The notes beneath the pieces are model-generated. The model worked only from the letters and a program-made list of their open reading frames with translations. It had not been told where the DNA came from and did no database searches. From contig NZ_CP045354.1 in NCBI RefSeq assembly GCF_009363435.1, positions 2,074,501 through 2,138,500 of the forward strand: a stretch of 64,000 bases of DNA, given 5' to 3'. Each line of letters begins with the position of its first letter. Position 1 is the stretch's first letter. Below are positions 1-64,000 of this stretch, piece after piece. The position numbers and the translations under genes were made by a program. This stretch comes from Labrenzia sp. THAF82 (lineage in GTDB: Bacteria; Pseudomonadota; Alphaproteobacteria; Rhizobiales; Stappiaceae).

Positions 1-359
1 CGTCTGTCGGCAAGGTGGTCTGGCTCGATACGGAAGATCAGATAGACCTGGTGACCGGGGTCAGCGGTTCGGGTCCCGCATATGTGTTTTTCCTGGCGGA
101 AGCGCTTTGTGAAGCGGGAAAGGCAGCAGGACTGCCTGATGAAATTGCCCAGGAACTGGCCGTTGCCACGGTCAGCGGCGCCGGTGAACTGATGCACCAG
201 ACGGGTGAACACCCTTCGCAACTTCGTCGAAATGTCACCAGCCCAAATGGCACAACAGCGGCGGCTCTTGACGTGCTGATGCACGCAGAAGGGCTACAGC
301 CTGTCATGACAGACGCTGTTGCTGCTGCAATCAGGCGCGCCAAGGAATTGGCCGAATAG
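1..359 (+). CDS. proC: Pyrroline-5-carboxylate reductase, C-terminal part
   Basis: This is the last third of ProC, which reduces 1-pyrroline-5-carboxylate to proline with NAD(P)H in the cytoplasm. The gene is cut by the window edge and the open frame runs in from base 3; the GTG at base 15 is internal. The visible part is the helical dimerisation and substrate-binding domain. It holds the family signature around VSGSGPAYVFFLAEAL, then NVTSPNGTTAAALDVL, and ends in RAKELAE, as expected for the true C-terminus. The next gene starts 95 bp downstream on the same strand. I see no defect in the portion present. Confidence 0.95.
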   Translation, partial: SVGKVVWLDTEDQIDLVTGVSGSGPAYVFFLAEALCEAGKAAGLPDEIAQELAVATVSGAGELMHQTGEHPSQLRRNVTSPNGTTAAALDVLMHAEGLQPVMTDAVAAAIRRAKELAE

Positions 360-454
360 TCCTTGCTCAAATGGGCCTGCGGCGCGGGGTCACCCTTTTC
401 GCGGGCGCCTTTGCTTCCTATCTTTGACCTACGAAGGAAACTGGAGGCCCGTTC

Positions 455-1156
455 ATGGCGACCGCAAAGACCAAACAGAAGATCCTTAAGACTTTTCTGA
501 AGCTGCTTGAGACACACCCTTATGACGAGGTGTCGCTCCCATTGCTTGCTGAAGAGGCAAAGGTCAAATTGTCGGATATGCGAAGCGCATATGCATCTAA
601 GCTTAAGCTGGTTGCTGCGTTCTATGAGCAAATCGATACAAGCGTCCTGGAAGAACGGGATGAGGACATGGGCGATCAGCCGGCCCGCGACCGCTTGTTC
701 GACGTCCTGATGACACGGATCGACACACTGGCCGAATACAAGGAAACCGTTCGGGCCTTGCGGGCAGCCGCCCAAAAGGATCCAGCGCTTGCTCTGGATT
801 TCAATGCGATTGAAGTGCGATCCCAAAAGTGGATGCTGATTGCCGCTGGCATCGATGTGGCAGGGGTAAAGGCAACAGTGGTCTCGCAGGGACTTTCAAT
901 TGCTTTTGGCCGTGTCCTTGATGTGTGGTTGGACGAAGCAGACGAAGGCATGCCGCGGACAATGGCGAAGCTGGACAAGGAACTCGACAAGGGAACTTCG
1001 TTCATGAAGCGCCTCAAGGGCGTTGAAAGTGCCGCCAAGAGGATGCGTTCGTTCTTGAAAAAGGCTGCCCAAGGCCGCAACCATCGGCGGAGGCGTGGCG
1101 ACGAAACGGAAGATGACAGCGCCGACTTTGCTGATGAAGCACCAGCCGGGGCTTGA
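455..1156 (+). CDS. TetR-like DNA-binding protein with COQ9-type C-terminal region
   Basis: A 233-residue protein. Residues about 7-50 form a TetR-type helix-turn-helix segment (KILKTFLKLLETHPYDEVSL followed by a second helical stretch). The middle (about 75-190) is helical and resembles the COQ9/TetR fold rather than a classical drug-binding TetR domain. The tail is low complexity, first basic (RRRR near 212-215) and then acidic. It follows proC and precedes a tRNA-binding protein on the same strand. No ligand or target can be read from the sequence. It could be a true regulator or a non-DNA-binding COQ9-like lipid-binding protein; the clear N-terminal HTH favours the former. Confidence 0.7.
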   Translation: MATAKTKQKILKTFLKLLETHPYDEVSLPLLAEEAKVKLSDMRSAYASKLKLVAAFYEQIDTSVLEERDEDMGDQPARDRLFDVLMTRIDTLAEYKETVRALRAAAQKDPALALDFNAIEVRSQKWMLIAAGIDVAGVKATVVSQGLSIAFGRVLDVWLDEADEGMPRTMAKLDKELDKGTSFMKRLKGVESAAKRMRSFLKKAAQGRNHRRRRGDETEDDSADFADEAPAGA

Positions 1157-1238
1157 AACCGCACCAGCAAGGCGGAAACCGACTTGCAATAGCGGAATTG
1201 ACCGGACAAGGTCGCTTGCGGAATGAAAGGATCCTTTC

Positions 1239-1580
1239 GTGAGCGACCAGATCAGTTTTGATGATTTCCTGAAAGTGGATATACGCGTCGGACGTATCGT
1301 AGAAGCCGAGGAATTTCCCGAAGCCCGAAGGCCGGCTTACAAAATGAAGATCGATTTCGGGCCTGAAATCGGTGTCAAAAAGACCTCTGCTCAAATTACC
1401 AAGCACTACACACCCGAGACACTTATTGGAAAACTGGTGATGGCGGTGGTCAACTTTCCACCGCGCCAGATCGGACCGGTCATGTCGGAGGTGCTGACAC
1501 TGGGCGTGCCGGACGATGAAGGTGAGGTTGTGCTTCTCACGCCGGACAAGGACGTTCCCATCGGTGGTCGTCTCTATTAG
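1239..1580 (+). CDS. csaA: CsaA-type tRNA-binding domain protein
   Basis: A 113-residue stand-alone OB-fold protein of the Trbp111/CsaA family, which binds the tRNA elbow as a dimer and has been linked to export chaperone activity in Bacillus. Typical motifs are FLKVDIRVGRIVEAEEFPEA near the start, KKTSAQITKHY in the centre, and NFPPRQIGPVMSEVLTLG toward the C-terminus. Length matches the family (about 110). The start is GTG, with AAAGGA about 8 nt upstream. The gene lies between the TetR-like gene and a DUF1194 gene. Its cellular role in alphaproteobacteria is not settled. Confidence 0.9.
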   Translation: MSDQISFDDFLKVDIRVGRIVEAEEFPEARRPAYKMKIDFGPEIGVKKTSAQITKHYTPETLIGKLVMAVVNFPPRQIGPVMSEVLTLGVPDDEGEVVLLTPDKDVPIGGRLY

Positions 1581-1642
1581 GATTTGGTCTTCGGCCTACA
1601 AAACCGTGCCCCAGATCCAGAGAAAGGCCCTCCGACGGCTCC

Positions 1643-2443
1643 ATGTTCCATCTGACCAGGAAAGCTGCCTGCGACGTGCCGGGATTATTTCCGGCTCAAT
1701 CGGCACTGCGGCAAATGGCCTTGCTAGTCTTGCTGTTGTTTCCTGCCTCAACCGCCAAGGCCTGTTCGCTAGCCCTGGTCCTGGCAGTAGATGTTTCGGC
1801 AAGCATCACCGAGGAAGAATACGAGCTGCAGCAATCCGGAATCGCCGCTGCTCTCAAGCATCCAGATGTGATAAAGGCCATCGAGACAGTCGATGGAATT
1901 TGGTTGCACGGTTTTGAATGGAGCGGGCGCTACCAGCAGAACACGCTGCTTGACTGGAGATTTCTTTACGACGAAGCAAGTGTTTCTGCAGCGGGAGATG
2001 CGATACTGGCCACAGAGCGCGATCATAGAGAATTCATGACATCGCTCGGATCAGCGCTCGTTCATGCAACTGATGTTCTCTCGACAGCTCCTGAGCACTG
2101 CGACCGACAAGTCATCGACGTGTCTGCGGATGGCATCAACAACGAGGGGGACGATCCGTTGGTCGCCTATGCGACCCACGATTTTGCTGATGTTACCGTC
2201 AATGCGCTGGTCATCCGAAAAGAAGAGAGAACCTTCGGGTATTTCGTCAACAAGGTCATTACGGGCCCAGGCGCCTTTGCCCAACCGATCAACACCTATG
2301 AAGACTACACGGAAGGTATGGTTCGCAAACTTGTGCGCGAAATCATGGGACTTGGTTTTGCCGAGCTGCAGTCAGGAGACTTAGGTCACGCGGGGACGCG
2401 CAGTTTTGCCCGCAGACCGCCCAGTGGGGACGCTTCCAGGTAA
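1643..2443 (+). CDS. Secreted DUF1194 protein with von Willebrand A-like fold
   Basis: The protein opens with a hydrophobic export signal (ALLVLLLFPASTAKAC) and then a VWA-like domain whose metal-site motif is AVDVSAS (DxSxS). Later segments such as DVSADGINNEGDDP also fit DUF1194. The domain suggests a periplasmic metal-dependent adhesion or scaffold function, but no substrate is known. The annotated ATG at 1643 gives an n-region of about 25 residues; the ATG at 1715 would give a compact signal peptide and may be the real start. Its 3' end overlaps the convergent histidine kinase by 58 bp. Confidence 0.75.
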   Translation: MFHLTRKAACDVPGLFPAQSALRQMALLVLLLFPASTAKACSLALVLAVDVSASITEEEYELQQSGIAAALKHPDVIKAIETVDGIWLHGFEWSGRYQQNTLLDWRFLYDEASVSAAGDAILATERDHREFMTSLGSALVHATDVLSTAPEHCDRQVIDVSADGINNEGDDPLVAYATHDFADVTVNALVIRKEERTFGYFVNKVITGPGAFAQPINTYEDYTEGMVRKLVREIMGLGFAELQSGDLGHAGTRSFARRPPSGDASR

Positions 2444-3819
2444 ATGTCCCCACCGTGCGAGCGGGCAATGTCCCTTGCAATTGCAAGACCGAGACCGCTG
2501 CCGGTTTCATCCATGTTTCTGGCGAGATCCAGTCGATGGAAGGCGCGGAAGGCGAGTTCACGTTGATCCGGTGGAATTCCCGGTCCATCGTCATCAACGA
2601 CAATTGTCAGCCAACCATTGGCAATGCGGCCTTCAACCTCGACGCGGGAGCCATATTTGCATCCGTTGGTCACCAAGTTGGCCAGAGATCGCTTCATGGC
2701 CAGTCGCCTGATTTCAACATCCGACGGGCCGTCAAAGCGGATCGTCACGGATTGCCCGGAAATCTCGGCTTCCTCCTCGAGCTCTTCCAGCAAGATCGCA
2801 ATGTCGGTGACCTGGATATCCTCGTCGCCATCCCCTCTGGCAAAGGCAAGGTAGTCTTCCAGCATATTGCTCATCTCGTCGACGTCCTTGCGCATGGCGT
2901 CGCTTTCCGGTGTGTCACCGAGAAAGGCCAATTGAAGGCGCAGGCGGGTCAGGATCGTGCGAAGATCGTGGCTGACACCGGCGAGCATTGTCGTTCGCTG
3001 CTCGATTTGTCTCTCAATCCGGCGGCGCATATCGATAAAGGCAACGCTCGCGCGCCGGACTTCACGCGCACCGCTGGCGCGGAAGTTTTCAACCGGACGG
3101 CCCTTGCCGAACGCCTCGGCCGCATTCGCCAGGCGAATGATCGGTCTGATCTGATTGCGCAGAAACAAAAGTGCGATGAACACCAGAACCAGCGAGGTTG
3201 AGAACATCCAGACCAGGAAAATGTGTGAATTGGACGCGTAGGTCTGGCTGCGGCGGGTGAAAATGCGAAGGATCGAGTCCTCCAGCTGAATGCGGATTTC
3301 GACGAAACGGGATCGTCCAACGGTATCAATCCAGAACGGTTTGCCGATCCGTTGGCTGATCGCAAGACTGAGTTCCTGATCGATAACATCGAAGAAGGGT
3401 TTGGACGTTGGCGGCGGCAGGGGCTCCAGCGGCAGGATCGTGATTGACATGCCAAGTGCCCGTGCGGACATTTCCTCGATCTTGAGGTGGTCGGGATCCT
3501 GCGGGTAGTTTTCCAGAACATAGACAACAGCTGCGATTTCTCGCACGACCGCCTCAGACATGCGTCGTGACACCAGCTGATAGTGGCGTTCCATGAAGAC
3601 GAAGACCAGTACCGACTGCAGTATTACGATCGGCGCGACGATGATCAGGAATGTCCGTGTAAACAGCCCCTTGGGCATCACCCGGTACATGAACCTGGAA
3701 ACCGTGCCGTAGAGGTGAAGAAATGGTTTGAGCGGCGCGATCATTGGCTTCAATCGTTCAGCAGAGGGCAGGCGACGCAGTAGGGAGGTAAATACCATCT
3801 GGAGGCGTTTCAGTCGCAT
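2386..3819 (-). CDS. EnvZ-like membrane sensor histidine kinase
   Basis: A 477-residue orthodox sensor kinase. It has a membrane segment at about 51-75, a periplasmic domain of about 120 residues, a second membrane segment at 199-220, a HAMP linker to about 275, and HisKA with the phospho-accepting His284 (GVSHDLRTILTRLRLQL). The HATPase domain carries N-box LANLVTNGCKYG, DDDGPGIP and GSGLGLAIARDI. It lies downstream of the OmpR-type regulator and overlaps it by 10 bp, so the two are translated together and should form a pair. The kinase-regulator-MarR-ilvE arrangement is common in Hyphomicrobiales; the signal sensed cannot be read here. Confidence 0.92.
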   Translation of the reverse strand: MRLKRLQMVFTSLLRRLPSAERLKPMIAPLKPFLHLYGTVSRFMYRVMPKGLFTRTFLIIVAPIVILQSVLVFVFMERHYQLVSRRMSEAVVREIAAVVYVLENYPQDPDHLKIEEMSARALGMSITILPLEPLPPPTSKPFFDVIDQELSLAISQRIGKPFWIDTVGRSRFVEIRIQLEDSILRIFTRRSQTYASNSHIFLVWMFSTSLVLVFIALLFLRNQIRPIIRLANAAEAFGKGRPVENFRASGAREVRRASVAFIDMRRRIERQIEQRTTMLAGVSHDLRTILTRLRLQLAFLGDTPESDAMRKDVDEMSNMLEDYLAFARGDGDEDIQVTDIAILLEELEEEAEISGQSVTIRFDGPSDVEIRRLAMKRSLANLVTNGCKYGSRVEVEGRIANGWLTIVVDDDGPGIPPDQRELAFRAFHRLDLARNMDETGSGLGLAIARDIARSHGGDIYLEASPLGGLRAKLRVPA

Positions 3820-4508
3820 GCCAGTCGGTAGCCAATTCCTCGCACCGTCTGCAGATAGATCGGGTTGCCCGGATCGGTCTCTATTTTGCGCCGGAGGCGA
3901 TTGATCTGCACATCGACCGTGCGCTCGCCTAGACCGCTTTCATCGCCGACGATCTTGTGACGTGGTACGGTCGCTCCTGGTTGTTCGGCAAAGATTGACA
4001 GGATCTGTTTTTCGCGATCCGTCAGGCGAACCATGGCATCGCCGTTTTTCAATTCGCCGCGCGACGCATTGTAAGAAAACGGACCGAAACGGATTTCTTC
4101 CTGAGCGATCACCGGTTGCTGGCTGCCTCGACGCAGAATTGCAGCAATCCGCAGCATCAGTTCTCGAGGTTCAAAGGGCTTAGAGAGATAGTCGTCAACG
4201 CCGGCTTCAAGGCCGGCAATACGATCATTCGCCTCTGAACGGGCCGTCAGCATGAGGATTGGAACTTCCGAGTCTTCCCTTAATGCACCTGCAAGTTCCA
4301 ATCCTGTTTCGCCGGGCATCATGACATCAAGTATGATCAGGTCGAACTCCAGTCCCGACAGGCACTGGCGTGCTTCCGCGGAATTAGCTGCAGCAGAAAC
4401 CCGATAGCCGTTCTCCTTCAGCAATCGGGACAAGAGATCCCTGATACGACTGTCGTCATCGACCAGAAGGATGTGGTTGGCGTTGTCGTCCGGGACCTGA
4501 ACATTCAT
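3810..4508 (-). CDS. petR: OmpR-family response regulator (PetR-like)
   Basis: A 232-residue regulator. The N-terminal receiver has the phospho-acceptor Asp61 (DLIILDVMMPGETG), the acidic pocket VDDDS near residue 17 and the conserved KPF lysine. The C-terminal winged helix ends in YLQTVRGIGYRLACD, typical of OmpR/PhoB. The kinase gene follows with a 10-bp overlap. A MarR gene of PetP type lies upstream on the same strand (38 bp gap), giving the petP-petR order first described next to petABC in Rhodobacter capsulatus. Here petABC is not in the window, so the symbol rests on gene order and similarity and is tentative. Confidence 0.85.
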   Translation of the reverse strand: MNVQVPDDNANHILLVDDDSRIRDLLSRLLKENGYRVSAAANSAEARQCLSGLEFDLIILDVMMPGETGLELAGALREDSEVPILMLTARSEANDRIAGLEAGVDDYLSKPFEPRELMLRIAAILRRGSQQPVIAQEEIRFGPFSYNASRGELKNGDAMVRLTDREKQILSIFAEQPGATVPRHKIVGDESGLGERTVDVQINRLRRKIETDPGNPIYLQTVRGIGYRLACD

Positions 4509-4545
4509 TGCGGTTGTCTTCGCTCCGATTGGCTGTTGGTCTCAA

Positions 4546-5103
4546 TTAGTCCAGCAAGTCGTGAGGCGTCCGGACGAGCTTCAGGATGTCTGCACGCGCT
4601 TCTGGATCGATCATTTGCAACAGGAACTTGCGGATAACTTCGTTGCTTCCATCTGGCAATCCAATTAGGGCGCGTTCAAGGCGCTGTTGTTGCAGCCGGG
4701 TCAGTTCAACAGCAAGTGCATGGCCCTGATCGGTCGTGAACAAAAGACGTTGGCGACGATCATGATGACCTTCACGTTGCTCGATGATGTCGGCGTCAAC
4801 CAGTTGCTTCAGAACACGCCCGAGGCTCTGCTTTGTGATCTTCAATATTCCAAGCAGGTCGGTGACCATGATGCCGGGATTACGCTCCACAAAATGCAGA
4901 ACCCTGTGGTGGGCGCGGCCGAACTCGAACTTCGCCAGAACGTCATCCGGATCGCCGGTAAATTCCCGATAGGCAAAGAACAGAAGTTCGATGAGATCGT
5001 AAGGAAGGTTTTCGTCGCCCTCCCGATCCCGGTCACCGGATTTGGCCCCGTGTTCCCCGCCGGAAACGGGAGAAAGTGTCGATTTGAAATTTACGTCAGC
5101 CAT
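4546..5103 (-). CDS. petP: MarR-family regulator (PetP-like)
   Basis: A 185-residue winged-helix protein. The MarR core is visible at about 75-150: VERNPGIMVTDLLGILKITKQ is the recognition region, followed by the wing motif REGHHDRRQRLLFTTDQG. The N-terminal 35 residues are polar and probably disordered. It is the first gene of a likely petP-petR-kinase operon on the minus strand, divergent from ilvE across 244 bp. The pairing of a MarR protein with an OmpR regulator is why I call it PetP-like; effector and targets are unknown. Confidence 0.8.
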   Translation of the reverse strand: MADVNFKSTLSPVSGGEHGAKSGDRDREGDENLPYDLIELLFFAYREFTGDPDDVLAKFEFGRAHHRVLHFVERNPGIMVTDLLGILKITKQSLGRVLKQLVDADIIEQREGHHDRRQRLLFTTDQGHALAVELTRLQQQRLERALIGLPDGSNEVIRKFLLQMIDPEARADILKLVRTPHDLLD

Positions 5104-5347
5104 ATTGACTTAATTCTGGTCGATTGTTACTTGTTAGCCACCGCGAACGAAATGATCGGTCTTTTAGATGCTTTTTTACGCATCAGATGCTAAACGAATC
5201 CGATCAAGATCGCAGCGGACATCAGGATACCGATAGTAGGCGTGCTGTGCAAAAAATACAGCGGTAAAAAGAGCGCAAGTCATTGGCGTTATTTACCTCT
5301 GCACAAGGACAACAATATTCGCTCAAAGAGCGGGCGGGAGATGGAAG

Positions 5348-6250
5348 ATGGCTGGGAAGCCTTTTGATCAGCTCAGTGGTGATATCTGGTACGACGGCAC
5401 CTTCGTGCCCTGGTCGGACGCAAAGCTCCATGTCCTGAGCCATGGGCTGCACTATGGCAGCAGTGTATTTGAGGGCGAGCGTGCCTATGGCGGCCGGATC
5501 TTCAAGTCTGAAGAACATACTGAACGACTGTTGGCCTCCGCCGGAATGCTGGGTTTCGACATTCCCTGGACCGCAGAGCAGATCAATGCGGCCAAGGAAG
5601 AGACCCTTGCCCGCATGAACCTGGTCGACGCCTATATCCGACCGGTCGCATGGCGCGGTAGCGAAATGATGGGCATTTCCGCGCAGAAAAACACCATTCA
5701 CCTAGCCATAGCGGCCTGGGAATGGCCCAGTTACTTTGCACCGGAAGAGCGATTGAAGGGCATTCGTCTTGATATGGCGGATTATCGTCGGCCAGATCCG
5801 CAGACCGCGCCTTACAAGGCTAAGGCCGCTGGCCTTTACATGATCTGCACCATTTCAAAGCATGCCGCCGAATCCAAAGGGTATGCAGACGCGCTGATGC
5901 TGGACTGGCGGGGACAGATTGCCGAGGCGACCGGCGCCAACGTCTTTTTCATCAAGGATGGCAAGATCCACACCCCGACGCCGGACTGCTTTCTTGACGG
6001 CATCACGCGTCGCACGGTGATCGGCCTTGCAAGAGACCGGGGTATAGAAGTGATTGAACGGTCGATCCTTCCGGACGAATTGTCTGACTTCGAACAGTGC
6101 TTTGTCACGGGAACAGCTGCCGAAGTCACGCCGGTGTCGGAAATTGCCGATCACCAGTTCCAGGTCGGCGATATCATCAAGAACCTGATGGAAGACTACG
6201 ATACCGCAGTGCGCCCGGAAGCGCCCTCGTTGAAGGCCGTTGCAGGCTGA
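5348..6250 (+). CDS. ilvE: Branched-chain amino acid aminotransferase
   Basis: A 300-residue fold-type IV PLP enzyme that transfers amino groups between glutamate and the keto acids of leucine, isoleucine and valine. It starts IWYDGTFVPWSDAKLHVLSH and carries HYGSSVFEGERAY, the PLP-lysine segment YKAKAAGLYM, EATGANVFFIKDG, and ITRRTVIGLARDRGIEV, all expected for IlvE. The ATG at 5348 follows GGGAG; an upstream ATG at 5341 is out of frame. A strong intrinsic terminator follows 28 bp after the stop. It is transcribed away from the petP/petR operon. Confidence 0.95.
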   Translation: MAGKPFDQLSGDIWYDGTFVPWSDAKLHVLSHGLHYGSSVFEGERAYGGRIFKSEEHTERLLASAGMLGFDIPWTAEQINAAKEETLARMNLVDAYIRPVAWRGSEMMGISAQKNTIHLAIAAWEWPSYFAPEERLKGIRLDMADYRRPDPQTAPYKAKAAGLYMICTISKHAAESKGYADALMLDWRGQIAEATGANVFFIKDGKIHTPTPDCFLDGITRRTVIGLARDRGIEVIERSILPDELSDFEQCFVTGTAAEVTPVSEIADHQFQVGDIIKNLMEDYDTAVRPEAPSLKAVAG

Positions 6251-6277
6251 TCGCATCGCGCGGGGATCTTATGAACG

Positions 6278-6303
6278 AGGCGGGCTTCAGGCCCGCCTTT
6301 TTT
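6278..6303 (+). terminator. Intrinsic terminator after ilvE
   Basis: A perfect 7-bp GC stem (GGCGGGC / GCCCGCC) with loop TTCAG is followed directly by six T residues. It lies 28 bp after the ilvE stop and 57 bp beyond the stop of the convergent TetR gene. Confidence 0.92.
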
Positions 6304-6359
6304 GTGTCCCGACTTTGATCTTGAGCATTTTCTTTCGTGGCAAACTGCCGTCATTGCCA

Positions 6360-6884
6360 TCAATGCTGTGTGCTTTTCAGCCCTTCGCCAAGTTTCTTGG
6401 CATTTTCGACTGCCTGAGCACCATAAAGCGGCCAGGACTGTGTCAGGCCTTCCATGATGAGGGACAATTCAATTTCCTTGCCTTCCAGCTTAACGGCTTG
6501 TGCAGTTTTTTGGGCAACTTCAACCTTGTGATCATTAAGCAGTTGAATGAGGCGCTGGTCCTGAGGAGCGGTTGCAACGGCTGCATGGAAAAGGCAGCCA
6601 CGGGTTGATTCCGTCTGCATCCAGAGCCCGATCCGATCGAAGATCGTTCCCAGTGCTTCCGCAGGTTCCTCCGGTAGCTCTCCGAAGATTAGCTCCATGT
6701 AGCGCTGATGCCGGTGCTCAAGAGCGGCATAGACCATTTCTTCCCTGGAGGGTGTGTATTTATAGAGTGTGCGAAGGCTGACACCAGCTGCGTCCCGCAA
6801 TTCGCCGACACTGGGTGCGGCAAAGCCGTTTTCGGCGAAAACCCGTTCCAGTCCTGCCGCTATCTTGGTGAATGTGGACGTCAT
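6360..6884 (-). CDS. TetR-family transcriptional repressor
   Basis: A 174-residue TetR protein. The HTH is clear: FAAPSVGELRDAAGVSLRTL followed by YKYTPSREEMVYAAL at about 21-55. The C-terminal domain has the WMQTESTRGCLFHAA segment seen in AcrR/YxaF-type regulators. It is divergent from the oxidoreductase gene, with only 67 bp between the starts. Most of that space is two near-identical palindromes (6893-6914, 6919-6940), so autoregulation and repression of the neighbour are likely. The conserved Cys in the ligand domain hints at electrophile or quinone sensing, which is inference only. Confidence 0.88.
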   Translation of the reverse strand: MTSTFTKIAAGLERVFAENGFAAPSVGELRDAAGVSLRTLYKYTPSREEMVYAALEHRHQRYMELIFGELPEEPAEALGTIFDRIGLWMQTESTRGCLFHAAVATAPQDQRLIQLLNDHKVEVAQKTAQAVKLEGKEIELSLIMEGLTQSWPLYGAQAVENAKKLGEGLKSTQH

Positions 6885-6892
6885 GGTTGACT

Positions 6893-6940
6893 ATGTAGAA
6901 TGATCGTTCTACATGAGCAAGTAGAACGATCATTCTACAT
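6893..6940. promoter_or_regulatory. Twin palindromic TetR operator between divergent genes
   Basis: Two palindromes, ATGTAGAATGATCGTTCTAC... (6893-6914) and a second at 6919-6940 that is essentially its reverse complement, sit 26 bp centre to centre in the 67-bp gap between the TetR gene and the oxidoreductase. Each half-site reads GTAGAA. The position and symmetry are those of a shared operator for the TetR protein; binding itself is inferred. Confidence 0.8.
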
Positions 6941-6951
6941 GAGGTGACAGC

Positions 6952-8028
6952 GTGAATATTCCGCAAAAGATGCGCGGTATCGTCCTGACCGGTCACGGTG
7001 GACCGGAAAAGCTGGAGTGGCGGGAAGACCTGACGGTCCCGGTTCCTGAAAAGGGCGAAGTGCTGATCCGGGTTGGAGCGTCGTCAGTTAACAACACCGA
7101 CGTGAACACCCGCACCGGCTGGTATTCCAAAAGCGTTCGTGGCGACACCGCTTCCGGTGCGACCGGAGGTTACGGCACGGACGCGGACGCCGATGGCAGC
7201 TGGTCCGGAACGCCGCTTTCCTTTCCGCGTGTTCAAGGAGCCGATTGTTGCGGCGAAATCGTCGCTGTTGGGGAGGGTGTTTCTGGAGATCGCATCGGTC
7301 AGCGGGTTCTCGTTCGGTCGATGCAGGCGGTTGACGCTGAAAGCGATGAGCCGGTGGTCCAGACCTTTGGCTCCGAGCATGACGGCGGCTTCGCCGAATT
7401 TGCCAAGACCCGGTCACTGGATGCGATCACTGTCGTTTCCGACCTGAGCGATATCGAGCTGGCGACGTTTCCTTGCGCATTTTCAACGGCAGAAGGCATG
7501 ATCCAGCGCTGTGGCCTTGGGGCTGAAAGAGTGTTGATCACCGGCGCGTCCGGCGGCGTCGGGTCAGCCGCGATCCAGCTCGCAAAACGTCGCGGGGCTC
7601 ATGTGACCGCACTTACGAGTGCCTCCAAGGCAGCTGCGCTTAGAGAAATTGGCGCAGATGAGACGCTTGACCGGGATGCTGAATTGCCGGACCGGGCATT
7701 TGATGTGGTTCTTGACCTCGTGGGTGGTCCGCGTTGGGATGATCTCGTCGCGTCGCTTTGTAATGGCGGGCGATATGTCACCTCAGGTGCGATCGCGGGA
7801 CCAATCGTCGAGCTGGATCTGAGGACGCTTTATTTGCGCGACCTGGCTCTCCTCGGCAGCACCTTTCAGCCAGCAAACGTGTTCACGGATCTGGTCGGTT
7901 ACATAGAAGCCGGTGAAATTCGTCCCGTTGTCGCTGAAACGTTTGCCCTGAAAGATCTGAGCAAGGCACAAGAGAGCTTTCAAGCAAAGTCGTTTGTCGG
8001 CAAGATCGGGATCAAAGTCAGGTCGTGA
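6952..8028 (+). CDS. Zinc-independent MDR-family oxidoreductase (quinone reductase-like)
   Basis: A 358-residue medium-chain dehydrogenase/reductase. The N-terminal GroES-like domain (about 1-155) lacks the usual catalytic-zinc Cys/His set, which points to an NADPH:quinone or enoyl reductase rather than an alcohol dehydrogenase. The Rossmann domain has the nucleotide motif GASGGVGSAAIQLAKRRGA at about 198-216. A Gly/Asp-rich insert at about 60-92 is longer than in typical quinone reductases. The start is GTG, with GAGGTGA about 7 nt upstream. It is probably controlled by the divergent TetR repressor. Substrate unknown; a reactive carbonyl or quinone is likely. Confidence 0.85.
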   Translation: MNIPQKMRGIVLTGHGGPEKLEWREDLTVPVPEKGEVLIRVGASSVNNTDVNTRTGWYSKSVRGDTASGATGGYGTDADADGSWSGTPLSFPRVQGADCCGEIVAVGEGVSGDRIGQRVLVRSMQAVDAESDEPVVQTFGSEHDGGFAEFAKTRSLDAITVVSDLSDIELATFPCAFSTAEGMIQRCGLGAERVLITGASGGVGSAAIQLAKRRGAHVTALTSASKAAALREIGADETLDRDAELPDRAFDVVLDLVGGPRWDDLVASLCNGGRYVTSGAIAGPIVELDLRTLYLRDLALLGSTFQPANVFTDLVGYIEAGEIRPVVAETFALKDLSKAQESFQAKSFVGKIGIKVRS

Positions 8029-8058
8029 GCCAGCTCTAAGGCATGGACGGCGGTGCGG

Positions 8059-9369
8059 CTATGCTTTGCGTTCCAGCGCGTGAAACATCCGTCCGCGTTC
8101 AGCGTAAAGGATGCAGCCGATCGCACACAACCCGTAAACCATATAGGCCAGTCCGAGAGGTTGAGTTGTCCCGTCGAACAGCTGGCCCATTATGTATCCG
8201 AGTATTGCGCCCCCCAGGGTGCTGATGAAGCCGATGACAGACGATGCCGTTCCGGCTATCGCGCCGAGAGGCTCCATCGCCATCGCGTTGAAATTTGCCC
8301 CAAGAAAGCCGAAGGACATCATCACAAGGCTTGCGCAGATCAGGAACAGCCACAGGTTTTCAAAACCCAAAGCGGACATGAGAAAGATCACCATCCCGAG
8401 CGAGGTATAGATGACTGCTGCACCGTGAGACAGCCGGCGCATGCCGATCGCCTCGACAAGCTGGGCATTTGTGAAGGAAGCCACCGCCATGGCAATCGCA
8501 ATGGCGGCAAAGACTATCGGAAACAGCTTTCCGAGGCCGAATACGTCGACGAAAATCTGCTGCGACATTGCCAGGAAAGCAAAAAGACCGCCGAAAATGA
8601 ACGCCAATCCAACGGTGTAGCCCAAGCAGACCCGTGTTTTCAGCGCCAGACCATATGCATCGACAATGTGCGAGAGCACCATGGGCCGACGTTTTTCACC
8701 CGGCAGTGTTTCGGGCAAGCGGAGCCCCGTCCAAACCAGCATGGCAAGGCCTGCCAAAAGCAGCAGGATAAAAATCCAGCGCCATCCCGCCGTCAATAAG
8801 ATGGCTTGCCCAATGGAAGGTGCGACAACCGGCACAGCCATGAAAACCATCATGACAAGCGACATGACCTTTCCCATGCGCCGGCCGGTATAGCAATCAC
8901 GCACGACGGAGAGGGCGGCGACCCTTGCGGCAGCGCAGCCAAGCCCCTGGAGCACACGCGCCAGCAGGAGCTGATCGAGGTTCTGTGCGAAAATGGCGGC
9001 GATGCTGGCTGCGCTATAAACGGCAAGCCCGCTGACCAGCACTTTGCGTCGCCCGAGGGAATCTGTGACCGGACCAAAAAACAGCTGACCGCCACCGAAG
9101 CCGATCAGATAGGACAGCAGGATCAGTTGGCGATTGTTTTCCTCAACGATCTGCAGGGCATCGCCAATGGCAGGCAGGGCAGGCAGCATGACGTCAATCG
9201 CCATGGCATTCAGCGCCATGATCATCGCGATGATGGTGACGAATTCGATGAACGGTATGCCTGGATCCCGGACGACCTCGCACGAACCGTCCTTCGATTC
9301 CGAAGCCGGATTGCCGCCAATTGCGGCGTCTGATGGATCACTGTGCTGTTTCACGGGTGTCGGAACCAA
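8059..9369 (-). CDS. Bcr/CflA-family multidrug efflux MFS transporter
   Basis: A 436-residue inner-membrane proton antiporter with about 12 hydrophobic helices. The long hydrophilic N-terminus (about 38 residues) precedes IMALNAMAIDVMLPALPAIG, a Bcr/CflA hallmark, and the loop signature GPVTDSLGRRKVLVSGLAVY. A second family segment, RVLQGLGCAAARVAALSVVR, matches the TM4 region. The family exports bicyclomycin, chloramphenicol and similar compounds; the substrate here is unknown. It converges on the oxidoreductase gene with a 30-bp gap and is the last gene of the minus-strand block that begins with the antiporter. Confidence 0.9.
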   Translation of the reverse strand: MVPTPVKQHSDPSDAAIGGNPASESKDGSCEVVRDPGIPFIEFVTIIAMIMALNAMAIDVMLPALPAIGDALQIVEENNRQLILLSYLIGFGGGQLFFGPVTDSLGRRKVLVSGLAVYSAASIAAIFAQNLDQLLLARVLQGLGCAAARVAALSVVRDCYTGRRMGKVMSLVMMVFMAVPVVAPSIGQAILLTAGWRWIFILLLLAGLAMLVWTGLRLPETLPGEKRRPMVLSHIVDAYGLALKTRVCLGYTVGLAFIFGGLFAFLAMSQQIFVDVFGLGKLFPIVFAAIAIAMAVASFTNAQLVEAIGMRRLSHGAAVIYTSLGMVIFLMSALGFENLWLFLICASLVMMSFGFLGANFNAMAMEPLGAIAGTASSVIGFISTLGGAILGYIMGQLFDGTTQPLGLAYMVYGLCAIGCILYAERGRMFHALERKA

Positions 9370-9452
9370 TATGGAGGCAGGAGGCCAATGGCCTGAATTG
9401 TATAGCGGGATTTGTCAGCCGGTGGTAGCGATAGAACGAAAGCAGGGGTTTG

Positions 9453-9917
9453 TCACGAAGACCAGCGTGCAGCGTCGTCCTCATCTCCCGATTTTGCTTC
9501 AACCCAGGAACCACTGTCCCCGTCCACCAAGTGTTCCTTTTTCCAGAAGGGCGCGCGGGTCTTCAGATAATCCATCAAGAAATCGGCGGCCTCGAAGGCG
9601 GCGCGCCGATGGGCCGAGGCGGCGACAACGAGAACAATGTTCTCCCCTGGCGGTATCTTTCCAAATCGGTGAACCACAGTCAGTCCCGTCAATGGCCAGC
9701 GTTGCACCGCTTGCTCAGCGATGCGCATAAGCTCCGCTTCGGCCATCCCGGGATAGTGTTCCAGTTCGAGGGCGCTCAGCGTCCCCGCTTCATCTCGGCA
9801 CAATCCGGTAAACGTCACCAGTGCGCCGACATCCTTGCGTCCTTCGGCAAGAGCGCGGGATTCCAATTGCACATCAAAATCTTCTGACTGAACGCGGGCG
9901 ACCGGTGTGACCTTCAT
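9453..9917 (-). CDS. moaE: Molybdopterin synthase large subunit MoaE
   Basis: A 154-residue catalytic subunit that inserts two sulfurs from MoaD thiocarboxylate into precursor Z to form molybdopterin. The typical features are GALVTFTGLCRDEAG near residue 31, LELEHYPGMAE, VVHRFGKIPPGENIVLVVAA, AHRRAAFEAADFLMDYLKTR, and the C-terminal FWKKEH lysines of the active site. Length is normal. It lies 3 bp behind moaD, so the two subunits are co-expressed in the order pgsA-moaD-moaE, which is widespread in alphaproteobacteria. Confidence 0.95.
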   Translation of the reverse strand: MKVTPVARVQSEDFDVQLESRALAEGRKDVGALVTFTGLCRDEAGTLSALELEHYPGMAEAELMRIAEQAVQRWPLTGLTVVHRFGKIPPGENIVLVVAASAHRRAAFEAADFLMDYLKTRAPFWKKEHLVDGDSGSWVEAKSGDEDDAARWSS

Positions 9918-9920
9918 TCT

Positions 9921-10172
9921 TCAGCCGCCTGTCATAGGCGGGAAAAAAGCAGCTTCCCGTGCGTCGCCGAGTTCTGCATCGGCTTCCACATGAAGCTGAT
10001 CGAGGGCGACACGGATCGCGTCTTCTTCTTCAAACGCTGCGGCATGATTTTCGTCCAGCGATTTCAGGTGCCCGATCAGGTCTGCCACTGTCTTGACGGA
10101 GGCAGGCACTTCGATGGTTTCTTCTTCAAGGCCGACCCGTTCGCGAACCCATGCGAAATAGCGGATGTTCAT
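9921..10172 (-). CDS. moaD: Molybdopterin synthase sulfur-carrier subunit MoaD
   Basis: An 83-residue ubiquitin-fold sulfur carrier. It begins MNIRYFAWVRERVG and ends in the essential diglycine (FFPPMTGG), whose C-terminal carboxylate is adenylated and converted to the thiocarboxylate. Length matches the family. It sits 51 bp after pgsA and 3 bp before moaE on the same strand. No other molybdopterin gene is in the window. Confidence 0.94.
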   Translation of the reverse strand: MNIRYFAWVRERVGLEEETIEVPASVKTVADLIGHLKSLDENHAAAFEEEDAIRVALDQLHVEADAELGDAREAAFFPPMTGG

Positions 10173-10223
10173 TAGTTCCTCGACAAAGTGGCTGTTTTTA
10201 CAATTCCGGATCTGACCTGTCGG

Positions 10224-10796
10224 TCACTCCGTAATGAGGTGGCCGATCCCGGCTCGAAAATAGTCATACCCCGTATATAGGGTGAGTGTGGCAGCCAGCC
10301 AAAGCGCAATCAAGCCGACAAACGTTGTTCCCGGCAATACGGAATCGCCTGCTGGTCCAGCAAGCAAGAACGCAACGGCGACCAGTTGGACCGTGGTCTT
10401 CCATTTCGCGAGCTGGGTGACTGGAACGCTGACTTGCAGCTGCGCAAGAAACTCCCTCAGCCCGGAAACCAAAATTTCTCTGCACAGGATTATGATGGCT
10501 GCAACCAGTGACCATCCACCGATGGTTCCATCTGCAGCAAGCATAAGCAGGCAAACGGATACCAGCAATTTATCGGCGATCGGATCAAGCATGCGGCCGA
10601 GCGCAGACTGCTGTTGCCAAGCTCTTGCAAGATAGCCGTCAAAGAAATCGGTAATCGCCGCAACCACAAAAAGAGCCAGGGCAATCCAGCGAGACGTGTT
10701 GCCTTCAAAATAGAAGCAGGCCGCGACCGCCGGTACCGCCAGAATGCGACCATAGGTCAATAGATTGGGCAGGCTCAGAACAACGTTTCGTTTCAT
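10224..10796 (-). CDS. pgsA: CDP-diacylglycerol-glycerol-3-phosphate 3-phosphatidyltransferase
   Basis: A 190-residue inner-membrane enzyme that makes phosphatidylglycerol-phosphate, the committed step to phosphatidylglycerol and cardiolipin. It begins NVVLSLPNLLTYGRILAVPA and carries the CDP-alcohol transferase signature DFFDGYLARAWQQQSALGRM followed by LDPIADK, with all catalytic Asp residues present. Several hydrophobic helices follow. It leads the short pgsA-moaD-moaE run. In many relatives uvrC lies directly upstream; here four other genes separate them. Confidence 0.94.
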   Translation of the reverse strand: MKRNVVLSLPNLLTYGRILAVPAVAACFYFEGNTSRWIALALFVVAAITDFFDGYLARAWQQQSALGRMLDPIADKLLVSVCLLMLAADGTIGGWSLVAAIIILCREILVSGLREFLAQLQVSVPVTQLAKWKTTVQLVAVAFLLAGPAGDSVLPGTTFVGLIALWLAATLTLYTGYDYFRAGIGHLITE

Positions 10797-10925
10797 ATCG
10801 GCTTTCAGATGCGGGCGCCTGAAGTCAGGATCGGAAAACGCTTGCCATTTTCCTTGTCCGGAGTTTCAGCCCAACGCCCCAAAAATTACTCTAACGCGAG
10901 TGCCTCGTGGAACCGTCTACCGGTT

Positions 10926-11219
10926 TCAATCGAATATGCTATCGCCTAGTTGGTCAATCATCATTTTGGCTTTACGCACCATCTCTCTGGCGGCAGCTTC
11001 TTCGTCGGGCATCGTGTCTGCCCGGATAAAGGTGTGCACCTTGGTGGTCTCGCCGAAGTCTTTTTCAATCCGACCGGACACCTGCCATTGACCGTTGTTC
11101 GATTGCGGCTCAGCGATGATCCGAAAGGCATCGTGCTGCACGGTGGTGGCTTTTGAACTGCTTTTCGCTTTTCCTTCGCCAGACGACGAGAACAGCGATT
11201 TGAACATTTTGCCAAGCAT
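10926..11219 (-). CDS. HlyU-family protein
   Basis: A 97-residue protein resembling the alphaproteobacterial HlyU family (named from the Vibrio hemolysin activator but not the ArsR-type HlyU). It begins MLGKMFKSLFSSSG, has a Ser/Lys-rich linker, then a compact domain with GQWQVSGRIEKDFG and the ending MMIDQLGDSIFD. No DNA-binding motif is obvious, so a regulatory role should not be assumed from the name. It stands between pgsA and tdk with 120-130 bp on each side and probably has its own promoter. Confidence 0.75.
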   Translation of the reverse strand: MLGKMFKSLFSSSGEGKAKSSSKATTVQHDAFRIIAEPQSNNGQWQVSGRIEKDFGETTKVHTFIRADTMPDEEAAAREMVRKAKMMIDQLGDSIFD

Positions 11220-11338
11220 CTTGGGCCCACTCCTGACTTGCTTTCCTCCCTTTTACGAGGCGCTGGAATGGGGTGCAAGGGCTCTATGAAGTCGTTGGTC
11301 GGTCTGATGAGGCACGGCTTCAGAAGGCTCTGCGTAAA

Positions 11339-11917
11339 CTAGCCAAGTGCCCTTTGCGTCCAATGGTGCCGGCAAAGGGACACATAGGTTTCGTTTCCGC
11401 CAATGACGACCTGATCACCTTCTTCAAGAATCGCGCCATTTTCATCAAGGCGCGCAACCATTGTCGCCTTGCGACCGCACCAGCAGATTGTTTTGATTTC
11501 CTTCAAATTGTCCGCCAGAGCCAAAAGCGCGGCACTGCCTGGAAAGAGTTTGCCTTGAAAATCCGTGCGTAGACCGAAACACATGACGGGAATGCGGAGC
11601 TGATCTGCGACCCTGGCAAGTTGCCAGACCTGTTCTTCGGTTAGAAACTGCGCTTCATCTACCAGAACTGCATCCAGATTGCCGGCCTCCCGCGCCTTGG
11701 AAATGTGGACGAATACATCATCAGCCGAAGAGAAAATGTCAGCTTCAGCTGCAAGTCCGATGCGAGAGGCTATTTTTCCTTTGCCGCCCCGGTCGTCGAA
11801 GGCAGCGATCAGAAGCAGCGTGTTCATGCCGCGTTCCTCGTAATTGTATGCAGCCTGCAGCAGCACTGTCGACTTGCCGGCGTTCATCGAGGAATAATTG
11901 AAATAGAGTTTTGCCAT
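11339..11917 (-). CDS. tdk: Thymidine kinase (type II)
   Basis: A 192-residue cytoplasmic salvage enzyme that phosphorylates thymidine with ATP. I place the start at the ATG at 11917 (MAKLYFNYSSMNAGKSTVLL), which puts the P-loop at residues 8-17 as in other type II kinases; an upstream start at 11983 would add 22 residues with no family match. Further motifs are VDEAQFL, a zinc-ribbon pair CWCG, and a final CRHHW. The frame is intact. It is flanked by hlyU-like and a membrane EEP gene on the same strand. Confidence 0.95.
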   Translation of the reverse strand: MAKLYFNYSSMNAGKSTVLLQAAYNYEERGMNTLLLIAAFDDRGGKGKIASRIGLAAEADIFSSADDVFVHISKAREAGNLDAVLVDEAQFLTEEQVWQLARVADQLRIPVMCFGLRTDFQGKLFPGSAALLALADNLKEIKTICWCGRKATMVARLDENGAILEEGDQVVIGGNETYVSLCRHHWTQRALG

Positions 11918-12014
11918 GAGCCAAGGATCGGGAATCGGGTTGATCGTCGTTCGCAGTGTTCCCAATCGGAGGCCAAGCCTCAAACACTTTCAGGCAAAGG
12001 CCACAGCTTATCGC

Positions 12015-13124
12015 TCAATCGGCGGCAGGCTCGACAAGACCAAGTTCGACAATCAGGGGAAGGTGGTCAGATCCGATGTCCGGCCCAAGCGTCACGTCGA
12101 CAATCTGGAGATCTGAAGATGCACCAAACTGATCGACCGGAGCCCCGAGGATCTGGTGAAGGCGATAGTCGAAAAAGAAGCGGGTGTTTCGTGGCCAGCC
12201 GCCTGGATAAGCTGTCGCCAAGTCATTGGTGCTGAGCGTTTCCTGAAAACGGCCCGACCAGGGCGAACTGTTCCAGTCGCCGATTGCCAGGATCTGTCCG
12301 GAGTTTTCATTGCGCAGGCGCTCAATGACCTTGTCCAGCTCATCGAGATAGTCCCGCTTGTTCTGCCACCGTGGTTCGGTCCGCGGGCTGTCAGGATGTA
12401 TGACCACCAGCTGCAGAGGGGGCCCGCCAGTATCCAGCGTCAACGAAAGCAGCTCGCGGTCCGCGTCGTAATAAACATTTGCACCAGCCGGCAGTTTGCC
12501 TTGAATGACTTTCGTTTCGGCCTTCACTATGGGGAAGCGGGAATAGACTGCCAATCCGCCAAGTTCTCCGATCTGCAGGTGTTCCGGAAATCCGTTTTGG
12601 CCCGTGCTGCCTATCGGAAGGCCGAGCCGCTCCCATCTGCGCTCCTGCAGCCACCAGAGCACTTCCTGCATTACGACAATGTCGGCTTTTTCCCTTTCAA
12701 GAAACGTGGTGAGAACCTCGTCACCCAAAAAGAGATGTTCGATATTTATCGAGATTATCTTGAGCGGCTGTCTGCCATCAGCCAAGGCCGTTGGTGAGAT
12801 CGTGTTTGCCTGGGTGCGAGAGGAGGTCTGAGCCACCAGGGCTGCGAAGGCTGCCAATGAGAGGAGCCAGAAAAACCTGTAGAGCAGCTTGAAGCGATGG
12901 CTGACAAACAATCCAAGCAGCCCGCCGATCACGCCTGCCAGCGCAGCCATCAGATATTGCGTGAGGAAAAAGCTCATATTGTCCGCCAACCAGAAATCAG
13001 GCGCGACGAATGTAGACAGCCCCATGAGGCAGACGGTCAATGCTCCAAGCAAGCCGCACCAACCGATCAGCGATATTCCCGCTCGTGTCAGTGATCTGCG
13101 CATTTCTGGTTTTTGTTGTTGCAT
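12015..13124 (-). CDS. Membrane-anchored endonuclease/exonuclease/phosphatase-family protein
   Basis: A 369-residue protein. The N-terminal part has three hydrophobic segments (about 16-35, 54-72, 82-97), with the rest predicted outside the cytoplasm. The catalytic EEP domain starts at about 120: IISINIEHLF, then VVMQEVLWW (metal-binding Glu), VVIHPDSPR, AIGDWNSSPW (Asp/Asn pair) and GSDHLPLIVELG (final Asp-His). All EEP hallmark residues are present, so it should be an active metal-dependent phosphodiesterase or nuclease acting on a periplasmic or lipid substrate. The substrate cannot be inferred. It lies between tdk and the TPR-sulfotransferase. Confidence 0.85.
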   Translation of the reverse strand: MQQQKPEMRRSLTRAGISLIGWCGLLGALTVCLMGLSTFVAPDFWLADNMSFFLTQYLMAALAGVIGGLLGLFVSHRFKLLYRFFWLLSLAAFAALVAQTSSRTQANTISPTALADGRQPLKIISINIEHLFLGDEVLTTFLEREKADIVVMQEVLWWLQERRWERLGLPIGSTGQNGFPEHLQIGELGGLAVYSRFPIVKAETKVIQGKLPAGANVYYDADRELLSLTLDTGGPPLQLVVIHPDSPRTEPRWQNKRDYLDELDKVIERLRNENSGQILAIGDWNSSPWSGRFQETLSTNDLATAYPGGWPRNTRFFFDYRLHQILGAPVDQFGASSDLQIVDVTLGPDIGSDHLPLIVELGLVEPAAD

Positions 13125-13202
13125 CAGGAGAATTTTCCGGCGTTCATCCGGCGATACTAGAGACCGCAGACGATCTGTCTATGCACTGCTGATTGCCGCC
13201 CT

Positions 13203-14750
13203 TCAAGCTGAAGAATGTTCAAGCGCCTTCAGCATTGGCTGAATTTGAGATCCATAGTCTTTCCATGTGCCAGGCATAGACAGCTTGTTCTGGCTGGTGG
13301 TCACAGAACCTTCCTGACTTTCTTTGTCAAAAGGAGCGAGGCAACTGTCATTCCACGTCAGGCCCAGATGATCGATGAGCGTCCGGCTTTCGGCTTCCGG
13401 ATCTGCAACAAGAGTTTCAAAAGACTGATCCAGAAGCGTCACTGGCAGGACGTTTTGCCAATGATCCATCAATTCAAGATACTGGCCATGATAGTGCCCG
13501 AGGGAGCTCTGGTCCGCATTGTAAGTGTGCTCTGCAGGTAACGGCGTCCTATAGAGATCGAAGCAGGTGTCTGCTGCCGATCTTGTTGCGTGAATGAAGG
13601 ACGCATTGGGAAAGAGCAGGGCAAGCAGCCAAAGATACTCAAAGCTGAGCAGTGTGGTATCGATGATCAGTTTGGACCTTTTGTCCAGTTTGTCCAGGCT
13701 GCCCAGATATTTCCGTCCGATGCGCTGCGCGGTTCTCTTGTCGAGAGCGAGAGCCTGATCGAACAGTGCGGGGCCGTGAGGTTGCCCCTTGGTGAATTCT
13801 CCAATGGTCTGCAGGAAAGCCTGAACTTCTTCGGCAGCTGTTACATCAGGATGGCTGGAAACCACCATTTCTATCAAAGACCCGCCGGACTGCGGCATGC
13901 CGACGACAAAGACAGGTCGTCCGCTGGAAAGTGCAAAGTCTTTGCGGCTATTGAAGAACTCTTCGGTGAAAACCGTTTTGCAGGTTTTGACGAACCATTC
14001 GTAGTGTTCCGGCTGATAACCTCGGTAAAGACCTGCTCGGTAATTGTCGAAATAGTGAAATGCCTTTTCGACGTCCTGGCGGTCGTTCAGGATATTACCG
14101 GCAGCAAAGGACAGCTTTGCGATCTCCGGGTGAGCAGCACCTTCCGGTACAGTGCTCAAGATGCGTTCAATCCTGGTCAGGACGTTTTCCTTCAGGCTTT
14201 CGTCCGAAGAATTGGCAGCAGCGACAAGCACAAGCGCGTCGTCGGGTGACAACTCGAAGGCAGCATGAATACACTCTTCCGCAGCATCCGTGTGACCGAG
14301 GCTTCTTTCAACGTCGTAGAGGCCGAGTTGTGATCTGGCTGATCCTGGTTCCGCGATCAAAGCCCGTTCGAATGCCTGTTTGGCCATGACCGGTTTGCGC
14401 AGGTCGGCGTAGATCTGGCCGAGGACCCGTTGTGTGTATTCCGACTTGCCATCTAGGGCGACGCCCTTGCGGGCTGGAGCCAAGGCTTCCTCACTTTGCG
14501 CGTTCAGGTTCAGTGCACTGGCAAGGGTCGTGTGAACCGCAGCTTCTTTTTTTGCGGCTTTGGCGGCGGACGCCAGATGCGGCACTGCGCGTCCAGGCTG
14601 CCCGAAGAACAAGTAAGCCAGGCCAAGGCCATAGTTGACCCTGGCATTTGCGGGATCCTGATCGTGAAGATCGATCAACAAGGGCATCGCTTCAGCGAAT
14701 TTTTGGCTGTCTATCAGCTTGAAGGCGCGGTCGATCGTATATTGAGACAT
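13203..14750 (-). CDS. TPR-repeat sulfotransferase-family protein
   Basis: A 515-residue protein. Residues about 1-240 are tetratricopeptide repeats (for example ARVNYGLGLAYLFFGQPGRA). Residues about 270-510 are a sulfotransferase domain with HATRSAADTCFDLYRTPLP and late WxNxxxxPF-like elements. The PAPS-binding loop, normally PRSGTT, reads GMPQSGGSLIE, so two normally conserved positions differ. The family transfers sulfate or acts on proteins or glycans; many bacterial TPR-sulfotransferases are uncharacterised. The altered loop makes canonical activity uncertain. It precedes the EEP gene on the same strand. Confidence 0.85.
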   Translation of the reverse strand: MSQYTIDRAFKLIDSQKFAEAMPLLIDLHDQDPANARVNYGLGLAYLFFGQPGRAVPHLASAAKAAKKEAAVHTTLASALNLNAQSEEALAPARKGVALDGKSEYTQRVLGQIYADLRKPVMAKQAFERALIAEPGSARSQLGLYDVERSLGHTDAAEECIHAAFELSPDDALVLVAAANSSDESLKENVLTRIERILSTVPEGAAHPEIAKLSFAAGNILNDRQDVEKAFHYFDNYRAGLYRGYQPEHYEWFVKTCKTVFTEEFFNSRKDFALSSGRPVFVVGMPQSGGSLIEMVVSSHPDVTAAEEVQAFLQTIGEFTKGQPHGPALFDQALALDKRTAQRIGRKYLGSLDKLDKRSKLIIDTTLLSFEYLWLLALLFPNASFIHATRSAADTCFDLYRTPLPAEHTYNADQSSLGHYHGQYLELMDHWQNVLPVTLLDQSFETLVADPEAESRTLIDHLGLTWNDSCLAPFDKESQEGSVTTSQNKLSMPGTWKDYGSQIQPMLKALEHSSA

Positions 14751-14920
14751 CTTCGTTTCCGGGCTTGGCGCGGATAGCTGCGCAGTTTTGGAAATACGTG
14801 GGAACCCGAGTATCGCGGGTTTGGAAGTCAGCCGCTTCTAGCAGCTAGGTTGACGGAATAAAATGCCGGAAACGCGCTGGGCGAAAACGAGGCAAGACCA
14901 AACCGACCTCTTTGACGCCG

Positions 14921-16894
14921 CTATTCGTGAAAGTGGTCATAGACCAGACGAGCCATGGCTTCGGAAATTCCCGGCACGGCTGCCAGATCATCAAGTCCGG
15001 CCTTGGAGACGGCCTTGGCGGTTCCAAAATGGGTCAGAAGGGCTTTCTTTCGGGTCGGGCCGATCCCGGCGATTTCGTCAAGCGGGTTCTTCACGATATC
15101 TTTCTTGCGACGTGCCCGGTGACTGCCGATCGCAAAGCGGTGCGCTTCGTCTCGCAAACGCTGAACGAAGTAAAGCACCGGATCCCGCTCCGGCAGCATG
15201 AACGACTGCCTTCCTGGGATGAAAAACTTCTCTCGTCCTGCGTCCCGGTCGGGTCCCTTTGCGATGCCGACAAGCGGAACGTCGGTAAGGCCGAGTTCTT
15301 CCAGCGTTTCCCGTGCGGCCGTCAGTTGACCCTGACCACCATCAATCAAAACCAGATCTGGCCAGGCTGGCATTTCAGAAGCAATGGGAACATCGCTGTC
15401 TTCGTCGTTGGCATCACCGTTCTGCGCCGTGTTTTGCTCGTCTTTGGCGCATTCGCGGGCATGTTCCTTGAGGAGACGCGAAAAGCGGCGCATCAGAACT
15501 TCACGCATCATCCCATAGTCATCGCCTGGAACCAGGTCTTCGGACTTGATGTTGAATTTGCGGTATTGGCCTTTCGTGAAACCTTCAAGACCGGCAACGA
15601 TCATGCCACCAACCGCATTTGTGCCCATGATGTGAGAGTTGTCGTAGACTTCAATACGGCGAGGTGGCGCTTTCAGGTCAAATGCTTCCGCCACGCCCTT
15701 CAGCAGCCGTGCCTGGCTTGAGGTTTCAGCAAGGCGCCGTCCGAGCGCCTCGCGTGCATTTGTCAAAGCATGGTCTACAAGTTCTTTCTTTTCGCCGCGC
15801 TGGGGCGTTGCGACCTCTACCTTGCGTCCAGTGCGCTCCGTCAGGGCTTCAGACAGGAGTTCCTGCTCCGTCAGCTTGTGTGACAGGAGGATCTGTTTTG
15901 GTGCCGGCTTGTCGTCATAGAACTGCGCAAGAAAGCTTTCCAGGATGTCTGCTTCCTCCAGCGACTTGTCCGCTTTTGGGAAATAGGCTCTGTTGCCCCA
16001 GTTCTGGCCGGTGCGAAAGAAGAAAACCTGGACGCAATTCTGCCCGCCCTCCTGGTGGATGGCAAAGACATCAGCTTCCTCAACGGATTGTGGATTGATG
16101 CCTTGATGCGCCTGGATATGGGACAGCGCTGACAGACGATCCCTATAGATGGCAGCTCTTTCAAATTCCAGGTCCGCCGACGCGGTTTCCATCTGTTCGG
16201 CAAGCTGTTTCTTGATGAGCTGGCTGCGACCGGACAGGAAGGCCTTGGCTTCAGAAACCAGACCCGCATAGTCTTCTCGATCGATTTCGCCGGTGCAGGG
16301 ACCAGCGCAGCGCTTGATCTGATACTGCAGGCAGGGTCTGGTCCGGTTCTCATAGTAGCTGTCGGAACAGGTCCGGATCAGAAAGGCTTTCTGGAGCGCA
16401 TTGATGGTCCGGTCGACAGCACCGGCGGAGGCGAAAGGGCCGAAATAGTCGCCCTTGCGTTTGCGTGCACCGCGGTGCTTGACGATAGCCGCGGATTCGT
16501 GGTCACCGGTCACCAGAATATAGGGAAAGGATTTGTCGTCGCGCAGCAGCACGTTGAAGCGCGGCCGAAGGCGTTTGATAAGATTGGCTTCCAGCAGCAG
16601 GGCTTCAGGTTCTGTCTGCGTCACGACGAATTCCATCGATGCTGTCGACAGTATCATGCGCATGATCCGGTTGGATTGACCCTGCAGGCGCGTATAGCTG
16701 GTGACACGCTTCTTCAGACTGCGTGCCTTGCCGACATAAAGAACCTCGCCATTCTCATCCAGCATGCGATAGACGCCAGGGCCGTTTGGCAGGCGCTTTA
16801 CCTCATCCGCGATGACGTCGACCCCCTTCTTCAAAGGTTCGGTCTCGCCTTCGGTCTTCTCATCCGGCAATTGAGAATCAGGTTCTTGCTGCAT
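14921..16894 (-). CDS. uvrC: Excinuclease ABC subunit C
   Basis: A 657-residue nucleotide-excision-repair nuclease that cuts on both sides of the lesion after UvrB loading. Domains in order: GIY-YIG nuclease at about 35-115 ([20 protein letters not shown]), UVR motif at about 240-275 ([18 protein letters not shown]), RNase H-like 5' nuclease domain with [16 protein letters not shown], and the two C-terminal helix-hairpin-helix motifs ([17 protein letters not shown] and [18 protein letters not shown]). The N-terminus has about 30 polar residues before the nuclease. A small acidic insert occurs near 480-500. uvrB is also in this window, at 52.8-55.8 kb. Confidence 0.96.
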
Positions 16895-16973
16895 GTCAGA
16901 TATTTATGCGTCTTGCCGCCCCGGGGAAAGGGGCACAGCGCGATGTGCAGAGGGAAAACCAGCCGTTTGATGA

Positions 16974-17990
16974 TCAGGCGCTGTGGCCCAGCATATAGAC
17001 GGTCGCAATATAAAGGACATAGGCAGCTGTCATGGCGAGGCCGGATATTCTCCCAAGACAAATCCGAAATCCGGCCAGAGCGGTCAAAAGTATCGCGCAG
17101 GCCAGCATGACCCAGATGTCGAGTTTCAGAACTTCAGGCGGAACGTCAATCGGCACGACGACCGCAGTGATACCGATGATGGCAAGCAGGTTGAAGATGT
17201 TCGAGCCGATGACGTTGCCGATGGCGACCGCGCCATGCTGCCGGATGGCGGCCATGACAGTCGTGGCCAGTTCGGGCAAAGAGGTGCCTAGAGCGATGAT
17301 CGTCAGACCAATAACGGCTTCGCTGACACCCCACGCGCTTGCGATGCTGGTTGCTCCGCTGATGGTGAAATGTGCCCCCAGTGGCAGTCCAACCAGGCCA
17401 AGGACAATATAGATGACGGCGATCCAGACCGAGTCCGGTACATCGTCAACATCGTCGAGGGCATCGTCTTCTTCTTCGGGTTGATCCGTCGCAACAGCAG
17501 CACCGGCCGCAGCTGCAGCGATGGCTTTCTGTTCTTTCCGGTGTCGCTGGGCGACCATTGTCGAGGCTGCCAGAAACGCACCGAGCAGAATGAGAAGGAT
17601 GAAACCTTCCGGCAGGCCGATCGGTGTGAAGAAGCAGAACGTGATGAAGACTATGGTCACGGCGACCATGAAAAGCGCGTTTCTGGTGGCCCCCGACTCG
17701 CCACATGGGGTGGCTGCAATCAGGGCAGGCATGCCGAGCACCAGCAGCACATTGGCGATATTGGAGCCGACGACGTTACCAATGGATATGCCACCGGCAC
17801 CTTCCAGCGCAGCCTTGAGCGAAATAACCAACTCGGGAGCCGAGGTGCCGAATGCCACAATCGTCAGACCGATGACCAGATTTGGGATGCCGAGCCGCTG
17901 GGCAATGCCCACCGACCCCCTGACCAGGACATCGCCGGCGATAATCAGCACAACAAGTCCGCCTGCAAGGCTTATGTAGTCAAACAGCAT
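16974..17990 (-). CDS. Calcium/sodium antiporter, CaCA family
   Basis: A 338-residue inner-membrane exchanger of the YrbG type with two inverted repeats. Each repeat carries the alpha motif: GTSAPELVISLKAAL in the first half and GTSLPELATTVMAAI in the second, both followed by GNVVGSNI or GNVIGSNIFN. A cytoplasmic loop of about 30 residues between the halves is strongly acidic (QPEEEDDALDDVDDVPD) and could sense cations. About ten membrane helices are visible. It probably exchanges Na+ for Ca2+. It lies 79 bp upstream of uvrC on the same strand. Confidence 0.92.
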   Translation of the reverse strand: MLFDYISLAGGLVVLIIAGDVLVRGSVGIAQRLGIPNLVIGLTIVAFGTSAPELVISLKAALEGAGGISIGNVVGSNIANVLLVLGMPALIAATPCGESGATRNALFMVAVTIVFITFCFFTPIGLPEGFILLILLGAFLAASTMVAQRHRKEQKAIAAAAAGAAVATDQPEEEDDALDDVDDVPDSVWIAVIYIVLGLVGLPLGAHFTISGATSIASAWGVSEAVIGLTIIALGTSLPELATTVMAAIRQHGAVAIGNVIGSNIFNLLAIIGITAVVVPIDVPPEVLKLDIWVMLACAILLTALAGFRICLGRISGLAMTAAYVLYIATVYMLGHSA

Positions 17991-18366
17991 CTAAAGGTTC
18001 CGGTTCGGGTCGGTCGTGCCATCAGAGAGCGGCAAATGGGAAGGAGCGCTCAATTACAGTTGGGCGCCTTATACGCAATAGATTGGGGCGGGGAAAGCCG
18101 TGGACAAGGATCTTTGAACAGAGTGATAGGTCATTTTTACCGGCACCCTCTTGCAATTTGCGAGTCGGTTAACCGTACTTTCATTGTGCCAGATTGTTGC
18201 CTCCATTTGTCATCAAAACTCCCAATTCTCAATCCCGATCCGCCACAAACGCTCTCCATATCTCACCGCAGGGGGCGAGTGAGGACGCGGTAATACCTCG
18301 TTCTGTTCCGTGTGGTCGACTGTTTTTGGCCACCAAACATGGATATGTGGATCTGGAGTACCATCA
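17991..18366. other. 376-bp intergenic region upstream of the Omp25-like gene
   Basis: This gap holds the promoters of the antiporter (minus) and of the outer-membrane protein (plus). It is visibly more AT-rich than its surroundings at 18120-18240 and has no convincing reading frame or RNA gene. The distance to the OMP start leaves room for a long 5' leader, common for abundant porins, but I could not fix a transcription start. Confidence 0.5.
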
Positions 18367-19038
18367 ATGAAACGTCTTGCAATTGCAGGCTTGGCCCTGA
18401 CTGCCGCAACGGCTGGAACCGCCCCGGTTTGGGCTGCGGATCTGCCGCAATCGCCGGCACCAGCCTACGAGGCGGTTCCTGCCCCACAGCAGAGCATCGA
18501 CTGGACCGGGCTTTATGTCGGCGGCAATCTCGGCTGGGCTTTCGGAAACTTCGACAACAACACCAGCGGTAGTGCCAGCCTGGACACCAGTGCAAATGGC
18601 ATAAGCGGTGGTCTTTACACCGGCTACAATTATCAGATCACGCCCAATGTGGTCCTCGGTGCCGAAGCGGACTTCAGTCTCACAAGCCTTGAAGATTCAC
18701 GTACAAACGGCGGTCTGACGCTGGAATCCAAGTCCAGCTGGAATTCGAACATCCGCGGCCGTGTCGGTTATGCCTTTGATCGTTATCTGGTCTATGGTGC
18801 CGGCGGTCTGGCAATCGCCGATCTGGAGCTTTCGGGGAATGGCGACAGCGACAACAAGACGGCTCTTGGCTGGACCCTGGGTGCGGGCGGCGAAGCAGCC
18901 ATTACCAACAATGTCAGCGCGCGCCTCGACTATTCTTATCAGGATTTCGGCAGCCAGGATTTCAATCTGAATGGCACCGGCGTCAGCTCGGAATTCAGCA
19001 ATTCTCAGGTCCGACTCGGACTGGGCTACAAGTTTTAA
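18367..19038 (+). CDS. Omp25/Omp31-like outer-membrane beta-barrel protein
   Basis: A 223-residue outer-membrane protein. The start at 18367 gives a standard signal peptide (MKRLAIAGLALTAATAGTAP) cleaved near VWAADLP. After a Pro/Ala linker the mature part has WTGLYVGGNLGWAFGN, RGRVGYAFDRYLVYGAGGLA and a terminal strand ending in QVRLGLGYKF, the aromatic C-terminus recognised by the Bam complex. This matches the 8-stranded porin-like Omp25/RopB family of alphaproteobacteria. An earlier ATG at 18310 would place non-signal residues in front and is unlikely. A terminator follows the gene. Confidence 0.92.
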   Translation: MKRLAIAGLALTAATAGTAPVWAADLPQSPAPAYEAVPAPQQSIDWTGLYVGGNLGWAFGNFDNNTSGSASLDTSANGISGGLYTGYNYQITPNVVLGAEADFSLTSLEDSRTNGGLTLESKSSWNSNIRGRVGYAFDRYLVYGAGGLAIADLELSGNGDSDNKTALGWTLGAGGEAAITNNVSARLDYSYQDFGSQDFNLNGTGVSSEFSNSQVRLGLGYKF

Positions 19039-19064
19039 GCCCAGCTTCAGAATTGACAGCATTC

Positions 19065-19096
19065 AACCCGGCGCCGGAAGGTGCCGGGTTCTTTGT
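19065..19096 (+). terminator. Intrinsic terminator after the outer-membrane protein gene
   Basis: An inverted repeat, AACCCGGC at 19065 pairing with GCCGGGTT ending at 19090, is followed by CTTTGTT. It lies 26 bp after the stop codon. The T tract is interrupted, so efficiency is uncertain. Confidence 0.75.
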
Positions 19097-19225
19097 TACA
19101 AGCGGTTACAAGCTTTTCAGAATTTAGCCCCACAACCATGGTATTAGACTGATATTGTACTAAGTGCTGCGGCAGTGTCCGTGCCTGCATTCATGGCAGG
19201 GACGATGTTTTTGGTGGAGAGATGA

Positions 19226-20731
19226 ATGCGGTTTTTGATGCGCGGGCTTATTGGTCTGGCATTGATGGCGATTATGGTCGGGTTTGCCGGATACGGCGCC
19301 TATCAGTTTTATGATGCCCTTACGGCGGAAGAAACCACCCGTCAGAGACCGGCTCGAGAGCGCATCTATTCCGTCAATGTGAGTGAACTCGCACCACAAA
19401 CCGTCACGCCGTTGACGACTGCATTTGGCCAGGTTGAAAGCTGGCGCAGTCTGCAGCTAAGGGCGAGTTCTGAAGGCCGCCTGGTAAACGTTGCGAGCAA
19501 GTTCCGCGATGGCGCTGCTGTTGCCGAAGGTGAGTTGCTTCTCAAGATTGATCCGGCAAATGCGGAATTTCTTTTCCTGGACGCTGAAGCCGCGCTGGCT
19601 GACGCAGAGGCGCAGAAGGCCGAGGCTGAGGAAGCAATTGTCGGCGCTGAACAGGAGCTGGAAGCAGCACGCCGCCAACTTGCACTGCGCAGACAGGCAC
19701 TGGAGCGTCAGCAGCAGCTCAAGGACAAGGGCTATTCGACGGCCGTTCAGGTTGAGACCGAAGAGCTGGGTGTTGCCTCTCTTGAACAGTCGCTGAGCAA
19801 CCGTCTGCAGTCCGTTATTACCGCGCGCAAACGCATCGAGCGCATGGATCTGACTGTGAAACGGGCTCAGATTGCGCTGAAAGATGCGCAGCGTGTTCTG
19901 GATGAAACGACCCTCACGGCGCCTTTCTATGGCTATCTGTCGGAAGTCGATGCGACCCTGGGGCGTCGTGTCAGCCCGTCGGAAACTCTTGCTGTGCTGA
20001 TCGATCCAACTGCCCTGGAAGTGAAGTTTTCCGTTTCCACCAGCGAATTTGCAAGACTTCTGGATGAACGCGGCAAACTGATCAAAGCGCCCGTGTCAGT
20101 GACGTTGCAGCTCGGTGGGCGCTCAATCGTCGTTCCGGGCAATATCGACCGTGCGGCTGCGGTTGTTTCTGAAGGGGAAGCCGGCCGGACGTTGTTTGCA
20201 ACACTTGAAATTGAGCCGGGTGCCGTGCTGCGTCCGGGTGATTTTGTGAAAGTCGAGATCCAGGAACCAGAACTGAACCGCGTAGCGGTGGTGCCGGCAG
20301 GTGCGGTGACCGAAGATGGCAGACTGTTGATAATCGGCGAAGGCGACAGGATTGAAGAAATTCAGGCCAAAGTTCTTCGTCGCATGCGTGAAGATGTTGT
20401 GTTGGCAAATGTTCCGTTTGGCGAAAAATATGTAACAGAGCGCCTTCCACAATTGGGCACCGGATTGAAGGTCTCCCCAAGAGACACCGATGGAAGCACA
20501 AACCAGCCGGAAGGCCCTGCTGTCGCCAAGGCGTCGCCGTCAAATGATGAGCGCAACTCGGACGATCTGGTCGCCCTGGATCCGGAACGGCGCGCAGCGC
20601 TGATTGCTCAGCTGAACGAATCCAACATACCGGAGAACCGCAAGGCCCGTCTGTTGGCGCTTTTGAGCCAACCGATGGTGCCAAAGGACCTTGTCGACCG
20701 ATTGGAGCAAAGGCGCGGTCGCAGCGGATAA
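19226..20731 (+). CDS. RND efflux periplasmic adaptor (HlyD/MFP family)
   Basis: A 501-residue membrane fusion protein that links an inner-membrane RND pump to an outer-membrane channel. It has an N-terminal membrane anchor (GLIGLALMAIMVGFAGYGAY), a lipoyl half-domain (SEGRLVNVASKFRDGAAVAE), a long coiled-coil hairpin at about 115-210, the second lipoyl half, and beta-barrel domains. A C-terminal extension of about 70 residues, rich in Asp/Ser and then Arg/Leu, is longer than in classical AcrA. The pump gene starts 43 bp downstream. No TolC-type channel or dedicated regulator is adjacent. Confidence 0.92.
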   Translation: MRFLMRGLIGLALMAIMVGFAGYGAYQFYDALTAEETTRQRPARERIYSVNVSELAPQTVTPLTTAFGQVESWRSLQLRASSEGRLVNVASKFRDGAAVAEGELLLKIDPANAEFLFLDAEAALADAEAQKAEAEEAIVGAEQELEAARRQLALRRQALERQQQLKDKGYSTAVQVETEELGVASLEQSLSNRLQSVITARKRIERMDLTVKRAQIALKDAQRVLDETTLTAPFYGYLSEVDATLGRRVSPSETLAVLIDPTALEVKFSVSTSEFARLLDERGKLIKAPVSVTLQLGGRSIVVPGNIDRAAAVVSEGEAGRTLFATLEIEPGAVLRPGDFVKVEIQEPELNRVAVVPAGAVTEDGRLLIIGEGDRIEEIQAKVLRRMREDVVLANVPFGEKYVTERLPQLGTGLKVSPRDTDGSTNQPEGPAVAKASPSNDERNSDDLVALDPERRAALIAQLNESNIPENRKARLLALLSQPMVPKDLVDRLEQRRGRSG

Positions 20732-20774
20732 AGGCGTGTCTTCGGAGCCGATGACTTGAGTGGAGTGACCTGAA

Positions 20775-23700
20775 ATGCGTTCACCCGGTGGACCGAGATT
20801 TGCGTCGTTTCTGGATTACATGGTGCGTCACCGGACGGCAGCAAACCTGTTGCTTCTCCTCATGCTTTTGGCCGGGATAGCAGCCAGCACGCAGATCAGA
20901 ACCCAGTTCTTTCCAGATTTTGTGCGCGAAGAAGTCGACGTGGAGATCAACTGGCCTGGTGCCGGGCCGGAAGATCTCGATCAATCCGTCGTGGAAATAC
21001 TCGGCCCTCAGCTTCTTGCCATCAACGGCGTGGACGAAGCAACGTCCGTTGCCCGTGAGGGCACAGTCAGCATCGAGTTGGAATTCGAAGACGACTGGAA
21101 CATGGGGCAGGCGACCGACGATGTTAAGGCCGCCGTCGACCAGGCCCGTTCCAGCTTGCCCGAAGGCATCGAGGAGCCGGTGGTGACCCGTGGCGTTTAT
21201 CGCGACAGGGTGACCGACGTTGTGATTTTCGGACCGGTTGATATCGACCAGCTGGCACGGTTCGCAGAGGATTTGCAGACGACTCTCTTTCGCCAGGGTG
21301 TAACGCGGGTCTCCATTCAGGGGCTGGCCAATCCAATTATCAGGGTCAATGTCGGCGAGGACATGCTGGTCCGCCACGATATGACCCTTCGTGAGATCGC
21401 CGATGTTGTTGAGGCGGAAATGGAAACGACGCCAGCCGGCGACGTCAGCGGCGGTGGTGCCCGGCTCAGGACAGGCCAGACACGGCGAAGCGAACAGGAC
21501 CTCGGTGAAATTGTCCTGAAAGCGCCCTCGCAGGGTGAAAAACTACAGCTGCGTTCCGTTGCGGAGATCGTTACGGAAGGCGTGGAAAGTGGCCGTGCCT
21601 ACTATCACAAGGGCATGCCGGCAGTAGTGCTGCGTGTCGACAGAAGCGCACAGGGTGACACCATCTCCATTCAGCGGGATGTTGAGAGAATAACCGCGGA
21701 GTTTCAGGAAACCTTGCCCAATGGTGTCGAGGTGCAACTGACCCGGACCCGTTCGCAAAACATTATCGACCGGATGAATATCCTGGTCGAGAACGGCATC
21801 TTTGGCTTGTCCCTGGTGCTTGCATTCCTGTTTCTGTTCCTGTCTTCGCGAACCGCGTTCTGGGTGGCGGCGGGCATACCGGTTGCCATGGCGGCAACCA
21901 TCGGGCTGATGTATGCGTTCGGCCTGACACTCAATATGGTGTCTGTTTTTGCGCTGATCATCTGTCTCGGCATTGTCGTGGACGATGCAATTGTGGTCGG
22001 TGAACACGCAGATTCACTGCACAGACGCGGTTATCCGCCTGCGGAAGCCGCCAGTCTTGCAGCTCGCCGGATGACAGCCCCGGTATTCAGCGCGTCAATC
22101 ACCACCCTGATTGCATTTGTCGGGCTGACCGCGATCGGTGGCCGGTTCGGTACCTTGATTGCGGACATTCCGTTTACGGTCGCAGTTGTTCTGGTTGCCA
22201 GCCTTGTCGAGAGCTTTCTGATCCTGCCGGCTCATATGAACCATGCCTTGTCGGCCAGCAAAAAGACCCATTGGTACGATCTGCCGAACCGGTGGTTCAA
22301 CCGCGGCTTTGTCTGGTTTCGCGAGAACCTGTTCCGCCGTTTTGTCGATTGGTTGATCACGGTCCGCTACCCAGCTATCGGGTTTGCTGTGATGGTTCTG
22401 TTGTTGTCCCTGACGTTGTTTGTTGATGGAAGCGTCAGGTGGCGCTTCTTCAATGCGCCGGAACGGGCTGTGGTGTCTGCAAGCATTGCCATGATGCCCG
22501 GAACGGAACGGGAAGACACCAAGGCGATGATCGCTGAATTGGAGCGAGCACTTGATGTCGTAAATACGCGATATCAGGAAGAATACGGAACGGAACCGGT
22601 TGTCTTCGCACTTTCCACGGTCGGGGGGACTGCCGGGCGTGGTTTGAGCGGCGCAGATTCCAAAGACGTCGATCAGCTCGGCGGGATCTCCATCGAACTT
22701 CTGGATCCGGATCTACGGCCGTACTCCGCGTTTCAGTTTATTGGAGACTGGCGTGAAGAAATCCAGCGACCGCCGCTTCTGGAAACGCTGGCCTTGCGAG
22801 GGGAGCGGTCCGGACCGGGTGGAGACGCGATTGACGTCAAGCTCTATGGATCTTCCACGGAAAACCTCAAGGCGGCAGCAGAGTTCCTGAAGCAAGCGCT
22901 TGCCCCCATGGAAGGGGTCAGTGCACTTGAAGATACGCTCGCCTATGACAAGCCCGAACTTAGCCTGACACTGACCCCGCGCGGAGAAGCGCTGGGGTTC
23001 ACCACGGATGATGTTGCCCAGATGCTGCGCAATAGGCTGGAAGGCATTGAAGTTGCAGAATTTCCGATCGGTCGCCGAACTGCCAAGGTCAAGGTACTGA
23101 TGCCCGATGACGAGACCGATGCGTCGTTTCTATACAATACACGCATTCGCACCAATTCCGGCACCTATGTCTCACTCAGTGAAATCGTCAATGTGGACAG
23201 CAGCTACGGATTTGCATCTGTCCGGCGGAGCGACGGTCTGCGCACTCTAAGAGTGACCGGCGATGTTTCTGAGGACGATCCGGAGGCTGCTGCTCGGGTC
23301 ACAAGCATTCTGGAAAGCGAATTGTTGCCTCAACTCGCATCGGATTTTGATGTCGAAAGCGAGATGAGCGGTTTGGCTGAACAGGAACGGTCTTTCCTGT
23401 CAGATGCCGTGCTGGGGTTTGCGCTTTGTCTGGCCGGGATTTATCTGACGCTTTGCTGGATTTTTGAGAGCTGGACACGACCGCTGATGATCATGATCAT
23501 CATCCCGTTCGGCGCAATCGGTATGCTTTGGGGTCACTATTTGCACGGGTTGCCGCTGTCGATGTTCTCCGTGGTCGGGTTCATCGGCATGTCCGGCATC
23601 ATCATCAATGACAGTATAGTGCTTGTCACGACAATCGATGAATACGCCAAGAACCATCCGTTCCGGCAGGCTCTGGTGCAAGGGGTGTGCGATCGATTGC

Positions 23701-23954
23701 GGGCAGTCGTGTTGACGACCGCGACCACCGTTTTCGGACTTGCGCCACTGCTGTTCGAAACGAGCCGTCAGGCCCTCTTTCTGAAGCCGACCGTCATTAC
23801 TCTGGCCTATGGGCTCGGTGTCGGCCTTTTCCTCGTGATCCTGCTAGTGCCAACGCTTTTGGCTTTGCAGAACGATTTCGGCAAGTCTGTTTCTAGCGGT
23901 CGCCGGCTTTTGAAAATCCGTGGCCGACGTCCATTGTCCGGCGGAGGAACATAG
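20775..23954 (+). CDS. RND-family efflux pump, inner-membrane transporter
   Basis: A 1059-residue AcrB/MexF-class proton-driven exporter with 12 predicted membrane helices and two large periplasmic loops. Key features are the N-terminal RHRTAANLLLLLMLLAGIAA helix, the TM4 proton-relay motif GIVVDDAIVVGEH, the repeat-2 motif GMSGIIINDSIVLVTTIDEY, and VVLTTATTVFGLAPLLFETS near the end. It is the second gene of the adaptor-pump operon. Substrate range cannot be predicted; the subfamily resembles environmental RND pumps more than the AcrB drug pump of enterics. It converges on a GST gene. Confidence 0.93.
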   Translation: MRSPGGPRFASFLDYMVRHRTAANLLLLLMLLAGIAASTQIRTQFFPDFVREEVDVEINWPGAGPEDLDQSVVEILGPQLLAINGVDEATSVAREGTVSIELEFEDDWNMGQATDDVKAAVDQARSSLPEGIEEPVVTRGVYRDRVTDVVIFGPVDIDQLARFAEDLQTTLFRQGVTRVSIQGLANPIIRVNVGEDMLVRHDMTLREIADVVEAEMETTPAGDVSGGGARLRTGQTRRSEQDLGEIVLKAPSQGEKLQLRSVAEIVTEGVESGRAYYHKGMPAVVLRVDRSAQGDTISIQRDVERITAEFQETLPNGVEVQLTRTRSQNIIDRMNILVENGIFGLSLVLAFLFLFLSSRTAFWVAAGIPVAMAATIGLMYAFGLTLNMVSVFALIICLGIVVDDAIVVGEHADSLHRRGYPPAEAASLAARRMTAPVFSASITTLIAFVGLTAIGGRFGTLIADIPFTVAVVLVASLVESFLILPAHMNHALSASKKTHWYDLPNRWFNRGFVWFRENLFRRFVDWLITVRYPAIGFAVMVLLLSLTLFVDGSVRWRFFNAPERAVVSASIAMMPGTEREDTKAMIAELERALDVVNTRYQEEYGTEPVVFALSTVGGTAGRGLSGADSKDVDQLGGISIELLDPDLRPYSAFQFIGDWREEIQRPPLLETLALRGERSGPGGDAIDVKLYGSSTENLKAAAEFLKQALAPMEGVSALEDTLAYDKPELSLTLTPRGEALGFTTDDVAQMLRNRLEGIEVAEFPIGRRTAKVKVLMPDDETDASFLYNTRIRTNSGTYVSLSEIVNVDSSYGFASVRRSDGLRTLRVTGDVSEDDPEAAARVTSILESELLPQLASDFDVESEMSGLAEQERSFLSDAVLGFALCLAGIYLTLCWIFESWTRPLMIMIIIPFGAIGMLWGHYLHGLPLSMFSVVGFIGMSGIIINDSIVLVTTIDEYAKNHPFRQALVQGVCDRLRAVVLTTATTVFGLAPLLFETSRQALFLKPTVITLAYGLGVGLFLVILLVPTLLALQNDFGKSVSSGRRLLKIRGRRPLSGGGT

Positions 23955-24024
23955 GTCTGTCTCTGCATAATAGGGCAGTGTTCGACAGCCTAACCGGCCT
24001 CAGGTCCCGTGGGTGGATAAGCAT

Positions 24025-24050
24025 CTGGAAACAAACTTTTTTGTTTCCAG
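24025..24050. terminator. Hairpin between convergent RND and GST genes
   Basis: An 11-bp perfect inverted repeat (CTGGAAACAAA / TTTGTTTCCAG) with loop CTTT lies between the ends of the RND pump (23954) and the GST gene (24062). It may serve as a bidirectional terminator. The stem is AT-rich and no T tract follows it, so the call is tentative. Confidence 0.45.
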
Positions 24051-24061
24051 TCCAGCAACTC

Positions 24062-24709
24062 TTATTGCAGGAGGGCCGGTGCGTTGTCGGGAACAGGCGA
24101 GGCGGGTTGCTTCGTGTCTGCGAATGCAGGGACAGCCTTTTCAAAAGCGCTTAGCCAGGCAACCAGGTTCGGACAGCTTGACCGCCAGTCGCCGTTGAAA
24201 CGCATATCGAGATATCCGAGCGCACAGGCGAGCGTCAGGTCAGCAACTGTGACATGGTTTGCGGAAGACGGGGCGGGTGGTGTTTTGGTTTCAAAATGTG
24301 CCAGGCCACGCTCGACCTTTGCTCCCTGATAGGCGTCCCAGGCAGGGTCCCGGTACTTTGGATCCTTAAAGCGCTTTTCGTAAACCCTCAGCAACGCGGC
24401 ATCCATAATGCCGTCAGCCAGTGTCTGGTCGCGGAGTACGGTGAACCGGGTATCGCCTTGAGGCAGCAGTTTGCCGCCTCCTGCCAGGTGGTCGAGAAAT
24501 TCCACGATAACAGCGCTGTCATAGAGCACATCGCCATTGTCCAGGATCAGTGCCGGGATCTTGCCGAGTGGGTTCTGGCTGCGAAGACTGTCGGATGGAT
24601 CCGCGGTGTTTGCGTCTTCCATCTGGATCTTGTCCTTCAATCCAAGGAGTGCCGCAGCCAGTTTCACCTTCCGGCCAAACGGTGAAGGCGGTGAAGAACG
24701 CAATTTCAT
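24062..24709 (-). CDS. Glutathione S-transferase family protein
   Basis: A 215-residue cytosolic GST. The N-terminal thioredoxin-like domain (1-80) has the probable catalytic Ser/Pro region SSPPSPFGRKVKLAAALLGL, the cis-proline segment NPLGKIPALILDNG and the glutathione-binding YDSAVIVEFLD. The C-terminal helical domain contains VADLTLACALGYLDMRF with the conserved N-capping Asp. Substrate is unknown. It lies 47 bp after the RNase T2 gene on the same strand but has no obvious functional link. Confidence 0.9.
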   Translation of the reverse strand: MKLRSSPPSPFGRKVKLAAALLGLKDKIQMEDANTADPSDSLRSQNPLGKIPALILDNGDVLYDSAVIVEFLDHLAGGGKLLPQGDTRFTVLRDQTLADGIMDAALLRVYEKRFKDPKYRDPAWDAYQGAKVERGLAHFETKTPPAPSSANHVTVADLTLACALGYLDMRFNGDWRSSCPNLVAWLSAFEKAVPAFADTKQPASPVPDNAPALLQ

Positions 24710-24756
24710 GACGGTGTTTCCTCAGAATTGGACAGGTAAAGCGTTTTCGGATGCGG

Positions 24757-25410
24757 TTAGCGCGGTGCCGGAACAGCGAGTTTTCCGTTGCGGCAGCCTC
24801 TCCGGTCGACAGCTGCACAGGATCTGAAAGCGAGATCTTTGGTCAGGCAGATGCGGATTTCTTCAAATTCACCCCTTGAACAGGTGACGGCCATACCGTC
24901 TTCCTTGAGACCAGGATTGGCAAGTCTGAAAGCCTTCTCGACCGTTGCCGGTGCCGCCTTACCGCGCTTGTTCAGTTTTTCAAACGCCCCGGGAATAGTG
25001 ATTTTTTCATATGCATCGCGGGTCAGGTCGAAATACTCATCAGGCTCCAGACCTGAGCATGTACCGTGCTTGCGCCACTGGTGAAAAACAAGTCCATGGC
25101 TGGGCATGATGTCTTCCATATCAACTGCGATTTGTCGATCGATCCTTTGTCGTACGCCCGGGCAGGAAGATGGATAGCCGTTTTCATATTGGGGCCAAAG
25201 GCCATGCACGACGAACCGGAAAGGGTTGCGGACATCACATTGATGGGGGTTCGCGTCTTCGCCTTCCTGTTTGCAGTAGGTGGGCGACCAGGACAGCGCC
25301 AGGACATAGAAATCGAAGTCACCCGCCTGGTCGGCGAGCGACGAAAACGACTGTAGGCTGGCTGCCATCAGACATGCACAAAAGCCCAATGCGCGGCTGA
25401 TCAGCGCCAT
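24757..25410 (-). CDS. Secreted ribonuclease T2
   Basis: A 217-residue exported RNase that cleaves RNA through a 2',3'-cyclic phosphate. The ATG at 25410 gives a good signal peptide (MALISRALGFCACLMAASLQ) ending near SLADQ; a longer frame start at 25500 lacks signal character. Both catalytic segments are intact: CAS I in FVVHGLWPQYENGYPSSC and CAS II in FHQWRKHGTC, so the two His, Glu/Trp and Lys-His are present. Paired cysteines support a periplasmic location. The upstream gene of unknown function is 28 bp away and probably in the same operon. Confidence 0.93.
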   Translation of the reverse strand: MALISRALGFCACLMAASLQSFSSLADQAGDFDFYVLALSWSPTYCKQEGEDANPHQCDVRNPFRFVVHGLWPQYENGYPSSCPGVRQRIDRQIAVDMEDIMPSHGLVFHQWRKHGTCSGLEPDEYFDLTRDAYEKITIPGAFEKLNKRGKAAPATVEKAFRLANPGLKEDGMAVTCSRGEFEEIRICLTKDLAFRSCAAVDRRGCRNGKLAVPAPR

Positions 25411-25438
25411 GAATTGTCCTTTGCCGCAGGTGATCGCG

Positions 25439-25885
25439 TCAGTGTGGACGCGCGGTGCTGCAATATGCTCCGTAGACGCGCCATTTGTCCAACGGTGCAA
25501 GGCAGGCTTCCACGTTCCAGCTCACGCCGACGAAACCGGCGTGTTCTTCAACCATGTAATGAACGGATTGATAGCTGCCGTCGGAAAGGCTTGCCTTGCC
25601 GCGACAGAAGCGGCGTGCAAGGGGACTGACGTCGTTGGCCCGATAGGCGACTTCCGTGATCTCATCGATGCTGAGGATCGTGCGGCCGCCGTAGTAATCT
25701 TTCCTTGCCTTTGCAACGGAACCGGCAACTGCGCTTTGAACGGAACCTGCTGTGCAGTCTGGAAGCCGAGGCTCACCGCCAAAGGAAAAATAGGCGCGGT
25801 GCTCGTCGGCAACCACGGGGGTGGCCAGGCTTGCGCAGGCGGTCATGACAGACAGGATCAAACGGGCGGAACGGGCAATACGCAC
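25439..25885 (-). CDS. Small secreted protein of unknown function, upstream of RNase T2
   Basis: I choose the GTG at 25885 (148 residues), because CGGAG lies 8 nt upstream and it gives a signal peptide (RLILSVMTACASLATPVVAD). The mature part starts EHRAYFSFGG, has four cysteines and motifs such as SYQSVHYMVEEHAGFVGVSW. I do not recognise a domain. It is 28 bp upstream of the RNase T2 gene on the same strand. A role as partner, activator or immunity-like inhibitor of the nuclease is possible from context only. The longer frame to 25945 has no signal character at its N-terminus. Confidence 0.7.
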   Translation of the reverse strand: MRIARSARLILSVMTACASLATPVVADEHRAYFSFGGEPRLPDCTAGSVQSAVAGSVAKARKDYYGGRTILSIDEITEVAYRANDVSPLARRFCRGKASLSDGSYQSVHYMVEEHAGFVGVSWNVEACLAPLDKWRVYGAYCSTARPH

Positions 25886-25979
25886 GGCAATAACTCCGAA
25901 GGCAAACTGAGTGGAGACGATGGGCGAGCAGAGGTGCAACGTCAAGCGCCGATAGGAGCAAAAGTGCCCTATGGCGCAA

Positions 25980-26828
25980 TTATTCGGCGATCACCTGTTT
26001 GACTTGCCAGCTTGTTCCAGGCCCTTGATGCAGTATGTCACACAGCCACGGCAGCAGAACCCGCATTTCATCCGCAAGAGTGAACGGCGGGTTGATCAAC
26101 GTCATCCCGGATCCGAGCATTCGTGTATCAGGGCCACTTTTCCCGACATTCAGTTCTATTGCGAGCACGTCGCTGATACCGGATGTTTCAAAAGCTTCGT
26201 GCATTCGGTTGATCGCTTTTGCATCCTTCATTGGATACCAGAGCGCATAGGTTCCACTCGCCCACTTCCGATAAGCCTTGCTTACTGCCTGTGTCATGCG
26301 ATCAAATTCATCGGTTGCTTCATATGCCGGATCGACCAGAACAAAGCCCCGCTTCTCTTTTGGCGGCAGAAAACTTCCCATGGCCATCCAACCATCGAGA
26401 TGAATTGTCTTGACCTGAAAGTCTCCTTCAAAGTGGGCGGACAGTGTTTTGAAGTCAGCCGGATGCAGTTCAGTCAGGCTCAACCGGTCAGTCTTTCGCA
26501 ACAATTGCCGCGTGAGGCCGGGTGACCCTGGATAGATCGTCAGGTCACCACTCGGATTGAGATCGCGGACCACGTCGAGCCAGGGGGCTATAAGAGTTTC
26601 AACTGAAGCAGGTGCATCTGCCGCAAGGACTTTCCCGATCCCTTGCTTCCATTCACCCGTTTTCTGGGTCTCTTTCGAGTTCAGATCGTACTGGCCAATC
26701 CCGGCGTGGGTGTCCAGGACCCTGAACGGCTTGTCCTTGCGTTGAAAATAGACGATCAACCTGGTCAATACGATGTGTTTGAGCACATCGCCAATGTTTC
26801 CAGCATGGTAGGCGTGACGGTAGTTCAT
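25980..26828 (-). CDS. rlmJ: 23S rRNA (adenine-2030-N6)-methyltransferase RlmJ
   Basis: A 282-residue SAM-dependent methyltransferase that modifies A2030 of 23S rRNA. It begins MNYRHAYHAGNIGDVLKHIV, the diagnostic RlmJ start, and has VLDTHAGIGQYDL (SAM loop), and FVLVDPAYE, where the usual DPPY reads DPAY. The C-terminal INPPFTLADEM is also typical. The variation at the catalytic tetrad is conservative (one Pro to Ala). The gene overlaps the upstream GNAT gene by 4 bp, so the two are translationally coupled. Confidence 0.94.
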   Translation of the reverse strand: MNYRHAYHAGNIGDVLKHIVLTRLIVYFQRKDKPFRVLDTHAGIGQYDLNSKETQKTGEWKQGIGKVLAADAPASVETLIAPWLDVVRDLNPSGDLTIYPGSPGLTRQLLRKTDRLSLTELHPADFKTLSAHFEGDFQVKTIHLDGWMAMGSFLPPKEKRGFVLVDPAYEATDEFDRMTQAVSKAYRKWASGTYALWYPMKDAKAINRMHEAFETSGISDVLAIELNVGKSGPDTRMLGSGMTLINPPFTLADEMRVLLPWLCDILHQGPGTSWQVKQVIAE

Positions 26829-27349
26829 TGAGCACCTTCTCCTGGAGAAGGCTCCGGATCCCGTTTCATGTAGATAACGGCAGTGTTTGTGTGATCCGCT
26901 TTGCCGACTTCCTGAAAACCGAGGCGTCCGTGAAACCGCAAGGAACCCGGGTTCGGTGGGCGCTCATTGACCTCGCACAGGAATGAACGTCCCGTCCCGG
27001 CGAAATGCCGGAAAAGTTCCGCATAGAGCGCGTCTCCAATTTTTCGGCCTCGCAGTGTTTCGTCAACGAAGATGCGGTCGATATAGGCAAAATTGGAAAA
27101 GCGTTCGCTTACCCAGACATAGTTTGGGCTGCTGTAGTCGGCACCATCGCCCATGCACAGGAGAAGGCCTACTGGCGCGTTGTCGATTTCCGCCACAAGA
27201 TTGATCAACGCGCTGTTGATCAAGTCCAGCATCGCTTCTGCGCTCAGTGCGCTCACACCTGGCGCTGCAGCATTGTTCAGTGGAAGCAGAGTTCCAAGGT
27301 CCCCGGGTAGAAATGGGCGGACCCGGACTGGCGTGTTTTCATTGTCCAT
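26825..27349 (-). CDS. GNAT-family N-acetyltransferase
   Basis: A 174-residue acetyltransferase. It shows the acetyl-CoA signature around IDRIFVDETLRGRKIGDALY (motif A, R/Q-x-x-G-x-G/A variant) and a motif B region with LRFHGRLGFQEVGK. The N-terminus (VRVRPFLPGDLGTLLPLNNA) fits RimI-type enzymes. Substrate unknown. Stop and start overlap with rlmJ (ATGA), suggesting a two-gene operon; whether the acetyl acceptor is ribosomal is speculation. Confidence 0.87.
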   Translation of the reverse strand: MDNENTPVRVRPFLPGDLGTLLPLNNAAAPGVSALSAEAMLDLINSALINLVAEIDNAPVGLLLCMGDGADYSSPNYVWVSERFSNFAYIDRIFVDETLRGRKIGDALYAELFRHFAGTGRSFLCEVNERPPNPGSLRFHGRLGFQEVGKADHTNTAVIYMKRDPEPSPGEGAQ

Positions 27350-27443
27350 TGGTAGTTCTTGTCAGATGAGTTAACGAGGGTATTCGGCCGAAAGGCCGTA
27401 CCTATGGTTATTGAAGAAGTCCATTCTGAGGCCGGAAAACGAC

Positions 27444-27468
27444 AAGGGCGCAGCAACGCTGCGCCCTT
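27444..27468 (-). terminator. Candidate terminator after the glycine-rich cold-shock gene
   Basis: An 11-bp perfect stem (AAGGGCGCAGC / GCTGCGCCCTT) with loop AAC lies 40 bp after the stop of the minus-strand cold-shock gene. The trailing minus-strand sequence is GTCGTTTTCC, a weak T tract. Confidence 0.65.
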
Positions 27469-27508
27469 AGATTGTTCATGTCTGTGCAGTTAAACCGTGT
27501 TCGGAAGT

Positions 27509-28369
27509 CTATTCCTCAACAGGTGCGCTGTCGTCTTCCGAGGGGCCGCCGTCCTCTTCCACGACCTGCAGGTTTACCGCTTTCGGTCCTTTGCCACGAC
27601 GGTCGGGTTCGGTTTCAAACGAGATCCGTTGCCCGCTGTCCAGCGAAGCCATACCGGAGCGTTCCACCGCTGAAATATGGACGAACACATCCGCGTCGCC
27701 TTCATCAGGTGTGATAAAGCCGAAGCCTTTGTCCGTCTTGAAGAATTTCACGGTGCCAGATTGGCGTGGACCGCGCTCAACCGGTGGGCCATCTCCGCGA
27801 GGGCGCTGTTGACGGAAGCCGTCGCCATCACCACCTTCACGATTGCCGTATCCGCCACGACCACCGCCATAGCCGCCGTCCCGGCCACCACCGCCGTAAC
27901 CACCGCCATCACGACCACCACCGCCGTAGCCGCCGCCTTCGCGACCGCCGCCGCCGTATCCGCCACGGCCGCCGCCGCCGCCATAGCCACCACGACCACC
28001 GCCGCCGCCATCGCCACCACGACCACCACCGCCATCACGGTCACCGTAACCGCCGCGTCCGCCGCCGCCTTCGCGATCACCACCACCGCCGTAGCCACCG
28101 CGGCCCCCACCGCCGTAACCGCCGTCTCGGTCACCGCCGCCGCCGTATCCGCCACGGCCGCCGCCATATCCGCCATCCCTATTGTCGCGGCCGTAGCCGC
28201 CACCAAAATCATTGTCACGTCCGCCCCGGTAACCTCCGCTGCGGCCACCGCCATAATCGCCACCGAAGTCGCTTCCGCCAAAATCACTGCCGAAGTCTTG
28301 CGGACCGCCAAACTCGCGTTTGCCGCCGCGTCGACCACGCGACCGCCGGTCCGAATCGCCATCGTGCAT
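27509..28369 (-). CDS. Cold-shock-domain protein with long GYGG/RGG-repeat N-terminus
   Basis: A 286-residue protein in two parts. Residues about 15-190 are almost entirely Gly, Arg, Tyr, Asp and Ser in repeats such as GGYGGGGRDGGYGGGRGGYG. Residues about 205-272 are a complete cold-shock domain with SGTVKFFKTDKGFGFITPDE (RNP1) and DVFVHISAVE (RNP2), so single-stranded RNA/DNA binding is expected. The last 15 residues are acidic (SEDDSAPVEE). Ordinary bacterial Csp proteins are about 70 residues. The Gly-rich segment before the domain resembles RNA-binding disordered tails of eukaryotic glycine-rich proteins, in reverse order. The DNA is repeat-rich and prone to length change. Confidence 0.9.
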   Translation of the reverse strand: MHDGDSDRRSRGRRGGKREFGGPQDFGSDFGGSDFGGDYGGGRSGGYRGGRDNDFGGGYGRDNRDGGYGGGRGGYGGGGDRDGGYGGGGRGGYGGGGDREGGGGRGGYGDRDGGGGRGGDGGGGGRGGYGGGGGRGGYGGGGREGGGYGGGGRDGGGYGGGGRDGGYGGGRGGYGNREGGDGDGFRQQRPRGDGPPVERGPRQSGTVKFFKTDKGFGFITPDEGDADVFVHISAVERSGMASLDSGQRISFETEPDRRGKGPKAVNLQVVEEDGGPSEDDSAPVEE

Positions 28370-28583
28370 TACTAAATCACCTTAATTTCTGTGCCGCACC
28401 GACACATCACACCCAATCTCACCCGCCTTCACAGTCGAGTCACTTCGCCAAGACGCACCCGGTACGTCTGTTCAACATTCTGGGATAGGGCTGAAACACA
28501 CCTGCCGCATCCCTCTCCAGCCGCTGCGTCATCATCATAAGGGCGAGAGAGGCAAAATCGCAAGAAATTCCTTGGTCCACGGC

Positions 28584-29681
28584 CTAATTGGAGGCGTTTT
28601 TGGTCGGCCAGGTGTTTGACCAATTGGACAAGTCGGGGGGTGTGCCGTCACAGGTTTTTCGTGTCGCTTCTTCCAGCAGCACCAGTCCTGTTCCGTTCCA
28701 GCTCCACCGGTTCCAGAGCCCGCATTCGCCGACGCCGGAGCCCTTGAAGTAGCTTATAAGTTGCTGATCTGCCGGGATCCATCTTGCGTTGTAGATCAGA
28801 TCCGATGCAATCGGCCCCTTTTCAGACATGCGAGCGACATGCACCTGACGCGCGGCTCCGTCCTTGCCAGAGAGCACGGCAACATAGGGACTGTTTATAG
28901 CGGTGGGTGCGCCGCACGGAATAATATAAAGCGATGACGTGTCTTCAAGAGGCACGCGGACGGCGTTGAGGCTCGCGAAGATTGTCGGGTCAATTTCGGA
29001 GCACAGCCTGTTGGCGGACCAAACGGCGGCGACTTCCGGCGGCAATTGATCTGCGCTGACGACCGGGACTGCATGCGGAGCATCTTTGGCAGGCTCATCG
29101 CCCTTTGATATGATTGCGGCAACGGTGCCGGTACGATCCTGCCGATTGTCGAGCCAGAGCAAGCTGGCCTTCAGGCCTTGCAAGGGAACAGGGACAGCAA
29201 CGGGATCTGCATCTCCCACGGAGGGCAATTGAATTGTCAGTTCCCGGCCGGAACGCATGGCCTCCAGCAATGTCACTGTGGCTGGGCCCGTCGGATACCA
29301 GAAACCTTCACCGCCGAGCGGGCGGAAGCCTGCAGGAGGTGTCACTGCGGTCTGCATCTCGCGCAGTTGCTCGATCGGCAGCGCCTCAATAACGCCTCCA
29401 TCAACTTCAAACTGTAGTGTTCCGTCCTGAGGCAGCTCCGTGTTGGTTGTCAGACGCACCAGAGGTTGGGCCTCTGCTTGCCAATCACGAACGATCCGAA
29501 CATCCACCCAGACGGATTGGGACCTGGTAAAGGAAGACGCAAAACACACACCCGTATTGCCGCAGTCAACGGTCCAGCCTTCAAAACTGGGAGCCGTTCT
29601 GCCGGGCTGCGCCATTCCCGCCGAGGCGGGGACAAGGGCTGCCGCCGTTGTTATCAGCAGTGTTAATAGTCTTCGCTTCAT
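28584..29681 (-). CDS. Exported DUF1176 protein
   Basis: A 365-residue periplasmic protein. The signal peptide is MKRRLLTLLITTAAALVPAS with cleavage after SAGMAQ. The N-terminal domain (FEGWTVDCGNTGVCFASSF) resembles the invasion-associated locus B type fold. The C-terminal domain ends with the DUF1176 pattern VGECGLWNRWSWNGTGLVLL then KTCDGTPPD, with paired cysteines. Function is unknown. A paralogue with the same layout lies at 47995-49209. It precedes the cold-shock gene on the same strand by 214 bp. Confidence 0.82.
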   Translation of the reverse strand: MKRRLLTLLITTAAALVPASAGMAQPGRTAPSFEGWTVDCGNTGVCFASSFTRSQSVWVDVRIVRDWQAEAQPLVRLTTNTELPQDGTLQFEVDGGVIEALPIEQLREMQTAVTPPAGFRPLGGEGFWYPTGPATVTLLEAMRSGRELTIQLPSVGDADPVAVPVPLQGLKASLLWLDNRQDRTGTVAAIISKGDEPAKDAPHAVPVVSADQLPPEVAAVWSANRLCSEIDPTIFASLNAVRVPLEDTSSLYIIPCGAPTAINSPYVAVLSGKDGAARQVHVARMSEKGPIASDLIYNARWIPADQQLISYFKGSGVGECGLWNRWSWNGTGLVLLEEATRKTCDGTPPDLSNWSNTWPTKNASN

Positions 29682-29849
29682 ATGGTTCGGATACCCGATT
29701 TTGGCTGCCGTCTTCTCAGCGGTCTTGTCTTCTTGTACGAAATGCTTGCGGCAAGGTGAAGCCGCTTATGATCATATTCCTAATAACGGCCTGTGTTGTC
29801 CCGTATTACTTATAATGCCGGAACTTGGGTTTCACGAGAGGAGGCGGTT

Positions 29850-30533
29850 TTGTCGCAAGAAGAAAATGGACCCGACGGCCAGGACGGTGACGAGATGCCG
29901 CCGATCCAGGTCATGGTTATTGTCGTCACACAGTTTCAGCAAAACTGCTCGCTGATCTGGGACCCGGCGACGATGAAAGGTGCTGTGGTGGACCCTGGTG
30001 GCGATGTCGAGCGCATTCAGGCTGCAATTGAAAAGCAGGGTGTCAGCGTCGAAAAAATTGTGCTCACTCACGGTCACATAGACCATGTGGGCGGCGCAGC
30101 CGACCTTGCTGCTGCGCTGAGTGTGCCTGTCGAGGGTCCTCACGAAGCCGACCAGCCGCTGATAGACAGGATCTCCGATCAGGCTGTGCAATTCGGTGTG
30201 GATGGCGTCAAACCGGTTATGCCGGATCGATGGATGGTCGAAGGTGATCAGATCGAAATTGCCGGAAGGACATTCGATGTTCTGCATTGCCCGGGTCATT
30301 CGCCCGGTCATCTGGTTTTCTTCGACAAGGAACTGCGGTTCGCCATCTCCGGCGATGTGCTCTTTGCAGGTTCGATCGGCAGAACCGATCTGCCTGGAGG
30401 CGATCATGCGACCTTGATCAAATCCATTCAGGAAAAACTGCTGCCGCTCGGTGACGATGTCTCGTTCTTGCCCGGCCACGGCCAGGCATCGACACTGGGA
30501 CAGGAACGGGAAACAAATCCGTTTCTGACCTAG
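29850..30533 (+). CDS. Metallo-beta-lactamase-fold hydrolase (YcbL/glyoxalase II-like)
   Basis: A 227-residue hydrolase. I choose the TTG at 29850, because AGGAGG lies 5 nt in front of it; the frame extends upstream to an ATG at 29793 without any ribosome site. The metal centre motifs are LTHGHIDHVGGAADLA, HCPGHSPGHLVFFD, ISGDVLFAGSIGRTDLPGGD and LPGHGQASTLGQE, a complete two-metal set as in YcbL and glyoxalase II. It likely cleaves a glutathione or other thioester. It is transcribed away from the DUF1176 gene and is alone on this strand here. Confidence 0.93.
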   Translation: MSQEENGPDGQDGDEMPPIQVMVIVVTQFQQNCSLIWDPATMKGAVVDPGGDVERIQAAIEKQGVSVEKIVLTHGHIDHVGGAADLAAALSVPVEGPHEADQPLIDRISDQAVQFGVDGVKPVMPDRWMVEGDQIEIAGRTFDVLHCPGHSPGHLVFFDKELRFAISGDVLFAGSIGRTDLPGGDHATLIKSIQEKLLPLGDDVSFLPGHGQASTLGQERETNPFLT

Positions 30534-30560
30534 TTCGACACACTGTCTAAGACTGGGTTG

Positions 30561-31562
30561 TCAGAGCAAAGCCCGAAGGTCATCGATGCGATCGTTGACC
30601 AGCCAGCCATAATAGTTCTCGCGGGGCCAGGATCTTCCGGTTCTGCGGAACTTGGCAGCCCGGCTCCAGGGGTCGCCGAGATTGTAGAGGGTCGCCGTCA
30701 GGCCCGGATTGTTCGAGATGTCGACTTTGCCAACGGATTTATAAGCTGCAATCGCGTCCTGAATGATCGCCGCCATGTAGTGGAGCGAGATATTCGGATC
30801 CATGGTGGCCTTATAGACTTCCTTCGGCTTGGAAGCTTCGAGCTTGCGATAGTTGCTCTGACGGGCAACTCGGTCGGTCATCTTTAGAACGGTGAGTGGG
30901 CTTAATTGACCCAGCCCGAAACTCTGACCTGAAAACAGCGGCTGAAAAAACGCTTCGTTGAAGTTCTTCTTCGGATACCGAACGCCATCAACCCTGCGGC
31001 CACGAAACTTGCTGTTCCAGACATTCTCATAGCAGGACCAGCGCCTGTCGCTGCTCTTTTGAATGTGGTCCTTGCTGCAGCGCTCAAACTGTGGCCGTTC
31101 GACAAATGTGTCGACATGCTCGCCATTCAATTCGAACTCGAACCTGATGCCGGCATAGGCGAGCGCCTTGACGTAGTACGATTGAGCGCTGTCGAGCGTG
31201 TCGTAATTGTAGGTGTGTTCGCCGACAATCGCGCCGATGAGATGGATTGGGTCTATGCCGTAGCGCTTGGACACGCGCTTGATGGAACCTAACAGCCGGC
31301 GGTCGCGCTTGAGAACCGACAAGACCTTGTTGAACTTGGCATCGTAGCTGGATTTGGACGCATTGGTGCGGCGGGAGGAAGCAAACGGGATCTTGGGTTG
31401 GGACTTGTATCTGTTTCCCTCGGGGACCGCGCGCACGGATTGGGCCTGCGCTTCGACCACCGGCATCAGGTGTGTCGACACCGGGTTAAATAGCAACGCC
31501 AATGCAAGGCATCCTGTCGCCAGTCTGGATGTGAACCTTAGCGGGCCGGTCTTCCTGCACAT
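30561..31562 (-). CDS. Exported DUF1402 protein
   Basis: A 333-residue protein, taking the ATG at 31562, which starts a clear signal peptide (LATGCLALALLFNPVSTHLM). The mature part begins with a Ser/Arg linker and then a folded domain with RYGIDPIHLIGAIVGEHTYN, SGQSFGLGQLSPLTVLKMTD and NLGDPWSRAAKFR. The Glu in the first motif and the helix arrangement resemble lytic transglycosylases (a SLT-like fold). DUF1402 proteins are common in Hyphomicrobiales; a cell-wall role is plausible but unproven. An upstream in-frame start at 31676 has no signal character. Confidence 0.78.
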   Translation of the reverse strand: MCRKTGPLRFTSRLATGCLALALLFNPVSTHLMPVVEAQAQSVRAVPEGNRYKSQPKIPFASSRRTNASKSSYDAKFNKVLSVLKRDRRLLGSIKRVSKRYGIDPIHLIGAIVGEHTYNYDTLDSAQSYYVKALAYAGIRFEFELNGEHVDTFVERPQFERCSKDHIQKSSDRRWSCYENVWNSKFRGRRVDGVRYPKKNFNEAFFQPLFSGQSFGLGQLSPLTVLKMTDRVARQSNYRKLEASKPKEVYKATMDPNISLHYMAAIIQDAIAAYKSVGKVDISNNPGLTATLYNLGDPWSRAAKFRRTGRSWPRENYYGWLVNDRIDDLRALL

Positions 31563-32043
31563 TGTGATCGCTCTGCGATTGACGTTGTTGTTAATGTTTC
31601 GCCGAACAGAACCCGGCAGCGCCTCGAACCATAACGGTTTCACATAGTTCGCTGAGCGAGACTGTAAATAACTCATTTTTCAGATTGCCCCCAGAAAAAA
31701 GCACCGCCACATACAAGATGCAAGCGGTACGCTTTTCTAAGTCGGGGACATCAACAAAGAAGTGATGACTATCACAAGGTTTCGGAATCCTGCGATCAGT
31801 CCGATCACCCCCCCCCATCAACGACACTAGTGCACCTCCATGGAGAGGTGGGATCACAGGTGAGTTATGAACACGCCTCTTAGTGAAATAGACCAAGCCG
31901 TTTTCAGAGCTGTACTTAGCCTAGGCCTTGCCTAGACCAGCCGCTGTCTTCGGTTTCTGTTGGTCCGTCACGAAGGTTGATTTGAATGTCTTGTCTGCAT
32001 GATCTGTCACCACTTCGAACGATCGTCTGCATTCGTTGGCTTG
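31563..32043. other. 481-bp intergenic region with nine-C tract
   Basis: This gap separates the DUF1402 gene start from the end of the response regulator gene. It has a run of nine C at 31808-31816 and no frame with credible composition (a 101-codon frame at 31591-31896 on the minus strand was rejected). The promoter of the DUF1402 gene should lie in 31570-31700. No RNA gene was recognised. Confidence 0.5.
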
Positions 32044-32754
32044 TCAGTCGAAAATATAACCAACGCCTCGAACTGTTCGAATGATTTCCGGCTTATCCGG
32101 ATTGGGTTCGATTTTTCGCCGGATGCGCGAAATTCGCAGGTCGATTGATCTGTCGAAAGGCTCCCAAGCCTTGTCATGTGCCTGTTCAAGCAGTTGGTCC
32201 CGATTGAGTATCCGTCCACGGTTGGCCGCAAATACACGTAACAGACGGAACTCCATGGCAGTAATGGTTACTTCATTGCCATCAGGCCCAAACAGACGAG
32301 CGCTATCAACATCAAGTCGACAGGGCCCGAATTGCACCGCTCCTTCAGGTGCTTTGGACTTGTCCTTCGCTCCTTGGCCGATTTCATTTCGACGAATTGT
32401 CGCCTTGATCCGCGCTTGAAGCTCACGAAGATCGACCGGCTTTACAAGATAATCATCGGCGCCGAATTCCAAGCCGAGGATCTTGTCGACCAGTTCACCT
32501 GCGGCCGTCAGCATGAGAACAGGGACAACAGACGTTTTTCTCAATTCGCGCAGAGCTGTCAGCCCGTCCTTGCCTGGCATTTTGACATCGAGCAACACGA
32601 GATCCGGTTCCCGCTCATTCATCAGAACGAACAAGGACGCGGCGTCCTCAGCTTCTCGGATAAGATAGCCACACTCACTTAGATGGTCGCTCAGCATTCT
32701 TCTCAGCGGTGCCTCGTCATCACAGATTATGATCTCGCGACAGTCCTCGCTCAT
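32044..32754 (-). CDS. OmpR-family response regulator
   Basis: A 236-residue regulator. The receiver has IICDDEAPLRRM, phospho-acceptor Asp56 (DLVLLDVKMPGKDG) and KPVD; the C-terminal winged helix ends RTVRGVGYIFD. It overlaps the hybrid kinase stop by 4 bp and lies downstream of it, so kinase and regulator are coupled. Because the kinase has its own C-terminal receiver, phosphate could flow through that domain or directly. Target genes are unknown; the RTX protein gene lies just upstream of the kinase and is one candidate. Confidence 0.92.
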   Translation of the reverse strand: MSEDCREIIICDDEAPLRRMLSDHLSECGYLIREAEDAASLFVLMNEREPDLVLLDVKMPGKDGLTALRELRKTSVVPVLMLTAAGELVDKILGLEFGADDYLVKPVDLRELQARIKATIRRNEIGQGAKDKSKAPEGAVQFGPCRLDVDSARLFGPDGNEVTITAMEFRLLRVFAANRGRILNRDQLLEQAHDKAWEPFDRSIDLRISRIRRKIEPNPDKPEIIRTVRGVGYIFD

Positions 32755-35700
32755 GTAGTTTTCTTTCTTTGTTCAACAATCTGTTTCAACAGCAGAAGGA
32801 GATCTTCCTTTGCGATGGGCTTTTCGATATGTGGACATCCGGTCGAGCTGAAAAAGCGCTGAATTTTGTCACTCATAGTGTCTCCCGTGACAAAACCCAC
32901 CCGTTGGGCCGCTTCCGGTGCGATGACTTCCAACGCGTAGAAAAATTCCGCGCCGTTAATGCCGGGCATTTTATAATCGCACAGAATGGCATCGTAAGAC
33001 TGAGCCTCTGCCTTCCGTAGTGCTTCTCTTGGAGAGACACCCTTCGTTACGTTGTACCCCTCTTCTTTCAGAATATCGTAGAGAAGTTGAGCAACGCCAA
33101 CATCGTCCTCAACAATGAGAACCGAGAAATTCCCAGGGGCAACTTCCTCTTTGACACGCGCCTTGTTGGCTTCCGCTTGGTCCGTCACGGCGGGCAATTT
33201 GACGGAAAATCGTGTTCCTTTTCCCGGAGCTGATTTCAACACAAGTTTTCCGTCATGGTTGGCGACGATGCGATGACTAAACGCGAGGCCGACCCCCGTG
33301 CCCTTGCCGACATCCTTGGTCGTGAAGAAGGGCTCAAAAATGCGCTTTTGAAGATGCGGAGGGATACCTGGCCCATTGTCTTCAACGTCGACGACCACCC
33401 GCTTCGATCCTGCCTCGAAACGTGTCCGGACGGAGAGCTTGCCCGCATGTCCAAGAGGTTGAACGGCTTGCTTTGCGTTCGTGATGAGATTGCTGAAGAC
33501 CTGTGCCAGCTGATCGAAATCGCCAGAAACCGGCGGCACGCTCTGGTCGAGTGTGCTTGTTAGGATCGTACCGCTGGACGTTAGTCCGTAGCTTGAGACT
33601 TCGAGGACGGTGGCCAGCACGTCGTTGACGGAACAGAGCTCGACCCTCGCTGGCCTGCGACGCGCCATGGACAAGAACGTTCGAACGATTTTTGTCGCCC
33701 GTTCTGCGGACTGGCAGATCAGGTCAACGCGACCTGCCTGAATTGGGTCGGAGATCTTGCCCTGAAGCATCTGGGCGTAGCCGGAAATTACAGAAAGTGG
33801 ATTGTTGAGTTCATGTGCAACACCTGCAAGAAGTTCACCGAGTGCGGAGAGTTTCTCGTTTTGGTGGACAAGTTCGCGTTGACGCTCAAGCTCAGCCTGC
33901 ATGGCAAGTTGATCGGAAATATCCCGGGTGGAGGAGACGATGACATCCTCGCCCTTGTAATCGGTGACCCTGGCAGCTGTCAGACCTTCCATGATGGATC
34001 CGTCAGCTCTGCGGAACTGGACGCGATAGTCGTCAAGCTGACCCGTTGGCAGCAGGGCTCTTAGATACGCCTCGCGATCTTCCGGCTTCAAGAAGAAGCT
34101 GAGGGTCGTCTGGATATTGCCGAAACGTTCCCTGGAAGCAGGTGGACAATAGATGATCTTCCCGTCGTCGACCCGGGAGACTAGAAAATTCGCCGGACAG
34201 GCTTCAACGATCTTTCGCAGCAGCATATCGGATTCGCGTTGTTCTTCTTCCGCGCGGAGCTGCTCCGTGACATCCATAAAGGAGACCAGATAGCCGTTCA
34301 GTTCGGTCTTGTGCGCAGAAGCAAGCAGTGTTGCTCCGTTTGCGAGTTTCAGGGTTATCTTTTTCTCATAGGTGCGGATGGTGTTTTCGAGCTCTTCCAC
34401 ATATGAAGCCTCTTCAAGGCCTTCTGGAATGCACATCACATCGGCTTTGAACAGCCGCCGCATGATACTGACGACATTTTCGCCAATTTCGGGTGCGGGT
34501 ATGTTGCTGAAAAACATGCGGTGCCATTCGCGATTTGCCATCGAGAAGTTGAGGTCTGCGTCGTAGAGCACCAAGCCCTCATCCAGAGACTGGATGGCAT
34601 CGTTTAGAACAGAGAGACTAAGCTCCTCCGCTTCGATCAAGGCAGTCGTGTCGGTTACTACGATCACTCTGCCATCGTCCTGAGTGACGGCCCGTTCCAC
34701 AAAAAAGTGGCGGCCGTCTTTGAAACTGACCTCCATGGACGCGAGCGTTTGACGCTGTTCCTGAGCGGCCCTGCTGAAGTGGGCAGCAGCATCGTTTCCA
34801 ACTGGCTGTCCCTTCACGGTGGCGATGTGGTGAGCGAGGATTTCTATTCGTTGCTCATCCGACAGCGCGAGAATTTCGTCGACACTTAGTTGGAAAGGGG
34901 CGGCGAAGGCCTCGTTGCAATGTGTGAAGCGGCCATCTGCGCTTTCAATGGCAACCCCGACCGGCAGGCGAGCGACCACGTCGGTAAACAGACGTTCGGC
35001 TTTGAAGCGCTCAGTGATATCGAGCACGGTTGCGACGACGCCGCCGCCCTTGAGGCGGGTAAGCGTGATAACTCTGTACGTGCCGTCAGCTACCTTAATG
35101 TCGATTTTGAGGGTGCCGAGTTCATCGAGGGTCTGAAAAATTTGCGCTGGTCCGCCGGTTGGCCCTCGAATGATGGTGACGTGGCCGTCGCTCATGGCGC
35201 GCTGGATGACTTCCGACATGGGAGTGCCTGGTTTCAACACATCCTTGTGTGGTCCAAGCATGTTCGCATACTGGCTGTTTGCGTATACCAAGCGCCGGTC
35301 CCTGTCATAAAGCACAAAGCCTTCATCGAAAGCCTCAATTGCTTCGAGCAAAACATGTTCGCCGATTTTGTCCTGTGAATGAGGTCGGGTAACTTCCCGC
35401 AATTCGGTCAGGAAATTGCCCTGCTTGGTTTCGCTGGAGGTTGCTTGCAGTACGCGGCCGTCGCGGTGACGCAGGTAGGCATTTCCATCGCTTGCCATTT
35501 TTTCTTGCAGATCATTGGCAAACTGACTTGGATCAGTGTCGGTTGGAATGTCGAAGCAATTATGATCGACTAGGTCTGTGAAAATCTCTTGGAAATCTCT
35601 GTGGACCGAAAACAGTCTTGTGTCGTTTTCAAAGACGCGTTCGCGAAAAACTGCATTGGAGGAAATTAGACGCCAGGTGCGGTCCCAGAGCGCGACACCT

Positions 35701-35840
35701 TCTGAAAGGGCCTCGAAACCGTCCAAAAGAATGCTGGACGACGGCTGGTCGCCACCCGTCCCTTGGAGGGAGGCGGCAGGTGACCCCAGATCCGAAACAG
35801 GTTCATTTTCAACGATATCGTTTGAACTGTCTGCAGTCAT
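32751..35840 (-). CDS. Soluble multi-PAS hybrid histidine kinase
   Basis: A protein of about 1029 residues with no membrane helix. It contains about five PAS-like domains in series (roughly 40-150, 160-280, 285-400, 405-530 and 540-645). HisKA follows with phospho-accepting His676 (GELLAGVAHELNNPLSVISG), then HATPase (VFSNLITNAKQA, DNGPGIP, GTGVGLAFSHR) and a C-terminal receiver with Asp955 (DAILCDYKMPG). I take the ATG at 35840, with AAGG 8 nt upstream, over the GTG 9 bp earlier. The PAS array points to a cytoplasmic signal such as redox, oxygen or a ligand. It is translated just before the OmpR-type regulator. Confidence 0.9.
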   Translation of the reverse strand: MTADSSNDIVENEPVSDLGSPAASLQGTGGDQPSSSILLDGFEALSEGVALWDRTWRLISSNAVFRERVFENDTRLFSVHRDFQEIFTDLVDHNCFDIPTDTDPSQFANDLQEKMASDGNAYLRHRDGRVLQATSSETKQGNFLTELREVTRPHSQDKIGEHVLLEAIEAFDEGFVLYDRDRRLVYANSQYANMLGPHKDVLKPGTPMSEVIQRAMSDGHVTIIRGPTGGPAQIFQTLDELGTLKIDIKVADGTYRVITLTRLKGGGVVATVLDITERFKAERLFTDVVARLPVGVAIESADGRFTHCNEAFAAPFQLSVDEILALSDEQRIEILAHHIATVKGQPVGNDAAAHFSRAAQEQRQTLASMEVSFKDGRHFFVERAVTQDDGRVIVVTDTTALIEAEELSLSVLNDAIQSLDEGLVLYDADLNFSMANREWHRMFFSNIPAPEIGENVVSIMRRLFKADVMCIPEGLEEASYVEELENTIRTYEKKITLKLANGATLLASAHKTELNGYLVSFMDVTEQLRAEEEQRESDMLLRKIVEACPANFLVSRVDDGKIIYCPPASRERFGNIQTTLSFFLKPEDREAYLRALLPTGQLDDYRVQFRRADGSIMEGLTAARVTDYKGEDVIVSSTRDISDQLAMQAELERQRELVHQNEKLSALGELLAGVAHELNNPLSVISGYAQMLQGKISDPIQAGRVDLICQSAERATKIVRTFLSMARRRPARVELCSVNDVLATVLEVSSYGLTSSGTILTSTLDQSVPPVSGDFDQLAQVFSNLITNAKQAVQPLGHAGKLSVRTRFEAGSKRVVVDVEDNGPGIPPHLQKRIFEPFFTTKDVGKGTGVGLAFSHRIVANHDGKLVLKSAPGKGTRFSVKLPAVTDQAEANKARVKEEVAPGNFSVLIVEDDVGVAQLLYDILKEEGYNVTKGVSPREALRKAEAQSYDAILCDYKMPGINGAEFFYALEVIAPEAAQRVGFVTGDTMSDKIQRFFSSTGCPHIEKPIAKEDLLLLLKQIVEQRKKTT

Positions 35841-35953
35841 ATCCCGCACCTTGTTTCATTTCGTCTGGCATTTGATGCAGCCATCATGGTGCTGCTTGAA
35901 GCTTCGGTGCACTCTAGGACATTGTTTTTGTTTGCATAGGTTTCACCCCGATA

Positions 35954-35985
35954 AAGCAAGAAAGGCGGCGGGTTTTCCCGCCACC
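35954..35985 (-). terminator. Intrinsic terminator after the RTX gene
   Basis: A 9-bp stem, GGTGGCGGG / CCCGCCGCC on the minus strand (one G-T pair), with an AAAA loop, is followed by TTTCTTGCTTT. It lies 22 bp downstream of the RTX gene stop. Confidence 0.88.
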
Positions 35986-36007
35986 TGACATCTTGCAGTA
36001 CCGAAAG

Positions 36008-38038
36008 TTAAATGATGAACACGTCAGACTGGGCATCAAGGTCAAGATGTCCAAGCAAGATGACGGAGACATCTGCGTTTTGACCGGCATCGTCCCGAAT
36101 GTGAACCACCGTTGCATCTCCGATGCCGTCAACGTCGAAAAACGTGTGCTCAAAATAAGCTTCAGCACCTAGGCCGTTTGAGAAACTCGACTGTTCTCCG
36201 AGGAAGTTCGCGCCGCCAAAACCCTCGAAAAAGAGCATGTCACCGCCATCACCGAAATCGAAGATGATGTCCATCGGATTGCCGCCAGCACCACCGCTGT
36301 CACCGGACTGGAAATGGAATGTGTCCCAGCCTGAGCCTCCGAAAAGGCCATCGCCAAAGTTGAAACCCTGGCTGTTGGTTCCGCCACTGATGAAGTCGTT
36401 GCCTTCACCGCCATTTATGAGGTCAATGCCGGCACCTCCGTAAAGACTGTCAGCTCCATCCTCGCCATAAACCAGGTCGTTGCCGTCGCCGCCATATTGC
36501 GTATCGTTGCCGATCCCGCCATACAATTTGTCCCGGTCTTCACCGCCGAACATCTGATCGGCTCCTGACCCGCCATTTATTGTATCTTCTCCTTGCTGCC
36601 CATAGAGGAAGTCGTTGCCGCCGTCGCCATTGACTTCGTCGTCGCCTTCGCCGCCGTAAAGGGAGTCATTGCCCCAACCGCCGTTCAGGACGTCGGCACC
36701 ATTCTGACCCCACAGGATGTCGTTGCCGTTGGCGCCCGACATCACGTCATCGTCATTCCCGCCCTGCATGGCATCAGCGCCAATTCCGCCATACATGGTG
36801 TCGGCGCCGTCGCCACCCCACATCAGATCGTTGCCGGAACCACCGTTCAGATTGTCATCGCCGTCTTCACCATAAAGCCGGTCGATACCGCTGCCGCCGA
36901 AAAGGGTGTCGTTTCCTTCTTCGCCGAAAAGGGTATCGTTTCCGGATTCGCCGTAGAGGGTGTCGTCGTCCCGGCCACCGCGGAGAGTGTCGTTGTCGCT
37001 ACCGCCGTAGAGAATGTCGTCTCCAAAGTCGCCATAGATCAGATCCTCACCGTTGCCGCCGTAAAGTCTGTCGTCACCAGTGCCACCACTGATCACGTCA
37101 TCGCCGTCCTGACCATAGACGCGGTCATTGTGCCGGTTTCCGTAGAGGCGATCGTTTCCATGACCGCCATAGAGGAGATCATCGTCATTTCCGCCATAAA
37201 GATAATCGTCACCGTGGCCACCGTTCAGCAGGTCGTTTCCGCCGTCGCCTTCCAGAGTGTCGTTGCCGGTTCCGCCGAGAAGTTCATCATCGCCGCGCCA
37301 GCCTGACAGGTAGTCATCACCGGTGCCGCCATTGAGGGTGTCGTTACCATCATGACCGTAAAGTTTGTCGTCGCCGCTATCGCCGTTAAGTCGGTCTGCG
37401 CCTTCTCCGCCATAAATGTAGTCGTTGTCGCTGCCACCGTAAGCAACATCGTTGCCGCCGTTGAGCCAGAGATTGTCGACGCCACCGAGACCGTAGGCAA
37501 TGTCGATGCCATCGCCACCGGCATAAAAATCGTCACTATACCAGTCGATCCAAATGGTTTGATCCAGCGGCTGGAAATCTCCAGCCTCAAAACTGGGATT
37601 CGGCGGAAAAGGTTCAAACTGGTTGGCTGCGCCCAGTTTTTTCAGGTTTGAACTTAAATTTGACTGAAGGCGAGACATCGCGCTGGCAAAGTCCGATTCC
37701 AGTTCGGCAATGACGTTCCAGTTTGCAGACTCTTGATCGTCAGCTTGAGAATTGGCCAATCCAAGTTGCTTGAGATTGTTTTGCAAGCGGCCACGCATTG
37801 CGATTGGTTCCTGACCACCTTCGCTCTCGAACTCGACATCGATGATTTGGCTTTCACGCCCGGTGCGTCGGCCATTATCGTCGCTGAAAATGGTGTCACG
37901 TCCTTGCGTTTCTGAGATGAATTCCTCAGTTTCGCTGGCTTTGGCACCCTCTCTGAGGTTCTCAGAAGGTCGCAATAGTTCAAATTTACCGGTATTGGCA
38001 GGAGATGTGTTTGCTCGGCCAGTTAGCCTGGTAGACAT
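36008..38038 (-). CDS. RTX calcium-binding repeat protein, probably type I secreted
   Basis: A 676-residue acidic protein. Residues about 170-560 are dense GGxGxDxLx nonapeptides (for example LYGGHGNDRLYGNRHNDRVY), which form calcium beta-rolls outside the cell. There is no N-terminal signal peptide. The C-terminal 110 residues (IFDFGDGGDMLFFEGFGG to DLDAQSDVFII) fit an uncleaved type I secretion signal. The N-terminal 160 residues contain two copies of a RLQxNLxxLGxAN-like helix (about 84-96 and 123-139). No enzymatic domain is visible, so it may be structural or adhesive. No type I exporter is encoded nearby. Confidence 0.92.
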   Translation of the reverse strand: MSTRLTGRANTSPANTGKFELLRPSENLREGAKASETEEFISETQGRDTIFSDDNGRRTGRESQIIDVEFESEGGQEPIAMRGRLQNNLKQLGLANSQADDQESANWNVIAELESDFASAMSRLQSNLSSNLKKLGAANQFEPFPPNPSFEAGDFQPLDQTIWIDWYSDDFYAGGDGIDIAYGLGGVDNLWLNGGNDVAYGGSDNDYIYGGEGADRLNGDSGDDKLYGHDGNDTLNGGTGDDYLSGWRGDDELLGGTGNDTLEGDGGNDLLNGGHGDDYLYGGNDDDLLYGGHGNDRLYGNRHNDRVYGQDGDDVISGGTGDDRLYGGNGEDLIYGDFGDDILYGGSDNDTLRGGRDDDTLYGESGNDTLFGEEGNDTLFGGSGIDRLYGEDGDDNLNGGSGNDLMWGGDGADTMYGGIGADAMQGGNDDDVMSGANGNDILWGQNGADVLNGGWGNDSLYGGEGDDEVNGDGGNDFLYGQQGEDTINGGSGADQMFGGEDRDKLYGGIGNDTQYGGDGNDLVYGEDGADSLYGGAGIDLINGGEGNDFISGGTNSQGFNFGDGLFGGSGWDTFHFQSGDSGGAGGNPMDIIFDFGDGGDMLFFEGFGGANFLGEQSSFSNGLGAEAYFEHTFFDVDGIGDATVVHIRDDAGQNADVSVILLGHLDLDAQSDVFII

Positions 38039-38316
38039 TTCAATATTCCTTCAAATGTATGCAGATCTGTTGCTGCTTTGGGTTCAAACTGTCCTGCCCA
38101 GTTCCGCTTTGAATTCGATAGCGGAGCAGCCATCTTCAGCGCTGGATGTATCTGCTGGATGTTTGGATGAAGGAAGAAACGTCTTAATTGTAAGCCACGT
38201 ATCAGCAGCTGTTTCACACTTGATACAAATGATACTTTTCGACAGGCGCAGATTTGAGATGGCTTCGCGAGCTCAACTCGTCGGACAACCTGTGTCCGGA
38301 TTAGACCTGCGTTCAA

Positions 38317-38694
38317 TCAGCGATCTAAACCAGTCTTATCTTGTCGCTCTGGTTTCAATGCTCTGATGCTGCTGGCTGGGCCCATGTGCAGCCGCACGGC
38401 CTTTGGAACGCCGAGAAAATCATAGAATGCACGATGCTGCCGAAGGCCACAAAGTTCTCTCTGAATGGTGACGTGCCAGAGCGCTTCACTTGCCTCAGCA
38501 AGTTTTGCATGCCGGTCTTCCGGTGAACGGTCAAGGTCTGCTTCGGCCTTCTTCAATAAATCGAGGGCGGCCTCCAGCTTCTTGTTCAAGCGGGAGAGGG
38601 TTGATGCCTTTTCGTTCAGAATCTCTTGCTCAAGTGCCGCCGCCAACGGGTCCTTGTCGGACATCAATGTCTGTCTCGGCGGTCGAACACTCAT
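38317..38694 (-). CDS. Small DUF6665-like helical protein
   Basis: A 125-residue protein with a helical core: EQEILNEKASTLSRLNKKLE followed by ALWHVTIQRELCGLRQHRAF and YDFLGVPKAVRLHMG. The pattern EILNEKASxLxRL with IQRELCGLRxH matches my recollection of the alphaproteobacterial DUF6665 family; function unknown. It may start at the internal Met11 instead. It lies between the MFS gene and the RTX gene, on the same strand as both, with no clear link to either. Confidence 0.6.
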   Translation of the reverse strand: MSVRPPRQTLMSDKDPLAAALEQEILNEKASTLSRLNKKLEAALDLLKKAEADLDRSPEDRHAKLAEASEALWHVTIQRELCGLRQHRAFYDFLGVPKAVRLHMGPASSIRALKPERQDKTGLDR

Positions 38695-38730
38695 CTTGCT
38701 GGTTCCATCTGCAGGCTTCTTCCAGGAAAG

Positions 38731-40119
38731 TCACACAGGGGATTTGTTCAGGGCAAGGTCTTTTTCGAACCAGAGAAGCCCGATGAGGGCAAGAAGTTTC
38801 AAAACGCAAGGAACACCGGCATAGGTGACACTGAGGAGGAAACCGAGTTCAGGTGTCATGGTGCCGCCCGGCTGGTATCCCGCCAGTCCAAGAAGAGGCA
38901 GCGCCAGGCCGGTCGCGACCGCAAGTGCGCCCTTTGACTGAAACGCCATGACCGAGAACAGTCTGGAGGCATCGGCCTGCCGGTTGTCTTCGTCGATATG
39001 ATCAGCCAGGATTGCTGGTGGTAGAGCAAGATCGGCACCGAGAGCCAATCCTGACAATGCGCATACGAGGGCGTAAGCTGTGATGTCACCCGGCTGCAAA
39101 AGAGCTGCCCAGCAGAAAGTCAGGATTGCCGCCCCGAGTGAACACTGCCAGGCGCGCATTTTTCCAAGACGGGCTGCGAACCATGTCCAGATCGGCATGG
39201 ACAGCGCACCAGCAAGGAAATAAATCAGCAAAAACAAACCTGTAAAGGACTCTGCTTCCAGACGGTCCCGAATGAAAAATAGCACCAGAACAGCTGGAAT
39301 AGCGCTGGCGAATGTGTTCAGGAAGACCATGCCAAAAAACAGCGCCCGCCAACGATCGCCGATCAATTTCAGCCATCCGGTTCCACGGACATTTGGCGGC
39401 GGCTCGTTGACGGGCGTTTGCCGCATCCAGCGCAAAAGGAGCCAAAGGGCGATTGCCAGGAATGGCAGATAGACCAGCGACAGCCAGTGAAAGGCGGCCT
39501 CCTTGCCGCTGAGACCTGCCAAAAGCGGCGGAGCAACCGACGCGGCCAGCAAACCGAGCAGCCCGACAGCTTCCCGGCTGGCAGTTACTCTGGTGCGGTC
39601 CCGGCTATGGGTTCGCCACAGGCCGCCAAGCGTCTGGAAATTGATCGACACAACAGAAAAACCGGTAGTGCACAGCAAGACTGAAACGGCAAACCACAGC
39701 AAGGGGATCTGTTCCATAGGATGAAACAGCATCCAGAAACCGGCACCCAGCAGTACCGCACCTGCACCAAGGATCACTCCGCGGCGATGATGGAACCTGT
39801 CGCTGAGGCTGCCGATCAAGGGGTCCTGAATCGCATCGAACAAACGAAGACCGAGTAGAACAGCACCAAGCGCGGCGATAGGCTGTCCAAGCGTTACCGC
39901 GTAAAAGTCTGGAGCATGCAGGTAGATTGGCAACCCGGCGAAGGCCAGGGGAAAGGCCATCGCGCTATAGATAGCCAGTCCTGAGATTGTTACAGGTGCA
40001 GTTCCGGCCTGAAAAGAAGACCCTTGAGTGCCTTGCGCGCCTTCAGCTTGAAGATCTGTTCCAGGCGAAGCTGCGGTATCCATGGATGCGTGCTGTGAGT
40101 GATCAGTGTCTGCCGTCAC
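38731..40119 (-). CDS. MFS transporter of the GPH (MelB-like) family
   Basis: A 462-residue inner-membrane carrier with about 12 helices. The GPH cation-symporter signs are LRLFDAIQDPLIGSLSDRFH in the first half, FQTLGGLWRTHSRDRTRVTA, and the mid loop before SFTGLFLLIYFLAGALSMPI. The N-terminal 45 residues are polar. Its start overlaps the stop of the chalcone-isomerase-like gene by 4 bp, so both proteins come from one transcript. GPH members carry sugars or other solutes with cations; here a lipid-related solute is possible from context only. Confidence 0.87.
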   Translation of the reverse strand: MTADTDHSQHASMDTAASPGTDLQAEGAQGTQGSSFQAGTAPVTISGLAIYSAMAFPLAFAGLPIYLHAPDFYAVTLGQPIAALGAVLLGLRLFDAIQDPLIGSLSDRFHHRRGVILGAGAVLLGAGFWMLFHPMEQIPLLWFAVSVLLCTTGFSVVSINFQTLGGLWRTHSRDRTRVTASREAVGLLGLLAASVAPPLLAGLSGKEAAFHWLSLVYLPFLAIALWLLLRWMRQTPVNEPPPNVRGTGWLKLIGDRWRALFFGMVFLNTFASAIPAVLVLFFIRDRLEAESFTGLFLLIYFLAGALSMPIWTWFAARLGKMRAWQCSLGAAILTFCWAALLQPGDITAYALVCALSGLALGADLALPPAILADHIDEDNRQADASRLFSVMAFQSKGALAVATGLALPLLGLAGYQPGGTMTPELGFLLSVTYAGVPCVLKLLALIGLLWFEKDLALNKSPV

Positions 40120-40679
40120 GAACCGCCGCCGACAAGCTTGGCGCGCAATTGCGGATTGCGTGTGCTGTTACCGAGCCAAATCGAGAAGAACTTGTTTGTG
40201 AAGGCCGCGTCGTTGATCGAGCCCAGTTTGCGGTTGCCAAGGTAAAAGATGGTACTTCCTTTTGCCGTGCGTACCCCAATGATTGATTGACCGGAGGAAA
40301 CATTCGGGAAGATCGATTGCATCTGCTTGGTCCAGCTGTCCAATTGCTGCTTTGACACGCCGCCCTGACGTTTGATTTCCTTAACAGAGCTTGACGTGAT
40401 GTCTTTGCCTTTGAAATTCCGAAGGTAGGTGAGTTTCAGAGCGAAGGGAGTTGACGGTCGGTAACTGCCGCCTGGGGCGTAAAGTTCCGCATCGAAGACC
40501 TTGAACCCCAGATAAGTCATTCGTCCCTTGCCCACCAGCTCGGCAGATGGGACAGATCTGGCAGCAGCCCCGAGGTCGGCCCGCGCGGTATCCGGCATAA
40601 CAAGAGCAAAGGCGAGCAGCAGGCCGAACAGAGCCGTTGCCGGCCAGCGAGATACTTTTGTGGTGAGACGCCGGGTCAT
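40116..40679 (-). CDS. Exported chalcone-isomerase-fold protein
   Basis: A 187-residue protein with a signal peptide (ATALFGLLLAFALVMPDTARA, shown here as the cleavage region near TARADLG). The mature part has the bacterial chalcone-isomerase-like pattern: LVGKGRMTYLGFKVFDAELY, FALKLTYLRNFKGKDI, and a C-terminal FFSIWLGNSTRNPQLRAKL. Bacteria lack flavonoid pathways; CHI-fold homologues bind fatty acids or act in lipid-linked operons. It overlaps the MFS gene by 4 bp. Confidence 0.85.
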   Translation of the reverse strand: MTRRLTTKVSRWPATALFGLLLAFALVMPDTARADLGAAARSVPSAELVGKGRMTYLGFKVFDAELYAPGGSYRPSTPFALKLTYLRNFKGKDITSSSVKEIKRQGGVSKQQLDSWTKQMQSIFPNVSSGQSIIGVRTAKGSTIFYLGNRKLGSINDAAFTNKFFSIWLGNSTRNPQLRAKLVGGGS

Positions 40680-41057
40680 GTTCTTTCCTCCAGACGGCAG
40701 TTCTGCCTTGAGTGACTGGACTGCCTACGAGTGAGAACGGTTGCTAGATTTGCAAAAATGAACTGCCGACTTCACGCGTTCGTGAATTTTGCGCTCAAGA
40801 GCCCGTTGAACTGTTCCGCATTTAGCGAATCTGGAACAATTATTTGCCTCTCATGTTTTCTTCGATTTCGCGATGCACTATACTGTCTTCCAGAGACAGG
40901 CTGCTTCCTTTTGGTAACCTGCGGCAGATGCTGCGGTTATCAGCAAGGAAATATTAGCAAGTCGACGATACGCCGATATGAATATTTTGGCGGTACTTCC
41001 AAAGAGACAGTCAAAACAATGCGTCCGGAGAATACGGCGGCAGCTTAGGCCAGTGCG
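40680..41057. other. 378-bp divergent region between CHI-like gene and clpS2
   Basis: The gap holds promoters for both flanking genes. An inverted repeat TGTTCC / GGAACA separated by 15 nt lies at about 40812-40838. No credible open frame or RNA gene was seen; a 105-codon frame at 40731-41048 has cysteine-rich non-coding composition. Confidence 0.45.
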
Positions 41058-41354
41058 ATGAGTGAGATTGACCTAAAACCGAAACAAAAGACCAAGGTTC
41101 AGCGGCCAAAGCTTTATAAGGTCGTGCTGGTGAATGACGATTACACCCCGCGTGAATTTGTGGTGCTGATTTTGAAGGCCGAATTTCGGCTGGATATGGC
41201 GCAGGCTGAGGTGGTGATGATGACGGCCCATCAAAAAGGGGCCTGTGTTGTTTCGGTCTATCCGAAAGATGTAGCGGAGACGAAGGCGACGCGTGCGATT
41301 GATGCAGCAGGGCAACTTGGTTATCCGCTGCAGTTCACGGTCGAACCCGAATAG
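41058..41354 (+). CDS. clpS2: ClpS2-type ATP-dependent protease adaptor
   Basis: A 98-residue adaptor that delivers N-degron substrates to ClpAP. It has the short basic N-terminal arm (KPKQKTKVQRPKLYK), the core VVLVNDDYTPREFVVLILKA with the binding-pocket Asn-Asp-Asp, the MMTAHQKGACVV segment with the pocket His, and the ETKATRAIDAA helix. The sequence (DLKPKxKTK start, FxxEPE end) fits ClpS2, the second adaptor of alphaproteobacteria, rather than ClpS1. Consistent with that, clpA is not adjacent. The gene stands alone. Confidence 0.9.
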   Translation: MSEIDLKPKQKTKVQRPKLYKVVLVNDDYTPREFVVLILKAEFRLDMAQAEVVMMTAHQKGACVVSVYPKDVAETKATRAIDAAGQLGYPLQFTVEPE

Positions 41355-41452
41355 TTTTAGTTTTCTCAGTCTCTGGTGTCTCACGACGCAATACGCGATT
41401 TCCACGGAACCGACTGGAATGCGAGTAAGGTCATCGGAGACAGGTCTGGTCG

Positions 41453-41989
41453 TCAGTTGTCCGACGCCGGCGGATCAAGCATGTCCTCAAAGAACCAGGC
41501 TGTGAGTTCGTTTCGACTGGAAACACCCGCCTTCCGGTAAACAGACGAGGCCTGTTGGCGAACGGTCTTTTCTCGCGTCTGACGAAGTCCTGCTATTTCT
41601 CGGAAGGACAATCCCTTCAACATGCCGATGACAACATCCTGTTCGCTGCCGGTCAGGTTCCAGGCGTCAAACTGTTTCTGCATCACGGCGCGGTATTGCC
41701 CTGCAAGTTCAGGGGATCTTGAATCAAGCCGGGCAAGTTGACCGCGCGCCTTTTGGAGTTGTCCACCAAGATCCTTCAAAGCGTTTTGCTGTGCGCGGCG
41801 ATCAATAACAAATCCCGCCAGCACCAATGCGCTCACGGCCAGCCTTGCAATGTCGTCAGCCATTGAGTGCAAGGTTTCTCCACTCATGAATTCTGAGACA
41901 ATTTCAATAATGCTGGTGCCAAAAACAATGAGCACGAAGACAGCAAACAGTGTTTGCCAGTGGCGAAATGGCCCTGACGGGTCGATCAT
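41453..41989 (-). CDS. Membrane-anchored LuxR-type regulator
   Basis: A 178-residue protein, taking the ATG at 41989 (AGGAA 7 nt upstream). It has two membrane helices (about 13-31 and 47-62), a short cytoplasmic coiled region (64-90), and a C-terminal GerE/LuxR helix-turn-helix (about 112-165) with LTGSEQDVVIGMLKGLSFRE and TREKTVRQQASSVYRKAGVS. No receiver or ligand domain is present, so the sensing part must be the membrane region or the 15-residue loop between the helices. It is divergent from the multicopper oxidase (219 bp between starts), a likely target. Confidence 0.83.
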   Translation of the reverse strand: MIDPSGPFRHWQTLFAVFVLIVFGTSIIEIVSEFMSGETLHSMADDIARLAVSALVLAGFVIDRRAQQNALKDLGGQLQKARGQLARLDSRSPELAGQYRAVMQKQFDAWNLTGSEQDVVIGMLKGLSFREIAGLRQTREKTVRQQASSVYRKAGVSSRNELTAWFFEDMLDPPASDN

Positions 41990-42208
41990 GTATCGTTCCT
42001 TTTCGTTTCCCGAATAGCCATGCACCAGTCGGTCGAAGCGTTAAATTGACCATATGCCGGATGTTTCAGACTGAAAATCGGGCATTTGTCCGATGGATCT
42101 TGGTCCGCTTGTCAATCAGAGATCTGAACAGCTGCTTCCGCATTTGCAATCATCTGCAATGTCGACTTGGCGGCAATCAACGAAGTCTCATGTGATCTGA
42201 GGACAAGC

Positions 42209-43702
42209 ATGCCATTTTCTCTGTCTCGGCGACATTTTATTGCCGGAAGCGTTTCCGCATTCAGCGTCGGTTTTACTTGCCCTGCCTGGTCAAACATGCA
42301 GCCGACGCGATTGCCGATACCTGAACTTGTCGACGGCACCAACGGCGACCCTGTCGATCTGCAAATTCGCACTGGCAAGCGCGCTTTTTTGCCGGGGTTG
42401 GAAACCTCAACGCTCGGGATCAGCCAGGACTATCTGGGTCCGACACTTCGAACGCGCCGGAACAGTGAACTCAATTTGAGTTACACCAATTCCTTGAGCG
42501 AAGGCGTCGCCATTCATGGCCACGGATTGCATGTGCCTGGAATTGTCGATGGAGGGCCGCAGCTTGAAATCGCGCCGGGAGATCAGTGGCAGCCTAGGCT
42601 GTCGATCCTGCAGCCGGCCGCGACCTGCTGGTACCACTCTCATACGCACGGTAAGTCCGGTGAGCAGGTTTATCGTGGCCTGGCTGGCATGATTATCATC
42701 GATGATGAGGAGAGCGATGCAATCGATTTGCCCTCTCGCTATGGCGTCGATGATTTGCCCGTCATTATCCAGGACCGAACGTTCGATGCGCAGGGTCAGT
42801 TCGTATATTCCCTGAACGAGGCCGGGGAAGATGGGTGGTTCGGAGAAACCGTGCTGATCAACGGGGCCATAGCACCATTGGTTGCTGCCGTGCCCGCCGG
42901 TAAGGTGAGGCTTCGGGTGTTGAATGGAGCCAATGCCCGGTTCTACGTCCTTGCATTTGCGGACAACCGAACCTTTTTCAAGATCGGCAGCGACGGTGGT
43001 TTGTTGGCGGAACCGGTCCCCATGACAACAATGGAAATGTCGCCGGGCGAGCGCTGCGAGGTTGTCGTTGATCTATCAGACGGGGCTTCAGCTGAATTGC
43101 TTGTCTTTTTCGAAGATGAGATTGACGCCGAAGAAGAAGGGCTGATCAGCGGCTTGCAAAACATTTTCAGTGAAACCAATGCGCCTTCAACAAATTGGTC
43201 TTTGAAGCTGAATGTCGATCAGGCTCTTGTCGCTCACAAGGCTCCGTTACCCGACGTCCTTGCATCAATTGTCCGGCCCGAAGAGGCCGAGATAGCGAAT
43301 GTCCGCGACTTTGTCCTCGATATGGAGGATGGCGGTGATCATGGAGCGCATGCAGGTCACGCTGCAATGGATATGACCATCAATGGCGCAGCGATGGATA
43401 TGTCCGTCATCAATGAGCGGGTCAAACGAGGTGTCTGGGAACGGTGGCGGGTCCGTTCCAATCAGGGCGCCCACCCGTTTCATGTCCATGGATGTTCGTT
43501 CCTGATCGAGCAGATGGAAGGCTCTGTCACGCCTCCAGATCAGCAAGGTTGGAAGGATACGGTGGTGCTTGATGATGACGACTGGTCCGAGTTTGTCGTG
43601 CGGTTTGATCATCCGGCAACGGAGCAGCACCCGTACATGTATCACTGCCACATTCTGGAACATGAAGACCGCGGCATGATGGGCCAATTCACGGTCACCT
43701 GA
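42209..43702 (+). CDS. Tat-exported multicopper oxidase (CueO-like)
   Basis: A 497-residue periplasmic oxidase. The start at 42209 puts the Tat motif (LSRRHFIAGSVSAFS) at residues 5-19. Copper ligands are present: HGHG at 103-106, WYHSHTHG at 141-148, HPFHVHG and YHCHILEHEDRGMMG near the C-terminus, so both the trinuclear and the type 1 site look complete. A His/Met-rich stretch (HGAHAGHAAMDMTINGAAMD) before the last copper motifs resembles the CueO methionine-rich insert. It probably oxidises Cu(I) or other substrates in copper tolerance. No copper ATPase or chaperone is adjacent. Confidence 0.93.
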   Translation: MPFSLSRRHFIAGSVSAFSVGFTCPAWSNMQPTRLPIPELVDGTNGDPVDLQIRTGKRAFLPGLETSTLGISQDYLGPTLRTRRNSELNLSYTNSLSEGVAIHGHGLHVPGIVDGGPQLEIAPGDQWQPRLSILQPAATCWYHSHTHGKSGEQVYRGLAGMIIIDDEESDAIDLPSRYGVDDLPVIIQDRTFDAQGQFVYSLNEAGEDGWFGETVLINGAIAPLVAAVPAGKVRLRVLNGANARFYVLAFADNRTFFKIGSDGGLLAEPVPMTTMEMSPGERCEVVVDLSDGASAELLVFFEDEIDAEEEGLISGLQNIFSETNAPSTNWSLKLNVDQALVAHKAPLPDVLASIVRPEEAEIANVRDFVLDMEDGGDHGAHAGHAAMDMTINGAAMDMSVINERVKRGVWERWRVRSNQGAHPFHVHGCSFLIEQMEGSVTPPDQQGWKDTVVLDDDDWSEFVVRFDHPATEQHPYMYHCHILEHEDRGMMGQFTVT

Positions 43703-43777
43703 TCAAACGGCCAAGATATATGCGGCACGTTACGTTCCGTGTGTCCCTTTCAGTTTGAAATTCATTCGGCGAATGTT

Positions 43778-43900
43778 GTGAGCAGCGCGACACTTTTGAA
43801 AACGCCGGTCGAACCGCCGTTGTTTGATCCGGCGCTGGTAATTGCTGCCAACAACGGCACACCGATCGCCGTGCTGTTCCCAAAGGGTCGTTGGAGTTGA
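43778..43900 (+). CDS. Possible small protein ahead of the PmtA-like gene
   Basis: A 40-codon frame from a GTG at 43778 to a TGA at 43900, ending 6 bp before the PmtA-like start. It reads as SSATLLKTPVEPPLFDPALV and on to PIAVLFPKGRWS. Codon use looks coding-like and there is no internal stop, but no ribosome site is visible and no family is recognised. It could be a short leader peptide or chance. Confidence 0.25.
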   Translation: MSSATLLKTPVEPPLFDPALVIAANNGTPIAVLFPKGRWS

Positions 43901-43906
43901 TGTTGT

Positions 43907-44515
43907 ATGCTGAAACTTTCTAGAAAACGGGACGTTTCTAACTCCTCGAATGCGCTTCTTTTTTGCCGAGAGTGGTTGAATGCCCCTTTGTTGGTCGGCG
44001 CGGTCGCACCTTCCAGTCTGGCCCTTGGTGCTGCAATAACCAAAGGAATTGACGTTACATCTGCACCCGTTATTGAGCTTGGGCCAGGGACGGGTGTGTT
44101 TACTTCAGCATTGCTTGCTTCCGGAATTCCGCAAGATCGCTTGGCACTGGTGGAAACAAGCGAAAAATTCAGCAGCATTTTGGCCGCCCGGTATCCCGGA
44201 GTAGCCATCATCAGATCGGATGCGGATCGACTTCGGCACATCACGCCATTCGGAGGCAACGGAGCAGGAGCGATCGTATGCGGGCTGCCGCTCATGTCCA
44301 TGACGCGCGCCAAAGTCATGCGAATTGTCAGCAACGGATTTTCAGCGTTGCGGCCGGGCGGGGTCTTTCGTCTCTTTTCCTATATGCCCGTGTGTCCCGT
44401 ATCGGGCAATACACTTGACCGTCTTGGCCTTGCCGCAAACAAGGAGGCGTTCGTCCCGGCAAATGTGCCGCCTGCTTGCGTTTATACGTTGCAGCGCAAA
44501 GACGAGCTCCTCTGA
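43907..44515 (+). CDS. PmtA-like phospholipid N-methyltransferase / class I SAM methyltransferase
   Basis: A 202-residue enzyme. It shows FCREWLNAPLLVGAVAPSS, the SAM loop VIELGPGTGVFTSALLASGI, IIRSDADRL, and VCGLPLMSM in the catalytic region, and ends with NVPPACVYTLQRK. This order matches the Sinorhizobium-type PmtA, which methylates phosphatidylethanolamine to phosphatidylcholine, and related COG3963 proteins. The homology is moderate; an rRNA-type or other small-molecule methyltransferase remains possible. The start ATG at 43907 has no strong ribosome site. Confidence 0.75.
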   Translation: MLKLSRKRDVSNSSNALLFCREWLNAPLLVGAVAPSSLALGAAITKGIDVTSAPVIELGPGTGVFTSALLASGIPQDRLALVETSEKFSSILAARYPGVAIIRSDADRLRHITPFGGNGAGAIVCGLPLMSMTRAKVMRIVSNGFSALRPGGVFRLFSYMPVCPVSGNTLDRLGLAANKEAFVPANVPPACVYTLQRKDELL

Positions 44516-44628
44516 GGATGGGGGCGAAAAAGCTTTGAGCCAAACAGGGAGTTGTTGAGACTGGTCACTGGCACGAAAACTGCTGTTCCAAGCAAATAGA
44601 CAAGCCTAGGAACAGGATCCGTCCCACT

Positions 44629-45627
44629 ATGAAACGCGATGCGAAAACGGTTGCACCGGAACAGAACACTTCCTATCGCAAAATTGTCGTCACGGGTGGG
44701 TTGGGCTTTGTCGGGGCCCGGGTGGTGTCTCAATTGGCATCAATGAATAATGTCGAAGAACTCGTGGTCTTTGACCGTGTGACCTATGCGGCGGATTTCC
44801 GGCGGCTCGGTTATCCCTTTTCGGGAAAAAATCTTCCAATTCTGCGCGGCGATATCCGCTCGACTTCGGACGTTTACAAGGCACTGGAGGGTAGTGACGC
44901 AGTCATTCACCTTGCTGCTGAAACGCATGTGCCTCGATCGATTGCAAATCCCGAACTCTTTTTCGACGTCAATCTAGTTGGAACAGAGACATTGTTGAAT
45001 GCGGCCTGCGATCTTGGGGTCAAAAAATTCATCCATGTCAGCACACATCAGGTCTATGGCTCGGGCAGGGATCTGGTCAGGGAAACCGCGCCACTTAGAC
45101 CCGAAACACCCTACGCAACGTCGAAGGCAATGGCTGAGGAAGCGGTTATGCTGGCAGCGCAAGCCGGGCTAACAGCAACAATCCTGCGGCCGGTCACGAC
45201 GGTTGGGGCAGGTCAGCATGCGGAAAAGAGAATTCCGCGCCTGGTGATAGAAGCCCTCAAACGGCAGCGGCTCTCACTTGAATCAGATGGCCGGACTGAA
45301 CGTTCCTACCTGCCTGTCAGTGATCTGTCGGATGCCATCTGTCAGGCTCTTGCTTGGCCATCTGCACAAAACCTTTCGGTCTATAATCTTGGCGGCGAAG
45401 AGCGTCTGTCCGACCTGCGGGTGGCAAAGAAAATATTTGACCTTGTGGGCACCCAAACAGGTTTGCGATTTGCGAAGGAACGGGGACACGGTGAAACGGC
45501 CGGTCGTTTGAATGACAAAGCCATCCGGGCGCTGGGATATCGGCAAAACGGCAGTTTTGATGATGAACTCAAGGCTCTTTGCGGCGCTTATCTTTCACGG
45601 GCAGACCGGCTGTTGCAGGCAAGCTGA
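44629..45627 (+). CDS. NAD-dependent epimerase/dehydratase
   Basis: A 332-residue extended short-chain dehydrogenase. The N-terminal NAD motif is VVTGGLGFVGARVVSQL, followed by HLAAETHVPRSIANPELFFD and the catalytic YATSKAMAEE (YxxxK) with STHQVYGSG. The order resembles dTDP-glucose 4,6-dehydratase or UDP-glucose 4-epimerase, so a sugar-nucleotide substrate is likely. No glycosyltransferase cluster is adjacent, and the specific sugar cannot be named. A bidirectional terminator follows. Confidence 0.88.
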   Translation: MKRDAKTVAPEQNTSYRKIVVTGGLGFVGARVVSQLASMNNVEELVVFDRVTYAADFRRLGYPFSGKNLPILRGDIRSTSDVYKALEGSDAVIHLAAETHVPRSIANPELFFDVNLVGTETLLNAACDLGVKKFIHVSTHQVYGSGRDLVRETAPLRPETPYATSKAMAEEAVMLAAQAGLTATILRPVTTVGAGQHAEKRIPRLVIEALKRQRLSLESDGRTERSYLPVSDLSDAICQALAWPSAQNLSVYNLGGEERLSDLRVAKKIFDLVGTQTGLRFAKERGHGETAGRLNDKAIRALGYRQNGSFDDELKALCGAYLSRADRLLQAS

Positions 45628-45660
45628 TTTCCCACTCGCCATCTCCTGCGAGCGCAAACG

Positions 45661-45697
45661 AAAGCGGCCTTGAACACTTCAAGACCGCTTTGATTTT
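45661..45697. terminator. Bidirectional terminator between convergent epimerase and coiled-coil genes
   Basis: A 14-bp stem (AAAGCGGCCTTGAA / TTCAAGACCGCTTT, one mismatch) with loop CAC lies 34 bp after the epimerase stop and 36 bp beyond the coiled-coil gene stop. GATTTT follows on the plus strand and the flanking A run gives T on the minus strand. Confidence 0.85.
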
Positions 45698-45726
45698 CAT
45701 ATAGTCGCTCTGATACTTTCGATGAT

Positions 45727-47220
45727 CTAGTCGCGGAGCTTGACGATCTTGTCGTTGCCACCGCCCGGTGTGTCATCATCGGGGTCGGTCAGGTCGCCAG
45801 CGGCGTCACTCGCATTGTCCAGATCCATTGGCTTCAGATCGTCTGAGGCCGGTTCGGTGATGCCGAGTTCTGCTGCCGGATCAAAGCCCTCTGTGATGCC
45901 GAGTTCTTCCGCCGGTCCTTTGCCCTCCATCGCCATCTGGTAGTTGGCGATCACGGATTTAAGCTGAACAATCTGTTCGTTGGCCGTATCCACCTGGATC
46001 TTGTAGCGCTGCAGGCGTTTGTTCTCTTCGACGAGATCTTCCAGATTGTCGGCGAATTTCTGGTTCTGATTCCGCTGGTGGTTCAGGTCCGTCAGCGCGG
46101 AATTGTAGCGCAGATTGAGTTCGCGCAGCTTCGCGGTGGTTGCCATCAGCTCGTTGCGGTCTTTTTCGTGGTTCTTCTGCGCACTGTCGAGCAGGTGTTC
46201 GATTTCCTGCATGCGCTTGAGAAGGTCACGGCTGCGGTCCTTCAGTTGGGTGTTCTCGCGTGCCATTTCCTGCAAGGACTGGGCGCCGATCCGTCGCTGA
46301 GACGACAGGTTCTCAATTTCAGCATTGAGGGCATAAACCTCGTTGTCGTGTTTGCGCTGTTCTTCCTCAAGCCGCGACTTGGCATAGACCAGTTCCTGAT
46401 TTGCGACGTCGAGATGAGATTTCAGGTCGATGTTGTCGTTGCGGAACTCAACAAGCTCACGCTTGGCCGATTCCAGTTCGCTTGAGGCCTGGTTGTTCTT
46501 GCGGATCTCGTCTTCCAGCAGCTTTGCGCTTTCAGACAGGTTCTGCTGCAGTTCCTTTTCGCGCAGTTTGAACGCTTCAAGATCGTTTCCAAGGCTTTCT
46601 GCGTGCTTTTCAAGCGTGTCGTGCTTGGCTTGAAGATCGTTAAGCTGACCCGACAGGTCTGCGACTTGCGCATTGGCGTCCACCAGCTTTGCGCTTTGCT
46701 GGCGATGGTCTTCATTGACCTTCTTGTTGTTGTCGCGAATGGACACAATATCATTGCGCGCGGTTTCCAGGGCCGTGCGGGTTTCTGTTGCGCGCTTCCG
46801 GAGAGAATGCACTTCCGCCTGGGCGTCTTCCAACTGCGTTGTCAGCGTCTTGATCTTGTGCTCGGCGTCCAGGAGATCGGTCGAGATCTTGGCGTTTTCG
46901 GACTTCAGTCGAACCTCGGTCTCAACGCTTGCGCGTGAGGCTTCCAGATATTCCGCCATCATACGGATCGAGGTCTGGCTTTCCGCCGCAAAGGCCGCCA
47001 TCTGATCGAAGGTCTGGTTAAGGCCGCCAACCCGCGACTTCAGACCGTCGAGCTGGTTCATTTTCTCCTGCATCTTGAGCGCAAAAGGTGAAAGCTGCTC
47101 AACATTGCCGCCTTGACCTGGAGCCGGTGTTGCCTCTTCTACCTGCTGGCTTGCTGTTGATGTCTCGACCCGCTGCTCCTGGTCACTCCCAGGGCGCGTG
47201 GTTTTCGAGAAAATGCCCAT
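45727..47220 (-). CDS. Long coiled-coil protein, crescentin-like filament candidate
   Basis: A 497-residue protein starting at the ATG at 47220 (MGIFSKTTRPGSDQEQRVET). After a disordered head of about 45 residues, residues about 50-425 are near-continuous heptad coiled coil with short breaks (for example LLDAEHKIKTLTTQLEDAQA). The tail is acidic and Pro/Gly-rich, with a repeated GITE segment, and ends KIVKLRD. There is no membrane helix, ATPase or other domain. The head-rod-tail layout and length match crescentin and rhizobial intermediate-filament-like proteins involved in cell shape; homology cannot be confirmed by eye. Confidence 0.75.
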   Translation of the reverse strand: MGIFSKTTRPGSDQEQRVETSTASQQVEEATPAPGQGGNVEQLSPFALKMQEKMNQLDGLKSRVGGLNQTFDQMAAFAAESQTSIRMMAEYLEASRASVETEVRLKSENAKISTDLLDAEHKIKTLTTQLEDAQAEVHSLRKRATETRTALETARNDIVSIRDNNKKVNEDHRQQSAKLVDANAQVADLSGQLNDLQAKHDTLEKHAESLGNDLEAFKLREKELQQNLSESAKLLEDEIRKNNQASSELESAKRELVEFRNDNIDLKSHLDVANQELVYAKSRLEEEQRKHDNEVYALNAEIENLSSQRRIGAQSLQEMARENTQLKDRSRDLLKRMQEIEHLLDSAQKNHEKDRNELMATTAKLRELNLRYNSALTDLNHQRNQNQKFADNLEDLVEENKRLQRYKIQVDTANEQIVQLKSVIANYQMAMEGKGPAEELGITEGFDPAAELGITEPASDDLKPMDLDNASDAAGDLTDPDDDTPGGGNDKIVKLRD

Positions 47221-47551
47221 TCCTGTCTCCTGACTTCCGCGCCGGCGCCGCACCGGCGAGATACGCAAACTTTAACTCTTTATTAACTCATTTGTCGTGG
47301 GCGTTTCAACGACTCACGAGCGCTGAACGCCACAATACCTTGCAAAGTGTTACCCCTAAAAGACAGATATCCCCGGCATTTTAACGGAGTTTACGTTTTG
47401 GTTAACAAATGGGTTGCTGCCGGCAGCGTCGAACCTGTCATGTTTACCAGTCATGGATCAGGGCGGGTCGACTGCTTTCGAAGGCAATTTTGTTGACGCG
47501 TCGCTTGTTGCATGGCGTCTTTTGGCGACCGTTTTTGGGGGAGTTAGACTG
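47221..47551. other. 331-bp divergent intergenic region
   Basis: It lies between the coiled-coil gene (minus) and the small secreted protein gene (plus). There is an AT-rich patch at 47270-47290 and again near 47390-47410, likely promoter material. No credible frame, repeat or RNA gene was found. Confidence 0.45.
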
Positions 47552-47935
47552 ATGACCCGATTGCTGAACCGAGTTTTCCTTGCTGTTGCTATTTCCTGTG
47601 CAGGGGCGTTGCCGGGGGTGCCCGCTGCCGCATATCAGCAGCTCCTGACATACCGGATCGCCGGACAGGACATTCTGGCGATCACGGCAGGCGACCATGT
47701 CGACGAAGACCCCTGGGCACTTGCGTTGACTGTCGTTCCTTCCGGAGGCATGGGCAATGAGATCATCATCGAGTCCGATGGCGGCCTCGACGAGTGCAAG
47801 CAGCAGCTTGAGTATGTGAAAGGGTCAAAAAGCGACTACATCGAGATTGTCATCGACATGAATGCTTCCACCATGAACGGTGTTCTGGTGATCCAATGTG
47901 CAACCTTTCAAGGTCTCTTCACGTCGGGACAATGA
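47552..47935 (+). CDS. Small secreted protein of unknown function
   Basis: A 127-residue protein. The ATG at 47552, preceded by GGGGGAG, starts a signal peptide (RVFLAVAISCAGALPGVPAA). The mature part begins YQQLLTYRIAGQDILAITAG, contains two cysteines (GGLDECKQQLEY and VIQCATFQGLF) that could form a disulfide, and is acidic. I do not recognise the family. It converges on the DUF1176 gene and shares no operon. The longer frame to 47414 lacks any signal. Confidence 0.65.
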   Translation: MTRLLNRVFLAVAISCAGALPGVPAAAYQQLLTYRIAGQDILAITAGDHVDEDPWALALTVVPSGGMGNEIIIESDGGLDECKQQLEYVKGSKSDYIEIVIDMNASTMNGVLVIQCATFQGLFTSGQ

Positions 47936-47994
47936 GACCGCAGCCCATTGCAGCCTCCAGAATGGTTCCCAATAGCTGACGCTCAGGTTGCCTC

Positions 47995-49209
47995 CTAGCC
48001 ACCCATTTCGTCGATCGTCCAGCTAAGCGGCCAGCCTTCCGGGGGGCCCGTGACGCCGTCGCAATTGGATTTTTCCTGATATTCCATCAGCGTGAAGTTG
48101 CCCGACTCGGCTTCCATCTCATGGCGCTCGAACGCGCCGCAATCATAGTTTGGCGAATAATATGTGGTGCCTGTCACCTGGCCGCTATCCGGGTCAAAGA
48201 ACAGGTTGTTGACGAGCGCATGATTGGGCTGGTTGAAGTCCGGCGGTGTCTCGAATTCCTTAAGCTCGTCAAGAGACGGGTTAAAGGGAATGTGGACCAT
48301 CATGTAGAAGGGCACATTGGCATCGGCCATGGTGCAGGGGACAACCCAGGTTTCGACATCGCCCTCGGCGTAGTATTGCGCACCGAAGGCCGGCACGGTT
48401 TCTTCAAGCGCGCAGTCTAGTACCCTATAACCGGTCATCTGGACCGAATCCGGCACTTCACTCAGGCTATACACCTGACCGACAGGTCCGCTCAGGCCCG
48501 CAGTTTGATCCTGCGATGGCATCACCGGAGGCGGCAGGTCGTTGGCAGGGGCAGCAGACGCTGCGTCCGATGACGAGGCCGTGTCTGTTGCCGCGGCAGC
48601 ATTGTCGCGGGCAACAGGCTGGCTCGCGGTCGAAGGCGCCGCTGCGATACCGGTGGCTTTGTCCGACGACAGGCCACCCCGGGCAACTATGGCGTCCAGA
48701 CGGCCGATACGGCCCTGAACCTCATCCATTTTCAGGAGGGAATGAGTGATGCCATTCATCGACACCCAATAGGTGAGTGTTCCGGTGGATCCGCCGAATT
48801 CGATCTGGACGGCAGCATCTTCACCCATTCGCAGTTTCTCGATGAGGTCCCGATCGGATGCGCCGCCAAAGGTCATTTCATTGCCCTTGTAGACTTTGTC
48901 GACCTTGCCGAAATAGCCGTAATTGTCTTCTTCAAGGCTTTCGATCTCGATGCGCGCCGGCAGGCCGACCTGCAGCTCCGTCGTCGGATCAAAGGTGACA
49001 TAGACCTGGCTGGCGGGTTTTGCACCGCGCTCGATCTTCAGGCGGAACGCTTCGCCATTCGAACTCTCGCCGCTGGTAACGGCAATGCAGTAAGTGTTCT
49101 CATCGCAGGAAACCGACCACGTGCCGAAGTCGGTTTTGGCCAACTCCGCAGAGGCGCTGCTCACGCCCATGAGCAATACACTCAGAGAAAGAAAAATTCG
49201 ATACGCCAT
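47995..49209 (-). CDS. Exported DUF1176-like protein, second copy
   Basis: A 404-residue protein with a signal peptide (MAYRIFLSLSVLLMGVSSAS). The N-terminal domain (FGTWSVSCDENTYCIAVTSG) resembles invasion-associated locus B proteins. A linker at about 190-245 is rich in Ala, Ser and Asp. The C-terminal domain carries YDCGAFERHEMEAESGNFTL and KSNCDGVTG. The whole layout parallels the protein at 28584-29681, so they are probable paralogues. Function unknown; periplasmic location is likely. Confidence 0.75.
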   Translation of the reverse strand: MAYRIFLSLSVLLMGVSSASAELAKTDFGTWSVSCDENTYCIAVTSGESSNGEAFRLKIERGAKPASQVYVTFDPTTELQVGLPARIEIESLEEDNYGYFGKVDKVYKGNEMTFGGASDRDLIEKLRMGEDAAVQIEFGGSTGTLTYWVSMNGITHSLLKMDEVQGRIGRLDAIVARGGLSSDKATGIAAAPSTASQPVARDNAAAATDTASSSDAASAAPANDLPPPVMPSQDQTAGLSGPVGQVYSLSEVPDSVQMTGYRVLDCALEETVPAFGAQYYAEGDVETWVVPCTMADANVPFYMMVHIPFNPSLDELKEFETPPDFNQPNHALVNNLFFDPDSGQVTGTTYYSPNYDCGAFERHEMEAESGNFTLMEYQEKSNCDGVTGPPEGWPLSWTIDEMGG

Positions 49210-49441
49210 GTCAGCCCCCTCTGACCCAGATCATGCCTTGAAGATGACGACGTTGCGTGCGTTGTCAATCGATCATTCGGTCTGCCGCGTGTGGGAAAAC
49301 CACTCGACAACCAATGCGGCTCGCGGTTCTTGGGGTGTGCAACCAATTTTCCGATGTTTCGTGTATCAGGGACTGTATCGTCATTGGGAGCCTTACATTT
49401 TTTGCGGCCGGTCCTATGTCTTCGCCGATGGAGCGCGCAAA

Positions 49442-50755
49442 ATGATCCAAACCCCTGCCGGTGAGTTGCCAGACACTTCCCGTCTTTTGCGGGCCGAGCA
49501 GCGTGGTCTGAGGCTTGCCATCATTTGCCGGACGCTTGTCGTCGGCGCAGCGTTCCTGTGGGTAGGTTCTTCCTGGGTTGCCTTCGGCTTTTATCCCAAT
49601 CCGCTGGTCTTCGGTGTGCTGGGTGCATTCACCGCCGTCGGCATCGCGCATGCCGCAGTGATAGGAACGCGCTTCGACCGCTGGTGGATGAAATTCGCGA
49701 TCTACACGGTCGACATTCTCGGGATATGTGCCGTCTTTGCATTTTTGCCCCTGGTCCAGGGAGAGGCGGTGCCGCAAATCCTCGCCTTCAGGGCCTACGG
49801 CATCTACTACCTGTTTCCGCTTGTTGCCATGGCGACACTGTCCTTGTCACCGAGACTGGTTCTCTGGTCCGGCGGTGTTGCGGTGGCCGGTTGGTTCGCA
49901 GCTTTTTTTGTCGCGATCTCGGACTTGGAAACCACGCTTTCCTGGTCGGACCTGACCCCCGGGGCTTCCAGGGCAGACTATGAGGCGCTGTTTCTGTCTG
50001 CCAATTTCATCGGGCGCGGCAACCGGATCGAAGAGACCGGTTTCCTGATGATTGCAACGCTCATCCTGGCGCTTGCCGTGCTGCGTGCCCGCCGGGTTTT
50101 CATGGCTCAGGTCGCTGCCCAGGCAGAGCGCGAGCAGATTGCGGCGACACTCGGTCGTTATGTGCCTGAAGCCATTGCCCGTCGTTTGATCGACGATCCG
50201 TCCGCACTTGTCCCGCAAGAACGTCATGCGGCAATCCTTGTCATGGATATTGCGGGCTTTACGGCCTATTCGGCTGGTCGCATGCCGACCGAAGTGATTG
50301 AAAACCTGAACGACTTCCTGTCCGGCTGTGCAGAAGAGGTCAGTCGGCACGATGGGGTCGTCATTCAGTTCACCGGTGACGGACTGATGGCCTCCTTCGG
50401 TACGCCGATTGACAGCGCGCACCCGGAGCAGGCTGCGGTTGCCGCCAGCAACGCGCTGATCGCTGAAGCGGGCGAGGCCGGTTTTTCAATCCGCATCGGA
50501 CTGGCAGCTGGTCAAGTTGCTGCTGGCAGCATCGGTTCATCAGATCGGCAGGCCTTTACTGTCTACGGTGACACGGTCAACCGCGCTGCCCGCCTGGAAG
50601 CACAGGCCAAGGTTCTCGGGCGGTCTGTCCTCATGGATGCCAACGTTGCCGACCGGCTCTCAAAGGACGACCTTGTTTCACTCGGGCCCCAGCACCTGCG
50701 CGGACTTGCCGATCCAATTCCGGTTTTCGCACTGCCTATGCAGATGCCAGATTAA
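49442..50755 (+). CDS. Membrane class III adenylate/guanylate cyclase
   Basis: A 437-residue protein; I take the ATG at 49442 because upstream frame sequence has no signal or membrane pattern. The N-terminal 220 residues contain about six membrane helices in a 2+2+2 arrangement. A short linker (ATLGRYVPEAIARRLI) leads to the catalytic domain at about 260-400 with metal-binding Asp269 (LVMDIAGFTAYS) and Asp313 (IQFTGDGLMASFGTP), and VYGDTVNRAARLEAQAKVLG supplying the Asn/Arg transition-state residues. This is a complete homodimeric cyclase. The base preference cannot be called. A caspase-like gene follows 129 bp later. Confidence 0.92.
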   Translation: MIQTPAGELPDTSRLLRAEQRGLRLAIICRTLVVGAAFLWVGSSWVAFGFYPNPLVFGVLGAFTAVGIAHAAVIGTRFDRWWMKFAIYTVDILGICAVFAFLPLVQGEAVPQILAFRAYGIYYLFPLVAMATLSLSPRLVLWSGGVAVAGWFAAFFVAISDLETTLSWSDLTPGASRADYEALFLSANFIGRGNRIEETGFLMIATLILALAVLRARRVFMAQVAAQAEREQIAATLGRYVPEAIARRLIDDPSALVPQERHAAILVMDIAGFTAYSAGRMPTEVIENLNDFLSGCAEEVSRHDGVVIQFTGDGLMASFGTPIDSAHPEQAAVAASNALIAEAGEAGFSIRIGLAAGQVAAGSIGSSDRQAFTVYGDTVNRAARLEAQAKVLGRSVLMDANVADRLSKDDLVSLGPQHLRGLADPIPVFALPMQMPD

Positions 50756-50884
50756 ATTCCGCAGCGTCAATATGTGCAACGAACCGGCCAGGGCTGGTAT
50801 AGTCCGCAAGCGTATGTGCGTTCGGAATTTGAGGAGCCTGTAGGCAACATGCTGGTCCGGCCATACCGATGGGGGAAGCAATTG

Positions 50885-52033
50885 ATGAGAAAAGCCGCCG
50901 CAGCACTTGTCGGAACTGTTCTGTTTCTGCTGCCATTTTCGGCTGTGGCAGATGGCAAACTGGCTCTGATCATCGGCAACGCCGCCTATGACAATGTCTT
51001 GCCGCTGGACAATCCGCCGCGTGATGCAGATCTTGCATCCAGAACCTTTGCCGCGCTCGGGTTCGAAACCCGACTGGTGCTCAATGCCGATGCCTCGGAG
51101 ATGCGAACAGCACTTGCCGCGTTCCGGCAGGATGCTGTCGATGTCGATGTAGCGGCCATCTTCTTTGCCGGTCACGGCGTTCAGGCAGACAACGTCAATT
51201 ATCTGCTCGCGACTGATACCGGCGCTGCCACGCGCGCTGTCTTTGAGGAAACCGCCGTCAGGATGGAAGAGTTTCTAGAAGCGCTAGGGGCATCGTCCGG
51301 TGTCAAACTGCTGATCGTGGACGCCTGTCGGGACAATCCCTTTGCCGCAACACGGTCCCTGGAAAAACTCTTCAATCCGGACGCTTCCGGTCTGTCCAGG
51401 GTCAATCATCAGCTCTCCGACCTGATGGTGATCTACTCCGCCCAACCCAACCATCTGGCCTATGACGGCGATGGGCAGAACAGCCCGTTCATGGAAGCCT
51501 TCTCTTCTGTTCTGACGGCACAGGAAGAAGTAAAGCTGACCGAAGCCTTGATCGACATCACCAATTTTGTGCGCACGCGAACCGGTGACAAGCAGCTGCC
51601 CTATACCGAAGGCACGCTGTCGGTTCATCTGCAGTTGACCCTCGAGCGCCCGCTGCAAACGGCGATGCCCGTGGACGAGGGGTCCTGCCCCGCAGACGGA
51701 GAGATCCTCTCGCTCGAGGCGCCGGACCGCTACCTGGAATATGACCATGACCTGCAAGCCCTGTTGCTGACTGACCGCGGCAACACGTTTCTGGAAGTCT
51801 GTGTTCTGAACGGTGCGCTTCTGGTGTCCGGCGGCTTTGGCCAGACCTACTCCCCGGCAGACCTTCGAAATCCCGACGACGGAGGCGCCGGTTACTATTT
51901 CAAGACCGGTGGCGGTCACGACGCGCATTTGTGGTTCTACGCCGACCCGGCAAACCCCGATGCGACTGTCGAGATCGGTCTCTACGTTAACGGCAAGGAA
52001 CGGTCGTGGATCACGACCGGGTGGGCACTGTAA
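50885..52033 (+). CDS. Exported caspase-like (peptidase C14) protein
   Basis: A 382-residue protein. The start at 50885 gives a signal peptide (AAAALVGTVLFLLPFSAVAD). The caspase fold follows: KLALIIGNAAYDNVLPLDNP, the catalytic His97 (FFAGHGVQAD) and catalytic Cys148 (LLIVDACRDNPF), both present. After about 240 the protein has a separate domain (SCPADGEILSLEAPDRYLEY) ending in WITTGWAL that I do not recognise. Metacaspase-like proteins usually cleave after basic residues. It is on the same strand as the cyclase and may share its transcript. Confidence 0.9.
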   Translation: MRKAAAALVGTVLFLLPFSAVADGKLALIIGNAAYDNVLPLDNPPRDADLASRTFAALGFETRLVLNADASEMRTALAAFRQDAVDVDVAAIFFAGHGVQADNVNYLLATDTGAATRAVFEETAVRMEEFLEALGASSGVKLLIVDACRDNPFAATRSLEKLFNPDASGLSRVNHQLSDLMVIYSAQPNHLAYDGDGQNSPFMEAFSSVLTAQEEVKLTEALIDITNFVRTRTGDKQLPYTEGTLSVHLQLTLERPLQTAMPVDEGSCPADGEILSLEAPDRYLEYDHDLQALLLTDRGNTFLEVCVLNGALLVSGGFGQTYSPADLRNPDDGGAGYYFKTGGGHDAHLWFYADPANPDATVEIGLYVNGKERSWITTGWAL

Positions 52034-52089
52034 GAGGTCGGTGGAACCGTTGCGTCCTTAGCCGACCACGTTTAGGAAACGACAGGTTG

Positions 52090-52118
52090 ATTGGATCCCC
52101 GGTCAAGTCGGGGATGAC
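52090..52118 (+). repeat. 29-bp palindromic repeat, copy 1
   Basis: ATTGGATCCCCG, then GTCAAGT, then CGGGGATGAC. The inner CCCCG/CGGGG forms a hairpin. One mismatch to copy 2 (read on the opposite strand) and two to copy 3. It lies 57 bp after the caspase-like gene and may also act as its transcript end. Confidence 0.85.
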
Positions 52119-52333
52119 GCTGAAGGCAGGGCAAATTTTTGCGTCAGACAATGGGTCTCGCTTACGTCGCGATCCGTGGTTCAATCATTTCCAGAACATT
52201 TGGCAGATGCAACGTTTTGCCGAACTATTACCGTTTAGCTGAGGATCAAGTTCTCGCAAGATTTAAAGCGTTTACCGGTTCAGCAACGTGACACCGCTAA
52301 GCTATAAGCTCGGTAGCCCCTCAGACATCAGCA

Positions 52334-52362
52334 GTCATCCCCGACTTGATCGGGGATCCAAT
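52334..52362 (-). repeat. 29-bp palindromic repeat, copy 2 (inverted), left of the GIY-YIG gene
   Basis: The reverse complement reads ATTGGATCCCCGATCAAGTC then GGGGATGAC. It ends 24 bp before the stop codon of the GIY-YIG gene and is in opposite orientation to copies 1 and 3. Confidence 0.88.
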
Positions 52363-52385
52363 CCCCTTATCAGCCAGACCGGTTC

Positions 52386-52673
52386 CTAACGGTTTAGCTC
52401 CTCATAAAGGTCTCGCCAGTCCGGATTGAACTCTTCGATCGCCTGGATTTTCCATTCACGTGGCCAGCGCTTTAGCCGTTTTTCTCGTGTAATGGCCGTG
52501 TTCGGGTCATCGAAGACTTCGTAGTAGACCAGCCTTGTCACACCATAGCGTCGAGTGAACTTGCTGCCGATCTTCTGACGATGCTCATGGATCCGTCGCC
52601 CAAGGTCATTTGTGATGCCAGTGTAAAGTGTTCCGCGCTGTCGGCTTGCCAGAACATAGACGAAGAAGGCCAT
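52386..52673 (-). CDS. GIY-YIG nuclease-domain protein (COG2827/YhbQ-like)
   Basis: A 95-residue protein that is essentially one GIY-YIG domain. It starts VYVLASRQRGTLYTGITNDL, where the GIY is VYV and the YIG is YTG; it has the catalytic Arg region (LGRRIHEHRQKIG), a tyrosine pair (RLVYYEVFDD), and the Glu in AITREKRLKRWPREWK that binds the metal. These small proteins are common in alphaproteobacteria and their function is debated (DNA nicking or processing). The gene is bracketed by two inverted 29-bp repeats, 24 bp from its stop and 18 bp from its start. It sits between the caspase-like gene and uvrB. Confidence 0.92.
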   Translation of the reverse strand: MAFFVYVLASRQRGTLYTGITNDLGRRIHEHRQKIGSKFTRRYGVTRLVYYEVFDDPNTAITREKRLKRWPREWKIQAIEEFNPDWRDLYEELNR

Positions 52674-52690
52674 GCCGTTATGTGACGTGG

Positions 52691-52719
52691 ATTGGATCCT
52701 CGATCAAGTCGGGGATGAC
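52691..52719 (+). repeat. 29-bp palindromic repeat, copy 3, right of the GIY-YIG gene
   Basis: ATTGGATCCTCG, then ATCAAGT, then CGGGGATGAC. One mismatch to copy 2 when reverse-complemented. It starts 18 bp upstream of the GIY-YIG start codon, so copies 2 and 3 form terminal inverted repeats around the gene. A degenerate relative (GTCACCCCGAACATGATCCA) lies at 52754. Confidence 0.88.
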
Positions 52720-52806
52720 GTCTGTGTATGCAATGGTTTGCGCCGGACCAAGTGTCACCCCGAACATGATCCATGGTCCAACTAAATCCCAAACGTTGAC
52801 CGAGAC

Positions 52807-55824
<3,018 letters not shown>

Positions 55825-56103
55825 ACCGGCCAATATGGTCCGGTTGCGCGCGCGAGGGAAGAGGGCCGTTGCGGTTTTGTTCCGCAAATTCAAACTTCCT
55901 GCCACTCTCCTGACAGAACGGTGTCAGGAGGTTTTCTAAGACCCATCCGAAGCAGCCCAGGATTTTGAAGGCAAGTGCAAGTTCGGGCAGCATTTTCAGC
56001 TCCACAACCTTGTTACCACAGGTGGTTGTATTTATCTGCCGCTTCTTATGGTTGCTAACTGTATCTGCCTGTAGTTTACTTTCGTCGCGGATAAGTGCCG
56101 TAG

Positions 56104-57111
56104 GTGCAATCCGGTTTGGGGGAGTTATTGAGCATTTCCGGCGAAGTGAAACCACTGCTTCTGGCAAGGCAGTCCTTGTACTGGCTTTGGACAACACTTT
56201 TTCTTTTTCTCACTGGGTGTGCAGGAATACCTGTCGAGACTCTGACAACTTATGCAGACGCTTTCGCGCAGGCGAGAGATGCAGGCGACCTGCTGCTGGA
56301 CGAGATTTCGCCTATTGTCTCGGCCAAAACGTCAACGGCAGGCAATGCCCGATGCGGAACATCCCGTCTCGGATATCCCTTGTGTTTCGATCCGGACACG
56401 GCCCGCAGTCAGGACAATGCCCGTATCAACGAGGATCCCTCGATCATCGCCCGTCGTGATGCCCTGGAAGCGATCACACTTTATAACAGCATGCTGGTGG
56501 ATATCGCCGAGGGCAAACGCTCGGAGGAATTCGGCAACCGGATCGACGAGCTTGTGCGGCTGGCAAATTCGGTTGCGGCGATCGGTGTGGTGCCAAGCGG
56601 CGGCATGTCGGCGCTGATCCCGCCTTCTGCCGCGTACGCAAAGGATCTTGCCAACCGGCTTGGACAGGCACGCGCGAATGCAACCGTCCGGCAATCTATC
56701 CTCAGAAGCAAGGATGACATTCAGGAGCTGATCCAGGCACTCGCGGACGACACGACACCCATCTACAACATATTCCGCAAGGCTCGAGAGATTGATCTCT
56801 TCAATATACGGGCAGACCGCCGGATCGCGGAACTGTCCGGCGATACCAAGGCTGTCGCTGCAGCCAACAAGCGCTTCAGTGCCATTTCGCTCAGCATAAA
56901 ACGCTTTCACGAAAGCCTGACAGCTTACGTGAACCTGCTTGACCAGACTTCGGAGGCACTGGATGTCCTGGTCGCGGCTGCTGAAACACCACAGGTAACC
57001 GTCGCCAACCTCACCGAGGTTGCGGTTGAGGCCGAGGAGATCCGGCGACGGTCAAATGCATTCTGGGTGTCCATCCGAAAAGTTCGTCTCGCTGCCGCCG
57101 GCAGCCAATAG
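56104..57111 (+). CDS. Predicted lipoprotein of unknown function
   Basis: A 335-residue protein. A hydrophobic segment ends in a clear lipobox (LFLFLTGC), so the protein is likely lipid-anchored after that Cys. The start is uncertain: GTG at 56104, or TTG at 56128 close behind GGGGGAG. The mature part is helical, with heptad-like stretches (ALEAITLYNSMLVDIAEGKR, SVAAIGVVPSGGMSALIPPS). No family is recognised. It is 24 bp upstream of the peptidoglycan hydrolase on the same strand, so the two probably act together at the cell wall. Confidence 0.65.
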   Translation: MQSGLGELLSISGEVKPLLLARQSLYWLWTTLFLFLTGCAGIPVETLTTYADAFAQARDAGDLLLDEISPIVSAKTSTAGNARCGTSRLGYPLCFDPDTARSQDNARINEDPSIIARRDALEAITLYNSMLVDIAEGKRSEEFGNRIDELVRLANSVAAIGVVPSGGMSALIPPSAAYAKDLANRLGQARANATVRQSILRSKDDIQELIQALADDTTPIYNIFRKAREIDLFNIRADRRIAELSGDTKAVAAANKRFSAISLSIKRFHESLTAYVNLLDQTSEALDVLVAAAETPQVTVANLTEVAVEAEEIRRRSNAFWVSIRKVRLAAAGSQ

Positions 57112-57135
57112 GGCGCTGGTCTCAAGGAGGGTGTT

Positions 57136-58737
57136 GTGGATTCGTCTGAAGAAGTACTTGCTCAGCTCAACGACGATCTGTCTTTGGTCAATCTGTTCGA
57201 TCTGCTCGACAAGGCCCAAACGATTGAAGAAGTGAACGCGATCCGCACCTTCGGCAACGAGCTGCTAGAGCGCCGCCTTTTGGAAAGCGTGGAAGGCTTT
57301 CGTGCCGGTACCCGACGCTTTTTGAACGTTACCGAGAAAATGCTGGAGGCCATGGCGGATCTGGACCGAACGTTTGTTGCAATTTCTCCGGTTCGCAATC
57401 CCATTCAAGCGCCCGCATTGTCATCGATTATCGGACGTCTGGGCGAAGCGCTTCGCCTTTTTCATGATGATGAAGGTATGCGCAAGACACACAATTCCGA
57501 CCAGGAAGTGGAGGATCTGAACAACGACGAGGACATGATCGCGCCAGTCCTTGATCCTGTGAAGATACCCGATGATATCGTCAATACCGGTATCCTGACC
57601 GGACCCAAGACCTCGACAAGCCGCAAATATGAGGAAATTGCGGACGAATACATCCGGTTCTTTGTATCCTCCGGTTTCAAGAATGACCGTGAAGCGCTGG
57701 TCAAGAAATATGCTCTGAAGGCAGTGGCGGAGAAAGCGCGCTATGAAGCTGTCGGTACCCCGCTCGGGATCCCCTGGTGGTTCGTCGCAGCGATCCACCT
57801 GCTTGAATCGTCCTATAATTTTTCAACGCATCTTCATAACGGCGACCCGCTGTCGAACCGCACTTTTCGCGTGCCGTCAGGGCGTCCTGCCGCCTGGCTG
57901 CCTCCGAACTCCTGGGAGGAGAGCGCCCGGGACGCGCTCACTCACCAGAAGCTTGCGGGTCTCTCCGACTGGTCTTTGCCCAGAGCACTTTGGCGATGGG
58001 AACGGTATAACGGCTGGGGCTATCGCAAGAAGAGGCTGCCGTCGCCTTATCTTTGGAGCTTTTCATCCATCTACACGAAGGGAAAATATGTCGGAGACGG
58101 CGTCTTCAACAAATCGGCAGTTTCCAAACAATGCGGTTGCGCGACCTTCCTGAAATTTCTTCATGACCATGGGCATGTGGACCTGAAGCTGGATGTAGTC
58201 AGCGAGAACGAACAGGGACAACCGGATTCAGATGCAAATGCGGATGCGGTCGTCGACGACAACAAGCCAAACATCGATGGTGTCGTGCCCCCAGCGCATG
58301 CTTTTCAGGCATTCTTTGAAGAACGCCTGCCAGATATTCGCCATTTCAAGTGGCATGAATTTCTGATCAAGGGCGGCTCCCACGGCACCAACGGCCTCAA
58401 CACCGATCCACCCCGTGAACTCTGGGAAAATGTTCTGCCTCTTGCCAGGGCTCTGGATGAGTTTCGTGAACAGGTTGGTGTCCCGGTGGTTCTGACCAGC
58501 GTCTACCGGAGCCCGAAATACAATGCCAGCATTGGCGGGGCGACGCGCAGCCAGCACATGGCCTTCACTGCTGCAGACTTTAAGGTTGTCGGGGGCGGTG
58601 CCGGTGTTACCGGCGACTGGGCCAGCCGCATGAAAACACTTCGCTCAAGTGGTCTGTTTGAAGGCGGGGTCGGAATATACCGAAGCTTTGTGCATATCGA
58701 TGTGCGTGGAACACGCGCCAATTGGGACCAACGCTGA
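57136..58737 (+). CDS. Two-domain peptidoglycan hydrolase: lysozyme-like plus M15 carboxypeptidase
   Basis: A 533-residue protein without a signal peptide or membrane helix. Residues about 1-150 are helical and acidic. Residues about 205-345 look like the bacterial lysozyme-like family (GIPWWFVAAIHLLESSYNFS then HLHNGDPLSNRTFRVPSGRP, with candidate Glu224). Residues about 385-530 are a peptidase M15 domain: metal ligands His474 and Asp481 in SQHMAFTAADF and His520 in FVHIDVRG, typical D-Ala-D-Ala carboxypeptidase geometry. Both active sites look complete. It follows a lipoprotein gene by 24 bp, start GTG with AAGGAGG about 8 nt upstream. How it reaches the wall without a signal is open. Confidence 0.8.
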   Translation: MDSSEEVLAQLNDDLSLVNLFDLLDKAQTIEEVNAIRTFGNELLERRLLESVEGFRAGTRRFLNVTEKMLEAMADLDRTFVAISPVRNPIQAPALSSIIGRLGEALRLFHDDEGMRKTHNSDQEVEDLNNDEDMIAPVLDPVKIPDDIVNTGILTGPKTSTSRKYEEIADEYIRFFVSSGFKNDREALVKKYALKAVAEKARYEAVGTPLGIPWWFVAAIHLLESSYNFSTHLHNGDPLSNRTFRVPSGRPAAWLPPNSWEESARDALTHQKLAGLSDWSLPRALWRWERYNGWGYRKKRLPSPYLWSFSSIYTKGKYVGDGVFNKSAVSKQCGCATFLKFLHDHGHVDLKLDVVSENEQGQPDSDANADAVVDDNKPNIDGVVPPAHAFQAFFEERLPDIRHFKWHEFLIKGGSHGTNGLNTDPPRELWENVLPLARALDEFREQVGVPVVLTSVYRSPKYNASIGGATRSQHMAFTAADFKVVGGGAGVTGDWASRMKTLRSSGLFEGGVGIYRSFVHIDVRGTRANWDQR

Positions 58738-58916
58738 TTCAGTCTCCCGATGAGTGTCGCATCGAGCGTAAACTTTCTTGAGAATTTGTAATGGAGCTGG
58801 ATCTGGTCAAAGCTCTTTCTGTGCGTATTCTGAAGACCTCTGTGTGGCCTGGAACAAATGGATCAGGCAGTCAAACGAGTGTTTCAGGACAGACCCGGCG
58901 AGAGCGATTGAACGAG

Positions 58917-59798
58917 ATGACGAAAAGCGAGACCAAGCAGATTTCCCGTAGAACCGTTCTGGAGCTGTCGCTTGCCGGAGCTGCCGGCCTGACGGCCGGA
59001 ACAGGATTTGCCTTCGGTGCCACAGAAGCGGCTGTTTCGCTTGAAACGGAGTTTCGGTCACATTTCGGCCAGTTGGGCTACAAAACGACGGAGCCACTCG
59101 GGCTGCTGACAGGCGATAGCTTCAATGGCGGTCTGCGATATGACGAGACTTTGGAAGTTCCTGTTTCCGGCAACAGCCTGTTTGTCCAGCCAGCCTCGAG
59201 ATTGGAAGACATTGCGCGTCGCAATGAAACCGGTGTTCTTGCCCTTTTTACAATCTGCGGCATCCGCCAATCGGCCCCTTTAGAGCAAGGCAGTCTATTT
59301 GCCGCCTTGTTGTCTTTCCTGGTTGAAAACGCCAAGCTTGATCCTGCCCGGATGGTGTTTGTTTCGACAGATGTTTTTGCTCCCTTCGCGGAAACAAACG
59401 ACTTGGTCCGGGCCGGTCGAACCTTCCTGAGGCCAACGGACGAGGCTCGCGCCGAAGGTGACGGGTCCGGCTACTTTGCCCCAAAGGGGCATCCAGCGAG
59501 CCCCGGATACCCGACGGTGAGTATCCATTATCCATTGAGTGCGGGCATGGAAGATGGACTTGCCTATCCTCCGGTAGGGCACCTTGAGATTGCGGAAATC
59601 GGGATCACACCGTCCGGGCAGTCGAAATCGGCAGCTGAAGTTGGCGGCATCGGTCTGGAACGGATGGCTTTTGCTGCAACCGGTGTCATGCCCAGTTTTG
59701 AGGACAGCCGGCAGGACCTGCTCGACCGCCTGAAAGCCGAAGCCGAACGCGACGGCAAACCATTGCCTGCCGGGTATGAGATTTTTGCCGAGCAGTAG
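58917..59798 (+). CDS. Tat-exported protein with AlaRS-like (class II synthetase) motifs
   Basis: A 293-residue protein from the ATG at 58917. Residues 10-35 are a Tat signal (SRRTVLELSLAGAAGLTAGT). The mature part recalls the alanyl-tRNA synthetase catalytic domain: a motif-2-like CGIRQS near 114, a LDPARMVFVSTDVF segment near 141 like the AlaRS LPxDRLxVTV stretch, and a textbook class II motif 3, VGGIGLERMAFAA, at 242-254. The usual tRNA-binding and editing domains are absent. An exported synthetase fragment would not charge tRNA outside the cytoplasm; an amino-acid- or nucleotide-binding role is possible. Homology is by eye only. Confidence 0.55.
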   Translation: MTKSETKQISRRTVLELSLAGAAGLTAGTGFAFGATEAAVSLETEFRSHFGQLGYKTTEPLGLLTGDSFNGGLRYDETLEVPVSGNSLFVQPASRLEDIARRNETGVLALFTICGIRQSAPLEQGSLFAALLSFLVENAKLDPARMVFVSTDVFAPFAETNDLVRAGRTFLRPTDEARAEGDGSGYFAPKGHPASPGYPTVSIHYPLSAGMEDGLAYPPVGHLEIAEIGITPSGQSKSAAEVGGIGLERMAFAATGVMPSFEDSRQDLLDRLKAEAERDGKPLPAGYEIFAEQ

Positions 59799-59827
59799 GA
59801 CCGAACGTTAGAAACCTGAAAAATTCA

Positions 59828-61342
59828 TCACTCTCCGCGCGGATACCTTTGGGATTCTTCCACGTCGTTGAGGTCCATATGGTTGCGCATGTAGCGCTCC
59901 GAAGCTTTTTGGAGTGGCTGGTAGTCCCAGGGGAAATAGGCGCCGTTCCGCAGAGCTTCATAGACGATCCAGCGCCTGGCCTGGGATTGTCGTATCTCCG
60001 CATCAAAGGCAGCCATGTTCCAGCCCGTTCTAATGGATTGAGCGAAACGGGCACTGATATCCGCATGGTCCGGATCTGCTGCAAGATTGTTGAGTTCGTG
60101 CGGATCGTTCGACAGGTTGAAAAGCTGCGGCGGATCGAGTTCGCAATGGATGTATTTCCACTCGCCTTCACGAATGCCGACAAGCGGCGCATAGGAGGCT
60201 TCTGCAGCGTATTCCATCAACACCGGTGACGTACGTTCTGTGCCACTTGCCAGTGGCACCAGGCTCTCGCCGTCGGTCCACGGCATGATCTCGTCCATGT
60301 CGATGCCGCCGAGGTCACAGACAGTGGGCAGCACATCCAACGTGCTTACAGGTGTTTTGATATGTGCAGCGGCCAGGTCCTTGTCGGCGATCATCAGTGG
60401 AACGCGTGAAGACCCCTCAAAGAAGGACATCTTGAACCAGAGCCCTCGTTCGCCAAGCATGTCGCCATGGTCGGACACGAAGAGAATAGTCGTGTCTTCG
60501 GTTAGATCCATCGCTTCCAGTGCATGCAGGATTTCGCCGATCTTGTCGTCCAAATAGGAAATATTTGCAAAATAGGCGCGCCGCGATCTGCGGATATTGT
60601 CCTCGGTGATGGTGAAACTGCGCCAGTCATTGGCATCGAAGATACGTTTGGAATGCGGGTCGTGATCCTCGTAGTCCATCGCCGGAACCGGGGGCAGAAG
60701 ATGCTCGCAGTCTTCGTAGAGATCCCAGTATTTCTTGCGGGCGACATAAGGATCGTGCGGGTGTGTGAAGCTCGCCGTCAGACAAAAGGGCCGGTCATAT
60801 TTTCCACGGCCATAGTCGTAGATCTTGCGAACGGCCTGAAACGCGACATCATCGTCATATTCCATCTGGTTCGAGATTTCAGCTACGCCTGCACCGGTGA
60901 CCGAACCCATATTGTGGTACCACCAGTCGATGCGTTCTCCAGGCTTGCGGTAGTCCGGTGTCCAACCGAAGTCCGCCGGATAAATATCTGTGGTCAAGCG
61001 TTCTTCAAAACCATGCATCTGGTCTGGTCCGACGAAGTGCATCTTGCCCGATAGACAGGTTGTGTATCCGGCCCGGCGCAGATGATGGGCGTAAGTCGGG
61101 ATGTCGGACGCGAATTCGGCCGCATTGTCATAGACCCTTGTTCGGCGCGGCAACTGACCGGACATGAAACTTGCGCGACCCGGAGCACATAGTGGTGAGG
61201 CCGTGTAGGCGTTTTCAAACCTGACGGATTTTTCTGCCAGCTTTTTAAGATTTGGAGCATGAAGGAAATCGGCAGGCCCGTCGGGGAACAGCGTTCCATT
61301 CAGCTGATCAACCATCAGGATGAGAATGTTTTTGCCGCTCAT
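59828..61342 (-). CDS. betC: Choline sulfatase
   Basis: A 504-residue type I sulfatase from the ATG at 61342 (GAGGAAA upstream); the frame continues to 61456 but without homology. It hydrolyses choline-O-sulfate to choline, feeding glycine betaine synthesis. The formylglycine site is LCAPGRASF (Cys52), next to the metal motif ILMVDQLNG; DHGDMLGERGLW and the C-terminal choline-sulfatase segment (RNGAYFPWDYQPLQKASERY) are present. The protein has no signal peptide and should be cytoplasmic. The bet genes and a choline transporter are not adjacent, unlike in rhizobia. Confidence 0.92.
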   Translation of the reverse strand: MSGKNILILMVDQLNGTLFPDGPADFLHAPNLKKLAEKSVRFENAYTASPLCAPGRASFMSGQLPRRTRVYDNAAEFASDIPTYAHHLRRAGYTTCLSGKMHFVGPDQMHGFEERLTTDIYPADFGWTPDYRKPGERIDWWYHNMGSVTGAGVAEISNQMEYDDDVAFQAVRKIYDYGRGKYDRPFCLTASFTHPHDPYVARKKYWDLYEDCEHLLPPVPAMDYEDHDPHSKRIFDANDWRSFTITEDNIRRSRRAYFANISYLDDKIGEILHALEAMDLTEDTTILFVSDHGDMLGERGLWFKMSFFEGSSRVPLMIADKDLAAAHIKTPVSTLDVLPTVCDLGGIDMDEIMPWTDGESLVPLASGTERTSPVLMEYAAEASYAPLVGIREGEWKYIHCELDPPQLFNLSNDPHELNNLAADPDHADISARFAQSIRTGWNMAAFDAEIRQSQARRWIVYEALRNGAYFPWDYQPLQKASERYMRNHMDLNDVEESQRYPRGE

Positions 61343-61495
61343 GCCCGTTTCCTCTTCATTCGCCGCTGCCCGGGAGTGTGTCGCTCGAATTGATGATGCG
61401 CTTTTTTTGATTGGTCGATCAATTAAAATCGACATGAAACTCAACGGGGCCGACACTGCACTAAAGGGCGCAAAGGCAATGGTTCAAAAAACTGC

Positions 61496-61526
61496 TTGAC
61501 CTGGAGTGCACTCCAACCGGTAGGTG
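61496..61526 (+). promoter_or_regulatory. MerR-type promoter with 19-bp spacer and palindromic operator
   Basis: TTGACC at 61496 and TAGGTG at 61521 are separated by 19 bp, the elongated spacing that needs MerR-type DNA distortion. The spacer holds the perfect palindrome TGGAGTGCACTCCA (61502-61515). It lies 29 bp upstream of the MerR gene, so it is probably autoregulated. Confidence 0.88.
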
Positions 61527-61554
61527 AAGGAAATCGTTCCGTTCGGAGACAGAC

Positions 61555-62037
61555 ATGCGGATTGGCGACTTGGCAGCAAAATCGGGACTTTCGACCGACA
61601 CTTTGCGCTATTACGAAAAGATCGGTTTGTTGCCGCGTGCCCTGAGGGATGCCGGCGGCCGGAGGGTTTATGACGAGGCTATCCTCAGATGGATCGACTT
61701 TCTCGACCGGCTCAAGGCGACCGGCATGGGGATCAGGGACCGATTGCGATATGCGGAGTTGCGCACGCAAGGCGGAGCGTCGCTGACCGAGCGCCGTGAA
61801 ATGTTGGAAGCACATCGCTGCAAGGTGGCCCGTGATATCGCCAGGTTGACTGAGATGCTGGATGTTCTGGACGATAAAGTTGAACTTTACCGAAAAATGG
61901 AGGCGGGCGAGACCGTCGATCCGGCTTTCGAAAGCTGTGCCCGGACCGAACACGGCTCGCAGCCAGTAGTGAAGGACCAGTCTTGTGACCACAGCACTTC
62001 AACGCGGGCGTCAGCTGACGCAAAATCTCAACCCTGA
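61555..62037 (+). CDS. MerR-family regulator
   Basis: A 160-residue regulator. The HTH and wing are canonical: MRIGDLAAKSGLSTDTLRYY, EKIGLLPRALRDAGGRRVYD. A long dimerisation coil follows (about 75-130). It has two cysteines, at about 91 and 138, but not the paired metal-binding set of MerR/CueR, so it more likely senses an electrophile or oxidant (AdhR type). The 3' end overlaps the CMD gene by 53 bp, indicating one transcript from the operator at 61496-61526. Confidence 0.9.
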   Translation: MRIGDLAAKSGLSTDTLRYYEKIGLLPRALRDAGGRRVYDEAILRWIDFLDRLKATGMGIRDRLRYAELRTQGGASLTERREMLEAHRCKVARDIARLTEMLDVLDDKVELYRKMEAGETVDPAFESCARTEHGSQPVVKDQSCDHSTSTRASADAKSQP

Positions 62038-62380
62038 CCTGGAAGAGGTCCTGCGCGACCGGTATGACGACCTGTTGCCGGACTTTGCAGAAAGTCTGAT
62101 CGAATGGGCTTATGGGCGTCACTATGCGCGCCCCGGACTTGATCTGAAAACCCGCCAGCTTTGTACAATTGCTGCGCTGACAGTGCTCGGCGGGCAGACT
62201 GGACCACAGTTGAAAGTCAATATCGAACACACTTTGGCAACTGGTGCGGAGCGCGGTGAAATCCTGGAAGCGATTTGGCAGATGGCTGTCTATGGCGGTC
62301 TGCCGGCTGCAATCAACGGGCTGAATGCTGCCCGTGAGGTGTTTGACGCGCAAGACGGGATCAGCGCAACCCAGGCGTAG
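61985..62380 (+). CDS. Carboxymuconolactone-decarboxylase-family protein
   Basis: A 131-residue helical protein. It starts at a GTG inside the MerR gene (53-bp overlap). The family core is RQLCTIAALTVLGGQTGPQL with VNIEHTLATGAERGEILEAI and GGLPAAINGLNAAREVF. The CxxC of AhpD-type peroxidases is absent: only one Cys occurs in the core. It therefore resembles gamma-carboxymuconolactone decarboxylase-like proteins of unknown substrate. Co-transcription with the MerR gene suggests that the regulator's inducer is its substrate. Confidence 0.88.
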   Translation: MTTALQRGRQLTQNLNPDLEEVLRDRYDDLLPDFAESLIEWAYGRHYARPGLDLKTRQLCTIAALTVLGGQTGPQLKVNIEHTLATGAERGEILEAIWQMAVYGGLPAAINGLNAAREVFDAQDGISATQA

Positions 62381-62678
62381 CAGCGTTCTGAAAACCACTC
62401 GTTACCTGAAAGCCGTTGGCCCTTTGGTTCGTTGCTTTCGGCGAGTTCTGACCAATGGCGGCTCCATTTGGAGTCGCCAATCGGCCAGGCAGATGGTGTT
62501 TGCCGGAAGCTCAGAGGATTGCAATTGAAGTGAAAGCATCAAGTTGAGCAAATAATTCCGACAAGGTGAGGTTGCTTAAATCGCTTAATGCCCAAGAATT
62601 GTCCCGGATATCACATTGTAGCATTGCAAGAGCCCAGTATCTGTCTATGTAGGAAGGGAAATCATAAGAAGCAGGTAT
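62381..62678. other. 298-bp intergenic region upstream of the desaturase
   Basis: It contains a hairpin at about 62457-62478 (GGCGGCTCC / GGAGTCGCC, one G-T pair) that could end the MerR-CMD transcript though no T tract follows, and AT-rich sequence from 62540 that probably holds the desaturase promoter. No credible frame was seen. Confidence 0.45.
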
Positions 62679-63710
62679 ATGTTCGAAAAAACCGATGCTG
62701 CTGGCGCTGAGCCGGAAATGCGAGCGCCAAAGGATTGGGTGACCATTCTTGCGTCTTACCGTGAACCCAGCACTTTGCGCAGTTCCTTTGAAATTGCCGT
62801 TACGTTTGGTGCTTTTGTGCTCCTGTGGGCGCTGGCCTGGTGGGCCATGGGGGTCAGTTACTGGCTCACTGTGGCGATCGCCCTGGTGAATTCGGCATTT
62901 CTCGTGCGCCTTTTCGCGATCCAGCACGATTGTGGCCACGGATCGTTCTTCAAAAGCCGTTTCATGAGCGATTGGCTTGGCAGGATCCTTGGTGTCCTGA
63001 CACTGACGCCCTACGACGTCTGGCGGCGGGCACATGCCATACACCACAGTTCGTCTGGAAACCTAGGCCGACGCGGTATGGGCGACATTCATACGCTGAC
63101 CGTGGCTGAATACAGAGCCATGACGCCAGGCAATCAGCTGAAATACAAGATCTATCGCTCACCGCTGGTGTTGTTCGGGCTCGGGCCTGCCTACACGTTT
63201 TATCTGGAAAACCGGCTGCCCTTCGGCTTCATGACGAATACCAAGTTCTGGGTCAGCGCCATGGCGACAAATGTCGCTATTTTTGCAGGTCTTGCGATTG
63301 TCTTTGCGATTGGCGGTTGGGCACCGCTCCTGCTGATCTTCCTTCCGACGACCTTGCTTGCCGCAACGGTCGGTGTCTGGCTGTTCTATGTTCAGCACCA
63401 GTTCGAAACAACACACTGGGACGCCGAGGCTGACTGGCAGTTGCACGAGGCTGCGCTATTCGGCAGCTCCTACTATGTGTTGCCGTCGGTTCTGCAATGG
63501 GCCGTCGCCAATCTCGGCATTCATCATGTCCACCACCTCAATAGCCGGATTCCCTTTTACCGGTTGCCTGAAGTGCTTCGAGATCATGACTATTTCGCCG
63601 AGGGAAACCGCATGACGATCCGGCAAAGCCTGAGCAGCTTGCGGCTTCGGCTTTGGGACGAGGACTCCAGGCGCTTGTTGTCATTTTCACAGGCACGTGC
63701 TCTGCCGTAA
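62679..63710 (+). CDS. Fatty acid desaturase
   Basis: A 343-residue integral membrane di-iron enzyme. The three histidine boxes are intact: QHDCGHGSFF, HAIHHSSSG, and GIHHVHHLNSRIPFYRLPEV near the C-terminus; VQHQFETTHWD adds a further His cluster. Four to six hydrophobic segments are visible. The sequence fits DesA-type delta desaturases acting on membrane lipids or on acyl chains, with an electron donor not encoded nearby. Such enzymes often respond to temperature. A MarR-family gene on the opposite strand follows. Confidence 0.92.
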   Translation: MFEKTDAAGAEPEMRAPKDWVTILASYREPSTLRSSFEIAVTFGAFVLLWALAWWAMGVSYWLTVAIALVNSAFLVRLFAIQHDCGHGSFFKSRFMSDWLGRILGVLTLTPYDVWRRAHAIHHSSSGNLGRRGMGDIHTLTVAEYRAMTPGNQLKYKIYRSPLVLFGLGPAYTFYLENRLPFGFMTNTKFWVSAMATNVAIFAGLAIVFAIGGWAPLLLIFLPTTLLAATVGVWLFYVQHQFETTHWDAEADWQLHEAALFGSSYYVLPSVLQWAVANLGIHHVHHLNSRIPFYRLPEVLRDHDYFAEGNRMTIRQSLSSLRLRLWDEDSRRLLSFSQARALP

Positions 63711-63838
63711 CAGGTTCCAAGAGGCACATAATTCCGGTCCGGTGAGTTCACGATCCGCCTTCTTCGAGGTTTCGCAGTTTAGGCTTTGGTCGTCTTCGCA
63801 ACTCCGTTCATGGGAAGGGATTGCGGGCCGTTTTCTGA

Positions 63839-64000
63839 TCAACGTTTGCCTTGGACGTCTTTTGATTTCTGTGTGGCGACCAGTTTGATCAAGAGTGCGC
63901 GCAGTCTTTCAAGGTCATCCGTTCCCACGGCTTCCTCCAACTCGCTTTCCATCTGCTTCAACAAACCAGCCACTTTGACACGCGCTTCCTGACCAAGTTC
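63839..64000 (-). CDS. MarR-family regulator, C-terminal part
   Basis: The last 53 codons of a minus-strand gene cut by the window end, reading from position 64000 down to the TGA at 63839. The sequence (ARVKVAGLLKQMESELEEAV, LERLRALLIKLVATQ) looks like the C-terminal dimerisation helices of MarR proteins. It converges on the desaturase gene. The HTH is outside the window, so the call is tentative. Confidence 0.55.
   Translation of the reverse strand, partial: ELGQEARVKVAGLLKQMESELEEAVGTDDLERLRALLIKLVATQKSKDVQGKR

Follow-up and report, generated by a model that had tools for sequence, protein, structure and literature searches.

The gene described here probably encodes an exported class II synthetase core of the alanyl-tRNA synthetase (AlaRS) type, which would bind a ligand and would not charge tRNA. 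We consider it reasonably probable that the gene represents a new family of AlaRS cores which, stripped of their tRNA parts, would be exported through the Tat pathway and would serve as ligand-binding proteins or enzymes. All coordinates are positions within the window, that is, the whole stretch of 64,000 nt that was analysed.

The gene and its family

The ORF of the preliminary description is present at 58917-59798 (+), and it carries the features attributed to it: the twin arginine at residues 11-12, the motif 3 VGGIGLERM at residues 242-250 (59640-59666) and AlaRS-like segments that the alignments place in the same order as in AlaRS (Table 1). The frame is open 5' of 58917, as far back as an ATG at position 58791. 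G808 and G009, the nearest relatives, have a frame that closes within a few codons 5' of the ATG corresponding to 58917, and the start was therefore set there.

Table 1. Features of the gene and of its predicted product, in window positions
Feature	Residues	Position	Strand	Basis or remark
CDS, Tat-type leader plus class II synthetase-like domain	293 aa	58917..59798	+	ORF and family alignment
Predicted twin-arginine leader	1-37	58917..59027	+	Leader end inferred; no A-x-A in the window member
Twin arginine codons	R11-R12	58947..58952	+	Invariant, 18/18
Motif-1-like helix and FNGGL stretch	45-73	59049..59135	+	MAFFT alignment
Motif-2-like hairpin (Q91, R95, D98, F111)	89-115	59181..59261	+	
LDPARMVFVST	141-151	59337..59369	+	Colinear with AlaRS 'L-x-x-x-RL' after motif 2
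GDGSG loop	181-185	59457..59471	+	G183, G185 18/18
LEIAEI	223-228	59583..59600	+	Colinear with AlaRS EIWNL; E224, E227 17/18
Motif 3, VGGIGLERMAFA	242-253	59640..59675	+	G246, R249 18/18; E248 17/18

A whole-genome search found relatives in 10 of 61 related genomes, and within the genus of the window the gene is patchy (12 of 45 genomes). It occurs in at least 6 of 397 genomes at the level of the order, at least 2 of 385 at that of the class and at least 1 of 398 at that of the phylum, the last being the window's own; around two outlying members the counts are 1/1 and 3/30. For order, class and phylum, up to six candidates were scored in each genome. These genome sets overlap, and all except the two outlier sets include the genome of the window. 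A search of a plasmid collection with three proteins gave no match, and no family member was found in viral contigs.

Eighteen complete members, with identities down to 27%, were aligned; the partial member of G1141 and L011, a relative 81% identical to the window protein and a copy of G009, are not among them, and alignment A3 contains 17 rows, with G808 omitted. Sixteen residues are invariant (R11, R12, N70, G72, Q91, D98, L108, F111, T151, R172, G183, G185, Y205, G246, R249 and A253, each 18/18), R95, E224, E227 and E248 are kept in 17 and E/D97 in 16. The preliminary description had named loss of the twin arginine or of the motif-3 Gly, Glu and Arg from the homologues as evidence against its reading; when this was checked, the twin arginine proved to be conserved in 18/18, G246 and R249 likewise in 18/18, and E248 in 17/18. 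Four pairs gave dN/dS values of 0.24, 0.11, 0.07 and 0.13, a fifth pair being saturated. Since the twin arginine and R249 remain invariant down to 27% identity and dN/dS is low, the pattern goes beyond chance: the family is real and under purifying selection, but patchy among the Alphaproteobacteria. In the tree the window protein joins G808 (99/97) and then G009 (94/99); of its 15 inner branches 5 are left open, and it does not settle the deep branching order.

Comparison with class II synthetases

The library searches gave no convincing match for the domain. With the 18 members, no synthetase model of Pfam, PF01411 included, was matched at E up to 10, and a PF01411 search of the gene's own genome at E up to 10 did not find the gene. 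The best non-leader match of the 18 members was to archaeal AlaRS in NCBIfam, by one member only (E 0.098); the remaining non-leader matches in Pfam and NCBIfam were single and at chance level (E 0.13 or weaker). In the PDB no AlaRS chain was matched at E 10 or better, and motif 3 of phosphoseryl-tRNA synthetase (SepRS) was matched at E about 1; the matches to CinA and norsolorinic acid synthase (E 0.2 and 0.69) were taken as chance. PADLOC gave no match for 17 mature members (E up to 1), nor did PHROGs for the window protein, the latter library yielding three single-member matches at E 0.069 or weaker. In view of these results, the kinship was tested against controls.

The first hhalign comparison, made with the leader on and against a 460-aa piece of AlaRS, did not reach significance: it scored 22.11, which 7 of 100 shuffles exceeded. 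The query was afterwards cut to the mature domain, and the target to the catalytic domain of AlaRS. The mature family then scored 37.12 in global mode, 100 column shuffles reaching at most 14.1, and 26.98 in local mode, where the shuffles reached at most 23.37. In a second run over 54 windows (AlaRS plus 53 other real or reversed profile windows), the AlaRS catalytic window came first in global (31.3, next best 7.7) and in local mode (27.8, next best 22.5); in this run the PheRS windows were mis-built, consisting of pheT pieces or other frames, and the remaining decoy windows came from frames taken as the longest or by greedy choice, without individual checks. Against the PheRS alpha subunit the scores were 37.53 (local) and 23.86 (global), the best of 100 shuffles being 23.7 and 9.83, and against Asp-type synthetases 24.3 and 2.3.

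Comparison by halves located the likeness. The first half matched the first half of AlaRS (local 27.78, 1/60 shuffles higher; global 22.05, 0/60) and the second half its counterpart (local 28.14, global 17.25, 0/60 shuffles higher in each), and there was no hhalign match of either half with the wrong half of AlaRS. With PheRS alpha, the second halves matched at 35.73 (local, probability 80.5, 0/60 shuffles higher), the first halves giving 19.09 in local mode (1/60 higher) and 1.64 in global mode (47/60).

The HMM of the mature family reported all 23 AlaRS sequences (L065 was dropped, its start missing), with a median of 3.7 bits and a best score of 11.9. All 24 PheRS alpha sequences, which were Pfam-matched pheS stretches, were reported as well (median 2.95 and best score 6.3, with most of the matches at motif 3), together with 14 of 24 Asp-type sequences (best 2.5). 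The shuffled controls were mostly below zero or unreported: 221 of 460 shuffled AlaRS were reported, with a best score of 7.6 followed by 3.3, and 226 of 480 shuffled PheRS, with a best of 2.5; the single shuffle at 7.6 bits outscores 18 of the 23 real AlaRS. Reversed AlaRS were reported in 12 of 23 cases (best -0.4), and one of 24 reversed Asp-type sequences scored 6.0. In an earlier run, which kept the leader and used the 460-aa piece of AlaRS, 10 of the 23 AlaRS scored above 3.0, the maximum among 460 shuffles, and above 2.4, the maximum for an unrelated frame (250 frames were included, of which 16 belong to the family); most matches in this run were colinear at the first helix and motif 3, some lying elsewhere.

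Owing to the profile and half comparisons, we regard the protein as a class II core that is of AlaRS type overall and whose second half is also near PheRS. The class II kinship proposed beforehand is upheld by profile comparison and refined: the likeness over the whole domain is to AlaRS, but the second half fits PheRS alpha equally well or better. Very probably, the protein is a class II core of the AlaRS type, devoid of tRNA-binding and editing domains. Sequence comparison is what yields the class II homology, the absence of the other AlaRS domains, the retention of the twin arginine and motif 3 and the loss of the Asp that holds the amino group.

The family is colinear with the AlaRS catalytic domain (PF01411, tRNA-synt_2c) from the first helix through motif 3, and shares with it, among others, F50, L63, N70, G72, D98, F111, E224, I225, G244, G246, E248 and R249. 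Unlike AlaRS, it has an export-type leader, lacks the tRNA-binding helical, editing and C-Ala domains, the protein ending 40 residues past motif 3, and has V242 in place of the amino-group Asp and a Gln aligned to the motif-2 Arg; identity is about 15%. Judged by its sequence, then, the protein is not an AlaRS: it has no PF01411 match, the Asp is lost and the tRNA parts are absent. The PheRS alpha subunit (PF01409) resembles the family in the second half, up to motif 3, its first half being weakly similar at best. According to the accessible text of PMC4938167, one scheme places AlaRS, PheRS and SepRS in one subclass, and another unites AlaRS with the alpha subunit of bacterial GlyRS (GlyQ) in a proposed subclass IId. 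Escherichia coli GlyQ, the one sequence compared, touches the family profile in two places, the first helix and GLERLAM; this comparison was set aside as too weak, its 0.8 bits lying within its own shuffles (best 1.3). The amino acid:carrier protein ligases, tRNA-free class II paralogues likened here by description only, also consist of a core without tRNA-binding domain. They and other paralogues are presented in the accessible text of a review (PMC9437257) as tRNA-free class II proteins serving outside translation, and the words 'periplasm', 'secreted' and 'signal peptide' are absent from that text.

Domain parts and active-site residues

Three MAFFT modes concur in the first helix, in Q91, R95 and D98 of motif 2, in the EI stretch and in motif 3. 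N70 and G72 stand opposite the Asn and Gly of AlaRS TNAGM in two of the three modes, which differ by one residue at F111 and also around residues 207-212. The class II motif 3, GxGxER with its invariant Arg, is present in the family. The motif-2-like stretch contains R95 (17/18), E/D97 (16/18), D98 and F111 (both 18/18), but it is Q91 that the aligners set opposite the AlaRS Arg.

In AlaRS the adenine stacks against Phe89 on one side and Arg232 on the other, the alpha-phosphate is held by Arg68, and the amino group by Asp225 (Asp235 in E. coli), as described in the accessible part of PMC12143591. The adenine-stacking motif-3 Arg corresponds to R249, present in 18/18. Its distance from the Arg identifies the stacking Phe as the second one of AlaRS TFFE; HMMER, hhalign and one MAFFT mode set F111 on this second Phe, and two MAFFT modes on the first. 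At the position of the amino-group Asp the family has A, G, L, S, V or Y, the residue here being V242, and the Asn that follows EIW in AlaRS is replaced by E227 (17/18). The aligners set Q91 (18/18) opposite the motif-2 Arg and R95 (17/18) opposite the next Lys. Nevertheless, R95 within R-x-E/D-D may be the canonical motif-2 Arg, because AlaRS has an insertion between this Arg and the acid (PMC4938167, accessible text). The residue pattern fits a pocket that may still accommodate a nucleotide-like group but would no longer bind an amino acid as AlaRS does. The preliminary description had suggested that the fold was reused for binding a nucleotide, an amino acid or a cofactor, a proposal with which this pattern is compatible.

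Proposed role and export

The Tat pathway exports folded proteins. In the arrangement that we infer as regards export, fold, ligand binding and the absence of charging, the protein would fold in the cytoplasm and then leave via Tat, its mature part (about 255 residues) being a single AlaRS-type catalytic core without tRNA charging. The old ATP/aminoacyl pocket would most likely bind a small ligand, perhaps nucleotide-like or with a planar ring, and outside the cytoplasm the protein would serve in binding or sensing, or would be an enzyme without need of ATP. Because key residues of AlaRS chemistry have been lost or have shifted, binding or sensing is preferred to catalysis; the enzyme is kept in consideration because many polar residues are invariant.

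Among these residues, N70, Q91, D98, T151, R172, Y205 and R249 (with R95, E224 and E227 in 17/18) suggest chemistry more than simple binding, and R95-x-E/D-D could provide the class II motif-2 Arg. An active exported enzyme, performing acyl, nucleotidyl or amide transfer on a pre-activated substrate or an adenylation-like reaction in reverse, is nonetheless rather unlikely: Q91 is aligned opposite the motif-2 Arg of AlaRS, the loci outside the genus showed no conserved partner gene and no ATP supply is known outside the cytoplasm.

The leader bears on another alternative, which we hold to be improbable, namely that the AlaRS-like domain is real, the leader is unused and the protein is a cytoplasmic enzyme comparable to the amino acid:carrier protein ligases. 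To our knowledge, tRNA-free class II paralogues, these ligases included, are cytoplasmic only; moreover, the window's own leader matches Pfam TAT_signal at E 0.046, under the curated cut-off, and A-x-A was not found in the window's protein. However, in all 18 members RR, at residue 5 or 11, is followed by a hydrophobic stretch (judged by eye), and A-x-A follows the leader in 14. With E up to 10, TAT_signal matches 8 of the 18 members (best E 3.7e-05) and NCBIfam TAT_signal_seq matches 6, and in the PDB search the leader matches that of the periplasmic nitrate reductase precursor (E 1.4). Judged from the leader alone, export through Tat is likely.

It is very improbable that the protein is a new Tat-exported fold devoid of synthetase kinship, with GxGLER and the short matches as coincidence, for although HMMER gave no convincing synthetase match in Pfam, NCBIfam or the PDB and the first profile comparison was not significant, the global profile score exceeds those of shuffles and decoys by a wide margin, each half pairs with its proper counterpart in AlaRS, and PheRS alpha is matched by the second half at a probability of 80.5.

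Class II synthetase cores have been repeatedly reused, and the reused cores known to us are cytoplasmic because their chemistry runs on ATP. Searches of an open-access literature collection, for an exported or Tat-tagged synthetase-like protein and for AlaRS paralogues, listed no such case, which does not prove absence. If the AlaRS-type core is indeed exported and conserved, the fold can work without ATP-driven charging, and the family would offer a small single-domain protein for asking what the oldest part of an essential enzyme does alone. The question is directly testable, since the bacteria that carry the family are marine and belong to a genus available in culture.

Genomic surroundings

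Upstream of the gene, on the same strand, lies a gene for an M15-type peptidase, and downstream a convergent choline-sulfatase-like gene, which adjoins or is near the family gene in the genus. This proximity says little, because the sulfatase gene is present in 37 of 45 genomes of the genus (E up to 1e-50), and the idea of deriving a function from this genus-wide neighbour was dropped. Thirty sulfatase loci were searched for up to 1.5 kb on each side, 12 of them from genomes with the family gene; within this range no remnant of the family gene was seen at the 18 other loci, 4 of which gave weak matches only (E 0.004 to 0.052), the range being one that misses the family gene itself in G016 and G022 and that in L095 is limited to 273 bases on the side in question. 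Loci outside the genus have other neighbours (DUF922 and DUF72; DsbB and MFS; DHDPS and an ABC transporter), and no neighbour common beyond close kin was seen there at the context loci, where the neighbour genes of eight loci were called with codon-position G+C and the other calls include some antisense frames.

Between 58600 and 60000 no sigma-70-like site was found, and the one terminator-like site was not above chance; ARAGORN found no tRNA gene in the window.

Several other genes of the window may be recorded. An adenylate/guanylate cyclase gene precedes one for a caspase-like (Peptidase_C14) protein that apparently has a leader (49094-52033, +), and a multicopper oxidase with an RR leader (42167-43702, +) is another possible Tat substrate. 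On the minus strand lie a protein in which 15 stretches match RTX calcium-binding repeats (36008-38038) and two DUF1176 proteins (28584-29681 and 47995-49209). A 1032-aa protein with long low-complexity N- and C-terminal extensions (52807-55905, -), is probably UvrB-like; at 8 of the 17 context loci a relative of it lies close to the family gene. Close to one family member outside the window, a SLATT_3/SLATT_1 membrane protein is encoded (L043:10584-11453, +).
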